NCBI GenBank assembly: GCA_018266075.1
Contig: JAFEBB010000013.1
Coordinates: 1 to 64,000, forward strand
Source of the DNA: Deltaproteobacteria bacterium
GTDB lineage: Bacteria; Myxococcota; Myxococcia; Myxococcales; SZAS-1
Reading direction: 5' to 3'
Length of the DNA stretch: 64,000 nucleotides
The notes under the pieces are model-generated. The model was not told the DNA's origin and made no database searches. It saw only the letters and a program-made list of their open reading frames with translations. Position 1 is the first letter of the stretch. Every line of letters starts with the position of its first letter. Positions 1 to 64,000 of this stretch are shown here, piece after piece. Both the position numbers and the translations under genes were made by a program.

Positions 1-49
1 CGCTCGGCTACAGTCACTCTCTGTCAACACCGCTTACCCGGACAGGCTC

Positions 50-163
50 CTAGCGGTAGATGCGGAGCCTCTGCTCCACAATCCGCGACATCACGAGCCA
101 GTACGCGCTCGAGGCGAGATAGACCGCCGGCAACGTGGGCAGGACCAGAAGCGACCGCAGCAT
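50..163 (-). CDS. Small single-TM membrane protein, 37 aa
   Basis: This short reading frame starts with ATG at 163 and ends with TAG at 50. It is preceded by a strong Shine-Dalgarno sequence (GGAGGG, eight bases before the ATG on the minus strand). Its codons are mostly GC-ended, as in neighbouring genes. The product has one hydrophobic stretch, about residues 4-25 (LLVLPTLPAVYLASSAYW), and a basic C-terminus ending RLRIYR, so an inner-membrane miniprotein with a cytoplasmic positive tail is likely. It is divergent from lexA and shares its upstream region. I do not recognise the family. Coding status rests on ribosome-binding site, codon use and hydrophobic pattern only. Confidence 0.45.
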   Translation of the reverse strand: MLRSLLVLPTLPAVYLASSAYWLVMSRIVEQRLRIYR

Positions 164-308
164 GATGAGTTCCCTCCGCGCGAGCAGTGGTATCGCGCGG
201 CTCGACGACGCCTCAACGGCGCGGCCGTGAAATCGTCGTGTCGCTGACCGAGGGACGGCGCTTCATCCAGAACCATTCACTCCGCGCGTCCGAAGATCGG
301 CGAAAAGG

Positions 309-330
309 TTGACCCTGAATGCTCGTTCAG
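309..330 (+). promoter_or_regulatory. lexA promoter -35 with LexA (SOS) box
   Basis: The palindrome CTGAATGCTCGTTCAG (315-330; arms CTGAA and TTCAG) lies 37 bases before the lexA start codon. From memory, the Myxococcus xanthus LexA box is CTRHAMRYBYGTTCAGS; this site fits it at all but one position (T at 320). A -35-like TTGACC (309-314) directly abuts the box, so LexA bound here would cover the promoter spacer. This indicates lexA autoregulation. The matching -10 element is not clear. Confidence 0.7.
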
Positions 331-367
331 GCAGCATTCTCGCAACTGAACGCTTGAGGAGGGACCC

Positions 368-1027
368 GTGGACGAGCTCACCGAACGGCAGCGCGCAATC
401 CTCAACTTCATCACCCGCGCCACCGAGGAGCGCGGCTTCCCGCCGACGATTCGTGAGATCGGCGAGGAGATGGGCATCGCGTCCACCAACGGCGTGAACG
501 ACCACCTCAAGGCCCTCGAGCGCAAGGGCTTCCTCCAGCGCACCGAGCAGACCTCGCGCTCCCTCGTGCCCACCAAGCGCGCGCGCATGGTGCTCGGCCT
601 GGGCAAGCCGGCCGCCGCCGGCAGCTCGATGGTCACCATCCCCGTGCTGGGCAAGGTCGCCGCCGGCGCCCCGCTGCTGGCCGTGGAGCAGGCGGAAGAC
701 ACGGTCACCATCGACTCGTTCCTGCTCGGCGGCGGCGGCAAGGAAGTGTTCGCCCTGCGCGTGAAGGGCGAGTCGATGATCGGCGACGGCATCTTCGACG
801 GCGACTTCCTCTTCGTGCGCAAGAGCTCGTCCGCGCGCTCGGGCGAGATCGTGGTGGCCCTCATCGAGGACGAGGCCACCTGCAAGCGCTACTACCCCGA
901 GGGCGACACCATCCGGTTCCAGCCCGCCAACCCGAAGATGGTGCCCATCTACGTCCGCAAGCAGGACTTCCGGCAGACGATGATCCTGGGCGTGGTCGTC
1001 GGCGTGTATCGCCAGCTTCGGGGCTGA
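368..1027 (+). CDS. lexA: LexA repressor (SOS regulator, S24 peptidase)
   Basis: Transcriptional repressor of the DNA-damage response that cleaves itself when RecA filaments form. The 219-aa product has the N-terminal winged helix ([12 protein letters not shown], then the recognition-helix region around [12 protein letters not shown], residues 37-48). It has the Ala99-Gly100 cleavage bond in KVAAGAPL, catalytic Ser136 in GESMIGDG, and the general base Lys173 in ATCKRYY. The start is GTG at 368, supported by AGGAGGG four bases upstream. Length is slightly above E. coli LexA because of a linker at residues 70-87. Its own promoter carries a LexA box (315-330), so the gene is probably autoregulated. 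The family call is secure. Confidence 0.97.
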
Positions 1028-1093
1028 ACAGAAGTTTACACTTGTGGTGGGATGTCACTTTGCGGATTGTGCGCCCCTCTTCCGGAGGGCTCC

Positions 1094-2041
1094 GTGCTCC
1101 GCATCGTGATTCTGCAACTCGCTTTGTCCCAGACGCCGCCCGCACCGGCCACCCCTCCCCCGGCCCCGACGCCCAGCGCCGAAGAGAGCGCCGCCAAGGC
1201 CGCCGACGCCGCCCAGAAGGCCGCCGAGGCTGCGCAGCGCGCCGCCGAAGCCGCCCAGAAGGCCGCCGATGCCGCGGCCGCCACGCAGAAGGCGCCGCCC
1301 ATTCCTGTCATGACGGCGGCTGTTCCCGCGGCTGAAATCTCGCCCTGGAGCGCGACGGCAGGGCTGGGCTTCATCTCGCTCACCGGCAACACCCGGAGCG
1401 TGACCGCCAGCGCCACCGCCGCCGCGGCGTACACGCGTGGTGATTGGGTGTTCAGTGGGAAGATGGCGGGCGTCTACGGCACCAGCCGCATCGCCCCGGA
1501 TGAGCCCAGCCAGGTGCTCGCGCTCGCGGGCCTGCTCCAGCTCCGCGTGGACCGGAAGTTCACCGACCTCGTGGCGGCGTACGTGCTCTCGGGCGTGGAG
1601 ACGAACCACGTGAAGAGCCTCGAGTACAACGCCTACGGCGAAGCGGGCGTGAGCTTGTTCTGGATCAACACCAAGAAGGACGACGGCTCGCAGACGTACC
1701 TGCGCACCGACCTCGGCCTCCGCGCGGGCGAGGAAGTGCAGTTCCAGTACTACCCGGTGCCCATGGATGTGCCGGACATCACCCTGGTGGCGCCGCGGCT
1801 CGGCGCCGAGTTCCGCTATGGGCTCACCAAGGACCTGCTCTTCGTCCAGACGGCGGACGTGATGACCAACATCGCCGGCACGTCGCAGACGCTGGTGAAC
1901 TCGCTCTCCAAGGTCAGCGCGCGGCTGGTGGGCGGTTTGGCCATCGGCGCGAGCTTCGGCGTGGCGTACAACTCGGCGCCGCCGCAGGGCAAGGTCCCCA
2001 CGGATACGACGCTGGCCCTCAACCTCGACTACTCGCTCTAA
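1094..2041 (+). CDS. DUF481-type outer-membrane beta-barrel protein
   Basis: Predicted outer-membrane barrel resembling the DUF481/YdiY salt-induced family, recognisable from the GLGFISLTGNTRSVTASATA opening strand pair and alternating hydrophobic strands to the C-terminal aromatic-poor end (LALNLDYSL). GTG at 1094 is chosen as start because GGAGGG (1084-1089) lies just upstream and a short hydrophobic leader follows (residues 1-12). Between leader and barrel sits a Pro-rich segment and then an alanine-rich heptad repeat (AAEAAQK-type, about residues 30-65), probably a helical periplasmic spacer. The stop lies three bases before the next ATG, so it is likely co-transcribed with the 730-aa protein. 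Function unknown. Confidence 0.7.
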   Translation: MLRIVILQLALSQTPPAPATPPPAPTPSAEESAAKAADAAQKAAEAAQRAAEAAQKAADAAAATQKAPPIPVMTAAVPAAEISPWSATAGLGFISLTGNTRSVTASATAAAAYTRGDWVFSGKMAGVYGTSRIAPDEPSQVLALAGLLQLRVDRKFTDLVAAYVLSGVETNHVKSLEYNAYGEAGVSLFWINTKKDDGSQTYLRTDLGLRAGEEVQFQYYPVPMDVPDITLVAPRLGAEFRYGLTKDLLFVQTADVMTNIAGTSQTLVNSLSKVSARLVGGLAIGASFGVAYNSAPPQGKVPTDTTLALNLDYSL

Positions 2042-2044
2042 GCC

Positions 2045-4237
2045 ATGGCCAATCCCGCTCCGCACGGTTTCCGCTTCTTCCGCGCCGGCGGCGTGGACCA
2101 GGTGCAGCTCCGCAACGGGGCCGACGTGGCCGCGCTGCCGCAGCTCGATCAGAAGCTCTGGATGGCGCTGTCGCTGCCCACGCGCGGGCTGGAGTTCGAT
2201 CCGCGCACCGCGGACCTCATCGACACCGACAAGGACGGCCGCATCCGTCCGCCGGAGCTGCTCGCGGCGATCGAGTGGTCGAAGAAGACGTTCAAGAGCC
2301 TAGACACGCTGCTCAAGAGCGCCGACTCGGTGCCGCTCGCGAACATCGCCGACGCGGATGTGCTGGCCGGCGCCAAGCGGATTCTGACGAGCCTCAAGAA
2401 GCCCGACGCCACCGCCATCGCGCTCTCCGACGTGAGCGACACCGCGAAGATCTTCGCGGAGACCACCTTCAACGGCGACGGCGTGGTGCCCGCGGACGCC
2501 GCCAGCGACGCTGCGACCAAGAAGGCCATCGAGGACGTGATGGCCGTGATGGGCTCGACGCCCGACCGCAGCGGCAAGCCCGGCGTGGACCAGGCACGCG
2601 TGGACGCGTTCTTCGAGGAAGCGAAGGCGCTCGATGCCTGGAACAAGAAGCTCGACTCGGACGCTTCGCTGGCGCCGCTCGGCGCCGAGGGCATGGCCCA
2701 GGCCGCCGCGGCGGTGCGCGAGGTGAAGGCCAAGATCGACGACTACTTCGCGCGCTGCGCGATGGTCACGTTCGATCCCCGCTCGGCCGGGCCGCTGAAT
2801 CGCGACGAGAAGGACTACGCCGCGCTCGCGCCGACGGAGCTCTCGACGAGCTCGCCGGAGCTGGCCGCGCTGCCGCTCGCGAAGATCGAGGCGGGCAAGA
2901 GCCTGTCCTTGCGTTCAGGTCTCAATCCCGCCTGGCAGTCGCGCATCGTGGCCATGGCCGACAAGGCCTCGGGGCCGTTGATCCAGAAGGCCGTGGCGCT
3001 CACCCAGGCCGACTGGGACAACACGCAAGCTAAACTTTCCGGTTACATCGCGTGGGAGGCGTCGAAGCCTCAGACCAAGGTGGAGAAGCTCGGCCTGCCC
3101 CGCCTGCGCGAGCTGCTCTCGACCGGCGCCAAGGCCAAGATCGACGCGCTCATCACGCAGGACAAGGCGCTCGAGAAGGAGGTGGCGCAGCTCGAGGCCG
3201 TGGAGCGGCTGGTCCGCTACCAGCGCGACTTGTTTTCGCTGCTCACGAACTCGGTGAACTTCGCCGACTTCTACGGCAAGCGCGGTGCGCTCTTCCAGGC
3301 GGGCACGCTGTACCTCGACGCGCGCAGCTGCGACCTGTGCATCGAGGTCACCGACGCGGCGGCGCATGCGTCGCTGGCGTCGCTCTCGGCGGCGTACCTG
3401 GCGTACTGCGACCTCACGCGGCCGAATGAGCCGAAGAAGACCGTGGTGGCCGTGTTCACCGACGGCGACTCGGACAACCTGCTCGCGGGCCGCAACGGTG
3501 TCTTCTACGACCGCAAGGGCCGCGACTGGCACGCGACGATCACCAAGATCGTCGCGAATCCGATCAGCATCCGTGAGGCGTTCTGGCTGCCCTACAAGAA
3601 GCTGGTGCGCGCCATCGAGGAGCAGATCGCCAAGCGCGCGCAGAGCGCCGAAGCGGAGTCGAGCGCCGAGATGGCCGCGGGCGCGACCGCGGTGGCCAAC
3701 GTCGATAAGGCGCCGCCCAAGAAGGAGAAGGAAGAGCCGCGCAAGCTCGACCTCGGCACCATCGCGCTCATCGGCACGGCCATCGGCGGCATCAGCGCGC
3801 TCATGGGCGGCTTCCTGACGGCGCTCTTCGGCATGGGGCTCTGGATGCCGGTGGGCGTGGCCGGCGTGGTGTTGCTCATCTCCGGGCCGTCGATGCTGCT
3901 CGCCTACCTCAAGCTGCGTCAGCGCAACCTGGGCCCGCTGCTCGACGCCAACGGCTGGGCCATCAACACCCGCGCCAAATTGAACGTGCCGTTCGGCGCG
4001 GCGCTCACGGGCGTGGCGCGGCTGCCGGCCGGCTCGACGCGCTCGCTCGACGATCCGTTCGCCGAGAAGAAGCGGCCGTGGCGGTTCTACATCACCACGT
4101 TGGTGCTGCTGGTGCTCACGTACATGTGGTTCATCGGCAAGCTCGACGGCTATCTGCCCGCGCCGGTTCGCAACGCGACCGTGTTTCCGCCGAAGCCGGT
4201 GGCCACGGCGCCGGTCGAGCCCGCGGCGCCGAAGTAG
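2045..4237 (+). CDS. EF-hand membrane protein, 730 aa, unknown function
   Basis: Large, mostly cytoplasmic or periplasmic protein with a clear EF-hand loop at residues 60-71 (DTDKDGRIRPPE) and a degenerate second one near residue 145 (FNGDGVVPADAAS). Calcium binding is therefore plausible. Two hydrophobic segments lie near residues 580-630 (separated by a short turn) and one near 680-697, so the C-terminal fifth is membrane-anchored. A Lys/Glu-rich charged stretch precedes the first membrane segment. It begins three bases after the DUF481 gene. I do not recognise a named family. The lysine-glutamine codons around 3026-3043 (CAA GCT AAA CTT TCC GGT) stand out as a run of rare codons and coincide with the dispersed AT-rich motif. 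Confidence 0.8.
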   Translation: MANPAPHGFRFFRAGGVDQVQLRNGADVAALPQLDQKLWMALSLPTRGLEFDPRTADLIDTDKDGRIRPPELLAAIEWSKKTFKSLDTLLKSADSVPLANIADADVLAGAKRILTSLKKPDATAIALSDVSDTAKIFAETTFNGDGVVPADAASDAATKKAIEDVMAVMGSTPDRSGKPGVDQARVDAFFEEAKALDAWNKKLDSDASLAPLGAEGMAQAAAAVREVKAKIDDYFARCAMVTFDPRSAGPLNRDEKDYAALAPTELSTSSPELAALPLAKIEAGKSLSLRSGLNPAWQSRIVAMADKASGPLIQKAVALTQADWDNTQAKLSGYIAWEASKPQTKVEKLGLPRLRELLSTGAKAKIDALITQDKALEKEVAQLEAVERLVRYQRDLFSLLTNSVNFADFYGKRGALFQAGTLYLDARSCDLCIEVTDAAAHASLASLSAAYLAYCDLTRPNEPKKTVVAVFTDGDSDNLLAGRNGVFYDRKGRDWHATITKIVANPISIREAFWLPYKKLVRAIEEQIAKRAQSAEAESSAEMAAGATAVANVDKAPPKKEKEEPRKLDLGTIALIGTAIGGISALMGGFLTALFGMGLWMPVGVAGVVLLISGPSMLLAYLKLRQRNLGPLLDANGWAINTRAKLNVPFGAALTGVARLPAGSTRSLDDPFAEKKRPWRFYITTLVLLVLTYMWFIGKLDGYLPAPVRNATVFPPKPVATAPVEPAAPK

Positions 4238-4245
4238 ACCTGCGT

Positions 4246-4773
4246 TCAGTAGTCGAGGACGGCGAAGACCTTGTCGGCCCCGAGCCGCGCCTTGCCGGGC
4301 AGGCCGGTGAGCTCGACGAGGAACGCGTACTCGAGCAGCGTGGCGCCCCGGCGCGAGACCAGGCGACCCGCGGCCTCGGCGGTGCCGCCCGTGGCCAACA
4401 GGTCGTCCACGATGATCACCCGCTCGCCCTGAGCCAGCGCGTCGGTGTGCATCTCGAGGGAGTCGGTGCCGTACTCGAGGGCGTAGCTCTCGCGGTCGAC
4501 CTCGGCCGGGAGCTTGCCCGGCTTGCGCACGATGATGAGCCCTGCGCCGAGTGCGTACGCGAGCGGCGCACCGATGAGGTAGCCGCGCGACTCGATGGCG
4601 ACGATCTTGTCGATCTTCTTTCCGCGATAGCGGTCCACGAAGACGTCGACCATCGATCGGAAGTGCGGTCCGTCGGCGAGGAGCGGGGTGATGTCGCGGA
4701 AGAGGATGCCCTTGCGCGGAAAGTCGGGGACGGCGCGGATCTTCTCTCGGAGGACGGCGGTCATGGGCGGCAT
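4246..4773 (-). CDS. apt: Adenine phosphoribosyltransferase
   Basis: Purine-salvage enzyme converting adenine and PRPP to AMP and pyrophosphate in the cytoplasm. Family features are the N-terminal DFPRKGILFRDITPLL segment, the ESRGYLIGAPLAYALG region and the PRPP-binding loop VIIVDDLLATGGTA. The length of about 175 residues is normal for type I Apt. The start is uncertain: ATG codons lie at 4773 and 4764, and a TTG at 4782 is also in frame. None has a convincing Shine-Dalgarno sequence. It converges with the EF-hand protein gene, with only eight bases between the stop codons. Confidence 0.95.
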   Translation of the reverse strand: MPPMTAVLREKIRAVPDFPRKGILFRDITPLLADGPHFRSMVDVFVDRYRGKKIDKIVAIESRGYLIGAPLAYALGAGLIIVRKPGKLPAEVDRESYALEYGTDSLEMHTDALAQGERVIIVDDLLATGGTAEAAGRLVSRRGATLLEYAFLVELTGLPGKARLGADKVFAVLDY

Positions 4774-4845
4774 GGTCGGCAAGACAGGGTTCGCAAGTCA
4801 ACCCAAGTCTCTAGAGACCAGGCTCGAGCACGAAGTCGGAAGGCA

Positions 4846-5388
4846 AGCACGGCGGTTGTGGCCGCGCACGGTGCCCTGGGTGCGAAGGAGACGCAGCAGT
4901 CGATACGCGGTGGGACGGTTCACAGAACGCATCCACGTTCGCCGAGCGGGTTCACATCAGTTCAATTTTTTTTGGATTTCTGCGGAGAGGGAGGCGTCCT
5001 CCGTAGGCGTTCGACTCGCTGCGCTCGCAGATGGGCCCTTCGCGAGGGTAAACCGAAGTGACGAAGAGGCTCGGTTTGGCTTCTTGGGGAGAAATGCTGC
5101 GGGTTCTGCGCAGCAGTTCTTCATTCCCTCAAAAGCCGCTTGAACGTGAAGCGCGCATCCGTCGCTGCAATGAGACTCGCTTCGTCACGTCGAGCGAAGC
5201 GAGTCGTGCGCCTACGGAGGAAACCTCCGAGCGAGGGACCGAGGTCCTCTCCAGATTCTCAAAAAAATTTGAACTGACGTGAACCCGCTCGGCGAACGTG
5301 GATGCGTTCTGTGAACCGTTCCACCGCGACGACCCAAAGCGCTTCGAGCCGCACGCTGGGTATCGTGCGCGGCCACAACCGCCGTGCT
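4846..5388. repeat. Long inverted-repeat element, non-coding
   Basis: Two copies of one sequence face each other across about 160 bases. A 25-base block at 4846-4870 is exactly the reverse complement of 5364-5388. A 41-base block at 4915-4955 is exactly the reverse complement of 5279-5319. The 69-base offset between these blocks is identical in both arms although the sequence between them differs. Each copy runs into a homopolymer: T8 at 4966-4973 on the plus strand and T7 at 5267-5261 on the minus strand. A further 12-base match (4998-5009 with 5209-5220) lies inside. I find no convincing gene in 4774-5461. It could be two inverted copies of a small RNA gene ending in U-runs, or a MITE-like element. 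Confidence 0.75.
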
Positions 5389-5461
5389 CGTCTGCCGAGA
5401 CCGCGCTCGTACACAGGCGGGGGTCGTTTGGCTGCGGTCAAATCGACTATGTTGCGCCGCC

Positions 5462-7507
5462 ATGAACCGCACGATCGCCTTTTCCCTGCTCGTCGCCGCG
5501 CTGCTCGCGGGCTGCTCCGGCAAGTCCACGAACGCCACCGACGCCGGCGCGCAACTCCCGCCCGTCGCCGCGAGCCAGGGCTGCCAGCCGCTGCTCGCCT
5601 CGGGCGACGCCGGTGTGGATTGCCTCCTGCCCTACCCGTCGGACTTCTTCCGCGTGGCCGACGCCACCCTGCCCAGCGGCTTCCGCCTCGACACCTCCAA
5701 CGCCGGCCCAGTCACCAAGAAGCCGCTCAACACCGACGTGAACCTCTACTTCCACATCGACGGCGCGTCGGAGATCCCGTCGATCGTGACCATGTTCCCC
5801 GAGGCCGTCTCGAAGACCGGCTTCGTGGGCCTGCTCGACGACCCGTCGCTCTCGACCCAGCCCTCGAGCAACGTGCTCTTCATCGAAGCCGCAACCGGAA
5901 ACCTGATCCCGCACTTCGTGGACCTGGATCCGCACGCGAGCGATCCCACGCGGCAGGCCATCGTCATCCACGCGCTCGTGCCGCTCACCCCTGGCGGCCG
6001 CTACGTCATCGCCGTCCACGGCGTGAAGCACCCGGACGGCTCGCTGGTGTCGACGCCGCTCGGCTTCGCGCGCCTGCGCGATGGCACCGGCAGCGAGGAC
6101 AGCGTGCTCGCGCCGCTCCAGAAGCACTTCACCAACGACGTTCTGCCGGTGGCCGTGAAGGCCGGCATCGCCCAGAGCGATCTGCAGATGGCCTGGGACT
6201 TCACCGTCGGCAGCGACGAGCGCCGCAATGGCGACATGTTGCAGGTGCGCAAGCTCGTGCTGCAGTGGCTGCAGTCGAATACCCCCACGGTGAGCATCGA
6301 TTCCGTCACCACGATCAACCTGCCCAGCGACACCTGGATGCAAATCGAAGGCACGGTCCACGGCGCCCCGCTGTACCTCCAGAACCCGAACCCCGAGGCC
6401 CAGCTCTTCCGCGACGGGAACGGCGTGGTGGCCCAGAACGGCACCACGGACTTCCCCTTCACGGTGCAGGTGCCGGCGAGCGTCCGCGACAACGGCACGC
6501 CGGGCATGGCCATGGCGTACGGCCACGGCTTCTTCGGCAGCCGCGAGGAGATCACCTACGACAGCACGCGCAAGGTCGCGCAGGACCTGGGCGCGGTGAT
6601 GTTCGCGATCGACTGGTGGGGCATGGACCTCGCCGACGGCAGCGAGCTCGCCGGCAACCTCGTGGACCACCCCGCCAAGACGCTCGACTTCGCCGACCGC
6701 GTGCACCAGGGCATGGCCAACTGGATCGTGATGACCTCCGCGATCCGCGGCCAGCTCTGCGCCGAGCCGCAGCTGCAGTTCCCGCTGACCGACGGCGGCG
6801 CGAGCGGCACCTGCATCATCGACGACTCGCAGGTCGTCTACTTCGGCATCAGCCAGGGCCACATCCTCGGCGGCACCATGACCGCGCTCAACCCCGACTT
6901 CCACAAGATCATCCTGCAGATGGGCGGCGTGGGCTTCACGCACATGATGACCCGCGCCAAGCCCTTCGGAGATGACTTCCTGCCCTTCCTCGATCTGTCG
7001 ATGCCCGACCCGCTCGAGCAGCAGAAGTACATGGCCATGATGCAGCCGCAGTTCGATCGGTTCGATCCTGCGACGTACGCGCCGTTCGTGGTGCACGCGC
7101 CGTTCCCGGAGACGCCGAGCGATCGCCGGGTGATGCTCCAGAACGGCCTGGGCGACGACGAGGTGCCGAACCTGGGCACGTTCCTCGACTACCGCATGCT
7201 CCAGGTGCCGCTGGTCACGCCGGCGCCGGCCGCGCCGTTCGGCGTGCAGACCGTGGCCGCGCCGTACGCGGGCTCGGCCGCGTCGCTCTACGACTTCGAC
7301 ATCGATCTTCAGGCGCAGTACGCGGAGGCCGTGAACGCCGTGAACGAGAACAACGTGCACGGCACGCTGCGCGGAGTCGACGCAGCGCTTCAGCAGATGA
7401 AGAAGTTCTACGCCGACGGCACCGTCGACGAGTTCTGCGACGGCGGCCCGTGCCTGGAGCCCTGCCCCGCGGCGCCCGACTCCGGGCTGTGCCGGCCCAA
7501 CGAGTAG
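5462..7507 (+). CDS. Secreted lipoprotein with alpha/beta-hydrolase-like domain
   Basis: The 681-aa product begins with a lipoprotein signal (MNRTIAFSLLVAALLAGC; lipidated Cys18), so it is probably attached to the cell envelope. The ATG at 5462 is chosen because it gives this clean signal peptide; the open frame extends 26 codons further upstream. The second half has alpha/beta-hydrolase features: a GHGFFGS strand-turn, and a nucleophile-elbow-like GISQGH (GxSxG) near residue 461 followed by a hydrophobic helix. An esterase or lipase-like role is possible but the catalytic Asp and His are not assigned. It is monocistronic in appearance, lying just downstream of the inverted-repeat element. 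Confidence 0.75.
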   Translation: MNRTIAFSLLVAALLAGCSGKSTNATDAGAQLPPVAASQGCQPLLASGDAGVDCLLPYPSDFFRVADATLPSGFRLDTSNAGPVTKKPLNTDVNLYFHIDGASEIPSIVTMFPEAVSKTGFVGLLDDPSLSTQPSSNVLFIEAATGNLIPHFVDLDPHASDPTRQAIVIHALVPLTPGGRYVIAVHGVKHPDGSLVSTPLGFARLRDGTGSEDSVLAPLQKHFTNDVLPVAVKAGIAQSDLQMAWDFTVGSDERRNGDMLQVRKLVLQWLQSNTPTVSIDSVTTINLPSDTWMQIEGTVHGAPLYLQNPNPEAQLFRDGNGVVAQNGTTDFPFTVQVPASVRDNGTPGMAMAYGHGFFGSREEITYDSTRKVAQDLGAVMFAIDWWGMDLADGSELAGNLVDHPAKTLDFADRVHQGMANWIVMTSAIRGQLCAEPQLQFPLTDGGASGTCIIDDSQVVYFGISQGHILGGTMTALNPDFHKIILQMGGVGFTHMMTRAKPFGDDFLPFLDLSMPDPLEQQKYMAMMQPQFDRFDPATYAPFVVHAPFPETPSDRRVMLQNGLGDDEVPNLGTFLDYRMLQVPLVTPAPAAPFGVQTVAAPYAGSAASLYDFDIDLQAQYAEAVNAVNENNVHGTLRGVDAALQQMKKFYADGTVDEFCDGGPCLEPCPAAPDSGLCRPNE

Positions 7508-7539
7508 GCCCGCCGCCTTCTCTGCTCGGCGTGATTTGA

Positions 7540-7545
7540 GATAAT
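7540..7545 (+). promoter_or_regulatory. Possible -10 box for the Cys-rich lipoprotein gene
   Basis: GATAAT with the extended context TTTGAGATAATGC is the best -10-like hexamer in the 96-base gap between two genes, placed about 58 bases before the ATG at 7604. No good -35 hexamer is visible, so this is tentative. Confidence 0.25.
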
Positions 7546-7603
7546 GCGGCGGTCGACGCGCGCGGCCGTGCGATGTCGTCGTCTCGCAAAGGATGAGGCA
7601 CGG

Positions 7604-8998
7604 ATGCGCAACAAGCTCTGGTGGGTGGTGATCGTCGGCGTCGCGGGCTTGACCCTCGCGGTCGTGGCCAACGGCTGCGGCTCGTCGTGCGGCCCCAACA
7701 ACTGCGACGGCTGCTGCGACGCGTCCAACGTCTGCCACTCCGGCGCCGAAGCCAACAGCTGCGGCAAGGCCGGCGCCGCCTGCGCCACCTGCCCGGGTGG
7801 CCAGCAGTGCGTGCTCGGCGCGTGCGCCTTCCTCGGCGGCAACGGCGGCGGCAACGGCGGCAACACCTCCAACAACAATTCCAGCTCGACGGGCACCGTC
7901 GGCTCGACGGGCACCACCAACACCAGCCAGACCGTCGGCTCGTCGGGCACCACGAACACCAGCCAGAGCGTCGGCTCGACAGGCACCACGAACACGAGCG
8001 AGACCATTGGCACGACGGGATCCACCGGCGGGACGCACACCACGGGAAGCACCGGCTCGACGGCGACGACGACCACCGGCTCCACGGGCGCGACCGTCAC
8101 CACCACCAGCTCGACGGGGACGACCAACACGGTCAGCACCTCCACGACCGGCACCACGGGAACGACGAGCACCACGGGCACGTCGACGACCGGCACCACG
8201 GGGCTGGGCGCCATCTGCGCGCCCTGCACCGACCCGAGCCAATGCGCGAGCGGCTACTGCAACACCAGCGTGGGCTTCTGCGACTTCCTCTCCAGCTGCA
8301 GCGAGTGCGGCAGCCTGGGCTGCGATCCCAGCGGCAACTACTGCGCGTGCCCCGGCGTGACCTCAGGGACGACCGGCACCTCGGGGACCACCGGGACGAC
8401 GGGCACCACGGGCTCGGGCGACGGCGGGTTCTGCAGCGCAGGCCCCGTCAAGACGACGCTGAACAACTCCGGCGTGGGCAGCGTGTGCACGCCCTCGGTA
8501 ACGGACGGCGGCCAGGGCAGCTGTGCGGCGGGCCAGGTCTGCATCCACATGTTCCCGAACGACAACGCCACGCGCTGCGCGGTCCCCAACTGCGACGGGT
8601 TCCTCACCGTCTGCCCGGGCGACACGCAGTGCGACTACACCGACGACACCCAGGCCGCGACCACCTGCGTCCCGGTGGGCTACGACGACGGCAGCCAGTG
8701 TCCCTCGGGCCTGGTGCCCTACTTCCTCACCAGCCCGAACCCGAACGACGAGACGGTGTGCGGCGCGCGCTGCCGCAGCAACAGCGATTGCAGCTGGGGC
8801 ATGACTTGCGATGTCGCCTCGGGCACATGCAAGTGCAACAGCACCTCGACGATCTGCTCGGGTGGCTCGACCTGCGACCTCGCGAGCGGCTCGTGCGTGT
8901 TCAGGTGCACCTCGGACGCGACGTGCACCTCGGTCAATGCTGGCTGTTGCTTGAACTACAACGGGTTCGACTATTGCGACGCCGCGGCGACCCCCTAG
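7604..8998 (+). CDS. Cys-rich secreted protein with Ser/Thr/Gly stalk
   Basis: The product (464 aa) has an N-terminal hydrophobic signal (residues 4-22) ending in ANGC, an atypical lipobox. A compact Cys-rich module follows (CGPNNCDGCCDASNVC through CATCPGGQQC). Next comes a low-complexity stalk of about 110 residues built from STGTT/NTS units, a short Cys module, a second TGTTGT stalk, and a C-terminal Cys-rich domain with many paired cysteines (CxxxxxCxxxxxC spacing). This architecture is common in myxobacterial surface proteins. ATG 7604 is preferred because the upstream 20 codons are Arg-rich and lack signal features, and AAAGGATGAGG precedes it. Likely displayed outside the cell; function unknown. 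Confidence 0.75.
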   Translation: MRNKLWWVVIVGVAGLTLAVVANGCGSSCGPNNCDGCCDASNVCHSGAEANSCGKAGAACATCPGGQQCVLGACAFLGGNGGGNGGNTSNNNSSSTGTVGSTGTTNTSQTVGSSGTTNTSQSVGSTGTTNTSETIGTTGSTGGTHTTGSTGSTATTTTGSTGATVTTTSSTGTTNTVSTSTTGTTGTTSTTGTSTTGTTGLGAICAPCTDPSQCASGYCNTSVGFCDFLSSCSECGSLGCDPSGNYCACPGVTSGTTGTSGTTGTTGTTGSGDGGFCSAGPVKTTLNNSGVGSVCTPSVTDGGQGSCAAGQVCIHMFPNDNATRCAVPNCDGFLTVCPGDTQCDYTDDTQAATTCVPVGYDDGSQCPSGLVPYFLTSPNPNDETVCGARCRSNSDCSWGMTCDVASGTCKCNSTSTICSGGSTCDLASGSCVFRCTSDATCTSVNAGCCLNYNGFDYCDAAATP

Positions 8999-9027
8999 AG
9001 GTTGGAGCGCTGGGCGCCGCGCTGGCC

Positions 9028-9201
9028 ATGCGCCCCCAGGAGCAGGCCGAGCGCAAGCGCTGCCTGCTGCGGGTCGCGGCCGACTTCAGTGTCGACCGCT
9101 GGGCCGGCCGGAGGCTCGTCGACGTGGCCACCCTCCACGAGGACCGGCCCACCGACGGGCTGACCGCGCTCGCGCTGGTCAACGGAGCTCAGATCGCATG
9201 A
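9028..9201 (+). CDS. Small ORF, 57 aa, possibly a gene remnant
   Basis: An open frame (MRPQEQAERKRC to LVNGAQIA) fills the 250-base gap before the trehalase gene. Its codon third positions are almost all G or C, as in true genes here, and it reads in the direction of the trehalase gene. There is no clear Shine-Dalgarno sequence, and the frame is open upstream through the neighbouring gene. It may therefore be the 3' remnant of a lost gene at the edge of the trehalose island. The product is charged and soluble with no recognisable domain. Confidence 0.35.
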   Translation: MRPQEQAERKRCLLRVAADFSVDRWAGRRLVDVATLHEDRPTDGLTALALVNGAQIA

Positions 9202-9253
9202 TCCCTCGCCCCGTCGAGCGCTCGGCCGCCCCGTCGGGCGCAAGGAGCTGATC

Positions 9254-11080
9254 ATGGCCCGCGGCCTCCCCCCGCCTCCGCCGACGCTGGGCGCTCCCGG
9301 CGGCTTCGTGGTCGAGCCAAGGCGGCTCCTCCAGCGTCTGCTCAACCGCGTGGACGTGGACCGCGACGGGCGCATCACCGCCGCGGACCTGGCGCAGGCC
9401 AGGACCCGGGCCCTCTCCATCGACCTCGCGCCCGGGCTGCAACTCCGGCTCGCGGGCGCGGAGCGGCTGAGCGGGCTGGCGGCCATGCTGGCGGGCGAGA
9501 TCCGCCGCGGCAACGCCGACCGCGCCGTGGTCCCGCTCTCACTGCTCGCGCCCACCCGCATCGACCGGGCGCTAACGCAGGTGGCGCAGACCTGGCAGGC
9601 GCTGCAGCGCTCCGCGAACAGCGTGGAGTCGCTCCAGCGCGCGGTGGAAGAAGGGCTCTTGCGCGCGCGCGACGGGCGCGCGTACCTCTACGTGCCCGAG
9701 GGCGACGAGCCGGCCCTGCGGCGGCTGGAGCGGCAGGCCCGGGGCAAGGCGAAGGTGGTGGTGGTGCCCTTCCCGCGGCGGCGGGTGCGGGTGTGGCAGC
9801 AGCGGATGGAGCACGACGCGGGCATCGCCTACCTGCCCCGGCCGTACCTCGTGCCCGGAGGCATGTTCACCGAGCTGTACGGCTGGGACAGCTACTTTCA
9901 GGCCCGGGGCGCGCTCGCGGCCGGCAAGGTGGACCTCGCCCGAGATGTGGCCGAGAACCTGGCCTACGAGATCCGCCACTACGGGAAGATCGCCAACACC
10001 AACCGCAGCTACCACCTCTCGCGCACCCAGCCGCCCCTCTCCACCTCGCTGGCGCGGGCGGTCTTCGAGGAGCTGGAGCGGCGCGGCGACCCCGACGCGC
10101 TCGGCTTTCTGGGTCGCTGCGCGCGGGCGGCGGAGCTCACCACCGAGGGCGTGTGGCGGCGCGCGCCAAGGGCCACGCCCCTCGGGCTCTCGCGGTACCA
10201 CGACGAGGCCACCGGCCCCTGCCCCGAGGTGCCCGCGTCGTTCTATGCCCGGCACCCGCAGACCCCCGCCTTCTGGGACCACGACCGCGCCCAGCGCGAG
10301 AGCGGCTGGGACCTCACCCACCGCTGGGGCGACGAGGCGCACCTGCACGTGCCGGTGTGCCTCAACGCGCTGCTCTACCGGCAGGAGCGTGATCTGGCGG
10401 CCATGTTCCGCAGGCTCGAAGGCGCGCGCAGCGCCCGCGCCGCCAAGTGGGATCGGCGCGCCCGCGAGCGCCGCGAGCTCATCGACCGCCACCTCTGGGA
10501 CAGCCGCCGCGGCCTCTACTTCGACTGGTCGCTCAGCGCCGGCAAGCGCTCCAGCTACGAGACCCTGGCCTCCTTCTATCCGCTCTGGGTGGGGCTGGCC
10601 TCTGGCAAGCAGGCGGCGCGGGTGGCGGAGAACCTGGAGCTCTTCCTCGAGCCGGGCGGGCTGGCCACCAGCTCGCGTCGGAGCCGCGCGGGCGCCCCGT
10701 CCGAGCCCTTGCAGTGGGACTGGCCCATCGGCTGGGCGCCGCTCCAGGTGATCGCGGTGGAGGGCCTGCGTCGCTACGGGTTCCACGCGCTGGCGGACCG
10801 CGTGGCCTACCGCTGGCTGCACCTGGTGTTCCGCGTGGCCGGGGAGCAGAACGGCTCGCTCAAGGAGAAGTACGACGTGGTGGCCGGGTCCGCCGAGGTG
10901 GTGTCCTCCGAGTACCAGAACCAGGGCGACGACTTCGGCCGGTACCTCGACGATTCGGGTGTGCGCGGGGTGGGCTTCGGCTGGACCAACGCCTCCATTC
11001 CGCTCTTGCTGGCCGGCCTCGACGACGGGCTCCGCCAGGCGCTGGAGCTCGACGTGCCCGCGTCCCAGGCGGGCGTCTGA
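9254..11080 (+). CDS. Trehalase, GH37, with N-terminal EF-hand
   Basis: Hydrolyses trehalose to two glucose. GH37 signature 1 is present near residue 200 (PGGMFTELYGWDSYF; Met replaces the usual Arg) and signature 2 near 487 (QWDWPIGWAP). Conserved segments HYGKIANTNRSYHLSRTQPP and PLGLSRY are also there. The 608-aa protein lacks a signal peptide, so it should act in the cytoplasm. Residues 34-46 (DVDRDGRITAADL) form an EF-hand loop ahead of the catalytic barrel, an arrangement like fungal neutral trehalases. AAGGAG precedes ATG 9254. It converges on the GH65-pgmB pair, giving two routes of disaccharide breakdown side by side. Confidence 0.92.
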   Translation: MARGLPPPPPTLGAPGGFVVEPRRLLQRLLNRVDVDRDGRITAADLAQARTRALSIDLAPGLQLRLAGAERLSGLAAMLAGEIRRGNADRAVVPLSLLAPTRIDRALTQVAQTWQALQRSANSVESLQRAVEEGLLRARDGRAYLYVPEGDEPALRRLERQARGKAKVVVVPFPRRRVRVWQQRMEHDAGIAYLPRPYLVPGGMFTELYGWDSYFQARGALAAGKVDLARDVAENLAYEIRHYGKIANTNRSYHLSRTQPPLSTSLARAVFEELERRGDPDALGFLGRCARAAELTTEGVWRRAPRATPLGLSRYHDEATGPCPEVPASFYARHPQTPAFWDHDRAQRESGWDLTHRWGDEAHLHVPVCLNALLYRQERDLAAMFRRLEGARSARAAKWDRRARERRELIDRHLWDSRRGLYFDWSLSAGKRSSYETLASFYPLWVGLASGKQAARVAENLELFLEPGGLATSSRRSRAGAPSEPLQWDWPIGWAPLQVIAVEGLRRYGFHALADRVAYRWLHLVFRVAGEQNGSLKEKYDVVAGSAEVVSSEYQNQGDDFGRYLDDSGVRGVGFGWTNASIPLLLAGLDDGLRQALELDVPASQAGV

Positions 11081-11121
11081 GCGGTCAGAGGTCTCCGCCT
11101 CGGCGCCGATGCGGCCTGCAT

Positions 11122-13500
11122 TCAGGGCGTCCGCGTGGGGGCCGCGGTCGTTCTCGCGCGCCGCAGCGGTGCGCGGCCCGGTGGCTGCTGGACCGGCTCC
11201 CGCGGAGCGAGCGCCGGGATCGCCCGCTCGACGCCGACGGTGCCGCGAAGCAGGAGGTGCTCCCCATGGTGGAGCAGCTCGAGCGAGCCGCGGTCGTCCA
11301 GGAGCCGATAGGTCGCCGACTTCGCGGTCACGGCGACGCGCAGGGGCACACCCCGGCGAAGCACCATGAAGGAGAGGCGGGTCAACCCATCGGGCAGGCG
11401 CGGTGAGAACGCAAGCACGCCCGCGTGGTCGCGCATGCCGCCCAACCCTGCGATCAGCGCGATCCATGTCCCGGCCAGCGACGCGACGTGGAGGCCGTCT
11501 CTCACGTTGTGCTCCAGATCCTCGAGATCGATGAGCGCCGCCTCGGCCGCGTAGTCGAGCGCGAGCCGAAGGTGGCCAACCTCGGCCGCCATCACGGCCT
11601 GGGTACACGCAGAGAGCGAGGAATCGCGAACGGTGATCCTCTCGTAGTAGGAGAAGTTGCGAGCCTTCTCCTCCGCCGTGAAGGCGTCGCCGCAGAGCTG
11701 CATGGCCAGCACCAGGTCGGGCTGCTTGACGACCTGCTTCCGGTACAAGTCGAAATAGGGAAAGTGCAGCATCAGCGGGTACTGCTCGGGCCGCGTGGCG
11801 GCGAAGTTCCAGACCGCGTGCGTGGTGAAGCCCTCCGACTGCTCGTGGACGCAGAGCCGCTGGTCGTACGGCACGAACATGCGGTCGGCCGCGGCGCGCC
11901 AGTCGGCCATCTCCTCCGGCGTCACGCCACACTCGCGCGCCCTGTCTTGGTGGCGCACGCAGGCGAGCGTGGCGGCCCTCAGGTTTCTTTGAGCCATGAG
12001 GTTCGTATAGAGGTTGTTGTCGGCGACCGCGCTGTACTCGTCCGGCCCCGTGACTCCGTCGATTCGAAACGCCCCCTGCAGGTCGTGGTGGCCGAGTGAG
12101 CGCCAGAGCCGCGCGGTCTGCACCAGGATGTCGAGACCGACGTCACGTTCAAAAGAAGTGTCGCCGGTGGCGTTCACGTAGCGGATGACCGCGTCCGACA
12201 CATCCGCGTTGACGTGGAAGGCCGCCGTGCCCGCCGGCCAGTAGCCGGAGCACTCCTCGCCGTTGATGGTGCGCCACGGGAAGCTCGCCCCCGCGAGCCC
12301 GAGCTCCGTCGCGTGCTTCACGGCGGCGCCGAGCGTCGAGTGGCGCCAGCGGAGCACGTCTGCCGCCGCGGCGGGGATGCTGTTCGTGAGCACCGGCAGG
12401 ACGAAGGTCTCGGTGTCCCAGAACGAATGCCCGTCGTATCCAGGTCCGGTCAGCCCCTTCGCCGGGATGGCGCGTCGCTCGGCCCGCGCACCAGCCTGCA
12501 AGACATGAAACAGGGCGAAGCGGACGGCCTGCTGGAGCTCGGCGTCGCCGTCGAGCTCCACATCGGCGCGTCCCCAGAACTGATCCAGGTACTGGCGCTG
12601 GTCGGCGAGGAGCTGCTCCCAACCCGTCAGCCGGGCAGCCTCCAGGGCCGCCTCGACCTGATCTCGCAGGGCGGGGACCGTGCGGTCGTGCGACCACCCA
12701 TAGGCGATGAACTTCGTCAGGCGCAGGCCTTGCCCGGGCTGGACGATGTCGGCGACCGTGACCCGCGCGACGTGGGCCAGGGCCTGGGAGCTCACGCGAG
12801 CGTGTGCCGAGCCGCTGATGAGGTGGTCCATCGCGGCCGCGACACGCAGCCGGCTCTGCTTCGTCCTGTGAACGAGCACGGCCGAGGTCGCCGAGCACGC
12901 GGCGTCCTCGGGCTCCAGCGGGGCCTCGAGGACCATCGCCGCACGCGGGTCACCGGAGCGCGGCGGCATCTGCTCGTTGGCCACCAGCTCCGACTGCACC
13001 ACCGCGTTGACGGGTCCATCGAGCGGCTCGACCAGGTACGAGATCGCCACCACCGCGCGTTGCGTGAACGACACCAGGCGCGTGGAGGTCACCCTCACCG
13101 TCCGCCCTGCCGGAGAGGTCCACTCGGCGATGCGAGTCAGCGTGCCGGCGCGGAAATCGAGCACGCGTCGGTGGGCGCGCAGCTCTCCGTACCGGACGTC
13201 GAAGGGCTCGTCGTCCACCACGAGCCTGAAGAGCTTGCCATTGGTGACATTGATGAGCGTCTGGTCGGACTGCGGAAAGCCATACCCCGCCTCCGCATAG
13301 GGCAACGGCCGGATTTCATAGAATCCGTTCAAGTAGGTGCCCGGGAGCCCGTGCGGCTCGCCTTCGTCGAGGTTGCCCCGCAGGCCGATGTGTCCATTCG
13401 AGAGCGCGAACAGCGACTCGGTCTGCGCCAGCGTCTCCAGGTGCAGCTCCGTCTCGTGGAGCGCCCACGGCTCGACGACGAAGGCGGGGTGCTGGATCAT
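11122..13500 (-). CDS. GH65 disaccharide phosphorylase (probably trehalose-type)
   Basis: Cytoplasmic glycoside phosphorylase of family GH65 (trehalose, maltose or kojibiose phosphorylase). It uses phosphate to release beta-glucose 1-phosphate and glucose. The 792-aa protein shows the N-terminal domain (ESLFALSNGHIGLRGN), the (alpha/alpha)6 barrel with INGEECSGYWPAGTAAFHVN, and the catalytic acid in GPDEYS near residue 485. ATG at 13500 is chosen over a longer Arg-rich frame because it gives the family N-terminus and overlaps the pgmB stop by four bases (ATGA). The specificity cannot be read from sequence; proximity to a trehalase favours trehalose. Confidence 0.88.
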   Translation of the reverse strand: MIQHPAFVVEPWALHETELHLETLAQTESLFALSNGHIGLRGNLDEGEPHGLPGTYLNGFYEIRPLPYAEAGYGFPQSDQTLINVTNGKLFRLVVDDEPFDVRYGELRAHRRVLDFRAGTLTRIAEWTSPAGRTVRVTSTRLVSFTQRAVVAISYLVEPLDGPVNAVVQSELVANEQMPPRSGDPRAAMVLEAPLEPEDAACSATSAVLVHRTKQSRLRVAAAMDHLISGSAHARVSSQALAHVARVTVADIVQPGQGLRLTKFIAYGWSHDRTVPALRDQVEAALEAARLTGWEQLLADQRQYLDQFWGRADVELDGDAELQQAVRFALFHVLQAGARAERRAIPAKGLTGPGYDGHSFWDTETFVLPVLTNSIPAAAADVLRWRHSTLGAAVKHATELGLAGASFPWRTINGEECSGYWPAGTAAFHVNADVSDAVIRYVNATGDTSFERDVGLDILVQTARLWRSLGHHDLQGAFRIDGVTGPDEYSAVADNNLYTNLMAQRNLRAATLACVRHQDRARECGVTPEEMADWRAAADRMFVPYDQRLCVHEQSEGFTTHAVWNFAATRPEQYPLMLHFPYFDLYRKQVVKQPDLVLAMQLCGDAFTAEEKARNFSYYERITVRDSSLSACTQAVMAAEVGHLRLALDYAAEAALIDLEDLEHNVRDGLHVASLAGTWIALIAGLGGMRDHAGVLAFSPRLPDGLTRLSFMVLRRGVPLRVAVTAKSATYRLLDDRGSLELLHHGEHLLLRGTVGVERAIPALAPREPVQQPPGRAPLRRARTTAAPTRTP

Positions 13501-14240
13501 TCCGGCTCCAGCAAGGCGCCGAGGTCGCCCACCACCAGGTCTGCGCCGTGAGCTCGGAGCCCATCGGCCTGACCGCGGCGGTCGATCCCGATGACGCAGC
13601 CGAACCGGCCCGCCCTCCCGGCCTCGACCCCGGCGAGCGCATCCTCGAACACAGCGCATTGCTCCGGCTCCAGCTGGAGCGCTCGGGCGGCGGCCAGGTA
13701 CGCGTCTGGCGCGGGCTTGCCGCGAAGGTGCTGCTCGCTCGCGGTGTTCCCGTCGATGCGGGCCTCGAAGAGCGCTTCAATCCCAGCGGCCCCCAAGACC
13801 TCCCGGCAGTTGCGGCTCGATGAGACGACGGCCGTCTGGAGGCCGGCCGCGCGCGCCAGACCGACGTACCGGATGGAGCCCGGGTAGGTGAGCACCCCTC
13901 GCTCGCGAATCAGGCGCAGGACGATCTCGTTCTTCTTCTTCGCGAGACCGCGGATCGTCTCCGAGCCAGGAGGATCGTCGGGCTCGCCGAGCGGGAGGTG
14001 GATGCCCCGCGACGCCAGAAACGACCGGGTGCCCGCTTCGCGTGGCTTGCCGTCCACGAAGTCGTCGTAGTCCCGAACGGCATCGAAGGGCTCCAGGTGC
14101 ACGCTGGTTTCGCGCCCGCGCTGATCAAGGAAGGCGTCGAACATCTGCTTCCAGGCGGCCGCGTGAAGCTTCGCGGTCTGCGTGAGAACGCCATCGAGGT
14201 CGAAGAGGCAGCCTCGAATGTTCGCCGGGAGCCCCAACAT
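13497..14240 (-). CDS. pgmB: Beta-phosphoglucomutase (HAD family)
   Basis: Converts beta-glucose 1-phosphate, the product of GH65 phosphorylases, to glucose 6-phosphate. The 247-aa protein has the HAD nucleophile motif FDLDGVLT (Asp14 and Asp16), the KLHAAAW cap-domain segment typical of beta-PGM, a Ser/Thr motif (AVVSSSRN) and the Lys/acidic C-terminal motifs (GKPAPDAYLAAA, VFEDALAGVEA). It precedes the GH65 gene in transcription, and the stop and start codons overlap (13497-13500), so translation is coupled. Together they funnel a stored disaccharide into glycolysis while saving one ATP per phosphorolysis. Confidence 0.9.
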   Translation of the reverse strand: MLGLPANIRGCLFDLDGVLTQTAKLHAAAWKQMFDAFLDQRGRETSVHLEPFDAVRDYDDFVDGKPREAGTRSFLASRGIHLPLGEPDDPPGSETIRGLAKKKNEIVLRLIRERGVLTYPGSIRYVGLARAAGLQTAVVSSSRNCREVLGAAGIEALFEARIDGNTASEQHLRGKPAPDAYLAAARALQLEPEQCAVFEDALAGVEAGRAGRFGCVIGIDRRGQADGLRAHGADLVVGDLGALLEPE

Positions 14241-14365
14241 CGCGCTCGAGCCTCGACCCGGAAGGTACGCACTCCCCAGCCCGGTTTGCCCGGCCCGGAC
14301 GTGGCCGCTGTAGGCAGGGCGAGGCGCCGATTGCCCGGAAGGCGGTCCGGCCTCACCGTGCCCGT

Positions 14366-14722
14366 GTGGCCTTCTTCGAGCCGCATACCCGGCCCTTGCT
14401 CTCGCAGCGGGCGTTCGCGCGGCGACTCGCGAGCTTCCTCCTCGTGGGGGCGCTCATCGATCTGGCGATCGTGCTCGCCGGCGCGCTCGGCTTTCGCCTC
14501 ACCGGCGGCCTGGGCTGGCTCGACGCCATCGTCGACGCGGCCATGACCATCACCGGCAACGGCCCCCGGCATCCCGTCGCCACCGCCGCGGGCAAGGTCT
14601 TCATCTCGCTCTACGCGCTCGCCGGAGGCACCGGCTACATCATCGTGGTGGCCATCGTGCTCGCGCCGGCGCTGCATCGGCTGCTGCACGTCTTCCACGT
14701 CCGCGCGCCCGAGGACACCTGA
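14366..14722 (+). CDS. Two-TM channel-like protein with degenerate pore loop
   Basis: A 118-aa membrane protein with two transmembrane helices (about residues 20-42 and 80-103) separated by a pore-loop-like segment, TITGNGPRHPVATAAGKVF. The layout, including the G-K-V-F entry into the second helix, resembles 2TM potassium channels, in which the equivalent loop reads TVGYGD..P....GK. The selectivity filter itself is not conserved (TGNGP instead of TVGYG). GTG at 14366 is the start. It lies 62 bases upstream of the H+-ATPase gene in the same direction and could be co-transcribed. Alternatively it is an unrelated small membrane protein. Confidence 0.6.
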   Translation: MAFFEPHTRPLLSQRAFARRLASFLLVGALIDLAIVLAGALGFRLTGGLGWLDAIVDAAMTITGNGPRHPVATAAGKVFISLYALAGGTGYIIVVAIVLAPALHRLLHVFHVRAPEDT

Positions 14723-14784
14723 CCGGCTGCCGAGCCCGGGCCTGCGCTGGCTGGGCCGCCACAGGGTCACCAGATTCCTCAATC

Positions 14785-17259
<2,475 letters not shown>

Positions 17260-17400
17260 GCGGAGCCTCACGTGCCCAAGGCGGCGCCGCGCCTCGGCCA
17301 GCACGACCGGAGCACAGGCCGCCCGCTCGGCGCCTCCCCTGCTCCCGGGTCGTGGCGCGTCCCGGACCGGGTGGACACCCATTCGTGTGGAGGCCTCGCC

Positions 17401-17988
17401 ATGACTCGCAGCGGTGACAACGCCGTGCTTCCCGTGGCGGTGAGCGGCCGGCACGTGCACCTCTCGCGCGAGGATTGCGAGCTGCTCTTCGGGCCGGACC
17501 ACGAGCTGATCCGGTCCCGGGACGTGACGCAGCCGGGGCAGTACGCGTGCGTGGAGGCGGTGTCCGTGGTGGGGCCTGCCGCCACGCTGGAGCAGGTGGC
17601 GGTCGTGGGGCCGCTGCGCGCCCAGACCCAGGTGGAGCTCTCGCGAACCGACGCCATCCGCATCGGCGTGGACCCGCCGGTGCGCGAGTCGGGCCACCTC
17701 GCCAACACGCCCGGGGTGATCCTCCGCGGCCCCCGCGGCAGCGTCGAGCTTCGCCAGGGCGCGATCGTCGCCCTCCGCCACCTGCACGCCACGCCCGAAG
17801 ACGCCCGACGGCTCGGCCTCCGCGACGGGGCGCACATCTCCGTGCGCGTGCGTGGACCGCGCGCGCTGGTGTTCGAGGACGTGGTGGTGCGCGTCAGCCC
17901 GAGCTTCAAGCTCGACGTCCACCTGGACACCGACGAGGCCAACGCGGCGGGTGTCGAGCGCGGCGGCACCTGCGAGATCGTGGCCTGA
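17401..17988 (+). CDS. pduL: PduL-type phosphate acyltransferase
   Basis: Interconverts acyl-CoA (propionyl- or acetyl-CoA) and acyl-phosphate. The 195-aa protein has both PduL beta-barrel repeats with zinc-binding histidines (SGRHVHLSRED near residue 20, RHLHATPEDARRLGL near 125, DVHLDTDEAN near 180) and the QTQVELSRTDAIRIG core. ATG 17401 is chosen because GGAGG precedes it and the family N-terminus starts here; the frame is open further upstream. No N-terminal encapsulation peptide or microcompartment gene is nearby, so it probably acts free in the cytoplasm, making acetyl-phosphate for ATP generation with an acetate kinase encoded elsewhere. Confidence 0.9.
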   Translation: MTRSGDNAVLPVAVSGRHVHLSREDCELLFGPDHELIRSRDVTQPGQYACVEAVSVVGPAATLEQVAVVGPLRAQTQVELSRTDAIRIGVDPPVRESGHLANTPGVILRGPRGSVELRQGAIVALRHLHATPEDARRLGLRDGAHISVRVRGPRALVFEDVVVRVSPSFKLDVHLDTDEANAAGVERGGTCEIVA

Positions 17989-18064
17989 CCGCGCGGCGCC
18001 GTCGCTTTGCCGGACATGGATTGCACTTGAAACCCGGGCGCGCGCTTGGGCACGCTGCGCACCC

Positions 18065-19387
18065 ATGACCCGACTTCGTGCCTTCGCGCTCTTCGCCGTC
18101 CTCCTCGCGGGCTGCGGCAACTCGAACACCGTGTCCTCGACCAGCTCGTCCACGGCGAGTGGCGGCGCCACCGGTTCTTCGTCGAGCTCGAGCGGGAGCT
18201 CCGGCACGTCGTCGACGAGCACCAGCGGAGGCTCGGGCACGACGTCGTCGTCGAGCGGCAGCAGCGGCACGAGCTCGAGCACGGGCGGCTCGAGCGGCGG
18301 CGACGTCGACGCCGGCTGCCGCTCCCCGCGCGATCCGGACGCGACGCGCGCGGTGGTGGTCTCGCATCCCTACCTGGCAGACGGCGGCGACTCGACGCTC
18401 TACGAAGTGATGAGCCTCGCGTCCGACGGCACGCTCACGCGCACCGGATTCACGTTCTCGATGCGCGCGTCGAACCAGGGCGTCATCGCCTTCACGCCGG
18501 ACGGCAAGCTCGGCTTCGCCCCGCAGGACGACGGCAGCGTGGGCGTGTTCCAGATGCTCGACGACGGCGGCGTCCAGGTGCTGAACGATGGCTTGAGCGG
18601 CTTCTACGCGTCGCACGTGGTCATGGCCGCGGACGGCATGCGCGCGTACGTGCTCGACGGCGACACGCTCTCGAACAACGGCGGCGTGTACGGCGTCGAC
18701 ATCGCTTGCGACGGCACCCTTGGCACGCCCACGTCGCTGGGCACGTTCAACACGCCCGGCGCCATGGCCTTCTTGCACGCCGCGCCTGACCAAGCGCTGG
18801 TGGCCGTCGGCGACTCCACGGGCTCGACCGCGACGGACGATCTGTTTTGGGCCGACTTCGCGTCGACGACGCCGACGACGTTGGGCAACACCCTCGTCTT
18901 CGACGGCGGCGCGATTCCTTCCGACCTGGCCATCACCGAAGACGACGCGTACGCGCTCGTGACCGACGACGGCATCTTCGCGGGCAACCGCGTGGGCGTG
19001 GCGAAGATCGGCCCGAGTGGCCTCGCGCCCGTGGACGTGCTGCCCACGCAGAATCCCGCGGGTGTGGTGACCTCTCCGTTCAACAACGCCGCGCTCGTCC
19101 TCAACTCGGACGGCACCGACGGCCTCACCCTGCTCTCGTACGACCCGAGCTCGAGCGCCACGCCCTTCACCGACAAGGGGCACATCACCTACGTGGGGAC
19201 GCATCCCCAGCTTCCGACCGAGGCCGTCGTCATTCGTCGCGGCGCGCTGCGTGGACGCGTCCTCATCGGCGAGCTGAGCGGCGTGCGGCAGGTGCAGTTC
19301 CTCGAGGATGGTGGCGCGGAGGACTTCTCCGTCGACAACGTCGATGGCTTCGACGGGATCGTCGGGGCCATGGGCGTGCAGCCGTAG
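18065..19387 (+). CDS. Ser/Gly-stalk lipoprotein, beta-propeller-like
   Basis: The 440-aa product has a lipoprotein signal ending in VLLAGC, then about 60 residues of Ser/Thr/Gly stalk (TSSSTASGGATG and similar). The globular domain has repeated short units with DGT or GDS turns (ASDGTLTRTGF, TPDGKLGFAPQDDGSVGVF, AADGMRAYVLDGD), suggesting a lactonase/YncE-like beta-propeller. ATG 18065 gives the signal peptide; the frame is open for 71 codons upstream inside pduL. Probably an outer-membrane-anchored surface protein of unknown ligand. Confidence 0.75.
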   Translation: MTRLRAFALFAVLLAGCGNSNTVSSTSSSTASGGATGSSSSSSGSSGTSSTSTSGGSGTTSSSSGSSGTSSSTGGSSGGDVDAGCRSPRDPDATRAVVVSHPYLADGGDSTLYEVMSLASDGTLTRTGFTFSMRASNQGVIAFTPDGKLGFAPQDDGSVGVFQMLDDGGVQVLNDGLSGFYASHVVMAADGMRAYVLDGDTLSNNGGVYGVDIACDGTLGTPTSLGTFNTPGAMAFLHAAPDQALVAVGDSTGSTATDDLFWADFASTTPTTLGNTLVFDGGAIPSDLAITEDDAYALVTDDGIFAGNRVGVAKIGPSGLAPVDVLPTQNPAGVVTSPFNNAALVLNSDGTDGLTLLSYDPSSSATPFTDKGHITYVGTHPQLPTEAVVIRRGALRGRVLIGELSGVRQVQFLEDGGAEDFSVDNVDGFDGIVGAMGVQP

Positions 19388-19438
19388 GCGTTCGCCCAGC
19401 GAGAAGTCGAAGCGCGAGTCTTGGGTCTCGTGAGCACG

Positions 19439-19827
19439 GGTGCGACGCACAAGAAGCGCTTCGTGAGCCACGCACCCGCGACTGCGGTGCTCAAGAAGCC
19501 CTTCTTCAGTCACGCCCCCGCGAGTCCGGCGCTCAAGAAGCCATTCTTGAGCCACGCACCCGCGACCGCAGAGTCCAAGAAGCCTTTCTTGAGCCACGCA
19601 CCCGAGCCCACAGAGTCCAAGAAGCCTTTCTTGAGTCACGCACCCGCGACTGCAGAGCTCAAGAAGCGTTCCTTGAGTCACGCACCGGCGAGTGCACCGC
19701 TCAAGAACCATTTCTTGAGCCACGCACCCGCGGGCGCAGAGTTCAAGAAGCAGCTCTCGAGACACGCACCCTTTAGTGCGTGGCCCAAGAAGCCGTTCTT
19801 GTGCGTTGCGCTCGACCGAACGACGCT
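19439..19827 (+). repeat. Nine 42-bp tandem repeats, each with a hairpin
   Basis: Units begin with CAAGAA at 19450, 19492, 19534, 19576, 19618, 19660, 19702, 19744 and 19786: nine copies with an exact 42-base period and no indels. Most units hold a small palindrome, for example CTCAAGAAGCCATTCTTGAG (8-bp stem, 4-base loop). In one plus frame the repeat reads as a 14-residue unit, KKPFLSHAPATAES, and many differences between units fall at third codon positions (CCC/CCA/CCT, AGC/AGT, ACC/ACT). That frame could start at GTG 19430 and stays open into the next gene. So the array may encode a repeat protein, or be a hairpin minisatellite. The rest of 19388-19951 shows no gene. Confidence 0.85.
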
Positions 19828-19951
19828 TGCATTCGAAGGTGCATCGCCAGCACACCCGGCACGTGAGGGGGCCCCGGTTCGATGTCCGCTTGCAGCCTCG
19901 ATATGTTCTCTTGAAGTGTGTCGGGCGAGACATGCACCGAGGGGGAACGCG

Positions 19952-20446
19952 ATGCCATCCTGGTCCAACAAGATTGGAGGCCACTCCGTGGAGGGCTTCC
20001 TGGCCCGCATCGAGCGCGGGCTGGTCGAGGACTTCCCCAAGGACAGCGCCGCGCCCTTGCACCTCAACGGCAGGCGCTACACGCGCGCCGAGCTCATCGC
20101 GCTGGTGCGGACGGAGCTCAGCCTCCACGAGGACGTGCGCCGCAAGACCCGTGAGCTCCGCGCGGCCGTCAAGAAGCGCAACGACGCCGACCGGGCGCAC
20201 CGCGCGCTCATCGAGAGCTTCCGCTCGCTGCTCTGGGGCAGCCTCGGGTTCGACTGGCCGCGGATGTGGAAGTACGGCTTCAAGCGTCCCAAGGCTCGGC
20301 GCAAGCTCACCGCTCGCGAGCGGGTGGCGGCCATCGCCAAGGGCAAGGCCACGCGCAAGCTCCGCAACACGATGGGCCCCAAGCAGAAGGCGAAGATCAA
20401 GGCCGAGGGGCCGGTGGTGCTGACGGTCGTCCCTGCCAAGCGGTGA
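19952..20446 (+). CDS. Basic conserved-looking protein, unknown function, 164 aa
   Basis: ATG 19952 has a strong ribosome-binding site (GAGGGGG six bases upstream). The protein begins MPSWSNKIGGHSVEGFLARIERG, contains a charged helical middle (ELSLHEDVRRKTRELRAAVKKRNDADRAHRAL) and ends very basic (RPKARRKLTARERVAAIAKGKATRKLRNTMGPKQKAKIK), suggesting nucleic-acid or other polyanion binding. The reading frame is continuous with the upstream 42-bp repeat frame, so a longer fusion starting at GTG 19430 cannot be excluded. The intervening 125 bases look non-coding in composition. I do not recognise the family. Confidence 0.6.
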   Translation: MPSWSNKIGGHSVEGFLARIERGLVEDFPKDSAAPLHLNGRRYTRAELIALVRTELSLHEDVRRKTRELRAAVKKRNDADRAHRALIESFRSLLWGSLGFDWPRMWKYGFKRPKARRKLTARERVAAIAKGKATRKLRNTMGPKQKAKIKAEGPVVLTVVPAKR

Positions 20447-20493
20447 GGTCTGGCCACCTTCACCTCCATCGACCGGGCGCCTAGCTTCTGCTC

Positions 20494-21909
20494 ATGAACG
20501 CCGCGTGGGTCGCCAAGCTGCTCGTGGAACGCTCGCTCGCGGCGATCTTCTTCATCGGCTTCGTCGTCGCGCACAACCAGTTCCGGCCGCTGTGCGGCGA
20601 GCGCGGGCTCACGCCCATCGGCGACTTCCTCTCGCGCACGCGCTTCCGCGAGGCGCCCAGCCTCTTCTTCTTCGCGCGAACCGACCGCGCGTTCGCGTGG
20701 ACCGCGCGCGTGGGAATCATCTTGTCGCTGCTCACGCTGGTGGGCGCGCCCGATCAGCTCGGCGTCGCCGCGTACATGCTCACCTGGTTTGCGATGTGGG
20801 CGCTCTATCTCTCGTTCGTGAACGCGGGGCAGATCTTCTACGGCTTCGGCTGGGAGACGATGCTCCTCGAGTGCGGCGTGCTCGCGATCTTTCTCGGTCC
20901 GTCGACGACCGCCGCGCCGATGCCGGTGCTCTGGCTCTATCGCTGGCTGCTGTTCCGACTGATGTTCGGCGCCGGGCTCATCAAGCTGCGTGGCGACGCG
21001 TGCTGGCGCGATCTCACCTGCATGTACTTCCACTACGAGACGCAGCCGCTTCCCAACCCGCTCAGCCGCGGGTTTCACTTCCTGCCGAAGCCGGTGCATC
21101 GCGCCTCGGTGCTGTTCACGCACTTCGTGGAGCTCGTGGTGCCGTTCTTGTACTTCGCGCCGCAGCCGTTTCGTGGCGTCGCCGGCGCGTTAACCATTCT
21201 GTTTCAACTGCTCCTGATCCTGAGCGGCAATCTTTCGTGGCTGAACTGGCTCACGGTCGCGGTCGCGTTCTCGTGCATGGATGTGCCGCAGCTCGGGATG
21301 GATGGAGCGTTGCCGGATGCCCTGCCCTCGGCGGTGATTTGGGCGCTGGTCGTCTTCGTGGCGCTCAAGAGCGTGCGCCCCACGCTGAACCTGCTCGCGC
21401 GCGAGCAGATGATGAACGCGAGCTTCGACCCGCTGCACCTGGTGAACACCTATGGCGCGTTCGGCGCCATCACCCGCGAGCGGCGCGAGATCATCCTCGA
21501 GGGCACGCTCGACGCCATCGACACCCCTGCGAGCGAGTGGCGCGAGTACCACTTCAAGGCCAAGCCCGGCGCGCTCGCGAAGCGGGGCCCATGGATTGCG
21601 CCGTACCACCTGCGGCTGGATTGGCTGATGTGGTTCGCGGCGATGAGCGGGCCGTGGTCGCACCCGTGGATCGTGGATCTGGTGAAGCGGCTCTTGCAGA
21701 ACGACCGCGCGACGCTGGCGCTGATGGGGCCGAACCCCTTCCCCGACGCGCCGCCGCGGCGCATCCGCGCGATGCTCTACGCGTACCGGTTCACGCCGAG
21801 CGGCGATCCGAGCGGGCACATCTGGGAGCGGCGGCTGATTGGACCGTACTTGCGGCCAGTGTCGCTCGAGGATGACTTGTTCACCGCGCTGCGCGGCGCG
21901 GAGGCGTGA
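20494..21909 (+). CDS. Lipase maturation factor (LMF1)-like membrane protein
   Basis: A 471-aa multi-pass membrane protein. The order of features fits the LMF1 family: an N-terminal hydrophobic segment, GFGWETMLLECGVLAIFLGP, the LYRWLLFRLMFGAGLIKLRGDACWRDLTCMYFHYETQP motif region, HHFVE-like THFVELVVPFLYFAP, and a C-terminal soluble domain with YHFKAKPG and RLDWLMWFAA. In animals LMF1 acts in lipase folding; in bacteria the role is unknown, though assisting envelope enzymes is a reasonable guess. Rare codons TTA ACC ATT CTG TTT CAA at 21190-21207 coincide with the dispersed AT-rich motif. It converges with the next gene, nine bases apart. Confidence 0.85.
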   Translation: MNAAWVAKLLVERSLAAIFFIGFVVAHNQFRPLCGERGLTPIGDFLSRTRFREAPSLFFFARTDRAFAWTARVGIILSLLTLVGAPDQLGVAAYMLTWFAMWALYLSFVNAGQIFYGFGWETMLLECGVLAIFLGPSTTAAPMPVLWLYRWLLFRLMFGAGLIKLRGDACWRDLTCMYFHYETQPLPNPLSRGFHFLPKPVHRASVLFTHFVELVVPFLYFAPQPFRGVAGALTILFQLLLILSGNLSWLNWLTVAVAFSCMDVPQLGMDGALPDALPSAVIWALVVFVALKSVRPTLNLLAREQMMNASFDPLHLVNTYGAFGAITRERREIILEGTLDAIDTPASEWREYHFKAKPGALAKRGPWIAPYHLRLDWLMWFAAMSGPWSHPWIVDLVKRLLQNDRATLALMGPNPFPDAPPRRIRAMLYAYRFTPSGDPSGHIWERRLIGPYLRPVSLEDDLFTALRGAEA

Positions 21910-21918
21910 AGAGACGGC

Positions 21919-22812
21919 TCACGGTGCGGCCTTGATGCGGTACGGATGGTTCGACGCGACGTGAAGCGTTTGCGGCTTGGCCTCGCCCTGGAACTTGCCG
22001 TGACCGACCGGGATGCTCACCGCGGTCTGAAGCTCGTCGTCGAAGGTCAGGCGCACCGAGAAGCCGGTGAGCGACGCGGCTCCGACTGCGTCCTTCGTGA
22101 AGAGCTCGAGCTCGATGTGGCCATCGTCTGACGTGCGCACCTTGCCCCCCTCTGAGTCCACAACCACCTCGATGCTCGGACACCACTCGGTGTCCGCCTC
22201 GATGGGGAGCCGGCTCAGCTCGCCGTCCGCAGTCACGAGGATCAGGTTGCCCAGCAACGGCGGCCGAGCTCCGGTGTTGTCGAAGCCGATCCACGCGTGG
22301 ACGCCCCTGCCCTCGACCTCCACCACGTTGTGCGTGCACGTGCGCAGGATCTGGCGCAGACCCTTCCAGCTCAGCACGGCGTGATCGTAGTTCTCGTCGG
22401 CGCCATGGGCGAAGTCCACCACCACCGCGTCCACCGAGGGCTTCGCTTCCCAGCCGTTCGCGAGCGTCACCGAGGTCTCGGGCTTGGTGATGCCGTCGCG
22501 GTAGTGCGTGAAGAGGTCGAGCGTGAGGCTCGAGCTCGGGCCGTCCGCGCCGGGCTCCTGGATGAGCTCGTGGGTCTCACGCAGAAGCACATCGGCGTAG
22601 TCCTTGCCGCCGAGGTGTGCGTCGGCGTCCCGGTAGGTCACGTTCCGCAGCCTCAACTCACCGAGGTTCTTGTCGCCGCTCGTGCCGAGCCGCGTCCACG
22701 TCGCCTGCGACGCGGCTTGGTCGTCGAAGGTTGGCTTGGGTCGCGCGCTGGGTGGCTTCTTCGCAGGCGATGCGACGAGGAAGCTGGCCGCGAGGAGGGC
22801 GAGGCATCGCAT
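21919..22812 (-). CDS. Exported protein of unknown function, 297 aa
   Basis: The product starts with a signal peptide (MRCLALLAASFLVASPA) followed by a Pro/Lys-rich linker, so it is likely periplasmic or secreted. The rest is a mixed alpha/beta protein with segments such as NVVEVEGRGVHAWIGF and GHIELELFTKDAVG; I recognise no domain or catalytic motif. There are two scattered cysteines (TCTHN and EWCPS) that could pair. The gene is divergent from a broken metallophosphoesterase gene, and one copy of the AT-rich palindrome (22841-22856) lies between them. Confidence 0.65.
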   Translation of the reverse strand: MRCLALLAASFLVASPAKKPPSARPKPTFDDQAASQATWTRLGTSGDKNLGELRLRNVTYRDADAHLGGKDYADVLLRETHELIQEPGADGPSSSLTLDLFTHYRDGITKPETSVTLANGWEAKPSVDAVVVDFAHGADENYDHAVLSWKGLRQILRTCTHNVVEVEGRGVHAWIGFDNTGARPPLLGNLILVTADGELSRLPIEADTEWCPSIEVVVDSEGGKVRTSDDGHIELELFTKDAVGAASLTGFSVRLTFDDELQTAVSIPVGHGKFQGEAKPQTLHVASNHPYRIKAAP

Positions 22813-22895
22813 GATTGCACCGGGGAGGTGGCAATTCCCATTAACATTTGTGTTTCACTGAGTCGACGCGGATCCGGAGCGATGGGATCGGCCCG

Positions 22896-23240
22896 ATGGT
22901 TCGCCGCGTCGAACTCATGGGTGACATCCACTGCGAAGAGGCAGCGCTTCGAGCCGTGCTCGCGCATCTGCGCGATGAGCATGTCGATCGCATCCTGGCC
23001 GTCGGCGATGTCGTCAAGGGTCGCGAAGATGTCGTCGCGTACCCTTCGACGTTGAGCGATGACACGAGCGAGCGCCCGACGGCCCTCATGCTTACCCTTC
23101 GCCGCGCAGGCCGTGACCCGCGCCATGGCCTGGCCGACACAGCGCCCGGAATCGCCTTGACCGGCCGGGTGTTGCGCACGAGACTGCGCCGTTTTCGAAG
23201 GTGCCCTCGCCTTCCGCGCGCCTTTCCGGAGAAACAATGA
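22896..23240 (+). pseudogene. Truncated metallophosphoesterase remnant
   Basis: The first 40 residues match the start of calcineurin-like phosphoesterases: VELMGDIHCEEAALRAVLAHLRDEHVDRILAVGDVVKGRED, containing the first (D-x-H) and second (GD) metal motifs. The rest of the frame (PSTLSDDTSERP to the end) is unrelated, Arg-rich and lacks the GNHD and GHTH motifs. No other frame continues the family within the next kilobase, so most of the gene is missing. Its TGA overlaps the ATG of the DsbA-like gene (23237-23240), so any surviving translation would be coupled to it. Confidence 0.6.
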
Positions 23241-24331
23241 AGCGCTTGCTTGCCGCGTTGCTCGTCATCACCGGCGTCCCTGCCGTCGCCTGCACCAAGG
23301 AAAATCACCCGCCGACGCCCGACGCCGCTGCGGCCACCGCACCCGCTCCTGCCGCCGCTGCCGCGAGCGACATGGACCCGAACACCGTCGTCGCCACCCT
23401 GAACGGCCAGAACATCACCGCCAAGGATCTCGACGAGGACGAGGCCGTGAAGGGCCAGCTCGATCAGCTCGCGAGCAAGTACAAGTCCGACAAGTTCGAG
23501 GCGCGGAAGCAGGGGCTCGACGCGCTCGTGCTCAAGCGGCTCGTCGACGCCGAGGCCAAGAAGGAGAACATGACCGAGGAGGCGTGGCTCAAGAAGCACG
23601 TCGAGGAGGCGGTTCCCACGGTCTCCGAGGCCGACGCCAAGAAGTTCTACGACGAGAACAGCGCCCAGATGGGCGGCGCGCCGTACGACCAGATCAAGGA
23701 CCGGCTCCAGGCCTACCTGACCAACAAGAAGCGTCAGGAGGCGGCGATGAAGATCTTCGACGGCCTCAAGGCCAACGCGAAGATCGACATCAAGCTCGAG
23801 GAGCCGCGCGTGGAAGTGGCCGCCGTCGGCCCGAGCATGGGCCCGGACAACGCGGTGGTGACCATCGTCGAGTTCAGCGACTTCCAGTGCCCCTACTGCT
23901 CCAAGGTGGAGCCCACCATCAAGCGGCTCATGGCCGACTACGCGGGCAAGCTGCGCTTCGTGTTCCGCGACTACCCGCTGCCCTTCCACGAGCACGCCCA
24001 GAAGGCGGCCGAGGCGAGCCACTGCGCCGAGGACCAGGGCAAGTACTGGCCCATGCACGACGCCATGTTCAGCAACCAGGACAAGCTCGACGTGGACGGC
24101 CTGAAGTCGCTGGCCAAGGGCGTGGGGCTCGACGCGGCCAAGTTCGCCACCTGCCTCGACACCGGCGCCGACAAGGCCAAGGTGGACGCCAACCAGAAGG
24201 CGGGCAGCGCGGCGGGCGTCCAGGGCACGCCGCACTTCTTCGTGAACGGGCACCCGCTGAACGGCGCCCAGCCGTACGAGGCCTTCAAGGAGGCCATCGA
24301 CCACGAGCTCGCGAAGGTCGCGCAGAAGTAA
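23237..24331 (+). CDS. DsbA-family thiol oxidoreductase with SurA-like N-domain, lipoprotein
   Basis: The 364-aa product has a lipoprotein-like signal ([12 protein letters not shown]), an Ala/Pro linker, and an alpha-helical domain (about residues 50-190) resembling the SurA/PpiD N-terminal chaperone region ([25 protein letters not shown]). A DsbA-type thioredoxin fold follows, with active site CPYC near residue 218 ([18 protein letters not shown]) and the cis-Pro loop [12 protein letters not shown]. It should act in the periplasm or outer membrane on disulfides of exported proteins, fitting the many Cys-rich lipoproteins nearby. ATG 23237 is preferred because GGAG lies six bases upstream. 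Confidence 0.88.
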
Positions 24332-24369
24332 GGAACGCCCGGTCCCGGACGTCAGCCACGACGGGCCTG

Positions 24370-24393
24370 CCCCTCCCCAGCACCGGGGAGGGG
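24370..24393 (+). terminator. GC-rich hairpin between the DsbA-like gene and proS
   Basis: CCCCTCCCC (24370-24378) pairs perfectly with GGGGAGGGG (24385-24393) across a six-base loop, and is followed by TTCGTGTTT. It lies 38 bases after the upstream stop and 21 bases before the proS ATG. It could be an intrinsic terminator for the DsbA-like gene, or an attenuator or translation-modulating leader hairpin for proS. The short T-poor tail makes strong termination doubtful. Confidence 0.5.
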
Positions 24394-24414
24394 TTCGTGT
24401 TTGAGGAAACTGCC

Positions 24415-26133
<1,719 letters not shown>

Positions 26134-26145
26134 GGACGAGTGACC

Positions 26146-26874
26146 ATGCCCGGGCCGCACGAACGAATCATCTTCGCGCTCGACGTGGACTCGTCGACGC
26201 GCGCGTTCGAGTGGGCCTCGCTGCTGCAAGGCGAGGTGGGCATGCTCAAGGTCGGCCTGGAGCTCTTCGTGGGCGAGGGGCCGAGCGTGGTGCACGGGCT
26301 GCGTCAGCGCGGCGCGCGCGTGTTCCTCGACCTGAAGCTGCACGACATCCCCAACACCGTCCGCCAGTCGGCGCAGCAGGCCGCGCGGCTCGGCGCGGAG
26401 CTCCTCACCGTGCACGCCTCGGGCGGTGCGGCGATGGTCGCGGCCGCCGTCGAAGGCGCGACCCAGGGCGCCCGCGAGGTTCGCTTGCCCGCGCCGGTGG
26501 TGCTCGCGGTGACGATCCTGACTTCCATCTCAGACGCCGAGCTGGACGCCGTGGGCATGCGCGGCCCCTGCGAGGACGCCGTGCTGCGCCTCGGGAAGCT
26601 GGCCGTGAACGCCGGCGCGCAGGGGCTGGTGTGTTCACCGCGCGAGGTCAAGCAGCTCCGCAGTGAGATCGGCAAGGCGCCGCTGCTGGTGGTGCCCGGA
26701 ATCCGTCCCGCCGCGAGCGACACGCACGATCAAGCCCGCGCCGAGACACCGGCCAAGGCCATCGCCGATGGCGCCAGCCTGCTTGTCATCGGCCGCCCCA
26801 TCCGCGAAGCCGCCAATCCTGTCGCGCGCACGCGCGAGATCTCCGCTGAGATCGAGCGCGCACTCCGCGGGTGA
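26146..26874 (+). CDS. pyrF: Orotidine 5'-phosphate decarboxylase
   Basis: Last step of de novo UMP synthesis. The 242-aa TIM barrel shows IIFALDVDS (first strand), MLKVGLELF, the catalytic tetrad region FLDLKLHDIPNTV (Asp/Lys/Asp), TVHASGG, and the phosphate-binding VVPGIRP and DGASLLVIGRPI segments. ATG 26146 is preferred over GTG 26140 because AAGGACG sits at a suitable distance. It directly follows proS and is probably co-transcribed. Confidence 0.97.
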   Translation: MPGPHERIIFALDVDSSTRAFEWASLLQGEVGMLKVGLELFVGEGPSVVHGLRQRGARVFLDLKLHDIPNTVRQSAQQAARLGAELLTVHASGGAAMVAAAVEGATQGAREVRLPAPVVLAVTILTSISDAELDAVGMRGPCEDAVLRLGKLAVNAGAQGLVCSPREVKQLRSEIGKAPLLVVPGIRPAASDTHDQARAETPAKAIADGASLLVIGRPIREAANPVARTREISAEIERALRG

Positions 26875-26958
26875 GTTGACGCCCGTCAAGGCGACGCCCA
26901 ACCGGCTGTGGAAGTCTTCCTTCTCGCGGGCCCTCGTTGCGCCCGCGAGGAGGTTCTC

Positions 26959-27684
26959 ATGGTGCAGCTCGACGAAAACACCTCGCTGCGCGAGGTGCTG
27001 GTTCAGGTGCCCGCAGCGCTCCGCGTGCTCGACGCCTACCGCGTGGACTACGCGTGCCACGGCACCCAGTCGTTGCGCGCGGCCACAGCAGGGCTCGATG
27101 TGTCTGGCGAGGAGCTGCTCCGCCAGATTGACGACGAGGCGCGCGCCACCGCCGGGTTGGAGCTGCCCTCCTGGTCGGAGGCGCCGCTGGCGTTCATCGC
27201 GGCGCACGTCATCGAGACCCACCACGCTTTCGCGCGCGCGGAGCTGGTTCGAATTCTGCCGCTGGCGCTCGAGGCTGAGCACGGCTTCCGGCGTGCGCAC
27301 CCCGAGCTGTCGCAGGTGACGGCCCTCGTCGAGGCGCTCTGCACGGAGCTCATGCCGCACATGTGCCGCGAGGAGCGCGTGCTCTTCCCCTTCATCGAGG
27401 AGCTGGAGCGGGCCGAGCAGGAGGGCCGTCCGCCCGAGCCACCGCGGCGGGGAAACCCCATGTCGGTGCTGGAGCACGAGCACGACCACGTCCGCGACGT
27501 CCTCGCCGAGCTGCGCCAGGTGACCTCGCGCTACGCCGCGCCGCGCGACGGCCCCCCGGCCTACGCCGAGCTCTACGGCGCGCTCGAGCGCCTCGACCGC
27601 GACCTCATTCACCACATGCACCTGGAGAACAACGTGCTCTTCCCGCGGGCGCGGGCGCTGGTGGCGGCGGCCTGGCCTCGCTGA
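26959..27684 (+). CDS. ytfE: Iron-sulfur cluster repair di-iron protein (RIC)
   Basis: Di-iron protein of the ScdA/YtfE/DnrN family, which repairs Fe-S clusters after nitrosative or oxidative damage. The 241-aa product has the N-terminal DUF542 domain (residues 1-60; LREVLVQVPAALRVLDAYRVDYACHGTQSL, in which the usual CCGG is ACHG, keeping one Cys) and a hemerythrin-like four-helix domain. The likely iron ligands lie in ETHHAF, LMPHMCREERVLFP, LEHEHDHV and HHMHLENNVLFP. ATG 26959 has GAGGAGG upstream. No NO-responsive operator was recognised. It could also be an oxygen-tolerance factor. Confidence 0.92.
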   Translation: MVQLDENTSLREVLVQVPAALRVLDAYRVDYACHGTQSLRAATAGLDVSGEELLRQIDDEARATAGLELPSWSEAPLAFIAAHVIETHHAFARAELVRILPLALEAEHGFRRAHPELSQVTALVEALCTELMPHMCREERVLFPFIEELERAEQEGRPPEPPRRGNPMSVLEHEHDHVRDVLAELRQVTSRYAAPRDGPPAYAELYGALERLDRDLIHHMHLENNVLFPRARALVAAAWPR

Positions 27685-27761
27685 CCCGCCGGACCCGCGC
27701 TTGCCTCCCTTGCCGCTGGCAGCCCCCGTGCCGACCTTGAGCTTGGGCGCGGAGGCGGGCG

Positions 27762-28319
27762 ATGCGGCAGGCAGGCTTGGTGTGGGTGGCGGCGGTGTCG
27801 CTCCTGGGTTGTTCGCACGCGAAGACGGCCGCCACCTCCGATTCGAGCGCAGCAGGTGCCAACCTCGTCTACGCCGATCCCGCGCTGGGCTTCGAGATCG
27901 CGCGGCCGCGGGGCGATGCCTGGAAGTTCACGCCGGGTGAAACCAGCGGCACCACGGGCGCAGTGGCCGTTCCGGTCATCGTCGCGCATCGGGCGAGCGG
28001 CGCGCAGGTTGTGGTCCAGGTGGCGCCGGCGGTGGCCACGCCCATCCAGTTCGCGACCCGGCTCACCAGCGGCCTGCGCAGCCGTCCGGGCTTCACCACC
28101 ACGGAGGTCGAGCCCATCCCGCTCGCCGAGGGCGCGGTGGGCTTTGCGTTCACGATGGGCGATCAGGTTGCGGGGCGGGTGGCGGTCGTCAGCGGCAGCA
28201 GCGGCAAGGTCTACGTGCTGCTCGCCACCTGGCCGCAGGACGCACCGCCGGCGGTGATCAGCGGCGTGGACGAGATCGTCCGCTCGCTGCACACCACCAC
28301 GATCGTGACGGGAACCTAG
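27762..28319 (+). CDS. Small lipoprotein, 185 aa
   Basis: Signal peptide with lipobox VSLLGC (lipid-modified Cys17) and a short Ser/Ala linker. The rest is a compact domain starting ANLVYADPALGFEIARPRGDAWKF and ending VISGVDEIVRSLHTTTIV. This layout resembles small photosystem II PsbP or DUF1795-like domains, which share the Y-x-D-x-x-x-G-F-x-I-x-x-P opening, but the match is only by eye. The start ATG 27762 has GGAGG upstream. Its stop overlaps the lpxC stop by four bases on the opposite strand. Confidence 0.7.
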   Translation: MRQAGLVWVAAVSLLGCSHAKTAATSDSSAAGANLVYADPALGFEIARPRGDAWKFTPGETSGTTGAVAVPVIVAHRASGAQVVVQVAPAVATPIQFATRLTSGLRSRPGFTTTEVEPIPLAEGAVGFAFTMGDQVAGRVAVVSGSSGKVYVLLATWPQDAPPAVISGVDEIVRSLHTTTIVTGT

Positions 28320-29236
28320 GCGACTTCGGCAGCGGCGCCGAAGGCCGGAACCTGCAGCCGCCAACGCTCGAGCTCGCGGCCCGCCGAGACCACCGCGTGC
28401 GACTCGGGGTCGGCCAGCACCGCGGCCACCAGCTTCTGGTTGAGCGCGTGCCCCGACTTGTGCGCGAAGAGGTGCCCGACCACGGGCATGCCCAGCAGCG
28501 CCAGGTCGCCCACGGCGTCGAGGATCTTGTGGCGCACGAACTCGTCGGGGAAGCGCAGCCCGTCCGGGTTCAGGATGTTGAAGTCGTCGACGACGATGGC
28601 GTTGTCGAGCGAGCCGCCGCGCGCCAGGCCCATGCTCTTCAGCTTCTCCACATCGCGCAAAAAGCCGAAGGTGCGCGCCCGGGCGATCTCGCGATCGAAC
28701 GTGCGGTCGGAGAAGTCCATCCGGAAGGCCTGATCGGTGATCAGCGGGTGCCGGAAGTCGATGGTGCAGCTCACGCTGAAGCGTGGCGCGGGAACCAGGC
28801 GCGCGTGCTTGTCGCCGTCGCGCACCTCCACCGGATGCTTGATGATCAAGAACCGCTTGGGCTTGCTCTGCGAGACCGTGCCCACGCTGCGAATGAGGAA
28901 GCAGAACGGCGCGCTCGAGCCGTCCATGATGGGGATCTCCGGGCCGTCGACCTCCACCCGGACGTTGTCGATGCCCATCCCCACCAGCGCCGCCATCAGG
29001 TGCTCGACGGTGCCCACGCGCGCGTTGCCGCGGCCCACGCTGGTGGCCAGCGAGGTGTCGACCACGAACTCAGGGCGCGCCGGGATCTCCGGCTTGCCTG
29101 GGAGGTCGGTGCGGACGAAGACCACCCCCGAGCCCGGCGCCGAAGGCACGAGCGTCAACGTCACCGGCTGGCCGCTGTGCAGGCCCACCCCGGTGAGGGA
29201 GATTCGCTCGGCGACCGTACGCTGGCTCAAGCTCAT
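28316..29236 (-). CDS. lpxC: UDP-3-O-acyl-GlcNAc deacetylase
   Basis: Zinc deacetylase for the committed step of lipid A synthesis, showing that the host makes LPS. The 306-aa protein has RTVAERISLTGVGLHSG at the N-terminus. The zinc ligands are His in GTVEHLMAAL (about 79) and His/Asp in EFVRHKILDAVGDLALLG (about 238 and 242). The catalytic motif MDGSSAPF and the C-terminal GHLFAHKSGHALNQKL, with the catalytic His, are present. AAGGA lies six bases before ATG 29236. The gene is not in an fts cluster here. Confidence 0.97.
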   Translation of the reverse strand: MSLSQRTVAERISLTGVGLHSGQPVTLTLVPSAPGSGVVFVRTDLPGKPEIPARPEFVVDTSLATSVGRGNARVGTVEHLMAALVGMGIDNVRVEVDGPEIPIMDGSSAPFCFLIRSVGTVSQSKPKRFLIIKHPVEVRDGDKHARLVPAPRFSVSCTIDFRHPLITDQAFRMDFSDRTFDREIARARTFGFLRDVEKLKSMGLARGGSLDNAIVVDDFNILNPDGLRFPDEFVRHKILDAVGDLALLGMPVVGHLFAHKSGHALNQKLVAAVLADPESHAVVSAGRELERWRLQVPAFGAAAEVA

Positions 29237-29606
29237 TCGCTGTCCTTGCGAGCTGTTGACCGCCTACCTAAGAGCAAGCCGGGTGCCATTTCGCGCACCG
29301 CGTTGATCTTGGCAGACACCGCCGAAACGACCAATAAAATCAGCCAGATGCTCATTTCATCCACGAGGCATGGTTTGACCGTCGAGGAGCAGGCCGACCT
29401 TGGCCTTTCTCGATTGGGCAGGACCCTGACGCGGATGTCTTGGTTTCGTCGCGACGGTGGGCCCTCTCCCGGCCGCTTGGCCGACCGCACCGTGCTCGTG
29501 CAACGCGACGAGCTATATCACGTTGACGCGACCGGGCAAGAACAAAACGCACGCGTCGGCGCGCACTTGGCGCACGCACCGTTCAACAGTGTGAGCTGGT
29601 AGGAAC
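29237..29606. other. Intergenic region upstream of lpxC, no clear gene
   Basis: This 370-base stretch is somewhat richer in A and T than its surroundings. On the minus strand a 40-codon frame (29355 to 29233, beginning MSIWLILLVVSAVSAK) overlaps the lpxC start by four bases, which would allow coupling. It uses TTA codons and has only a weak GGATG ribosome-binding site, so I do not call it a gene. The rest presumably holds the lpxC promoter; I could not pick out convincing hexamers. Confidence 0.4.
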
Positions 29607-30185
29607 TTATACCCTGCCCTTGCCACCGCTCGGCTTGCGGGGGCGCTTGGAGCCGGACTTGGTCGCCCGGGGCTTCTTGGGCGCGGGCGCGGCTGGGGCA
29701 GCGGCGTCATCGTCGTCGTCGGGCTCACCCGCGGGCTCCACCCGGCGCGGCGCGGCCTGCGGCTCGGTTGCGCTGGGGCGCTGGTAGGCCTCGGGCGAGA
29801 CGTTCGGTGGGACATCGGACTCGGCGGCGTCGCCCTCGTGCACGTCTGCGTGGCTCTGGCGCGGGGGCGTCGGACGCCCAAAGAGGTCATTGGCGGCCCG
29901 GCTGGTCACGCCGACCACCTCGTCCACAGCCCTCTTCACCTCGGGCGCCACCTGGTCGTAGACCTTGCGGACCTCGGGCGCGACCTGGCCGTAGGCGCTC
30001 TTCACGCGAGGCGCCACCTCGTCGACGGCCTTGCGAACTTGCGGTCCCAGGTCCTGCACGGCCTTGCGCAGCTCCTGGCCCGCGGGCGAGTCGGCGGCCT
30101 CGCGCACCTTGCGCTCGACGTCGGCGGAAAGCCGCTTGGCCTCGCTGCTCAGCCGCTCCAGCCAGCCCGGGATTCGCTCGCTCAT
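29607..30185 (-). CDS. 11-residue-repeat helical protein with histone H1-like tail
   Basis: The 192-aa product has three parts. Residues 1-40 are amphipathic. Residues 41-95 are five consecutive 11-residue repeats (KAVQDLGPQVR, KAVDEVAPRVK, SAYGQVAPEVR, KVYDQVAPEVK, RAVDEVVGVTS), most with Pro at position 8, as in apolipoprotein-like or phasin-like helices. After a long acidic and Pro-rich disordered linker (EPDDDDDAAAPAAP) the C-terminus is strongly basic (KKPRATKSGSKRPRKPSG), like a histone H1 tail. It could bind lipid or granule surfaces with the helix and DNA with the tail; this is inference. No signal peptide, so cytoplasmic. Confidence 0.75.
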   Translation of the reverse strand: MSERIPGWLERLSSEAKRLSADVERKVREAADSPAGQELRKAVQDLGPQVRKAVDEVAPRVKSAYGQVAPEVRKVYDQVAPEVKRAVDEVVGVTSRAANDLFGRPTPPRQSHADVHEGDAAESDVPPNVSPEAYQRPSATEPQAAPRRVEPAGEPDDDDDAAAPAAPAPKKPRATKSGSKRPRKPSGGKGRV

Positions 30186-30410
30186 GGCGCGGAATCTAGA
30201 CGCGGCGCAGCAAAAAGTCGATCACCCCTGCCCCTCAAGGAACTTCCTGAGGAAACCGCGTTTCCACTTGTTCACGCTGGCCGGCGGTGGACGAAGCAAA
30301 ACACGCTGGTATAGGGTGCGCCGCGTTTTTTCTTCGGGCCGGATGTCTCTGGAGTCTACCCCTCCTCCGGAGCACCCTCGCAGGTCACCAGGAAGCACCT
30401 AGGAGCAACC

Positions 30411-31451
30411 ATGTTGAAGCGGATCCTCACTGCAGCCGCCGTTACCGCCCTCGTCGGGTGTGGCACCAGCCAGTCGACCACCTCGACCAGCGGGAGCACC
30501 GGCACCACCACCCACTCCACCGGCAACAACGGCACGGGCAACAACTCGGGCACGGGCACCGGCACCGGCTCCTCGAACGGCAGCTCGACGGGCACCACGG
30601 CCACCACGAGCACCAACTCGACCACCAACAGCTCGACCAACGCCACCGGCGGCACCACCCAGACGGACAACGGCTCCAGCACGGGCGGCACCACGGCTTC
30701 GACCACGAGCGGCACCACCGGCGGCACCACCGGCACCTGCGTGACCGCGGACATCCCCACGGTGCGCTCGGCGTCGACCCCGCTGTTCACCCAGGTGTGC
30801 GTGAACAACGTGGTGGTGGTCTCGGCCAACAACGCGGGCAACGCCAACCCCGACGGCGGCACCCAGTACAACGGCGAGTACTACGTGACCGACACCAGCG
30901 CGAACGCGCTCGAGGTCTTCAAGACCAAGTACGCGGCGCCCATCACCGACCCGACCCGCGGCCGGAACATCAGCGTGAACGGCATCACCAAGGCCTCGCC
31001 GGCCGACGCTGGCGCCACCGCGACCATCGAGGTTGCCGGTCTCTCCCTCCAGATCACCGACAACGGCGCGGGCACGCTGCCCGCGGCGAAGACCGTGAAC
31101 TTCTCGGACCTCGACCACGCCACGCCGAACGCCAACGTGGTGGGCAGCTACGTGCTCGTGCCCGCCGGCACGTACACCGAGAACTTCACCGACCCGGCGA
31201 TGGCGTTCCACGCCAGCAACGGCAACACCTACCAGGACGGCTTCACGCTGACCGACGGCACCCACACGCTGTACGTCGACACCTACGACCTGGGTAAGGG
31301 CTCGGCCGACAAGAGCTGCATCCCCAGCGACGGCGGCATGCCGGACTTCTCGGCGGGCGGCTTCAAGGCCATCTTCGACTACGGCCTGGCGCCCAACAAC
31401 ACCCAGGTCGCCATCCTGCTGTTCGGCGACTGCGCTGACAAGGCGCCCTAA
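30411..31451 (+). CDS. Ser/Thr/Asn-stalk lipoprotein, 346 aa
   Basis: Lipoprotein signal MLKRILTAAAVTALVGC, followed by about 85 residues of low-complexity stalk (TSGSTGTTTHSTGNNGTG and similar). The globular domain of about 240 residues has a beta-rich pattern, with TVRSASTPLFTQVCVNNVVVVSANN at its start and three further cysteines. No family recognised. ATG 30411 is preceded by AGGAGCAACC. The transcript probably ends at the hairpin at 31475-31511. Confidence 0.75.
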   Translation: MLKRILTAAAVTALVGCGTSQSTTSTSGSTGTTTHSTGNNGTGNNSGTGTGTGSSNGSSTGTTATTSTNSTTNSSTNATGGTTQTDNGSSTGGTTASTTSGTTGGTTGTCVTADIPTVRSASTPLFTQVCVNNVVVVSANNAGNANPDGGTQYNGEYYVTDTSANALEVFKTKYAAPITDPTRGRNISVNGITKASPADAGATATIEVAGLSLQITDNGAGTLPAAKTVNFSDLDHATPNANVVGSYVLVPAGTYTENFTDPAMAFHASNGNTYQDGFTLTDGTHTLYVDTYDLGKGSADKSCIPSDGGMPDFSAGGFKAIFDYGLAPNNTQVAILLFGDCADKAP

Positions 31452-31474
31452 GCGCGTCTCGAGCTGAATCCCGG

Positions 31475-31511
31475 AGGCCCGCGGCGTTCGCGTCGCGGGC
31501 CTTCGTGTTTG
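31475..31511 (+). terminator. Rho-independent-like terminator
   Basis: AGGCCCGCG (31475-31483) pairs with CGCGGGCCT (31494-31502) across a ten-base loop and is followed by TCGTGTTTG. It lies between convergent genes (lipoprotein on plus, thioesterase on minus), 24 bases after the first stop, so it probably ends the plus-strand transcript and may act on the other. Confidence 0.6.
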
Positions 31512-31516
31512 CGGGG

Positions 31517-32008
31517 CTAGCCCTGGCGCTGGCTCTTGCGCGCGAGCCGCGCCTCGCGGCGGGCGTGGGCCTCGCGCTCGAGCCGGCGCTCGTCGTCGGT
31601 CTGGGGATCCAGCGGCGGCACGGCCACCGACTTGCCGCGCGCATCGAGGGCCACGAAGGTCATGAGCGCGCTGGTGCACAGCTTCCGCGCGCCGGTGATC
31701 GGATCTTCCGTGTGCACGGTGACGTCGATCTCCATCGAGCTGCGGAACGCGGCGGTGACGCGGCCCTTGAGCACCGCCCAGTGGCCGATCTTGATGGGCG
31801 CGTGGAAGTGCACCTCGTCCATGCTCGCGGTGACCACCGGCTGGCGGCAGTGGCGCTGCGCGGCGATGGAGCCGCAGAGGTCGATCCACTGCAGCACCTT
31901 GCCGCCAAAGGCGCTGCCCACGACGTTGGCGTCGGAGGGCATCACCGGCTCGACCATGTCCGCCTCGCTCTCGGCGGGCGAGCGCGGGCGCAGGCTCCAG
32001 GGATCCAT
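31517..32008 (-). CDS. Acyl-CoA thioesterase (hotdog fold, YciA/ACOT type)
   Basis: Cytoplasmic enzyme hydrolysing acyl-CoA to free fatty acid and CoA. The 163-aa protein has the hotdog signature PSDANVVGSAFGGKVLQWIDLCGSIAAQRH (Asp in the N-terminal part and the GGxxL helix), then VVTASMDEVHFHAPIKIGHW and ALMTFVALDARGK. The C-terminus is an extra charged helix (RREREAHARREARLARK-like). Its ribosome-binding site (GAGG) lies within the end of the deoxynucleoside kinase gene nine bases upstream, so the two form an operon. Substrate chain length cannot be read. Confidence 0.9.
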   Translation of the reverse strand: MDPWSLRPRSPAESEADMVEPVMPSDANVVGSAFGGKVLQWIDLCGSIAAQRHCRQPVVTASMDEVHFHAPIKIGHWAVLKGRVTAAFRSSMEIDVTVHTEDPITGARKLCTSALMTFVALDARGKSVAVPPLDPQTDDERRLEREAHARREARLARKSQRQG

Positions 32009-32017
32009 CGGTCAGCC

Positions 32018-32806
32018 TCAGGCGTCGAGGAAGGTGCGCACCCGGTCGAGGATCTCGTCGCGGCCCGGCCGGGTGCGGATGTCGATCTTGGAGACGTCGA
32101 TGGTGAGCGTGTCCACGCCGTACTTGCTCCGCATGATCTGCGGCAGCGCGAGGTAGTAGCCGTTCAGGCCGCGCAAGAAGTCGGCGCCAATGCCCTTCTC
32201 CTCCGCGCGCCCGCGGGTGTGGATGCGCCCGAGCAGGATGTCCACGTCGGCGACCTCGAAGTAGATGACCTTGTCGGGTCGCGGGAGCTTGGCGTTCAAG
32301 CGCTCGAAGTACTCGTAGTAGAGCTCGAGCTCGCGGTTGTCCATGAAGCCCAGCCCGTGGAGGTACTTCGCGAAGATCTCCGGATCTTCGTAGAGCGTGC
32401 GGTCCTGCACGCAGCTCTTCTTCACGGTGTGGATGAGCTCGTGGTGCTCCACCCGGCGAATCAGGAACTCGAGCTGGAGGGTGAAGCTCCAGCGCTTCAT
32501 GTCGCCGTAGTAGTCCTTCAAGAAGCGGTTATCGATGACGGGCTCGTCGAAGAGCTCGAAGCCCAGCCGCTGGCTCACGAGCTTGGCCGCCGTCGTCTTG
32601 CCTGCGCCGATGTTGCCGGCCATGGCCAGGAAGCGCTTGGGCTTGAGCTTCGCGGTCTTGCCCTGCTGGGTCGCGGCGAGGGTCGTCGCCACGCCCTGGG
32701 CGATGGCGGTGGGCTCGTCGACGGCCACGCGCTGGCGGGGGCGCTCAGCCGCGGGCGCCTCGGCAACGACGGCGAGCTTGGGGGCCTTGGTTCGGCGCGC
32801 GGGCAT
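32018..32806 (-). CDS. Deoxynucleoside kinase family protein
   Basis: P-loop kinase that phosphorylates deoxynucleosides (dNK/dGK/dCK family) for DNA precursor salvage. The 262-aa protein has Walker A GNIGAGKTT near residue 63, the catalytic region LFDEPVIDNRFLKDYYGD, the DRS-like motif QDRTLYEDPEIF, and the Arg-rich lid HTRGRAEEKGIG. An N-terminal extension of about 55 residues, Ala/Lys-rich, precedes the fold. It is real because GGAGG sits just before ATG 32806. Base specificity is unknown. Transcribed with the thioesterase. Confidence 0.88.
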   Translation of the reverse strand: MPARRTKAPKLAVVAEAPAAERPRQRVAVDEPTAIAQGVATTLAATQQGKTAKLKPKRFLAMAGNIGAGKTTAAKLVSQRLGFELFDEPVIDNRFLKDYYGDMKRWSFTLQLEFLIRRVEHHELIHTVKKSCVQDRTLYEDPEIFAKYLHGLGFMDNRELELYYEYFERLNAKLPRPDKVIYFEVADVDILLGRIHTRGRAEEKGIGADFLRGLNGYYLALPQIMRSKYGVDTLTIDVSKIDIRTRPGRDEILDRVRTFLDA

Positions 32807-32874
32807 TGTTCCTCCGACGGCGGGACGGACCGATTAGTCCGCCCGCTCGAACCGGTCAACGCCGGACGTTTGCG

Positions 32875-33354
32875 CTACTGGCCCTCGCCCACGGGCAAGC
32901 TGGCCTCGATCTCCGCCAGCGGCCCGGGCTCGACGTTCAGCACGTGCAGCTGCACGCCCGCGGCCACCCGGAAGGTGCCCGCGTTCACGGACATCTGCTG
33001 CGTGTCGGCGCCGTGCACCACCTCGAACTGCACCGTGCGGATGATGCCCGAGGTGATGCACTGCGCGCCCGCCGGACACGGCTGGTTCACGTAGGTGACC
33101 TGCTTCACCGTGACCGTGATCGGGCCGTTGAGCGCGAAGATCTCCCCGCCCTTCACCCGCTGGCGACCGGTGGTGAACGCGTTGGAGCTCGCAGGCGTCC
33201 CACCGGTGCCCGGAGGCGGAGGCGGCGTCTGGGTCTGCGGCTGCCCCTGTGACGTCGTCGGCGCCTTGCCGGGGACGGCATCCGGCTTCTGATCAGCGCT
33301 GGAGCTGGCGCATCCCAGCGTGGCCGCGAGGGCGATGAGGATGAAGCGGGACAT
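32875..33354 (-). CDS. Small lipoprotein, 159 aa
   Basis: Signal MSRFILIALAATLGC with a lipobox, then a Pro/Gln-rich linker (QGQPQTQTPPPPPG) and a compact beta-rich domain (GGEIFALNGPITVTVKQVTYVNQPCPAGAQC) with one likely disulfide. No family recognised. The ATG overlaps the stop of the M4 protease gene by one base (TGATG), so translation is coupled and the two proteins may work together, for example as protease and anchor or inhibitor. Confidence 0.75.
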   Translation of the reverse strand: MSRFILIALAATLGCASSSADQKPDAVPGKAPTTSQGQPQTQTPPPPPGTGGTPASSNAFTTGRQRVKGGEIFALNGPITVTVKQVTYVNQPCPAGAQCITSGIIRTVQFEVVHGADTQQMSVNAGTFRVAAGVQLHVLNVEPGPLAEIEASLPVGEGQ

Positions 33355-36059
33355 CAGCGCTTCCTCCGGATGACGAGCAGCGCGAGCGCGCCCACCAGCG
33401 CCAGGAACGAGCTGCTGCCGCCGGTGCTGCCGCAGCCGCTGGAGCTGCCCGTGGAGCCGGAGCTGCCCGTGGAGCCGCCGCCGGTGGAGCCGCTGGTGGT
33501 CACCGCGCCGGTCGAGCCGCCCTGGGCCTGGCCGGGCACGCAGTTCACGTCGCCGGTGGACGTCGGGTTGCCGTCGGCCGCGGGGATCTGGCCGCTCGGG
33601 CACGGGTTGCAGAACGTGTACTGGTAGCCCGAGTAGTTGAACGTGATGCACGCCGCGCCGCCGCAGTCGACGGACTGGAGCGTGCCGTCGGAGCAGTAGC
33701 TGGCGCTGCCGTTGCTTCCACAGGCGCCCGTCGCGGGAACGCTGCCGCAGTTGCTTACCGGCGCCACGCAGTTGTAGCCGCCGTTCTGGGTGTCGACGCC
33801 GCAGGCGGTGTCGCCGTTCTGGTACGGGTCGGTGCTGCAGTCCACGAGGAGGACCTCGTTCTGCGGCGCGCCGTCGGCGGTGTCGTAGCAGTAGATGAGC
33901 GTGTTGCCCGTGCAGCGACCCGCGTAGGTTTCCGTGCCGCAGCCCGCCTGCGTGTCGGACACGGTGCACTTGCCGTTCGCGTCCTTCGAGAGACCGGGGA
34001 TGCAGTCGCAGTTGGCGTCGTTATTGGAGCCCGGGTCGTTGCAGTTCGGGTTGCAGCTCGGGTCGGGCTGACACGAGCCCGTCTCGGAGCCAGCGCTGCC
34101 GCCGTACACGTAGCAGGTGTCGCAGGTGCACGAGCCGCCCTCCTGGTGCGCGTGATCGCCGCAGCCGCCGCTCTGGTCGGCCACGCACGACTTGCCGTCG
34201 GAGCTGGGGCTGTAGCCGTCGTTGCAGTAGCAGTAGCCGCTGCTGGCATCGACGTGCGCGTTCGCCGGGCACGCGCTCTGCGCCACCGCCACGCAGTTGC
34301 CGCTCGCGTCGGGCTGGTAGCCGGTGTCGCAGACGCACGAGCCGTTCGACGACGTCGAGTTCGCCGGGCAGCCGCCGCCCGAGCCTGCCGGCGCGGTCAG
34401 GCCCACGGTCTGCCAAGACGAGCCGAGCGCGTTGCAGGTGCCGGAGTCCATCCCCAGCTCGCTGCACGAGGTCATGGTCGCGTTGACCATGTCTTGGAAC
34501 GACGACGTCGGGCCGAGGTGATCGTGCAGGGCCTTGAACCAAATCTTGCCGAGCGCGTCGAAGCCGTTGCCGCCGCCCGAGTCGATGGCCTGCTTGAAGA
34601 TGCACGCCGCGTGGTTGGTGATGCCGCTGTTGGTGTGCACGCCGCCGTGGTCACCCTCGTCGGTGTCGGGGGCCTGATCCGGACCCACGTACTGCGACAT
34701 GTTGGCGGGCTGCGGGCTGGCCACATTCCCGGGGTTGCACATGTCGCGAAGGGCGGGCTCAGGGCTCGAGAGGTTCGGTCCCACGCACAGATCGCCGATG
34801 TAGTTGTTGTTCTGCCCGTTCTGGTTCTTGAGGATCCAGCCGAAGACGTCGGCGTAGCTCTCGTTCAGCGCGCCGGACTGGTTGTGGTACGTGAGGTTCG
34901 CGGTGCCTTGCACCACGCCATGCCCCATCTCGTGGCCGGTGACGTCGAGGCACTTGGCGGTGTTGGTGAGGTTCGAGCCGTCGCCGTCGCCGTAGTGCAT
35001 GGTGCCGAAGACCTGGCCATTGCTCGTGAGCGACACGAAGTACGCGTTGGCGAGGTTCTGGCCCTCGTGGGCGATGCCAGCGATGAGGCCGCCCGGGCCC
35101 GCCGGCGTCTGACCGAAGTCCCAGTTCTGCCAGCCGAAGGTGTTCTTGTAGTAGTCGACGGTGATCTTCACGTTCGACGCGATGCTGCCCGGCTCACCCG
35201 GCTGCGACGGCTGCGCGCCGTCGCTGAAGGGCGTGTTGACGTCGGTGGTGTTGTAGATGTTGCCGTTGTTGTCATTGTCGATGGTGTAGATGGCGCCGTT
35301 CGACATCGTGGCGATGTCCTTGAGCAGCACGCCCTGCCCGCTGATGTTGTCCACGTTCACGCTCACGTTGCTTCCGTCGAGCGTCTGCACGTTCATCGTG
35401 TCCGGGTTGCCGTCGGTGTAGACGCGCGAGAGGTGCGCCAGCACCGCGCCCGAGTTGGCGTCGATGTACTCGTCCTCGATGACCGGGACCTTTCCGGGCC
35501 GCGCCGGGAACGCCACGTGGACGCGGTACGCCAGGTGCGCGCCGCGGACGCCGTCGAGCGCGTCGCCCACGATCACCAGCTCCGCGTGCGAGGTCTCGAG
35601 CATGCGGCCCTTGAAGCCGCCCTCCGCGACCTTGATCGCCGTCCACGGCGTCACCGCGGGCGTGAGGTACTTGAAGTCGCGCAGGTCAGAGAGCTCGCTC
35701 TCCATCGCGTAGACGATGCCGCTCGGGCCGGCGTGCAGGCGAACCTGGTCGAACTCCACGGGCACGCCGTGGATCTGGCGCTGCACGCGCAGGTGCCGGT
35801 TGCCCATGCCGTCGAAGTCCTCGACGAGCACGTTCAGCTTCTCATCGGCGCGCAGCCCGAGCGCGTCGTGGCGATCGAGCAGGAAGGTGCCGATCTGCTC
35901 GTGCGTGGTGGGCAGGAACCCGAGCTGGCCCTGGGCGAAGCGCAGCAGGCCACGGCGGTCGAGCTGCACGCGCGCAGAGGGATCTCCAAGCTGCAGCGCG
36001 ACTTGCGAAGGCATCGGTTGGGCGCTGAGACAGGCAGCCAGCAACACGGTCGACAACAT
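33354..36059 (-). CDS. Thermolysin-family (M4) metalloprotease with MYXO-CTERM-like tail
   Basis: Secreted zinc endopeptidase, 901 aa. Order: signal peptide (MLSTVLLAACLSAQPMPSQV), an FTP/PepSY propeptide region (about 30-190), the M4 catalytic domain with HEMGH near residue 375 and the downstream ligand Glu in NESYADVFGW, and DTDEGDHGGVHTNSGI with the catalytic His region. A long Cys-rich region follows with EGF-like units (CVCDTGYQPDASGNC), then a Gly/Ser/Thr stalk and a C-terminal tail CGSTGGSSSFLALVGALALLVIRRKR-like (Cys, hydrophobic helix, basic end), which resembles MYXO-CTERM anchoring signals. Likely surface-anchored and used in predation or nutrient digestion. Confidence 0.92.
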   Translation of the reverse strand: MLSTVLLAACLSAQPMPSQVALQLGDPSARVQLDRRGLLRFAQGQLGFLPTTHEQIGTFLLDRHDALGLRADEKLNVLVEDFDGMGNRHLRVQRQIHGVPVEFDQVRLHAGPSGIVYAMESELSDLRDFKYLTPAVTPWTAIKVAEGGFKGRMLETSHAELVIVGDALDGVRGAHLAYRVHVAFPARPGKVPVIEDEYIDANSGAVLAHLSRVYTDGNPDTMNVQTLDGSNVSVNVDNISGQGVLLKDIATMSNGAIYTIDNDNNGNIYNTTDVNTPFSDGAQPSQPGEPGSIASNVKITVDYYKNTFGWQNWDFGQTPAGPGGLIAGIAHEGQNLANAYFVSLTSNGQVFGTMHYGDGDGSNLTNTAKCLDVTGHEMGHGVVQGTANLTYHNQSGALNESYADVFGWILKNQNGQNNNYIGDLCVGPNLSSPEPALRDMCNPGNVASPQPANMSQYVGPDQAPDTDEGDHGGVHTNSGITNHAACIFKQAIDSGGGNGFDALGKIWFKALHDHLGPTSSFQDMVNATMTSCSELGMDSGTCNALGSSWQTVGLTAPAGSGGGCPANSTSSNGSCVCDTGYQPDASGNCVAVAQSACPANAHVDASSGYCYCNDGYSPSSDGKSCVADQSGGCGDHAHQEGGSCTCDTCYVYGGSAGSETGSCQPDPSCNPNCNDPGSNNDANCDCIPGLSKDANGKCTVSDTQAGCGTETYAGRCTGNTLIYCYDTADGAPQNEVLLVDCSTDPYQNGDTACGVDTQNGGYNCVAPVSNCGSVPATGACGSNGSASYCSDGTLQSVDCGGAACITFNYSGYQYTFCNPCPSGQIPAADGNPTSTGDVNCVPGQAQGGSTGAVTTSGSTGGGSTGSSGSTGSSSGCGSTGGSSSFLALVGALALLVIRRKR

Positions 36060-36231
36060 GAGGGCAATCCCCCGAGAGCGGGTTGGCGGACGAATCCGGC
36101 CCAGAAGCCTACCTCAGCGCCTGCGGCATGTTGCGTGATGAATGGCCACCGCCAGCACTCCGACGCGCCGGCTTCCGAACGCATTCATGACGCGCCAAGC
36201 AACCTGGCGGGCGTGGCGACGACAATCCCAC

Positions 36232-36537
36232 ATGGCCCGCGTCGCCCTGCTGCTCTTGCTGGCTCTGCCGATGACGGCGAACGCGCGCGTCGGGCACATT
36301 CGACGCCACCTGCACCTTCGCGCGGGCATGCACAACCATGTGGCGCCCTGGGCGCTGCACCGCGTGCGTCGCGCGGTTCGGGCGCGGCACGTGGACGTCC
36401 CGGTCACCGCGTCGAACACGACGTCGAACACCCACGAGCTGCCGTTCAAGCCCGAGGGGCTGCCTGGCGTGGGCGCCGGCTTCGCGGCCGCGCGGCAGAT
36501 GCAGCAGAACTGGAACGGCTTCCTGCTCGCCGAGTAG
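36232..36537 (+). CDS. Small secreted His/Arg-rich protein, 101 aa
   Basis: ATG 36232 opens a good signal peptide (MARVALLLLLALPMTANA), probably cleaved after Ala18. The mature part of about 80 residues begins with a His/Arg-rich segment (RVGHIRRHLHLRAGMHNHVAPWALHRVRRAVRARH) that could bind metal, heme or polyanions, and ends with FAAARQMQQNWNGFLLAE. The open frame extends 30 codons upstream without a signal. No family recognised. It is divergent from the M4 protease gene. Confidence 0.55.
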   Translation: MARVALLLLLALPMTANARVGHIRRHLHLRAGMHNHVAPWALHRVRRAVRARHVDVPVTASNTTSNTHELPFKPEGLPGVGAGFAAARQMQQNWNGFLLAE

Positions 36538-36619
36538 CGCCGGCCGTTCGCTCGCCTCGACGCTGGCCGTTCGCCACCGATAGACTCGCCCGGTTTGCAA
36601 CGCTGGTCCGGGGAGTGTC

Positions 36620-39523
36620 GTGGCCGACTGGGTTCTCAACCGCGAGCGCCGCGATCGCCTGGTCGAGGCGCTCTTCCAGGTGCGGCCCGGCGAGTTCACC
36701 GTCACCTCGCTGTTGTTCCTGCACTGCTTCGCCATCGTGGGCGCGCTCACCATGGGCCGCGCCCTGCGCGACGCGCTCTTCCTCGCCCAGTTCGACAAGG
36801 GCGCGCTGCCGTGGATGTACGTGTTCCAGGCCTTCAGCGTGGCCTTCGCGAGCAGCATCTACGCGCGCTACGCCGACAAGGTCCGCAAAGACTTGATGGC
36901 CGGCGGCACCGCGCTGTTCTTGATGGTGAGCCTGCTCGGCTTCCGCGTCGGCATTTCGTTCGGGCACAAGTGGGTGATCGGCGTCCTCTACGTTTGGGTG
37001 GAGATTCTCGCCGCGGTGGGCATCATCCAGTTCTGGAACCTCGCGAACGAGATGTTCAACCCGCGCGAGGCCAAGCGGCTCTTCGGCATCGTGGGCGCGG
37101 GTGGCACCGCCGCGACGATCCTGCTCGGCCCGCTCATGGGCCCGTTCGCCAAGCGCTTCGGCACCGAGTCGCTGCTGTTTCCGTGCGCCGCGCTGATGTT
37201 CGGGACGTTCTGGGCCACGCGGCTCATTGGCCGGCGCCACACGGCGCGGCTCACCCAGAAGCGCACCGGCAAGAGCGCCCGCCAGAGCGGCGGCCTGATG
37301 AAGATCATCTCCAGCGGCCACCTGCGACTGGTGGCGCTCATCGGCGCGGCGACGTTCGTGACCACCACGCTCGTCGACTACCAGTTCAAGGCCATCGCGC
37401 AGGAGGTCTACAGCAAGGACCAGCTCACCGCGTTCTTCGGCCTGTTCTACGGCGTCTGCGGCGTGCTCTCGCTCTTCATCCAGCTCGGCGGCACGAGCCG
37501 TTTGCTCTCGCGTTACGGCGTGGTGGTGGCGCTGGCGCTCCTGCCAATTGGCCTGGCGATGGGCACGAGCTGCCTCATCGCGATCCCCACGGCGCTCTGG
37601 GCGGCGACGTGGGCCAAGGGCTCCGACAACGTCATTCGCTACACCATCAACGACGCGACCACGCAGCTGCTCTACTTGCCCGTGCCCGCGCAGGTCCGTG
37701 GCGCAGCGAAGGCGACCATCGACGGCGTGCTGAAACCCGGCTCGATCGCGCTCGCGGGCTTGCTGCTGCTCGGCTATCGGCAGCTCGGGCTGGGCACGCG
37801 GCCGATTGCCGGCATCACGCTCGCGCTGCTCGGCTTGTGGGTGCTGGGCCTGGCGCGGCTGCGCAACCAGTACGTGCGCTCGCTCCAGGACACCCTCAAG
37901 CAGCGGCGGCTCGACCTCGGCAGCGCCACCAGCAAGCTCGCCGACAGCGCGACGGCCAAGGTCATCGTGCGCGCGTTCGCGTCGAAGGACGCGCGCGAGG
38001 TGCTCAACGCCATCGAGCTCTTGCCGCACCTGCCGGAGCTCAAGCTCGACGAGCACCTGGACAAGCTCCTCGACCACTCCGACGCGCAAGTCCGTCGCGC
38101 GATTTTGGAGCACCTCGCGAAGCAGCCGACGCTCCACTTTGGCAACGACGTCTTCCGTCGCTTCGAGGACCCGGACGCGGCCGTGCGCGCTGCGGCTGTG
38201 CAGGCCTTCTGCGCCATCGGCCAGGACAAGGCCGTCCGCTCGGTGCGCGCGTTCTTGAAGGACCCGGACCCGGCGATTCGCTCGGCAGCGATCGTCGGGA
38301 TGATTCGCTACGGCGGCCTCGACGGCGTGCTCAGCGCAGCCGAAGCGCTCAAGGCGCTCATCGGCGATCCCAGTCCTCAGATGCGGCAGTACGCGGCGCG
38401 CGTCCTCGGTGAGATTGGCGTGCGCAACTTCTACCAGCCGGTGCTGGAGCTCATGGCCGACAAGGAGCTCTCGGTGCGGCTCGCGGCGATCGAAGCTGCG
38501 GGTCGGCTGAAGAGCATCGAGCTCGCGCCGGCGCTGGTGTACCGGCTCAATCGCTCGGAGACGGCGCCCGCGGCGGTGACGGCGCTCGCGGAGTTCGGCG
38601 ACAGCGTGGTGGAGATCCTCGACCGCGTGCTCGCGAACAAGGTCGAGGACCTGAGCATCCGGCGCAACGTGCCCCGCGTGTTGGCTGCGATTCGCTCGCC
38701 GCGGGCGATGTCGCTGCTGATGGAGCACCTCGACGATCCCGACGAGCGGCTGCGCAGCAACGTCTCTGCCGCAATTCGACGCGCCGCGCGCAAGAACCGC
38801 TCGCTCCGGCTCGATCGCGACAGGCTGCAGCAGAGCATCCAGAAAGAGCTCGCGCTCGCGTACGGCGCGCTCGCCCAAGCGCAGGCGATGGGGCTCGACA
38901 AGCTGCCGGGCGGTGACGTCGCGCGGCGCGGGCCCGAGGCGGCGCGCGCGCTGCTGCACTCGGCGCTGCTGGAGAAGGTCTTCGCGGTGGAGTCGCGCGT
39001 CTTCTCGCTGCTCACCGAGCTCTATCCCGAGGCGGGAATCGAGTTCGTGTGGGCAGGCATCCGCGACGCCAACCAGCGCGACGCCGCTCGCCTCCGCGCA
39101 AACGCCGTGGAGCTGCTCGACAACGTGCTCGACCGCGACGTGAAGCGGCGCTTGCTGCCGCTGCTCGAGGAGTCGCCGCGCGACGGCAAGCTGCGCGCGG
39201 TGGAGGAGGTCTATCCGCAGCCACAGCGGTCGAATGAGCGCGCGCTGCTGGAGCTGCTCGTCGACGAGAACGGCTGGGTGCGCGCGTGCGCGTGCCAGCT
39301 CGCGCGCGAGGAGAAGCTGGCCACGGCGTCGGACGCGCTGGTGAAGAACCTCGAGGCGCCCTGGCCGGTGCTGCGCGAGGTGGCGCTGGCGAGCCTGGGC
39401 GAGCTCGGCGGCCAGCCCGACCTGCCGCGGCTCATCGAGCGCGCGCGCCGCGACGAGGCCGAGGTGGTGCGGCAGCGCGCGGAGGCGCTCACCCGCGCGT
39501 CGGCGGCGGTCCGGACTGCTTAG
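36620..39523 (+). CDS. ATP/ADP translocase-like (Npt/NTT) membrane protein with HEAT repeats
   Basis: The 967-aa product has about twelve membrane helices in residues 25-425, with features of the nucleotide-transporter (NTT) family such as FWNLANEMFNPREAKRLFGIVGAGGTAATILLGP. About 530 residues of HEAT-type alpha-helical repeats follow (repeating units like DPDAAVRAAAVQAFCAIG, DPDPAIRSAAIVGMIRYGG, DPSPQMRQYAARVLGEIG). GTG 36620 is the start, with GGGGAG upstream. True NTTs serve intracellular parasites and plastids. Fusions of this kind in free-living bacteria are of unknown function and may sense or scaffold rather than exchange ATP. The cNMP-binding gene follows 39 bases later. Confidence 0.82.
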   Translation: MADWVLNRERRDRLVEALFQVRPGEFTVTSLLFLHCFAIVGALTMGRALRDALFLAQFDKGALPWMYVFQAFSVAFASSIYARYADKVRKDLMAGGTALFLMVSLLGFRVGISFGHKWVIGVLYVWVEILAAVGIIQFWNLANEMFNPREAKRLFGIVGAGGTAATILLGPLMGPFAKRFGTESLLFPCAALMFGTFWATRLIGRRHTARLTQKRTGKSARQSGGLMKIISSGHLRLVALIGAATFVTTTLVDYQFKAIAQEVYSKDQLTAFFGLFYGVCGVLSLFIQLGGTSRLLSRYGVVVALALLPIGLAMGTSCLIAIPTALWAATWAKGSDNVIRYTINDATTQLLYLPVPAQVRGAAKATIDGVLKPGSIALAGLLLLGYRQLGLGTRPIAGITLALLGLWVLGLARLRNQYVRSLQDTLKQRRLDLGSATSKLADSATAKVIVRAFASKDAREVLNAIELLPHLPELKLDEHLDKLLDHSDAQVRRAILEHLAKQPTLHFGNDVFRRFEDPDAAVRAAAVQAFCAIGQDKAVRSVRAFLKDPDPAIRSAAIVGMIRYGGLDGVLSAAEALKALIGDPSPQMRQYAARVLGEIGVRNFYQPVLELMADKELSVRLAAIEAAGRLKSIELAPALVYRLNRSETAPAAVTALAEFGDSVVEILDRVLANKVEDLSIRRNVPRVLAAIRSPRAMSLLMEHLDDPDERLRSNVSAAIRRAARKNRSLRLDRDRLQQSIQKELALAYGALAQAQAMGLDKLPGGDVARRGPEAARALLHSALLEKVFAVESRVFSLLTELYPEAGIEFVWAGIRDANQRDAARLRANAVELLDNVLDRDVKRRLLPLLEESPRDGKLRAVEEVYPQPQRSNERALLELLVDENGWVRACACQLAREEKLATASDALVKNLEAPWPVLREVALASLGELGGQPDLPRLIERARRDEAEVVRQRAEALTRASAAVRTA

Positions 39524-39562
39524 AGTCCCCGCCCGAAAGCTGTGCTAGGACTTCACCCCGCG

Positions 39563-39979
39563 ATGCTCACCACGGTCGAGAAAGTCCTCTTCCTCAAGTC
39601 CATCGACCTGTTCTCGCAAATTCCCGGCGAGGACCTGGCCCAGGTCGCGCTCGTGGCGAGCGAGGAGGCGCGCGAGGCCACCGAGGACATTTTTGTCGAA
39701 GGCGACGTCGGCGACGCGCTCTTCCTGGTGCTCGAAGGAAAAGTTCGCGTGCATCGGCAGGAGAAGACCATCGCCGAGCTCGGCGAGCGCGAGTGCTTCG
39801 GCGAGATGGCCATCCTCGATGCCAGCCCGCGCATGGCCACCGTCACCGCCATCTCCGACGTGGCGCTCCTGAAAATCGCCCGCGAGGACTTCGAAGAGCT
39901 GCTTCAAGAGAAGCACGCCATTGCCCAGGGCATCATCAAGGTGCTCACCAGGCGTCTGCGCGAGGCGAACCGCGCGTAG
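39563..39979 (+). CDS. Cyclic-nucleotide-binding domain protein
   Basis: A single cNMP-binding (CAP-like) domain without a DNA-binding helix-turn-helix, 138 aa. It has the beta-roll with the phosphate-binding cassette FGEMAILDASPRMATVTA (Glu and Arg conserved) and ends in a long helix (FEELLQEKHAIAQGIIKVLTRRLREAN). It is likely a regulatory partner of the upstream HEAT-fused transporter-like protein. ATG 39563 is favoured; a longer start at 39542 adds seven residues. Its stop lies three bases from the convergent HD gene. Confidence 0.88.
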   Translation: MLTTVEKVLFLKSIDLFSQIPGEDLAQVALVASEEAREATEDIFVEGDVGDALFLVLEGKVRVHRQEKTIAELGERECFGEMAILDASPRMATVTAISDVALLKIAREDFEELLQEKHAIAQGIIKVLTRRLREANRA

Positions 39980-39982
39980 CGC

Positions 39983-40534
39983 TCACTTGAAGAGCTGCGG
40001 AAACACGTAGCCCACGCAGGTGAGCGGGTTGAGCGCCTTGGGCAGCACGCCCTTCCAGAACGGCCAGCCCGCTTGCGGCGGCGGCAGCTCGGCGCGAATG
40101 CGCGTGGCCTCTTCGGAAATCTGTCCGCGCCCGCGACCGGTGACATCCATCCACGCGCCGATCTGCAGGAGCCCCGCGACCGGCCCCATCGACCAGCGCG
40201 GAAAGAACTGCATGTGCTGCTCGACGGCGTCGGCCATCGCGCCGATGCGCTCGTCGGGAATCTGTCCCGTGAGCTCCGCGCGCAGCAGCCGACTCGACGC
40301 AATCGGGAACGGCTTCCCGGAGACGCGGTGACCTTCGCAGAGCCCGAGGTCGTGGAAGAGCGCGGCGAGCGCGAGCCCCTCTTCGTCGAAGTCGAGCGCG
40401 CGCTTGTGACCGACGGCGCGCGCGAGGTGAAACGTGCGCAGCGTGTGCGCGACGATGAGCGCCGGCGCCGCTTGCTCGAGGAGCGCCCTCGCCTTCTTCA
40501 CCGGCAAGGTGTCGGGCAGCTCGAGCGTGCTCAT
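39983..40534 (-). CDS. HD-domain protein, cyanamide hydratase-like
   Basis: The 183-aa protein has an HD-type metal site: His in AHTLRTFHLARAVG, the HD pair in LALAALFHDLGLCEGH, and further candidates in EQHMQFF. The HTLRTFHLARA...ALAALFHDLGL arrangement is close to cyanamide hydratase/urea hydro-lyase HD proteins, though a phosphohydrolase role is equally possible. Its ATG overlaps the stop of the upstream DUF4345-like gene (ATGA, 40531-40534), so both are translated together. Confidence 0.8.
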   Translation of the reverse strand: MSTLELPDTLPVKKARALLEQAAPALIVAHTLRTFHLARAVGHKRALDFDEEGLALAALFHDLGLCEGHRVSGKPFPIASSRLLRAELTGQIPDERIGAMADAVEQHMQFFPRWSMGPVAGLLQIGAWMDVTGRGRGQISEEATRIRAELPPPQAGWPFWKGVLPKALNPLTCVGYVFPQLFK

Positions 40535-40908
40535 GTCGCCGACCGACCCGCGAGGATGAGGGCCGCGCTCACGAGCTCGAGCACGGCGACGCCGACGAAC
40601 TTCACGTCCGGCACGCCGTCGAGCGCGAAGCTCACCAGCCGCGCCGTCGCCTGAAAGCCAATCATCAAGCCGCAGCAGTCTCCGAGCAGTCGCTCCTGCG
40701 GCCGACGCGCGGCGAGCAGCATCGTCCCCGCGAGACCGAGCCAGAAGCCGCTGAACACCGCGCGGAACTCGTTGAAGTTCACGGGCCCGTCGAGCGCGAC
40801 GTGGTACTGCGCGGCCACCACACGCGGAGCGGCGAGCGCGGCGATGGCGATCGCGAAGAACGTGAGCCCGGAGCCCGCGAGCGCCATTCGGCGAAGCGTG
40901 AGTCGCAA
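40531..40908 (-). CDS. DUF4345-like four-TM membrane protein
   Basis: Small integral membrane protein with four hydrophobic segments and the NEFRAVFSGFWLGLAGTML motif typical of DUF4345-like proteins. The start is probably TTG at 40908 because GGAGGGGAG lies directly upstream; ATG at 40887 would give 118 aa. It is first in a two-gene unit with the HD protein. Function unknown. Confidence 0.7.
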   Translation of the reverse strand: MRLTLRRMALAGSGLTFFAIAIAALAAPRVVAAQYHVALDGPVNFNEFRAVFSGFWLGLAGTMLLAARRPQERLLGDCCGLMIGFQATARLVSFALDGVPDVKFVGVAVLELVSAALILAGRSAT

Positions 40909-40986
40909 TCTCCCCTCCGGGCACCAGCGTACTTGAAGGCCGTGCCACGCGCCCGTACCCTCGCGCGCGTGAACCCGGGGCATCCC

Positions 40987-41271
40987 ATGACACGTAGCCT
41001 TCTCGCCGGCGCGCTCGGCGCGCTCGCGATGTTCGTCGCCATCTCTTCGCTGGGCGCCGCGCCCACCAAGGTGGCCCACTCGGCCGACGTCGAGGCCCGC
41101 GCGAACGAAGAAGTCGAATACAAGTTCTTCGTGCCCTCCAGCGGCGCGGCCTTCACCAATGAGCACGAGCAAGAGCTCAACACCATGGGCGCCCAGGGTT
41201 GGAGGGTCGTCTCGCCCATCTACTCCGGCGGCATGCTCAACAGTTACTTGATGATGCGCGCGAAGCGGTGA
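40987..41271 (+). CDS. DUF4177-like exported protein, 94 aa
   Basis: A signal-peptide-like N-terminus (MTRSLLAGALGALAMFVAISSLGAAPT) precedes a small domain with VEYKFFVPSSGAAFTNEHEQELNTMGAQGWRVVSPI, which has the (W/Y)EYK ... LN..GA.GW..V pattern of DUF4177. The family function is unknown. The stop codon overlaps the GTG of the apbE-like gene (GTGA, 41268-41271), giving translational coupling and suggesting a shared role at the envelope. Confidence 0.72.
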   Translation: MTRSLLAGALGALAMFVAISSLGAAPTKVAHSADVEARANEEVEYKFFVPSSGAAFTNEHEQELNTMGAQGWRVVSPIYSGGMLNSYLMMRAKR

Positions 41272-42368
41272 ACGCGCGCCTCGCCACGCTCGCAGCGGTC
41301 GTCCTCGCGGCCTGCACGCACGCCGCGCCCGTCCACGCTGCGCCCGATGCCGGCGCGTGGACGCCCAAGAAGATCCCCGAGGTCCTCGTTGGGGCCGGGC
41401 CAAATGGATGTGCGAATTACCTCCAGGACGCGCGTCCGGTGATGGGAACGTGGGCCGAGCTGCAGCTCTGCGCGTCCGGTCCACGCGAGCTCAAGGCCGA
41501 CGCCGACGCCGCCTTCGCCGAGCTCCAGCGCGTCGAGAACCTGCTCTCCACGTGGAAGGCCACGAGCGAGATCTCCGCCGTGAATCGCGAGGCCGGCAAG
41601 CAGCCGGTGCATGTCTCGCCGGACACCTTCGAGGTGCTGCAGAAGGCGCGCGAGTTCAGCGCGCGCAGCGATGGGCTCTTCGACATCACCTTCGCTTCGC
41701 TGCAGCTCTGGCACTTCGACGAGGACTTGAAGGCGCAGGTTCCCACGCAGGAGCAGGTGAAGCAGCGGCTCGCGTTGGTCGGGTGGCAGCACGTGGTGCT
41801 CGACGCCGCCAAGCAGACGGCCTTCATCGACCGCGCGGGCACGCGGATCGATCTCGGCGGGATCGGCAAGGGCTTCGCGGTGGACAAGGCCGTCGCCGTG
41901 CTGCGCACGCGCGGCTTGCACGACTTCGTGGTGAAGGCCGGAGGCGATTTGTACTGCTCGGGCAAGCACGGCGAGCGGCCGTGGAAGGTGGGCGTTCGCG
42001 ACCCGCGCGACGACGAGGGCGGCTTCTTCGCGGTGATGCCCGTGCAGGACGCGGCCTTCTCCACCAGCGGCGACTACGAGCGCTTCTTCGTGCTCGGCGG
42101 CAAGCGCTACCACCACATCATCGACCCGCGCACCGGCTACCCCGCCACCGCCAGCCGCAGCGCCACCGTGCTCGCGCGCGACGCCACCGAGGCCGAGGGG
42201 CTCACCAAGCCCGCGTTCATCCTCGGCCCCGAAGCGGGCGCGGCTTGGGTGCAGAAGCTCGGCGCCGAGGCGATCATCGTCGGCGCGGATAACCGTTTGG
42301 TTACAACGCCGGGCCTCGAGGGCAAGCTGGAGATTCTGCATCCGCCGACGGCTGGCGACGGGCCGTGA
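41268..42368 (+). CDS. apbE: FAD:protein FMN transferase, lipoprotein
   Basis: ApbE attaches FMN covalently to Thr/Ser of membrane redox proteins such as Rnf, Nqr or FMN-binding reductases in the periplasm. The 366-aa protein has a lipobox (LAAVVLAAC), DARPVMGTWAELQL, the FAD-binding core RIDLGGIGKGFAVDKAV, KAGGDLYCSG, and the metal/flavin motif HHIIDPRTGYPA. Start is GTG 41268, coupled to the previous gene. The AT-rich motif at 42289-42304 imposes the rare-codon run AAC CGT TTG GTT ACA near the C-terminus. No FMN-carrier protein gene is adjacent. Confidence 0.93.
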   Translation: MNARLATLAAVVLAACTHAAPVHAAPDAGAWTPKKIPEVLVGAGPNGCANYLQDARPVMGTWAELQLCASGPRELKADADAAFAELQRVENLLSTWKATSEISAVNREAGKQPVHVSPDTFEVLQKAREFSARSDGLFDITFASLQLWHFDEDLKAQVPTQEQVKQRLALVGWQHVVLDAAKQTAFIDRAGTRIDLGGIGKGFAVDKAVAVLRTRGLHDFVVKAGGDLYCSGKHGERPWKVGVRDPRDDEGGFFAVMPVQDAAFSTSGDYERFFVLGGKRYHHIIDPRTGYPATASRSATVLARDATEAEGLTKPAFILGPEAGAAWVQKLGAEAIIVGADNRLVTTPGLEGKLEILHPPTAGDGP

Positions 42369-42380
42369 CCCCGGAAATCG

Positions 42381-44885
42381 CTACGGACAGCTCGTCAGCG
42401 AGGTGATCCAGCCGTCGATGAGCGAGATGCCGTTGGTGTCGAGCTGGTGCTTGGCCAGCGGCGGCATGGCGTTCAGGCCCAGCGCGTGGATGCGCGCAGA
42501 GACGATCGAGTGCGCGGGATCGCCAGGTGCAATGAGCTCGGCGCCCGAGATGCCCAGGTCACCTTGCGTGGGAGCGGTGCCGCAAGCGCCCATGTCGTGC
42601 GTGCTCGTGTCGTAGCGGAAGTCCTCCGGGCCCTGGCCCGGGCCGCCGGGCCGGTGGCAGATGGAGCAGTTCACGTGCAGGTACGCCTTCGCTCGCGATT
42701 CGAGCGCGTCGGTTCCGAACGGATCCGGGTAGGCCTCGATGTTCTGCGAGCCACCGAGCGGCGCGTCGAACATGCCGATGTGATCGAGCGTGTCGAGCTC
42801 GTTGGCCGTGATGCCCGACGACGCGTAGGTCAGCGTGCGGTTGAGCTGGCCGTTCTCGAGCCCCAGCGTGCGGCCCGCGGCGGTGGTGTGGCACTGCATG
42901 CACTGCGAGCGGCTCGGGAAGTACCAGGTCTGGCCGCCCACATCCTCGGTGTCCGCGCCCGTCTCGAGGTCCGCGTCGGTGCCCGCGGAGTTCCAGCGAT
43001 ACGTGTAGCCGGCCCAGTCGCCGTCCTGGTGGTGCACCATCAGGCGCGTCTCGGTGCGGATGCCGTTCACGTAGAAGGTCTTCATCACCACCGAGCCAAT
43101 GGGCAGGTCCCAGTCACCGTCGCTGTTCACGTGGATGGTCGTGCCGTCGGGGATGGCGAAGTAGCGGTCCTTCTGCGCGCCGTCGCTCCAGAGCTTGGCG
43201 TTCACGTCGTAGGGAATCATGCCGGCCGCGGGCTGGGTCGCGTCGTTCGGGTTCACGCAGCCGGTCGCGGAGAGCGTCAGCGGGAAGTTCGACGTCGTGC
43301 CGCCCGAGGGCACCAGCTTGTAGATGTTCCCGTCGCCCACGTTCGTCGCGTAGAGCTCGCCGTCCTGGCCCTCCTGCCACGAGGAGATGCCGCCCACGCC
43401 GTCGAGCACCGTGGGCGCGTACGCGCCGGTGGCGTCGCTGGTGAGCGCCCAGATGTTGCCCGAGCCTTCGTCCGAGTAGATGTAGAGGCCGTCGAGGTCC
43501 GGCAGCGCGCTGCCGTGGTACACGAAGCCGCCGATGATCACGTTGCCGTCGCCCGAGGCGTGCGAGTACGCGTAGACCGGCAAGATGGTGCCGGGCACAT
43601 TGCACGGGCCGGAGTCGTCGATGAGCTGGAAGCCTTCGCAAACGCTCCAGCCGTAGTTGCCGCCGTTCTGCAGCGGCGTGTCGATCTCCTCGTAGCGGTC
43701 CTGGCCCACGTCGCCGACCCAGAGGTCGCCGGTCGCGGAGTCGAAGCTCCAGCGCCACGGGTTGCGCAGGCCGTACGCGTAGATCTCAGGAAGCCCCGCG
43801 CTCGCGTTGCCCGCGAACGGGTTCGACGGCGGGATGCCGTACGGCGAGCCCGAGTGCACGTCGATTCGGAGCATCTTGCCGAACCAGACCTGCGTGTTCT
43901 GGCCGTTGTGCTGCGGGTCGTAGCCCGAGCCGCCGTCGCCGATGCCGATGTACAGGTAGCCGTCCGGACCGAAGACGATGTTGCCGCCGTTGTGGTTCTC
44001 GTAGGGCTTGTCGAAGGCGAGGAGCACGCTCTCGCTGCTGGCGTCGAAGGTGACGCCGTTGTCGCTGGACGTAAAGCGAGAGAGTGTCGAGCGCCCGGGT
44101 GCCGTCGACGAGGTGTGCGTGTAGAAGAGAAAGACCTCGTGGTTGGTGGCGAAGTTGGGATCGAAGGCCATGCCCAACAGGCCCATCTCCTGGCCGTCGT
44201 AGTGGACCTCGGTGTGGATATCGAGCACCAGCGTGACCTGGCTCTGCGTCACGTTCGGGTCATTCGGGAAGCGCCAGACGCGCCCGCCCTGCTCGATGAC
44301 GTACCAGTACGAGGGATCGCCGGGCATCTGGTACAGGCCCACCGGCGCGTTGAAGCCGATGTTCGTGAAGGTTTGCCTGACCGCGGCACTGGTGTTGAGC
44401 GTGGGCCGCGCGGGCGCGACGCACGTCGTGTTCGACGGCCGCGAGCTCAAGCCATAGAGCCCCACGGTGCCGCTGGAGCCGCTCGAGCCGCCGGTGGTGG
44501 TCGTCGAGCTGGACGAGCCCGTCGAGCTGGTGGAGCTCGCGGAACCCGTCGAGCTGGTGGAGCTCGTACTAATGGTCGAGCCGGTCGCCGATGTCGTCGA
44601 GCCGGATGAGCCCGTGGAGCTGGTGGTGCTCGTCGTTCCGGTGGAGCCCGTGGAGCTGGTGGAGCTCGTGGTCGACGTTCCGCTCGAGCTGCCATGGCTG
44701 CCGGTGGAGCTGGCGTCGCCCGTCGAGGCCGCCCCGCTGGAGCTGCCGTGGCCGCCGGTGGAGCCGGCTGCGGTCGAGCCGCTGGCGGCGGCGCCGGTGC
44801 TGCTGCTGGTGGCTGGAGGTTGAACCTTGGCGGTGGTGCACGCCGCGAGACAAAACGCGGCCGCGAGAAGTCCACGCTTCGACAT
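42381..44885 (-). CDS. PQQ-type sugar dehydrogenase lipoprotein with two heme motifs
   Basis: The 834-aa product has lipobox FCLAAC and a stalk of about 110 Ser/Thr/Gly residues. A six-bladed soluble-glucose-dehydrogenase-like (GSDH) propeller follows (GLLGMAFDPNFATNHEVFLFYT, NHNGGNIVFGPDGYLYIGIGDGG, YGLRNPWRWSFDSATGDLWVGDVGQ), and a C-terminal region contains two c-type heme sites, CMQCH and CSICH. This suggests oxidation of a sugar or aldose in the periplasm with electrons passed to attached hemes. It is the third gene after the FTR1 and INSIG-like genes on this strand, 31 bases downstream, so it is probably part of the same iron-regulated unit. ATG 44885 gives the signal peptide. Confidence 0.88.
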   Translation of the reverse strand: MSKRGLLAAAFCLAACTTAKVQPPATSSSTGAAASGSTAAGSTGGHGSSSGAASTGDASSTGSHGSSSGTSTTSSTSSTGSTGTTSTTSSTGSSGSTTSATGSTISTSSTSSTGSASSTSSTGSSSSTTTTGGSSGSSGTVGLYGLSSRPSNTTCVAPARPTLNTSAAVRQTFTNIGFNAPVGLYQMPGDPSYWYVIEQGGRVWRFPNDPNVTQSQVTLVLDIHTEVHYDGQEMGLLGMAFDPNFATNHEVFLFYTHTSSTAPGRSTLSRFTSSDNGVTFDASSESVLLAFDKPYENHNGGNIVFGPDGYLYIGIGDGGSGYDPQHNGQNTQVWFGKMLRIDVHSGSPYGIPPSNPFAGNASAGLPEIYAYGLRNPWRWSFDSATGDLWVGDVGQDRYEEIDTPLQNGGNYGWSVCEGFQLIDDSGPCNVPGTILPVYAYSHASGDGNVIIGGFVYHGSALPDLDGLYIYSDEGSGNIWALTSDATGAYAPTVLDGVGGISSWQEGQDGELYATNVGDGNIYKLVPSGGTTSNFPLTLSATGCVNPNDATQPAAGMIPYDVNAKLWSDGAQKDRYFAIPDGTTIHVNSDGDWDLPIGSVVMKTFYVNGIRTETRLMVHHQDGDWAGYTYRWNSAGTDADLETGADTEDVGGQTWYFPSRSQCMQCHTTAAGRTLGLENGQLNRTLTYASSGITANELDTLDHIGMFDAPLGGSQNIEAYPDPFGTDALESRAKAYLHVNCSICHRPGGPGQGPEDFRYDTSTHDMGACGTAPTQGDLGISGAELIAPGDPAHSIVSARIHALGLNAMPPLAKHQLDTNGISLIDGWITSLTSCP

Positions 44886-44916
44886 GAATGCCCCCGAATT
44901 TGTCGGGCATCCTACG

Positions 44917-45498
44917 TCAGGCCGCAGAGGGATGGGTCGCGGTGGCGTGGCCATGCCCCAGCCAGGCCATCAGCGGTCCCGCTCCCGGCGCCGACGCGAG
45001 GTAGAAGAGGCCGGGCAGCCACATCGGAATGCCGGCGACGTCGGGCTGCAGGTGCGCGAACAGGTGCAGGTGCACGAGCACGACTTCCGTCGTCGGGCCG
45101 AGCACCGCGGCGAGCAATCCCACGGCGACGGTTCCCCAGCTGCGATCGGTCGCGAGCCAGAGCACGAGGAAGCCGGCCACGAGCACTCCCAGCTTCACCG
45201 CGTTCGACACCGGCAGGTAGCCGCTCGCGAAGTACAGCACGCCAAATGCGAGAGCGCAGGTCCAGCGCGCGACGGGCGCGATCGGCGCGGCGCCGCTCAA
45301 CTTCCGCGCGAGCGCCCAGCTGACGCCGAGCAGCGTGTACGCGCCCGCGAAGAGCAGCGGCACCCACCACGCCTCCATGGAGAAGACGGGATCCGGGTAC
45401 GAGATCGTGCCGCTGTGCGAGTGGAAGCCATCGAGGACGGTGCCGCCGGCTGCGCCCATCGCCAGCATCTTCAAGCTGCCGGCGAGCGTGGGTCGCAT
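44917..45498 (-). CDS. INSIG-like multi-pass membrane protein
   Basis: The 193-aa protein has about six hydrophobic segments. By eye the second half resembles INSIG proteins: LWLATDRSWGTVAVGLLAAV, T at the next helix (PTTEVVLVHL), LQPDVAGIPMWLP followed by a Gly-containing segment, matching INSIG's WW-FDRS-G...T...PD...SWLP order. The N-terminal half has GFHSHSGTISYPDPVFSMEAWWVPLLF. In eukaryotes INSIGs bind sterols and retain SCAP; bacterial homologues exist with unknown function. It starts two bases after the FTR1 stop, so it is coupled to it. The assignment is tentative. Confidence 0.5.
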   Translation of the reverse strand: MRPTLAGSLKMLAMGAAGGTVLDGFHSHSGTISYPDPVFSMEAWWVPLLFAGAYTLLGVSWALARKLSGAAPIAPVARWTCALAFGVLYFASGYLPVSNAVKLGVLVAGFLVLWLATDRSWGTVAVGLLAAVLGPTTEVVLVHLHLFAHLQPDVAGIPMWLPGLFYLASAPGAGPLMAWLGHGHATATHPSAA

Positions 45499-45500
45499 GT

Positions 45501-47486
45501 TCAGCGCGCGGGAGCTGCCGGGCTCGCGGGCCCGACGGGCTTGCCGCCCTCCCCGCTCAGCCTGGACCAAAGCGCGCTCACCGCGACGGCGACGAGCAGC
45601 ACCGCCTGGGCCACGAGCCCCTCGACGCTGTTGTACAGGCCGACGGCCGACACGCTGCTGAACGCGAGCGGCGTGAGCCTCAGCCAACCGGCCTCCTGCA
45701 GCGCGCGCACGCCGTGGCCGACCATGACCACCGAGAGTCCGATGAGCAAGAGGCCGCAGGTGAGCAGGAACGGGCGCAGCGGGAGCTTCTTGCCCACGCG
45801 CATGAAGCCGAGCACGGCGACCGCGAGTGCCGCAGCGCCCGCGGTCGCGCCGAGCCAGAGCATGAGCGTCTGGCCGCCGGTCTCGATGAGCAGCCCGCGG
45901 TAGAAGACGACCACCTCGAACATCTCGCGGAACACGGCCAGGAACGCGAGGCCCATCACCGCCGCCGCGCTGCCGGCGCCCGGCGCCTGCTTGTTGAGGA
46001 AGCCCAGCCAGCGCTGCGCGTGGGCGCGCGCGAGCAGCCAATGGCTCGCGTAGAAGAGGAAGGCCGCGGTGAGCAGCTGCACCACGCCCTCGACGGTCTC
46101 GCGGTTCGCGCCCGACGCGGCGATGAGGTGCCCCGAGACGAACCAGGTCACGACGCCCGTACCGAGCGCGAGCATCCAGCCCGTGTGCACCGCGCGCGCC
46201 TGGCTCTGGCGGCCGCTGCGCTTGAGCACCGCGAGCAGCGTGGCAACGAGCAGCGCGGCCTCGAGCCCCTCGCGCAGGACGATGATCAGCGAACCCCAGA
46301 ACGCCACCTGCGCGGCGCCCTTGGTGTTCGTCTGGCCTTGCGCCTCGAGCAGCGCGTCGAGCCGGGCCTCGCGCGAGCGGACCACATCCGGCACATCGCC
46401 CGCTTCCATGGCGCCGCGGAGCTGCACGAACGCGTCTTCGACCTCCGACACGCGATCGGCGTCGCGCGCGCGCAGGGCAGGCTCGCGAGGCTCGTAGCCG
46501 TCGAGGTAGGCGGTGAGCAGCAGATTCCGAGCGCCAGCGCGATCGCCTTGCACGTAGCTCATCGACGCGCGCGAGAACGCGCTGCGCACGGCATCCAGAT
46601 CGCCCGAGGGCGGCGGAACGTACGCTCCGGTCTGGCGGAGGAACGCCAGCGCGTTGGTCGCGTCATCCGGGGGGATGTGCGCGTTGGTGAGGCGTCCGAG
46701 GATGTCGCCGTCGGTGAGCGTCGCGAGCTGCGGCGGACCGACCGTGAGCCCCGCGGCAATCAGCGTCACGCGCGCACGAGCCGCATCGGCGGGCCCGCTT
46801 CGAAGCGTGAAGATCCACGTCGCCAGATCCCAGCGGTCGGACTCGCTGAGCACGTCGAAGCTCGGCATCGACGTGCCCTTCACGCCATACGTCACCGCGT
46901 TGAACGCGCGGAACGGGGAGAGCTTGTCCATGCGCTCGGCTTCGTCGAAGCGCGCGGGCGTGGGGTGAAGCTCGCGGGCGGTGTCGGTGAGCGCCTTGCC
47001 GTCGAGGCCATGGCAGGCGGCGCAGGCCTGCTCGTAGAGCGCCGCGCCATGCGACCTCTGCGGCAGCGCCGTCGGCGCCGTGGCGATGCCGTACCGCGCG
47101 ACCAACTCCGTGCGCAGCGCGTGCAGCCCGGTCGCGAGCACGTCGCCATCGGCGATTTGCGCGGCCTGGGCATCGAGCTTCACCAAAGCCGGCGCGGCGT
47201 CGAAGCCCACCTCCTTCGACGGCAGCAGCTTCGCGATCTCGAGCGCGTCGGCGAGCAGCCCGCGCTGCTCCGCGTACTCGCTCTGGGTGGTGATCTTTCC
47301 GTGGTCGACCGCGCGCGGATAATCGGCGGCCACGTAGTCGACGAGCGTCACCAGCTGCTGGGCCTGGCTGCGGACGTCGGCGCTCACCTCTTCCGCGCGC
47401 GCAGGCGCCGCGAGGGACACGACGGCCAGCCCGGCCACGAGGGCGAGCAATCGGCGAAAATGATTCTGAGAATCATTCTCAATCAT
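45501..47486 (-). CDS. FTR1-family iron permease fused to cytochrome c domain
   Basis: The 661-aa product has a signal-like N-terminus (RRLLALVAGLAVVSLAAPARA). A periplasmic part contains a single c-type heme site (EQACAACHGLDGKAL, axial Met in GTSMPSF), and a C-terminal seven-helix FTR1/EfeU permease domain carries the iron-binding REGLE motif (IIVLREGLEAALL) and the variant second motif FREMFEVVVFY. Such proteins import ferric iron or couple ferrous oxidation to uptake. The start is uncertain: ATG 47486 makes the operator at 47461-47481 part of the coding sequence; TTG 47450 would place it upstream. Two further genes follow on the same strand. Confidence 0.9.
   Translation of the reverse strand: MIENDSQNHFRRLLALVAGLAVVSLAAPARAEEVSADVRSQAQQLVTLVDYVAADYPRAVDHGKITTQSEYAEQRGLLADALEIAKLLPSKEVGFDAAPALVKLDAQAAQIADGDVLATGLHALRTELVARYGIATAPTALPQRSHGAALYEQACAACHGLDGKALTDTARELHPTPARFDEAERMDKLSPFRAFNAVTYGVKGTSMPSFDVLSESDRWDLATWIFTLRSGPADAARARVTLIAAGLTVGPPQLATLTDGDILGRLTNAHIPPDDATNALAFLRQTGAYVPPPSGDLDAVRSAFSRASMSYVQGDRAGARNLLLTAYLDGYEPREPALRARDADRVSEVEDAFVQLRGAMEAGDVPDVVRSREARLDALLEAQGQTNTKGAAQVAFWGSLIIVLREGLEAALLVATLLAVLKRSGRQSQARAVHTGWMLALGTGVVTWFVSGHLIAASGANRETVEGVVQLLTAAFLFYASHWLLARAHAQRWLGFLNKQAPGAGSAAAVMGLAFLAVFREMFEVVVFYRGLLIETGGQTLMLWLGATAGAAALAVAVLGFMRVGKKLPLRPFLLTCGLLLIGLSVVMVGHGVRALQEAGWLRLTPLAFSSVSAVGLYNSVEGLVAQAVLLVAVAVSALWSRLSGEGGKPVGPASPAAPAR
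47461..47481. promoter_or_regulatory. Double overlapping 7-1-7 Fur-type operator
   Basis: Two perfect inverted repeats overlap: TGATTCTGAGAATCA (47461-47475) and TGAGAATCATTCTCA (47467-47481). Each has 7-base arms around one central base and they are offset by six, the classic arrangement for two Fur dimers. On the minus strand TATATT (47500-47495) could be the -10 box, placing transcription start near the ATG at 47486 and the operator just downstream. The site precedes an iron permease gene, so iron repression is the natural reading. It may also affect the divergent marR-type gene. Confidence 0.8.
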
Positions 47487-47605
47487 TGCCGACCAATATA
47501 CGGCCCTCGTGCCAGCGAGGCAAACCAGGCTGGCGGGCCTCGCGGGCGAGCCGTTCGACAGTCGCTTGTCGCCAGAAAGTCCGGATTCTGATAGCGATTA
47601 CGCCC

Positions 47606-48133
47606 ATGCCCTCGAAGACCTCTGGCGAAACCACGATGCCGTCGGTGGAAGCTCCCAAGGAGCCGCTCGATCGGCGGCGGGTCGGCGCGCGCATCGCGCT
47701 GCGCATCCTGCGCGCGAGCCACATCATGGAGCGCGACGCGAACACCATCGCGCAGCAGTCGGGGCTGACGCTGCAGCAGTGGTTCCTGCTCTCGCTGCTC
47801 GAGGACGAGGGCGGCACGGCGTCGATGACGCGGATGGCGCGCTTCGCCAACGTCACGCGGCAGAACGTGGCGGCGATGGTGAGCCGCATGGTGCAGATGC
47901 AGGTGGTCACGACCGAGCGCGACCCGAAGGATCGCCGCTCGTCGCTGGTGACCATCACCGAGTCCGGCAAGAAGCGCCTGAACGAGGCCGCCCCGCTCCG
48001 CGACGAGTGGACGATGGAGGTCTTCGCCGCGCTGACGGACCACGACCTCAACGAGATCGATCGCTTGCTGCGCCTGGTGTACCGCTCGGTGGCCGTGCGC
48101 GCCGCGGCGGATCCAGACGACACGGCGTCTTAA
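47606..48133 (+). CDS. MarR-family transcriptional regulator
   Basis: Winged-helix regulator of about 175 aa. The DNA-binding part is TASMTRMARFANVTRQNVAAMVSRMVQMQVVTTERDPKDRRSSLVTIT, with the conserved D-x-R-D/DRRS wing; flanking helices form the dimer interface. ATG 47606 is used; ATG 47636 is an alternative, and neither has a strong ribosome-binding site. It diverges from the FTR1 gene across the Fur-type operator. Its stop codon TAA lies inside one copy of the dispersed palindrome (48130-48145). The ligand is unknown. Confidence 0.85.
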   Translation: MPSKTSGETTMPSVEAPKEPLDRRRVGARIALRILRASHIMERDANTIAQQSGLTLQQWFLLSLLEDEGGTASMTRMARFANVTRQNVAAMVSRMVQMQVVTTERDPKDRRSSLVTITESGKKRLNEAAPLRDEWTMEVFAALTDHDLNEIDRLLRLVYRSVAVRAAADPDDTAS

Positions 48134-48184
48134 CCGATTCGTTAAACTCGCTCGTGGCCAGCCACCAGCCACCAGCCACGGTCG

Positions 48185-49840
48185 TTATTCTTCGGCCATG
48201 AACGGGTACTTGTAGTCCCGCGGCGGCGAGAACGTCTCCTTCACCGAGCGCGCGCTCACCCAGCGCACCAGGTTGAGCTTGCTGCCGGCCTTGTCATTGG
48301 TGCCCGAGGCGCGCGCGCCGCCGAACGGCTGCTGGCCCACGACGGCGCCCGTGGGCTTGTCGTTGACGTAGAAGTTGCCCGCGGTGTTCCGCAGCGCGCT
48401 CGCGGCCTGGCGAACCGCGCGGCGATCGTTCGCGAAGACCGCACCGGTGAGCGCGTAGGGCGAGCCGCCGTCGACGAGCGACAGCGTCTCCTCCCACTTC
48501 GCATCCGGGTACACGTACGCGCTGACCACGGGCCCGAAGATCTCTTCCTTCAAGAGCCGGTTGTCCGGGTTGGTGGTCTCGATGAGCGTGGGCTGCACGA
48601 AGTAGCCGCGCTCGTTGTCGCACTTGCCGCCGCAGATGACGCGATCACCCTGGGCGCCGTCGATGTAGCCCTTGATGCGGCTGAATGCCTTTTGATCGAT
48701 CACCGCGCCCATGAAGTTCCGGAAGTCGGTGATGTCGCCCATCTTCATCTCGGCGGCGATGGCGGCCACGCGATCGCGCACCTCCGGCCAGAGCGACTGC
48801 GGCACGAACACGCGGCTCGCGGCCGAGCATTTCTGGCCCTGGTACTCCCAGCCGCCGCGCGCGATCGCGACAGCCAGCGCCTGCGCGTCGGCCGAGGCGT
48901 GCGCGACGATGAAGTCCTTGCCGCCGGTCTCGCCCACGAGGCGCGGGTAGCCGCGGTAGCGCGCCGGGTTCTGCCCCACGGTCGACCACATCGAGTTGAA
49001 GACCGCGGTCGAGCCGGTGAAGTGCACGCCGGCGAGGTCGTGGTGCGTGAGCGCCACTTCGCTGACCGCAGCCGCATCGCCCGGGACGAAGTTGATGACG
49101 CCCGGCGGAACGCCTGCTTCCTCGAGCAGCTTGTAGATGTACCAGGCGGACAGCATCGCCGTGGCGGCAGGCTTCCAGATGACGGTGTTGCCCATGAGCG
49201 CGGGCGCGGTGGGCAGGTTGCCGCCAATCGACGTGAAGTTGAAGGGCGTGACCGCGTAGATGAAGCCCTCGAGCGGCCGGTAATCCACCATGTTCCACAT
49301 GGTGTTGTTGGAGATGGGCTGCTCCGCGTACAGCTCCTGCGCGAAGTGGGTGTTGAAGCGCCAGAAGTCGATGAGCTCGCAGGCCGCGTCGATCTCCGCC
49401 TGGAACGCGGTCTTCGACTGCCCCAGCATCGTGGACGCGTTGATGGTCGCGCGCCAACGCGTGGTGAGCAGCTCGGCGGCGCGGAGGAACACGGCCGCAC
49501 GATCTTCCCAGGGCCAGTTGGCCCACTCGCGCTGCGCGGCCTTCGCCGACTCGATGGCCTGGAGCACGTGCTCCTTCTTGGCCTTGTGGAAGGTGCCGAG
49601 CACGTGCTTGTGGTTGTGCGGCATCACCACCTGCTGGGTGTCGCCGGTGCGGATCTCCTTGCCGCCGATGACGACAGGCATGTCGACCTGCTCGCCGGCC
49701 ATCTGCTTGAGGCGCGCCTTGAGCTCGAGCTTCTCGGGCGAGCCGGGGCCGTAGCTCTTCACCGGCTCGTTGACCGGCGGCGGGACGTGACGCGAACCGC
49801 TGAACGCAGGGAGACCTTGCTCGGCAGGCGGGAGGGGCAT
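48185..49840 (-). CDS. pruA: L-glutamate gamma-semialdehyde (P5C) dehydrogenase
   Basis: Oxidises glutamate semialdehyde, from proline breakdown, to glutamate with NAD+. The 551-aa protein has the ALDH4 pattern: LGQSKTAFQAEIDAACELIDFWRFN, TPFNFTSIGGNLPTAPALMGNTVIWKP, the catalytic Glu region GETGGKDFIVAH, the catalytic Cys in WEYQGQKCSAASR, and EEIFGPVV. GAGG lies six bases upstream of ATG 49840. It is a stand-alone enzyme, not part of PutA. A candidate proline-oxidising enzyme pair lies about 2 kb away (51754-54602). Confidence 0.95.
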   Translation of the reverse strand: MPLPPAEQGLPAFSGSRHVPPPVNEPVKSYGPGSPEKLELKARLKQMAGEQVDMPVVIGGKEIRTGDTQQVVMPHNHKHVLGTFHKAKKEHVLQAIESAKAAQREWANWPWEDRAAVFLRAAELLTTRWRATINASTMLGQSKTAFQAEIDAACELIDFWRFNTHFAQELYAEQPISNNTMWNMVDYRPLEGFIYAVTPFNFTSIGGNLPTAPALMGNTVIWKPAATAMLSAWYIYKLLEEAGVPPGVINFVPGDAAAVSEVALTHHDLAGVHFTGSTAVFNSMWSTVGQNPARYRGYPRLVGETGGKDFIVAHASADAQALAVAIARGGWEYQGQKCSAASRVFVPQSLWPEVRDRVAAIAAEMKMGDITDFRNFMGAVIDQKAFSRIKGYIDGAQGDRVICGGKCDNERGYFVQPTLIETTNPDNRLLKEEIFGPVVSAYVYPDAKWEETLSLVDGGSPYALTGAVFANDRRAVRQAASALRNTAGNFYVNDKPTGAVVGQQPFGGARASGTNDKAGSKLNLVRWVSARSVKETFSPPRDYKYPFMAEE

Positions 49841-49894
49841 GGCGGACCTCGTGAGGGTGCCAACCTAACCCGGCGCGCGGCCTCTGGCACGTCG

Positions 49895-51235
49895 TCAGTA
49901 CGGGTGGACCGCGCCCGTATCCACCACCTCGAACGCCGATCCCGGCACCTGCGACAGCGTCGCCAGGTTGGAATCGCTCCAGCGCGAGTCGGGCGCGCCG
50001 GAGAGGTACCAGTCGCCGCCGGTGTCGGCGAGGAACATGCCGTACTTCTTCAGGGCGCGGAGGATGACCTGCACCTCGGTCGGGAAGCCGCTCTCGTCGA
50101 AGCTGGCCTTGAGGCGGAAGCGCGCGCCCATGGGAGCGTGGGTGGCGTCGCTGCCGGCCTGGCCGTCGCTGTGCGTGGCCGGGTAGATGTACGCGTGCTG
50201 CACCGACGACGCCGTGAAGCGGAGCGCGTGGGTGATCTCGCCGCTCATCACTTCGTCGTATTTCACGAGTCCGGGGAGCAACGGCAGGCCCGCGGCGTCG
50301 GCGCTGGTCCAACCATCCGGGCGGATCTGGTTCTGACTGAGGTCCCAGACGGCGCCCGAGCCCGCGCTCCAGCTGTTGCTGCCGGGGTACGCGCTGTACA
50401 GCTCGTAGAGGATGCACGTGCCCTGCTGCACCACGAGCACGTGGCGATCGCCATTCGAATTGGAGCCGCCCTCGATGGGCGCGTTCATCGGCACCGGGTA
50501 CGGACCGGGATCGCTCTCGCTGGCATAGGTGAAGCTCAGCGGCACCATGGCCTGGCTCTGCGGCACCACCACGAACGGGATGCCGTTCGGCGCGCCGGCC
50601 CACACCGTGCCGAAGTCAGGGTGCATGCCGGTGCTGCTGCCCACGTTGCCCACCCACTGGCTCGACATCGAGCTCACCGGGTACTGCGAGATGTCGGTGT
50701 TCCACCAGCTGTCCGCCGGGAAGAGCTGGCAGCCGCCGAGCGTGGCGACGTTGCCGTTCAAGCCCGAGCCCGTGCCCGACGTGCCGCTGCTGCCCGTCGA
50801 TGAGCCGCTCGAGCTGGAACTGCTGCTCGACGACGAAGATGACGAGCTCGAGGTGCTGCTGGAGCTCGAGCTGTGACCGTGGCCGCCGCTCGACGTCGAC
50901 GAGCTGCTGCTGCTCGTGCTCGTCCCGCTCGAAGACGAAGACGACGTGCCGCTTGTCCCGCTCGAGCTCGAGCTGCTGCTGGTTTCCGTCGCGCCGCCGG
51001 TCGACGATGCCGAGCTCGACGAGGTGCCGCTGCTGCCCGAGGTCGCGCCGGTGTTGTCGGTGCCGCCGAAGCCAGTGGTCGAGGCGCTCGACGACGACGT
51101 GGCGCCGTGGCTCGTGCCGCTCGCTCCGCTGCTGCTCGAGCTGGCAGTCGTCGAGGTCGAAGAAGGTTTGACGGTGCCGGGTCCGCACGCGGTGAACACG
51201 GCAGCTGCGATGAGGATCTGAGAAGTTCGAATCAT
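49895..51235 (-). CDS. Ser-rich-stalk lipoprotein, 446 aa
   Basis: Signal with lipobox (MIRTSQILIAAAVFTAC), then about 150 residues of Ser/Thr/Gly stalk including a near-pure polyserine run (about residues 125-145). The globular C-terminal domain of about 270 residues begins GGCQLFPADSWWNTDISQYPV and includes GIPFVVVPQSQAMVPLSFTYASESDPGPYPVP, with the hydrophobic-aromatic character of a sugar- or cell-wall-binding fold; I do not recognise it. The six residues before ATG 51235 (MLTRRR) are an alternative start. Surface anchored, function unknown. Confidence 0.75.
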   Translation of the reverse strand: MIRTSQILIAAAVFTACGPGTVKPSSTSTTASSSSSGASGTSHGATSSSSASTTGFGGTDNTGATSGSSGTSSSSASSTGGATETSSSSSSSGTSGTSSSSSSGTSTSSSSSSTSSGGHGHSSSSSSTSSSSSSSSSSSSSSSGSSTGSSGTSGTGSGLNGNVATLGGCQLFPADSWWNTDISQYPVSSMSSQWVGNVGSSTGMHPDFGTVWAGAPNGIPFVVVPQSQAMVPLSFTYASESDPGPYPVPMNAPIEGGSNSNGDRHVLVVQQGTCILYELYSAYPGSNSWSAGSGAVWDLSQNQIRPDGWTSADAAGLPLLPGLVKYDEVMSGEITHALRFTASSVQHAYIYPATHSDGQAGSDATHAPMGARFRLKASFDESGFPTEVQVILRALKKYGMFLADTGGDWYLSGAPDSRWSDSNLATLSQVPGSAFEVVDTGAVHPY

Positions 51236-51372
51236 GCGTCGGCGCGTGAGCAAGCGCCGTACCGCGTCGCGTTTCCCTGCGAACTTTCAAGTGTGCAATG
51301 CGGAAGTTGATGCGCGCGCGCTTCACTCTTGTGGCCTCGCGTCCGCAACTCACGCCGCGATAACGTCGATCG

Positions 51373-51705
51373 ATGCCGTCGCGCGTGCTCAGGCTTCCGG
51401 CGAAGGGCGTCCTGCTCGTGTCGATCGATCTCCACGGCAACCACGAGGACTTCGCGCAGCCGGGCGAGGTCACCGCGCGCGTGCTGGCGGCGGTGTCGGA
51501 GCCGAATTGCCCGCTGACGTTTCTCGTCCACGGGCACGACCGCGACCCGAACGGCTGGTTCATCGAGGGCGGCAACCAGATCGAGCCCGTCATCTTCGGC
51601 GCGCCGCGCGCGAACAAGCGCTACCTGCGGCTGGCGCTCGACGCGCGCTACCCAGGTGTGACCGCGCTTCGCGACGGCGAGGAGATCCGCAGGCTGTACG
51701 ACTGA
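51373..51705 (+). CDS. Short protein, probably an internally deleted metallophosphoesterase
   Basis: The 110-aa product starts like calcineurin-type phosphoesterases (GVLLVSIDLHGNHEDF, first metal motif D-L-H-G-N). After only 35 residues it reaches what looks like their C-terminal part (TFLVHGHDRDPNGWFIEGGNQIEPVIFGAPRANKRYLRL, with an H-G-H metal motif). The central motifs (GD, GNHD) are missing, so a large in-frame deletion is likely and activity is doubtful. Alternatively it is a small stand-alone protein of another family. It lies just upstream of the 2Fe-2S/FAD gene in the same direction. Confidence 0.5.
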   Translation: MPSRVLRLPAKGVLLVSIDLHGNHEDFAQPGEVTARVLAAVSEPNCPLTFLVHGHDRDPNGWFIEGGNQIEPVIFGAPRANKRYLRLALDARYPGVTALRDGEEIRRLYD

Positions 51706-51753
51706 ATCACGGCGCTTTCCGTGCTGGACGGCGTCGGCTACGTTTCGGCGCGC

Positions 51754-53124
51754 ATGGCGCAACGCATCCCCGATCATCCGCGCGGGCCCGAGCTGACCAT
51801 CGAGGCGTTCGGCGAGCCGATCTCGGCGCACGATGGCGACAGCGTGGCCGCCGCGCTCCTGGCCGCTGGCCGGAGCGTGTTTTCACGCAGCGTGAAGTAC
51901 CACCGCCCGCGCGGGCCGTTCTGCTTGGCAGGCCGCTGCTCGAACTGCCTGGTGCGCGTGGACGGCGTACCGAATCGCTTCGCGTGCACCACGCTGGTCG
52001 CGCCGGGCATGCGCGTGGAGGCCCAGAACGTCCTCGGCTCCGCGAGCCACGACGCCCTCGGCGCGATCGACTTTCTCTTCCCGCGCGGGCTCGATCACCA
52101 CGAGATGTTCGCGGGCGTTCCCGTCGTGGAGAAGGCCGTGGCCGGCGTGGCGCGGCACCTCGCGGGGCTCGGGAAGCTGCCGGACAAGGTCGCCGCGGTC
52201 GCGCCGAGAGCTCAAGCGCGGAGCGTTGATCTCGCGGTCGTCGGCGCGGGCCCCGCGGGGCTCGCCCTCGCAAAGGCGGCTGCGGAGGCAGGCTTGAAGG
52301 TCGAGCTCGTCGACGAGAGCGCGCAGCCTGGCGGTCGCCTGGAGTGCCAGCTGCCCGATGCGCACGACGCCTGGGAGAACTGGGCCGATGGCGCCGCGGA
52401 TGCCGTTGCGAAGCGCGGCCGGCTGACGCTCACCACGCTCGCGCTCGCGGGCTATCGCGATTCACAAGGTCCGTTCCTCGCGCTGCGCACCGTGCCCGAG
52501 CCGGAGTCGATGACCGTGCTGCACGCGCGGCGCTTCGCGATCTGCACCGGCGGCAGCGAGACGCTCCCGCAGTTTGGCAACAACGACCTGCCCGGCATCT
52601 TCGGCGCACGCGGCCTGATGAAGCTGGTTCGTCGCCACGGCGTGCTGCCAGGTGAGCGCGCGGTCGTCTTGGCCGAGCACGCGGAAGGGCTCGCCGTCGC
52701 CGAGGCGCTGGCCGCGCTGGATGTGGAGATCACGGCGGTCGTCGATCCCAGCGGCACGCTGAAGCACAAGTCGCTGCCCGTCATCCACGGTCACCTCGAC
52801 AGCGCGAGCGGACGCACGAACGTGTCGAAGGTGAAGGTCGCGCCGAAGTCGGGCCGCGCGAAGTCGTTCGCCTGCGACATGCTCGTGGTCAGCGCCACGC
52901 CCGCGCCGTCGTTCGAGCTCGCGCGGCAGCTCGGGCTCAAGGCCGACTTCATGGACCACGTGGGCTTCACGCTGCAGGCCAAGCGCGACGGGACGACGCC
53001 GCTGCCGCACGTCTTTCTCGCGGGTGAAGTGACCGGGCCGATGGATGTCGCGGGCTGCATTGCGCAGGGCGAGGCCGCTGCGAAGGCCATCATCGCCAGC
53101 GTGCGCGCGGAGGCGGCGCCATGA
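51754..53124 (+). CDS. 2Fe-2S/FAD dehydrogenase subunit (sarcosine oxidase alpha-like)
   Basis: The 456-aa protein fuses a ferredoxin-like Fer2_4 domain (residues 1-100; CLAGRCSNCLVRVDG) to a pyridine-nucleotide-disulfide-type flavoprotein domain (VDLAVVGAGPAGLALAKAAAEAGLKVELVDE near 150; GEVTGPMDVAGCIAQGEAAAKAI at the end). This is the layout of the alpha subunits of heterotetrameric sarcosine oxidase, HCN synthase, opine or octopine oxidase and dye-linked L-proline dehydrogenase. Its stop overlaps the next gene by four bases (ATGA), so the two form a complex. The substrate is not readable; nearby pruA suggests proline. ATG 51754 is used, without a clear ribosome-binding site. Confidence 0.85.
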   Translation: MAQRIPDHPRGPELTIEAFGEPISAHDGDSVAAALLAAGRSVFSRSVKYHRPRGPFCLAGRCSNCLVRVDGVPNRFACTTLVAPGMRVEAQNVLGSASHDALGAIDFLFPRGLDHHEMFAGVPVVEKAVAGVARHLAGLGKLPDKVAAVAPRAQARSVDLAVVGAGPAGLALAKAAAEAGLKVELVDESAQPGGRLECQLPDAHDAWENWADGAADAVAKRGRLTLTTLALAGYRDSQGPFLALRTVPEPESMTVLHARRFAICTGGSETLPQFGNNDLPGIFGARGLMKLVRRHGVLPGERAVVLAEHAEGLAVAEALAALDVEITAVVDPSGTLKHKSLPVIHGHLDSASGRTNVSKVKVAPKSGRAKSFACDMLVVSATPAPSFELARQLGLKADFMDHVGFTLQAKRDGTTPLPHVFLAGEVTGPMDVAGCIAQGEAAAKAIIASVRAEAAP

Positions 53125-54602
53125 GCAAGACGCTCGTCTGCACCTGCGAGGACGTGACCGTCGAGGACTTCGAGAAGGCCATCGCGCGCGGCTACAAGGA
53201 CGTCGAGAGCGTGAAGCGCTACACCGGCTTCGGCACCGGCGTCTGCCAGGGCAAGAGCTGCCTCGCGCGCGCCGCGCAGTTGCTCTGCGACAAGGGCGGC
53301 GAGCCGCCGGAGAAGCTCGGGCCCATCACCCCGCGGCCGCCGTTCCGGCCCACGCGGTTCGGCGCGCTGGCGAGCGTCGAGGACTTCGACGAGGTGCCGC
53401 CCAAGGGCATCCCGCCGCCGATCAATCTGCAGTCGAGCCCGTACCGCCCGAGCGAGCCCGCGCCCGCGCGCGCGAAGATCGTGATCATCGGCGGCGGCAT
53501 CATGGGCCTGGCGCTCGCGTGGAACCTCGCGAAGCGCGGCGAGCGCGACGTCGTCGTCCTCGAGAAGGGCTACCTGTGCGCCGGCGCGTCGGGCCGAAAC
53601 GGCGGCGGCGTGCGCATGCAGTGGAGCACGCGCGCCAACATCGAGCTCGCCAAGCGTTCCATGGAGCTCTGCAAGTCGTTCGCGCGCGAGCTCGGCGTAA
53701 ACATCTGGCTGCGCCAGGGCGGCTACCTGTTCCTGGTGCGCACGGACGAAGGCGCGCGCCGGCTCGAGCGCAACGTGCGGCTGCAGAACTCGCTGGGCGT
53801 GCGCACCGAGCTCATCTCGCCCGACGGCGCCCGCGACGTGGTGCCGCAGCTCTCCGCCAAGGGCATCGTGGCCGCCGCGTTCAACCCGGACGACGGCGTC
53901 ATCTTCCCGTGGCCGTTCCTCTGGGGCTACGCGTCAGGCGCGCAGAAGCTGGGCGTGCGCGTGGAGACGTTCACGAAGGTCACGGGCTTCCAGATTGCGC
54001 AGGGCCGCGTGCGCGCCGTCGAGACCGATCGCGGGCCGATTCAGTGCGAGCAGGTCGTGCTCGCCTCGGGCGCGTGGAGTCCGCAGATCGCGCAGCTCGC
54101 GGGCGTGAAGCTGCCCAACGAGCCGCACCGGCACGAGATCCTCGTCACCGAGCCGCTCAAGCCGTTCCTTAACCCTTTGGTTTCAGTTCTCGATTCGGGC
54201 TTGTACTTCTCGCAGTCGATGCGCGGCGAGATCGTGGGCGGCATGGGCGATCCGCACGAGCCACCGGGCCTGGAGATGGGCTCGACGTTCGGATTCCTGG
54301 CGCGCTTCTCGAAGGCGATCCTCGAGCAGGTTCCCGTGCTCGGTGACGTGAAGGTCGTGCGCCAGTGGGCCGGCTGCTACGACGTCACGCCCGACAACGC
54401 GCCCATCCTCGGCCGCACACCCGAGCTGCCGAACCTGGTGCAGATGTCGGGCTTCGTGGGGCACGGCTTCATGATGGCGCCCGCGGTCGCCGAGCGGACC
54501 GCTGCGTGGCTCGCGGGTGAGAAGGACGAGCTCTTCGAGAAGTTCTCGCTCGCGCGCTTCGCCGAAGGCAGGTTGGAGAAGGAAGACTTCATCATCGGCT
54601 GA
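53121..54602 (+). CDS. FAD-dependent amine/proline oxidoreductase with N-terminal BFD-like 2Fe-2S domain
   Basis: The 493-aa protein starts with a bacterioferritin-ferredoxin-like domain with four cysteines (CTCEDV and GFGTGVCQGKSC, residues 7-50). A DAO-family FAD domain follows (IVIIGGGIMGLALAWNLAKRG near 118; GASGRNGGGVRMQW; C-terminal GFVGHGFMMAPAVAE). It is homologous to sarcosine oxidase beta and dye-linked L-proline dehydrogenase beta subunits. With the upstream gene it would oxidise a secondary amine such as proline, hydroxyproline, sarcosine or an opine and pass electrons through the 2Fe-2S centres. A rare-codon run (CTT AAC CCT TTG GTT TCA) at 54168 coincides with the AT-rich motif. 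Confidence 0.87.
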   Translation: MSKTLVCTCEDVTVEDFEKAIARGYKDVESVKRYTGFGTGVCQGKSCLARAAQLLCDKGGEPPEKLGPITPRPPFRPTRFGALASVEDFDEVPPKGIPPPINLQSSPYRPSEPAPARAKIVIIGGGIMGLALAWNLAKRGERDVVVLEKGYLCAGASGRNGGGVRMQWSTRANIELAKRSMELCKSFARELGVNIWLRQGGYLFLVRTDEGARRLERNVRLQNSLGVRTELISPDGARDVVPQLSAKGIVAAAFNPDDGVIFPWPFLWGYASGAQKLGVRVETFTKVTGFQIAQGRVRAVETDRGPIQCEQVVLASGAWSPQIAQLAGVKLPNEPHRHEILVTEPLKPFLNPLVSVLDSGLYFSQSMRGEIVGGMGDPHEPPGLEMGSTFGFLARFSKAILEQVPVLGDVKVVRQWAGCYDVTPDNAPILGRTPELPNLVQMSGFVGHGFMMAPAVAERTAAWLAGEKDELFEKFSLARFAEGRLEKEDFIIG

Positions 54603-54622
54603 CCCGCTTAGGATGGGTGGCG

Positions 54623-57214
54623 ATGTCCGAGAACCTGACGCTCAAGCCGCACGCGACCGCGAACCTGGTGGGCCAGGTGATCGGCCACTTTCGCGTGGTC
54701 GACCGGCTCGGCGAGGGCGGCATGGGCGTGGTGTACCGCGCCGAGGACATGAAGCTGCGGCGACCCGTGGCCCTCAAGGTCATGCCGCCGGAGATCGCCC
54801 GGAACCCGGAGCTGCGCGCGCGCTTCCTGCGTGAGGCCCGCGCGCTCGCCGCGGCGACCCATCCCAACATCGCCGCCGTGTACGAGGTCGATGAATCGGG
54901 CGAGCTCGCGTTCCTGGCCATGGAGCTCGTGGAAGGCCAGACCCTGCGGCACGTCCTCGCTGACGGGCCGCTGGAGCTGAACCGCGCGCTCACCATCGCC
55001 CGCGAGGTCGCGCGCGGGCTGGAGCGTGCGCACGCGGCCGGCGTGATTCACCGCGACCTCAAGCCCGACAACGTGATGGTCGCGCCCGACGGCTCGGTGA
55101 AGCTGCTCGACTTCGGCCTCGCCAAGCAGGAGGTGCTCGCGCCCGACGAGCTCACCAACTCCGGCAAGACGCTCGACGGCCAGCTCCTGGGCACGCCGGG
55201 CTACATGGCACCCGAGCAGGCGCTCGGACGTGCCGTGGACGCACGCGCGGATCTCTTCGCGCTCGGGGTGATGCTCTTCGAGCTCCTCACCGGCGAGCGG
55301 CCCTTTGGCGGCGAGACCGTGATGGAGCGGGTGATGGCCGTGGTGCACGAGGCGCCGCGCGACCTGAACACGCTGAACGTCCGCGTGCCGCCGGATGTGG
55401 AGCACTTGGTGCTGCGTTGCCTTCAGCGCCAGCCGGAGCTGCGGCCGCAGTCGGCGGGCGAGGTGGTGGGTGCGCTGGGGGCGGCCATCGACGGCCGGCG
55501 CATCTCCGTCCGAATCGGCCCGAGCCTCGCCGAGGACGACGACGGCAATACGGCACTCAGCGTGAACACCCGGCGGCGCAAGCGGCTGGTGCGGCTCGCG
55601 TCGGCGGCGCTGGCGATTGTCGTCGTGGCGCTTTGTGGCGCGCGGCTGGCGATGGTCTACCGCTCGCAGCGCGCGCCCACGACGCTGGTCGATCTGCCGC
55701 TTCCGGACGCCCTGCCCCCCGCGCGCGACGCGTTCGGCGCGGGAATGAGCGCGCTCCACGACGGCGACTGGCTGCTCGCGCGCAAGAGCTTCACCACGGC
55801 GCTTCAGGCCGACCCCGAGCTCGCGGCTGCACATTTGAGATTGGCGCTCATCGACTTCGCCCTGCCCAACCGCGGCGCCGAGGCCCGCGAGGAGCTCAAG
55901 GCCGCGACGCAGCGACGCGCCCGGCTCACGCCCCGCGACGAGCTGCTGCGCGCCGGACTGGAGCCGCTCATCGAGCGCGATCCGCCCGACTTCACCGAGT
56001 CCGGGAAGCGCTTCGCGGCTGCGTCGTTGGCGCGGCCGGGTGACGCGGAGCTCCACTTCCTGCGCGGCTGGGCGCTTCAGGGGCACGATTGGCCCGCAGC
56101 GTTGGAAGCCGTCTCGCAGGCCACGGCGATCGATCCCGCGTACGCCGACGCGCTGCAGCTCCAGTCGGCCGCGCTGGCCGCGCTGGGACGCACCGAGGAG
56201 GCCGTCGCGCCGCTCGATCTCTGCGAGCAGCGCGTTCCGGCCGCGACGGACTGCGTGCTGGAGCGCCTCGACCTGCACACCTGGAACGGCCAGTGCGCGC
56301 TCGCCGAAGCCGACGCGCGGCTGGCCAATGCGCGTCAGCCGTCGGCGTGGATCTACACGCCCTGGGCCGAGGCGCTGCTCGCGCAGGGGCGGCCGCGCGA
56401 GGCCGCGGAGGCGCTCTTCGCGCAGGAATTGCAGAACACGCCGGCCGAGCAGCGCCCGGATGAAGACGCGACGCTGCACATCCACCTGGCGCTCCTGGAA
56501 GGCCGCTTCGGCGACGCAGCCAAGCTCTCCGCCGACTCGCTCACACGCATCGCGAATCGCCCCGACTACACCTGGCACGCTCGCTTCACCGCGCTCCGGG
56601 TAGGCGCGCTCGAGGAGATGGGCGAGCTCAACCAGGCCGCCGACGCCGCGCAGGACTTCCTCGTCCGCAAGGACGCCTGGGTTCACGACAGCCAGCAGTT
56701 CGATCACGACATCACGCCCTGGCTCTGGGAGGTGCAGAAGCGCGCGGGCCGGCTCAGCGCCGCCGACGTGCGAGCGCGTCGCGACGCGTACCTCGCCACG
56801 CCCTCGCAGCAGCTCGGCATCTCGGCCGCCGCGCGCTGGCTCTCCGCGTGGGGGCCGACCGTCGACACCCTCGATGACGCGCGCGCCGCGCTCTCCAACC
56901 TGCCGCCGGGCGGCGTCACCGCCTACAAGGAGTACGGGCTCGACTTCGCCGATCAAGCGCACGTGCGCCGGATCGCGGGCGACGTCGCCGGCGCGTTGCC
57001 GCTCTTGCGCCGCGTGGCCGCCAGCTGCCGCCTGCTCGATGATCCGCTGCGCCGCGTGCGCTTCGAGCTCGAGCTCGGCCAGGCCCTGCGCGCGACCGGC
57101 GACGAGGCCGGCGCGTGCGCACAGTTCGCAGATGTGGTCCGCAGATGGGGCGACGCGAGCCCGCGCAGCGTCACCGCTGAGCAGGCCCGCGCCGAGCTCA
57201 AGAGCTGCAAGTAG
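54623..57214 (+). CDS. Ser/Thr protein kinase with TM helix and TPR-like C-domain
   Basis: Eukaryote-type membrane kinase, 863 aa. The kinase domain shows the Gly loop (LGEGGMGVVY), the VAVK-type lysine (VALKVM), HRDLKPDNVMV, LLDFGLAKQ, and the activation-loop end GTPGYMAPEQALG. A basic segment (NTRRRKRLVRL) and one TM helix (LASAALAIVVVALCG, about residue 328) follow. About 500 residues of helical repeats come next (TPR-like units such as GDWLLARKSFTTALQADPELAAAHLRLALI), probably periplasmic. This layout is abundant in myxobacteria. Start ATG 54623; GTG 54617 adds two residues. It converges with the DUF2383 gene, eight bases apart. Confidence 0.92.
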   Translation: MSENLTLKPHATANLVGQVIGHFRVVDRLGEGGMGVVYRAEDMKLRRPVALKVMPPEIARNPELRARFLREARALAAATHPNIAAVYEVDESGELAFLAMELVEGQTLRHVLADGPLELNRALTIAREVARGLERAHAAGVIHRDLKPDNVMVAPDGSVKLLDFGLAKQEVLAPDELTNSGKTLDGQLLGTPGYMAPEQALGRAVDARADLFALGVMLFELLTGERPFGGETVMERVMAVVHEAPRDLNTLNVRVPPDVEHLVLRCLQRQPELRPQSAGEVVGALGAAIDGRRISVRIGPSLAEDDDGNTALSVNTRRRKRLVRLASAALAIVVVALCGARLAMVYRSQRAPTTLVDLPLPDALPPARDAFGAGMSALHDGDWLLARKSFTTALQADPELAAAHLRLALIDFALPNRGAEAREELKAATQRRARLTPRDELLRAGLEPLIERDPPDFTESGKRFAAASLARPGDAELHFLRGWALQGHDWPAALEAVSQATAIDPAYADALQLQSAALAALGRTEEAVAPLDLCEQRVPAATDCVLERLDLHTWNGQCALAEADARLANARQPSAWIYTPWAEALLAQGRPREAAEALFAQELQNTPAEQRPDEDATLHIHLALLEGRFGDAAKLSADSLTRIANRPDYTWHARFTALRVGALEEMGELNQAADAAQDFLVRKDAWVHDSQQFDHDITPWLWEVQKRAGRLSAADVRARRDAYLATPSQQLGISAAARWLSAWGPTVDTLDDARAALSNLPPGGVTAYKEYGLDFADQAHVRRIAGDVAGALPLLRRVAASCRLLDDPLRRVRFELELGQALRATGDEAGACAQFADVVRRWGDASPRSVTAEQARAELKSCK

Positions 57215-57222
57215 CGCGTTTG

Positions 57223-57681
57223 CTACGGGTGCTGCTCGCCGCCCGCGCTCTCCCAGATCTTCTGCTCGATGACGCCGTTGATGAACGCGAGGTGCCGCGC
57301 CTCGTCGTCGCGGTTGCGGCGCACGATGGCCAGCGCGTCGGCCGGGAACGGCGTGTTCAGCGCCTCGGCGTACTTCTTGTTCGTCAGCTCCTCGTTGGTC
57401 TTCATGGCCTTGAGCGCCTGCTCGTTGCCCATGATCGACCGCAGCGCCGTCATGCCCTGGATGAACGGCCCCTTGGCGTCCACGTGCTCCTTGGGCTTGC
57501 CACCCAGCTTCACGATGATCGCCTTGAGGTCCGTGATGTGGCGCTGGTGGTCGCTGCGGAACTCGATGAGCTTCTCCTTCACGTAGGGAATGTCGATGCG
57601 CTCGATGGCCACGCTGTAGGCCTTGACCGCATCGTGGTCGAGCATGAGCAGCTCGTTCAGCTTGGCGACGAAGTCCTTCAT
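57223..57681 (-). CDS. DUF2383/PA2169-family ferritin-like protein
   Basis: A 152-aa four-helix protein with repeated Glu/His positions fitting the PA2169-type ferritin-like domain (LLMLDHDAVKAYSVAIERI, EFRSDHQRHITDLKAIIVKLGG, RNRDDEARHLAFINGVIEQKIW). It may bind a di-iron site and act in stress protection. GAGGGG lies just before ATG 57681, confirming the start against a much longer spurious frame. Single gene. Confidence 0.85.
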   Translation of the reverse strand: MKDFVAKLNELLMLDHDAVKAYSVAIERIDIPYVKEKLIEFRSDHQRHITDLKAIIVKLGGKPKEHVDAKGPFIQGMTALRSIMGNEQALKAMKTNEELTNKKYAEALNTPFPADALAIVRRNRDDEARHLAFINGVIEQKIWESAGGEQHP

Positions 57682-57844
57682 GCACCCCTCCTGGCTCCGC
57701 GCGGCACGCGCCGGCGACTCCAGCAAGGTAGGAACCGCCCGTCGTGCGATCAGGCCACGAGCGCTCGCCTGCTCGCCCGGGTGACTTCCGCGCTTCCTCC
57801 GCCGCACCGAACCGGCGATGATCGGACACTCTCGGGAGGGACCG

Positions 57845-59293
57845 ATGCGCGCGACCGTGGCGATGGCGGCCTTGGCAGTCCTGGCAGGCTGCAGCGGCTC
57901 CAACAAGGCAGCGTCGTCGGGTTCCACCGGGACCACGGGTGTAACCGCGGCCACCACGGCCAGCGGCAGCACCACCTCGGGCGGCTCGACGGACACGGGC
58001 TCGACGAGCGCAGGCTCCACCGGCGCGAGCTCCACGGGCGCCTCCACCGGCTCCACGACGGCCGGCACCGCCAGCTCCAGCTCCACCACGGCGGGCAGCA
58101 CCGGCTCGAGCGCGACGACGGCCACCGGCTCGAGCACGGGCACGAGCGCGACCAACGGATCGAGCGGCTCCAGCGGGACGCCGTTCACCCCGGCGTCGCA
58201 CCCGGCGTGGACGCACATCCCCGACAACGGCGGCCCGGTGCTCGACGCGCCCGAGCTGCTGGTCATCACCTTCAGCGTGGACGCCGAGGGCAACGACGGC
58301 GGCTACCCGTTCCAGGCCGACATGGAGGGCCTGGCCAACTTCATGGTGGGCTCAACCTGGCTCACCGCGGTCGGCGCCGAGTACGGCGTCACCAGCGCCA
58401 CCGCGGCGACGCCGGTGCGCCTCACCGATCCGCCGCCGCCGACCCTCAGCGACAGCGGCATCCGCGGGCTGCTCCAGCAAGGCATGCAGGCCGGCACCAT
58501 CCCCCTGCCCGACAACTCCCAGCGCATCTACGCGCTCTTCCTGCCCGCCGACGTCACCGTGAGCTCGCCCGGGTTCAACGGCCAGGGCTGCCAGGACTTC
58601 GAGGGCTACCACTGGATGGCTTCACTCACCGTGAACGGCACCTCGTACGACGTGCCCTATGCGGTCATCCTCGACTGCAACCTCGCGGGCGCGGGGCTCA
58701 CCGAGCAGCAGCAGATTGAAGTCGCCGCGTCGCACGAGTTCATCGAGTCGTCGACGGATCCCTCGCCGCAGAACAACCCCGCTTGGGAGCTGCTCGACAC
58801 CGCTGACCCGTGGCACGCCTTCGGCGGCGAGGTGGCCGACCTCTGCGTGAGCGACAACATGCGGGCCTTCGGGACGACGTACACCGTGCAGCGCTCGTGG
58901 TCGAACACCGCCGCGCAGGGCGACGGCTCGCCGTGCGTGCCGCCGCTGACCACCGGCTCGCCGCCCACGCCGCGCGTGTTCCTCGGCGTGGCGCCCATCG
59001 CGCCGCACGTGGTGAACGTCACCGCCGGCCAGACCGCGAACATCACGCTCGAGGGCTGGTCGACCGCGGAGCACATCCTCGATTGGCCCGTTGCCGCCAC
59101 CGTGGTGAAGAGCGACCTGAACCTGGTCCCCACCGTCACGCCGGCGTCGGTGAACAACGGCACCAATGCCACGCTCAGCATCCCCATTCCGTCGAACGCG
59201 CCCTCCGGCGACCAGGCGCTGCTCTGGGTGTACACCACGCAGGGCGCGAGCAACGACGCCCAGTGGTGGCCGCTGGTGCTGCAGGTGCAGTAG
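57845..59293 (+). CDS. Ser/Thr/Gly-stalk lipoprotein with zincin-like motif
   Basis: Signal with lipobox (ALAVLAGC), then a stalk of about 90 residues rich in STGS/TTAS units. The globular part has DAPELLVITFSVDAEGNDGGYPFQ and a HEFIESSTDP segment near residue 300. HExxE is a shortened zincin-like motif; a gluzincin HExxH is absent, so protease activity is uncertain. The C-terminal 100 residues look like an Ig-like beta domain (VVNVTAGQTANITLEGWSTA). GAGGGACCG precedes ATG 57845. Probably surface exposed. Confidence 0.72.
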   Translation: MRATVAMAALAVLAGCSGSNKAASSGSTGTTGVTAATTASGSTTSGGSTDTGSTSAGSTGASSTGASTGSTTAGTASSSSTTAGSTGSSATTATGSSTGTSATNGSSGSSGTPFTPASHPAWTHIPDNGGPVLDAPELLVITFSVDAEGNDGGYPFQADMEGLANFMVGSTWLTAVGAEYGVTSATAATPVRLTDPPPPTLSDSGIRGLLQQGMQAGTIPLPDNSQRIYALFLPADVTVSSPGFNGQGCQDFEGYHWMASLTVNGTSYDVPYAVILDCNLAGAGLTEQQQIEVAASHEFIESSTDPSPQNNPAWELLDTADPWHAFGGEVADLCVSDNMRAFGTTYTVQRSWSNTAAQGDGSPCVPPLTTGSPPTPRVFLGVAPIAPHVVNVTAGQTANITLEGWSTAEHILDWPVAATVVKSDLNLVPTVTPASVNNGTNATLSIPIPSNAPSGDQALLWVYTTQGASNDAQWWPLVLQVQ

Positions 59294-59296
59294 CGA

Positions 59297-59312
59297 TTAA
59301 CCGTTCGGTTAA
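59297..59312. repeat. Perfect copy of the dispersed AT-rich palindrome, between convergent genes
   Basis: TTAACCGTTCGGTTAA has 7-bp arms around TT. It fills most of the 23-base gap between two converging lipoprotein genes. It is the most symmetrical copy of a motif found elsewhere at 21190, 22841, 42289, 48130, 54169 and 61004. It is too short and loop-poor to be a normal terminator. Confidence 0.6.
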
Positions 59313-59316
59313 GTCA

Positions 59317-62049
59317 TTACGGGTGGATCCCGATCGAGTCGAACGGGATGTCGGTGAAGCCCGGCAGCCCGAACGCGCCCGAGCTGGGGTTCAGGTTGAA
59401 GTTCCCCGCGTCCGGGTCGACGAAGAGCGCGCCCGCGTCGGGCAGGTTGTTCGCGATCTCGGCGTACGCGGGGAGAACGTCCGTGCCATACGCCGAGATG
59501 AAGGTTCCGCTCCCGTCGCCCACGTTCTCCGAGAACACCGAGCCTTGTGGCGCGAGCCAGCCTGCGTCCGGAGCGATGAGGGTGTTCCAATCGTCGGGGA
59601 TGGCGGCGCACGCGGGATACGCGGTGGACCACGGCGGCTGCTGGTAATTCATGGCCTCGAGCTTGCCGAGCAGGTCCCAGCTGTCGCCCGGGGTGTGGTT
59701 CGGCGTGCCGTTGGAGAGCCAGTCGATGCAGCGGCTGTCGGCGGCGATGGCCTTGTTGTAGTGCGCGAAGACGTTGTTGCGCATCACGTCGTCGCGGCCG
59801 CCGCCGTGCAGGATGCTGTCGCCGGCGATGTCGTCGAAGATGTTGCCCTCGACGGTGATGCCGCTCAGGCAGTCGTCGAGGTACACGCCGTTCACGTCGG
59901 TGCTCAGCACGCTCTGCACCTGGTGGATGAAGTTGTTGCGGATGATGTTCCCGCGCGCGCCCCAGTCGCGGCCGGCGTAGATGGCACCCGAGTCCGCGGC
60001 GATGCGACAGACGTCGTGAATGTCGTTGAGCTCGATCACGTGCTCGTTGCCGCCGTAGAGGATCGCGGCGTGTGGCGACGCGTGGATGAGGTTGTGGCTC
60101 GCGCGATTGGCCACGCCATCCAGTGAAACGCCCGGCCGATAGGTCGTCTCCCAGCGACCGAAGTCGTGGATGTGCGAGTTCTCCACGTAGTCGTTGCCGG
60201 GCGTGAGGCTGGGCCGGTCACCGCCGGTGATCCGCACGCCGCCGTTTCCGCTCCCGAAGATGTGCGCCAGCTCCACGCCCACGTCCGTGCCGCTCACAGC
60301 GACGGCGTCGGTGCCTGCGCCCTGGAGCGTGAGGTTGCGCAGTCGAATGTCCGCGCTCGACGACACGGAGACCAGGTTGGAGCGGCCGGCCAGGAACGAG
60401 AGATCCTCGAGCGTCACGTTCTTCGCTTGCTGCAGCGTGACCAGCGGCCCGTCGAGCGTCGAGACCACGATGTGATGTCCGGCGAGCGCCGTCGGCGGCC
60501 AGAAGTAGAGCTGCCCGTTGCTTCGATCCAACCACCACTCGCCGGGCTCGGTGATCTCCTCGACGAGGTTCTCGGCGTACCAGGGCTGGTTGGCCGCGAT
60601 GCCGTACGTCGCGGCCTGCGCGAGCGTGATCGTCCCTGCGTTGGTGTCGATGCTGCTCACCTGCTGGTGGCAGTCGGCCCAGTCGAACTTGAGCATGCCG
60701 TGGATCCACACTTCGCTCGCCTGGCTCCAGCGGCTGGGACGCGTGCCGATGTAACCAAATTGTGATGTCGAGAGCGCCGCGCCCACCTGCGCGAAGCCGT
60801 GATCAATCGCGGCGGGATCCTTGAACGAGGGGTTGCCGGCCGCGCCATTGTTGGGGCTCAAGTCCGCAAAGCCGGGCGTGTACGCGTACCACCAGGGATC
60901 GGTGTTGCTCGGATAGCCGCTCGCGCCCGTGGTGAGGAACCACGCGGTGTACTGCGTGCCCTGGTAGACCCACGTGTACCGATACAGGTTGTACTGCAGA
61001 CCATTAACCAATCCGTTACGTGCGAACGACGAGACGCCGTCTTGCGTGCCGTTCTGCACGTAGTGGCCGGTGACGTCCGGGCTCACGCCGGTGCCGAAGA
61101 GGTCCAAGGCTGTCGCGCTGGTGTCGGGAATGATCGCGGTGTTGGTGTCCGCCTCGGGCCAGCGCGCGAGCGGCATGGCTGCGCCGTCGAAGAAGAGCTC
61201 GAGCGCCGCGTGGTGCCCCGACGAACAGAAGCCTCGCTCCTGCAGCGTTCCGTAGTCGGTCACGCCTTGAGACGTGAGGTCGACGACTTGCACCTGCCCT
61301 TGCGCGCTCGGGTCCAGCCGATTCCAGATGGGCGAGGCCGACGTGACCGTGCTGAACGCAGCCGGATCGAGCGCGTGGCCGCCGATGAGCGTCGCGACCT
61401 CGCCCGGGTAGCCGCGCCAGGTCACCCAGCCTGCGTCGCTTCCCGAGCCGGAAGCGCCAAGGGTGAGCGATGCGCTGAGCTCGTAGTCGCCGCCGCGAAC
61501 CCAGACCACCACGCCGCCATCGATCGCGCCGCCGTCGACGACGGCCTGCACGGCGGCCTCGGCGCGCGCAAGGGTCTGGAACGGATCCGCGAGCGTGCCC
61601 GTGCCGGTGTCGTGGCCGTTGGGGCTGACCGCGATTTCGACGGCGTAGCTCTCGCACGAACACGCGCCCCAGCTCGTGCCGTCGGGCAAGCAGCGCAGCG
61701 TTCCCGTTCCGGCGGAGCACGTGCACGGAAGCGTCGCGTCGGGTGTGCACGGGCCGGCGGGACCGGCGTCCATTGCGCCTGCGTCGAAGCCTGCGTCGAC
61801 GTTTCCTGCGTCCGTGGGTCCGGCGTCTGTGCCCTGCCCTGCGTCGGAAGGACCCGCGTCCACCGAGCCCGCGTCGCCAGGACCTGCGTCGACAGAACCC
61901 GCGTCACCCGGGCCGGCGTCGACGTTGCCGCCATCTGCTGGCTGCTGCCCCGCGTCCTGGGAGCCTCCGTCCGGCGGAATGACGGTCGCGGACGTGCAAC
62001 CCGCAAGCAGCACCGCCGCCCAAAGTACGACCGCAGCCCGTGCGTGCAT
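59317..62049 (-). CDS. Parallel beta-helix lipoprotein with Asp-Ala-Gly repeats
   Basis: The 910-aa product has lipobox VLLAGC, then about 75 residues of DAGP/DAGN/DAGS repeats, a Cys pair region (CTPDATLPCTCSAGTGTLRC), and a long right-handed parallel beta-helix of the pectate-lyase/PbH1 kind (units such as VTLEDLSFLAGRSNLVSVSSSADIRLRNLTLQGAG, NVFAHYNKAIAADSR). The N-terminal part of the helix has PFQTLARAEAAVQAVVDGG, typical of DUF1565-like starts. Such proteins bind or cut polysaccharides. Catalytic residues are not assigned. GAGGG precedes ATG 62049. Confidence 0.82.
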   Translation of the reverse strand: MHARAAVVLWAAVLLAGCTSATVIPPDGGSQDAGQQPADGGNVDAGPGDAGSVDAGPGDAGSVDAGPSDAGQGTDAGPTDAGNVDAGFDAGAMDAGPAGPCTPDATLPCTCSAGTGTLRCLPDGTSWGACSCESYAVEIAVSPNGHDTGTGTLADPFQTLARAEAAVQAVVDGGAIDGGVVVWVRGGDYELSASLTLGASGSGSDAGWVTWRGYPGEVATLIGGHALDPAAFSTVTSASPIWNRLDPSAQGQVQVVDLTSQGVTDYGTLQERGFCSSGHHAALELFFDGAAMPLARWPEADTNTAIIPDTSATALDLFGTGVSPDVTGHYVQNGTQDGVSSFARNGLVNGLQYNLYRYTWVYQGTQYTAWFLTTGASGYPSNTDPWWYAYTPGFADLSPNNGAAGNPSFKDPAAIDHGFAQVGAALSTSQFGYIGTRPSRWSQASEVWIHGMLKFDWADCHQQVSSIDTNAGTITLAQAATYGIAANQPWYAENLVEEITEPGEWWLDRSNGQLYFWPPTALAGHHIVVSTLDGPLVTLQQAKNVTLEDLSFLAGRSNLVSVSSSADIRLRNLTLQGAGTDAVAVSGTDVGVELAHIFGSGNGGVRITGGDRPSLTPGNDYVENSHIHDFGRWETTYRPGVSLDGVANRASHNLIHASPHAAILYGGNEHVIELNDIHDVCRIAADSGAIYAGRDWGARGNIIRNNFIHQVQSVLSTDVNGVYLDDCLSGITVEGNIFDDIAGDSILHGGGRDDVMRNNVFAHYNKAIAADSRCIDWLSNGTPNHTPGDSWDLLGKLEAMNYQQPPWSTAYPACAAIPDDWNTLIAPDAGWLAPQGSVFSENVGDGSGTFISAYGTDVLPAYAEIANNLPDAGALFVDPDAGNFNLNPSSGAFGLPGFTDIPFDSIGIHP

Positions 62050-62092
62050 GGTGCCCTCGCGCAACCCCGAGCACACCACGCTATCCGATTGC

Positions 62093-64000
62093 TCAGTCCG
62101 CGTAGCGTCGCTTCATCAGCGACAAGATCGCGTCGCGCGCGCAGTGCTCGCAGTACTTGTAGCGAGTGGTCATCGTCTTCAGCATGGTTTCGATCTGCGC
62201 GAGCTCCTTGGGGAGCAGCGACCTCGCCTCGTCGTTCAGGTAGCGGTAGTAGTTGTCGCGCACGCGCCGAATCACCTTTTTGCGCTCGCCGAAGTAGTGG
62301 TCGCGCAGCCGCCGGAAGAGATCCGGGAAGATCTTCTCGTACTGCATGCTCGGATCATCCGGGTGCTCGAGCTTGTGCGCGCCAATGCTGGCGATCAGCG
62401 AGCGCCGGAAGTCGCCGCGGTCGTCGCCCTCGGGCATCACGATGGACTCCATCTCCACCATGATGTTCTCGTCGGGCTTCTCGTACGCGCCGGTGATCTT
62501 GTTGCGCATCTTCTCGCCCTTCACGAAGGCCGAGACGAACTGCACGTAGCGCTCGAAGAGCTCGCGGTACTGCTGCTCGCTCACCAGGCCCATCGACTCG
62601 CGGACCTCCTCGTCCACGGCCTCGAGGAACTCGGCCTCCGCCACGCGCACGAACTCCTCGTGGTCGTGGTAGCCGTCGACGACCTCCTGCTGCAGGAACT
62701 CGTAGACGCTCTTGTCCTTCACCAAATGGTCGAGCTCTTCGAGCACGGCCTGCGCGGTGAGGCAGCGGTGGTTCTCGAGCTGCGCGGCGTTGAGCAGCAC
62801 TGTCTTGATCTCGCGCGCGCTCGCGCCGAGCCGGCCCTCGTAGTTCGGGTAGCTGTCGCTCTCGCGCGCGATCTGCGGCAGCGCCTTCTTCAGCTCCTTG
62901 GCGTGCGTGAGCCCCAGGCGATCCGGCGCAGAGCCCGAGTCATAGAGGCGCAGCTTCTCGAGCGGAGCGAGGTCGTCGATGATCTCGCGCAGCTCGCCTT
63001 TGTAACGATCCGGTATCGGCTTCTTGAGCCGCGTGAGGACCGCCCAGAGCGCGGCCACCTCCGTCGCGTGCGGCGCCACGTGCTTGCCCACCGACGTGCT
63101 CGTCACGCGCTCCGCGTAGATCTCGTCCTCCACGCTCGAGCGGCGCAGGTACGGCACGCGCACCAGCTCGATGCGCCCCTTGAACGAGGGGAAGTCCGGT
63201 ATCTCCTTGAACGCCGAGAGGTGCTTCTCGTTGCTCGACGCCAGCAGCACCTCATCGAGCTGCAAGAGGAAGTAGTCCATCGGCACCTGCGAGGTCTCGA
63301 TGGTGCCGAGCAGGTACTTGAAGGCCTCGAGCGGACGCTTGAGCAAGTCCGAGTAGTCGATGATGCCGCGGTTCGCCGACACCAGCGGTCCGTGCGGCTC
63401 GAAGATGACCATGTTCTGCAAGGCCGCCGGCAAGTTCGCGACGGACTTGTCCGCCGTGAGTTGGTGCATCGACGCATCCACGCTCATCTGCGGCTCCACC
63501 GTCACCGCTGCCTGCTGGTAGCGCTTGGAGACGTAGAACCGCTCGATCTGCACGTGCCGCATCACCTGCTGAAAGTCGCCGCCGTAGCTCTGCAACAGGC
63601 CCGAGTAGATCTGCCGGCACTTATGGCAGAGCTCGCCGTCGAGCACGTAGTCGCTGAGCACGAAGTCCACGTTCTGCGGGCTCTGCTCGCTGTTCTTCGC
63701 CTCGCAGGTGCGCTCCAGCAGCTTCTTCCGCTCACCGCGCGGGATCAGGAAGAGCGGGTGGTCCTTCATCTCGCAGACGATGCGCGCGTCGATGGCGTCG
63801 CCTTCGAGGTGCGCGAAGGTGCTCACGTCGCTGCTGCCCTCGCCGCCCTTGCCGCCAAACCCAATGCTCCCCTTCACGAGCTTGCTCGAGGGGAACACCC
63901 AGTTCACGCGGTACAGCGCGCCCTGCGGCTCGCGCGAGTACTGCTCCATCGCGCGCATCACGGCGCCGATGAGGCTGCTCTTGGCCGAGCCGTTGGGCCC
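62093..64000 (-). CDS. prkA: PrkA-family serine protein kinase (5' end outside window)
   Basis: AAA+-type kinase of the PrkA/YeaG family. The visible 635 residues begin with the Walker A motif GPNGSAKSSLIGA at the window edge, so the N-terminus is missing. Further features are CHKCRQIYSGLLQSYGGD, the Walker B-like DYFLLQLDEVLLASSN, RIELVRVPYLRR, and the C-terminal PrkA domain with GDDRGDFRRSLIASIGAHKLEHPD and a final Cys pair (YCEHC). PrkA proteins act in stationary-phase and sporulation signalling, often with YeaH (DUF444) and SpoVR partners, which may lie beyond 64000. Confidence 0.93.
   Translation of the reverse strand, partial: GPNGSAKSSLIGAVMRAMEQYSREPQGALYRVNWVFPSSKLVKGSIGFGGKGGEGSSDVSTFAHLEGDAIDARIVCEMKDHPLFLIPRGERKKLLERTCEAKNSEQSPQNVDFVLSDYVLDGELCHKCRQIYSGLLQSYGGDFQQVMRHVQIERFYVSKRYQQAAVTVEPQMSVDASMHQLTADKSVANLPAALQNMVIFEPHGPLVSANRGIIDYSDLLKRPLEAFKYLLGTIETSQVPMDYFLLQLDEVLLASSNEKHLSAFKEIPDFPSFKGRIELVRVPYLRRSSVEDEIYAERVTSTSVGKHVAPHATEVAALWAVLTRLKKPIPDRYKGELREIIDDLAPLEKLRLYDSGSAPDRLGLTHAKELKKALPQIARESDSYPNYEGRLGASAREIKTVLLNAAQLENHRCLTAQAVLEELDHLVKDKSVYEFLQQEVVDGYHDHEEFVRVAEAEFLEAVDEEVRESMGLVSEQQYRELFERYVQFVSAFVKGEKMRNKITGAYEKPDENIMVEMESIVMPEGDDRGDFRRSLIASIGAHKLEHPDDPSMQYEKIFPDLFRRLRDHYFGERKKVIRRVRDNYYRYLNDEARSLLPKELAQIETMLKTMTTRYKYCEHCARDAILSLMKRRYAD

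Follow-up and report, generated by a model that had tools for sequence, protein, structure and literature searches.

The window, by which we mean the whole 64-kb stretch of DNA analysed here, lies on contig C13 of a 7.84 Mb host genome assembled in 166 contigs (G000). The locus of interest comprises two genes and, between them, a tandem array of 42-bp units (Table 1). The upstream gene stops before the array and was taken as a separate gene; the array lies 5′ of the gene at 19952, at a distance of 125 bp.

Table 1. Features of the array locus, with positions in the window.
Feature	Position	Strand	Basis and remarks
Upstream gene, secreted lipoprotein-like, with Ser/Thr/Gly-rich linker	18065–19387	+	Open reading frame; codon score 0.58; weak LptM-like lipobox match
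42-bp tandem array	19439–19827	none	Tandem Repeats Finder, unit listing, autocorrelation; consensus CTCAAGAAGCCTTTCTTGAGCCACGCACCCGCGACTGCAGAG
Palindromic core AAGAA-N4-TTCTT in most units, 42 bp apart	19451–19800	none	Shuffle test, pair counts
Array–gene spacer	19828–19951	+	Non-coding in the frame of the array; Shine-Dalgarno-like GAGGGG before ATG 19952
164-aa basic coiled-coil protein	19952–20446	+	Member of an expanded orphan family; C-terminal motif TRxxRxTMGxxQK

Tandem Repeats Finder reported a period of 42 at positions 19450–19771 (7.7 copies, 0% indels, score 350), and a unit-by-unit listing gave eight full units (19466–19801) plus partial units at the edges. The units differ from each other by 23% on average, without any indel. 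By autocorrelation the self-identity of the array was 0.76 at lag 42, compared with a mean of 0.27 over all lags; at lag 21 it was 0.16, and the 42-bp array thus contains no 21-bp sub-period. Each unit corresponds to 4 × 10.5 bp, that is, to four helical turns. The sequence-only reading had described nine diverged units with an exact 42-base period. The period, the lack of indels and the divergence all held, but the number of full units is eight rather than nine. The array is a real sequence feature, and the earlier observation as a whole is partly confirmed.

A sister array of the same unit family occupies the end of contig C61 (43162–43585) and is 73% identical to the window array; the two have no flanks in common. 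Searching the window for promoter (sigma-70-type) and terminator signals revealed none, and no T-run terminators were present. The array had no match among plasmids, and we found no account of such arrays in myxobacteria in the literature. When 84,980 species genomes were searched with a pattern spanning two successive units, eight matches came up, in unrelated bacteria and one archaeon; none of them resembled the array by translated context, and one (Treponema, L034) was a 21-bp array of different sequence.

One explanation for a 42-bp period is that the array encodes a protein of 14-residue repeats (KKPFLSHAPATAES), made on its own or as a fusion with the product of the downstream gene, and a basic repeat protein was among the options offered by the sequence-only reading. 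Such a protein could draw on a frame that is open from TTG 19421 through the array to 20446, on a pN/pS of 0.64 that was the lowest among the six frames (0.83–1.25 in the other five, window and C61 arrays together) and is a weak signal at most, and on a codon score above those of the other forward frames. However, the differences between units did not concentrate at wobble positions as had been proposed: third positions of this frame held 39% of them against an expected 33%, and column permutation gave p=0.70 for the window array and p=0.26 when the C61 sister array was added. Judged by a codon model built from 318 host genes, the array frame scored −0.04 bits per codon with a GC3 of 0.74 (host genes, median 0.55 and GC3 0.91), an antisense frame scored equally, and the rare codons AGT, GCA, TTG and ACT recurred.

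The frame does stay open into the next gene, but this continuity is mechanical. Read in the frame of the array, positions 19844–19951 scored −1.12 bits per codon at a GC3 of 0.50 and are non-coding, compared with +0.52 for the next gene. One unit of the C61 sister array is 43 bp long and shifts the frame. Outside the sister array most paralog matches spanned the downstream protein alone, and the 24 related arrays described below displayed no coding phase (Fisher p=0.99). Because the wobble, codon-use, flank and paralog-coverage tests and the frame-shifting 43-bp unit agree, translation of the array is unlikely, and we consider the repeat protein itself highly improbable.

The palindrome in the consensus was stronger than in shuffled sequences (p=0.002). 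Among the 17 units of the window and sister arrays, the inner five pairs were kept in 14–17 units but the outer CTC/GAG pairs failed in 4–9, so the earlier claim that most units carry a hairpin stands for the inner pairs and lapses for the outer ones. We counted 0 compensatory (two-sided) changes in 8 pairs × 17 units. Being nearly invariant, the inner AAGAA/TTCTT pairs argue neither for nor against a hairpin. A single strand folded better than shuffles (z −7.4 as DNA and −8.4 as RNA), although tandem inverted repeats would yield such folding anyway. This strong RNA folding, together with the start of the array ~60 bp past the upstream stop codon, could be accommodated if the array were part of the upstream lipoprotein gene's 3′ UTR and acted there as structured RNA or as a row of terminators. 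The lack of compensatory changes, of any Rfam family near its curated threshold and of T-run terminators leaves this explanation with very little credence, as does the finding that related arrays track the downstream gene family and not an upstream one. A hairpin acting as a conserved RNA was rejected for want of covariation and of a near-threshold Rfam family. Palindromes were weakly enriched across the 24 related arrays (Fisher p=0.04; 0.0095 in the first set), a level at which we did not adopt them as a general feature of these arrays.

The gene at 19952 belongs to a family that no Pfam, NCBIfam, PHROG or PADLOC family covers (43 members were searched against Pfam). The genome of the window contains 10 clear members and weaker partial matches; 10, 29 and 41 matches were found in genomes G014, G008 and G019, respectively. 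The shared region of ~150 residues consists of a long helix and a C-terminal helix with the motif TRxxR(G/H)TxGxxQK. The model of the 19952 protein was confident (pLDDT 89.9) and had no structural match at E≤0.001 in a PDB/fold search. No DNA-binding fold was recognised in the family protein by fold search, a point against the phased-element reading developed below. The family proteins that we tried had no homologs on plasmids and phages. At their C-termini the proteins carry a low-complexity tail followed by a conserved short peptide, MNG(S/A)GH in several members here, and many members in other genomes end in GK; the tail peptide resembles a tag or docking peptide.

To compare arrays across the family, 51 loci were fetched by protein similarity alone, and arrays were called at a score of ≥120. 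At 23 of the 51 loci the family gene was preceded on its 5′ side by arrays, 24 in all, with periods of 21 (19 arrays), 42 (4) and 43 bp (1). No 21n array lay 3′ of a family gene, where the same 51 loci held one 15-bp and one 27-bp array. The interval from the end of the array to the start of the protein match ranged from 93 to 1073 bp and was mostly 150–350 bp. For comparison, 7 of 869 called genes (0.8%) in the genome of the window have such an array ≤1.1 kb on their 5′ side. At this base rate, which derives from the window's genome, the occurrence at 22 of 50 loci (window excluded) has a p of ~1e-32 and that at 4 of 8 loci within the window's own genome a p of ~3e-7. The enrichment of arrays at family loci is ~fifty-fold, with the empty 3′ sides serving as the control for G008, G014 and G019.

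About half of the family loci are without a clear array, which also speaks against the phased-element reading. In 27 loci where none was called, the top upstream self-match lags were 21, 42 and 84, with 63 in sixth place. Arrays at family loci comprise 3–27 copies, the longest having 27 copies of 21 bp. Close paralogs share units on the same strand: protein identities of 0.99, 0.93 and 0.74 were accompanied by unit similarities of 0.88, 0.74 and 0.83, while distant pairs had a mean unit similarity of 0.45. The array at the beginning of contig C28 is cut by the contig end and is the reverse complement of the array with which C23 begins. The breaks of C75 and C32 likewise fall either at a family gene or immediately 5′ of one; further cases are therefore hidden by short-read assembly. 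The analysis covers five genomes of one order, and we are confident that the array is non-coding and part of a class linked to the family.

Several other features were observed near family loci. In four spacers (L252, L255, L257 and L284) about three palindromes of the GGGTCCAATTTGGACCC or GGGGCCAATTTGGCCCC type lie between array and family gene. In four others (L291, L293, L303 and L250) a conserved block, TTGTCACGCTTTTC...GTGA(A/G)G, is found 73–155 nt before the start; it is promoter-like and lies on the gene side of the array. At C1:213892 and C15:31222 of G000 (L271 and L272), related 21-bp palindromic arrays (GAAACGTTTC-like) occur near distant partial family matches and sit just downstream of the matched part, not upstream.

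A small basic protein with tandem repeats immediately before its gene, in many diverse copies per genome, is also what a system resembling type III toxin–antitoxins would look like, in which the repeats would be transcribed as an RNA that neutralizes the downstream protein; in ToxIN and CptIN, too, the repeats come before the toxin and vary strongly from one locus to the next (PMC4627078). We consider this improbable here. None of 43 family members gave a ToxN-type or other Pfam match, and the fold search returned nothing at E≤0.001. A strict step of 21 bp is a length of DNA rather than of RNA, and copy numbers reach 27. Furthermore, array and gene are separated by a promoter-like block in four other loci, covariation of the stem is lacking and no terminator was found in the window. 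A link to REP/RAYT elements was likewise rejected: the genome has two Y1_Tnp genes, on C28 and C10, neither on the array's contig C13.

The spacing of arrays beyond the family was surveyed with Tandem Repeats Finder in 2.4 Mb of sequence (1.27 Mb of G000, 0.73 Mb of G007 and 0.40 Mb of G033), and arrays were sorted by codon score. Non-coding periods were 11, 18, 21, 30, 31, 36, 41, 42, 43, 63, 72 and 87; coding periods were 15, 18, 21, 24, 27, 30 and so on. Non-coding array families clustered at multiples of 10.5 bp (R=0.76, peak at 10.5–10.75; 16 families up to 63 bp, leaving aside those used as a query or found by one), compared with R=0.20 for coding arrays, in a helical-phase test that was post hoc and small (16–20 array families) and relied on coding and non-coding calls by the analyst. 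Resampling from the coding periods reached the observed non-coding R with p=0.00045. Periods 11, 31, 41 and 43 carry independent weight because they are not codon multiples.

The survey also revealed arrays with features of their own. In G007 one 42-bp palindromic unit family occupies three places (C128:33165, C74:71816 and C24:22001; L231, L230 and L232); two of these, compared in detail, have almost no common flank, and the final units of the two are more alike than either is to the units next to it. The end of C61 (L006 7600–7653) and the start of C17 (L082 325–378) carry unrelated units, of 42 and 21 bp, followed by a common 54-bp 3′ flank of 87% identity that holds an inverted repeat, CTGACA...TGTCAG; this flank was not found at the window array. 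Several of the surveyed G000 contigs begin within a tandem array, and 31-bp arrays occupy the contig starts C5:1-192 and C31:1-161 (L071 and L096).

Taken together, some of these results would suit a neutral minisatellite that grows by slippage or unequal exchange in helix-favoured steps and is carried along by gene duplication. Arrays of the 21n type are also found apart from the family, in G007 as well as on C11, C6 and C17 of G000, which is a point against the family link, and 42-bp arrays in G007 have no adjoining family gene. The dispersal of the G007 unit family over places of nearly unrelated flank, the free divergence of units and the lack of promoter or terminator signals at the array would be expected of such a minisatellite, and the clustering at 10.5 bp could come from array growth instead of function. 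Neutral growth does not readily account for arrays that lie 5′ of the gene in every case and 3′ of it in none, for their ~fifty-fold enrichment, or for the recurrence of arrays of independent sequence at paralogs that are just 20–30% identical. We regard it as unlikely, though far from negligible. A structured minisatellite between two genes had been the other option of the sequence-only reading; its non-coding and palindromic character stood, but the array belongs to a class with a 21-bp step located 5′ of one gene family.

The explanation that we favour, with about even confidence, is that the array is a non-coding, helically phased cis-acting DNA element upstream of the 19952 gene, coupled to the orphan family and likely bound by protein. 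Whole-turn spacing would place equivalent sites on the same face of the helix. The locus would be one case of a recurring module with two parts, an array with a 21-bp step and, some 100–700 bp beyond it, a gene of the orphan family; this module would have multiplied within genomes while its two parts diverged in step. Each array may be bound at a series of phased sites by the basic coiled-coil protein of its own gene, or else by a regulator specific to that paralog, and the resulting extended nucleoprotein complex might control the gene or organize the locus. Because array sequence tracks paralog identity, the family protein is the simplest candidate binder; for this putative self-binding mechanism our confidence falls somewhat short of even. 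The data point to a hitherto undescribed kind of pair, made up of a small basic protein and an array of DNA sites. A bolder version, which we hold to be rather unlikely, would see a chromosomal module present in up to ~40 copies per genome, each a private array stepped by two helical turns with a private paralog in mutually exclusive pairs; the phased nucleoprotein filaments built by these pairs would amount to a set of iteron- or centromere-like systems working side by side on one chromosome.

Should array and protein prove to be a functional pair, an orphan family that numbers tens of copies in some genomes of Myxococcales type would acquire its first testable role, and many paralogs would bring their own candidate DNA site. 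Periods near n × 10.5 bp offer a simple rule for separating non-coding arrays from coding repeats, and helical spacing explains how a period of 14 codons can pass for a protein repeat.

Several known systems combine tandem repeats with small genes. Bacterial minisatellites (VNTRs) are tandem repeats between genes whose units diverge and whose copy number differs from locus to locus; at family loci, in contrast, the arrays are limited to a position 5′ of genes from a single family and to periods that are multiples of 21 (with one of 43). Plasmid iterons are direct repeats of ~17–22 bp, set in helical register and located close to the gene for the Rep protein that binds them. Family-locus repeats similarly stand at whole-turn spacing (19 × 21, 4 × 42 and 1 × 43 bp), and the gene 3′ of them encodes their putative binder, but no winged-helix Rep domain was recognised, the proteins tried had no plasmid or phage homologs, and no replication function is indicated. 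As in ToxIN, CptIN and TenpIN, a gene for a small protein is preceded by tandem repeats that are diverse (here at 23 of 51 loci); in ToxIN and CptIN these repeats are highly different between loci, the ToxI repeat having 36 bases (PMC4627078). The present arrays differ in the absence of a ToxN, CptN or TenpN family match, in a step that fits the DNA helix and in many more copies. The stbDRs of plasmid R388, situated at the promoter of the operon that encodes StbA, are two sets of five 9-bp direct repeats with 2-bp spacing, thus 11 bp or one helical turn apart; StbA is the small DNA-binding protein that binds them (PMC3098194). Our arrays differ from the stbDRs in having 21–42-bp units in 3–27 copies, in being chromosomal with tens of diverged copies, and in that their binding is putative; in working principle stbDRs and StbA are nevertheless the closest system, with repeats spaced by helical turns beside a small-protein gene in both cases.
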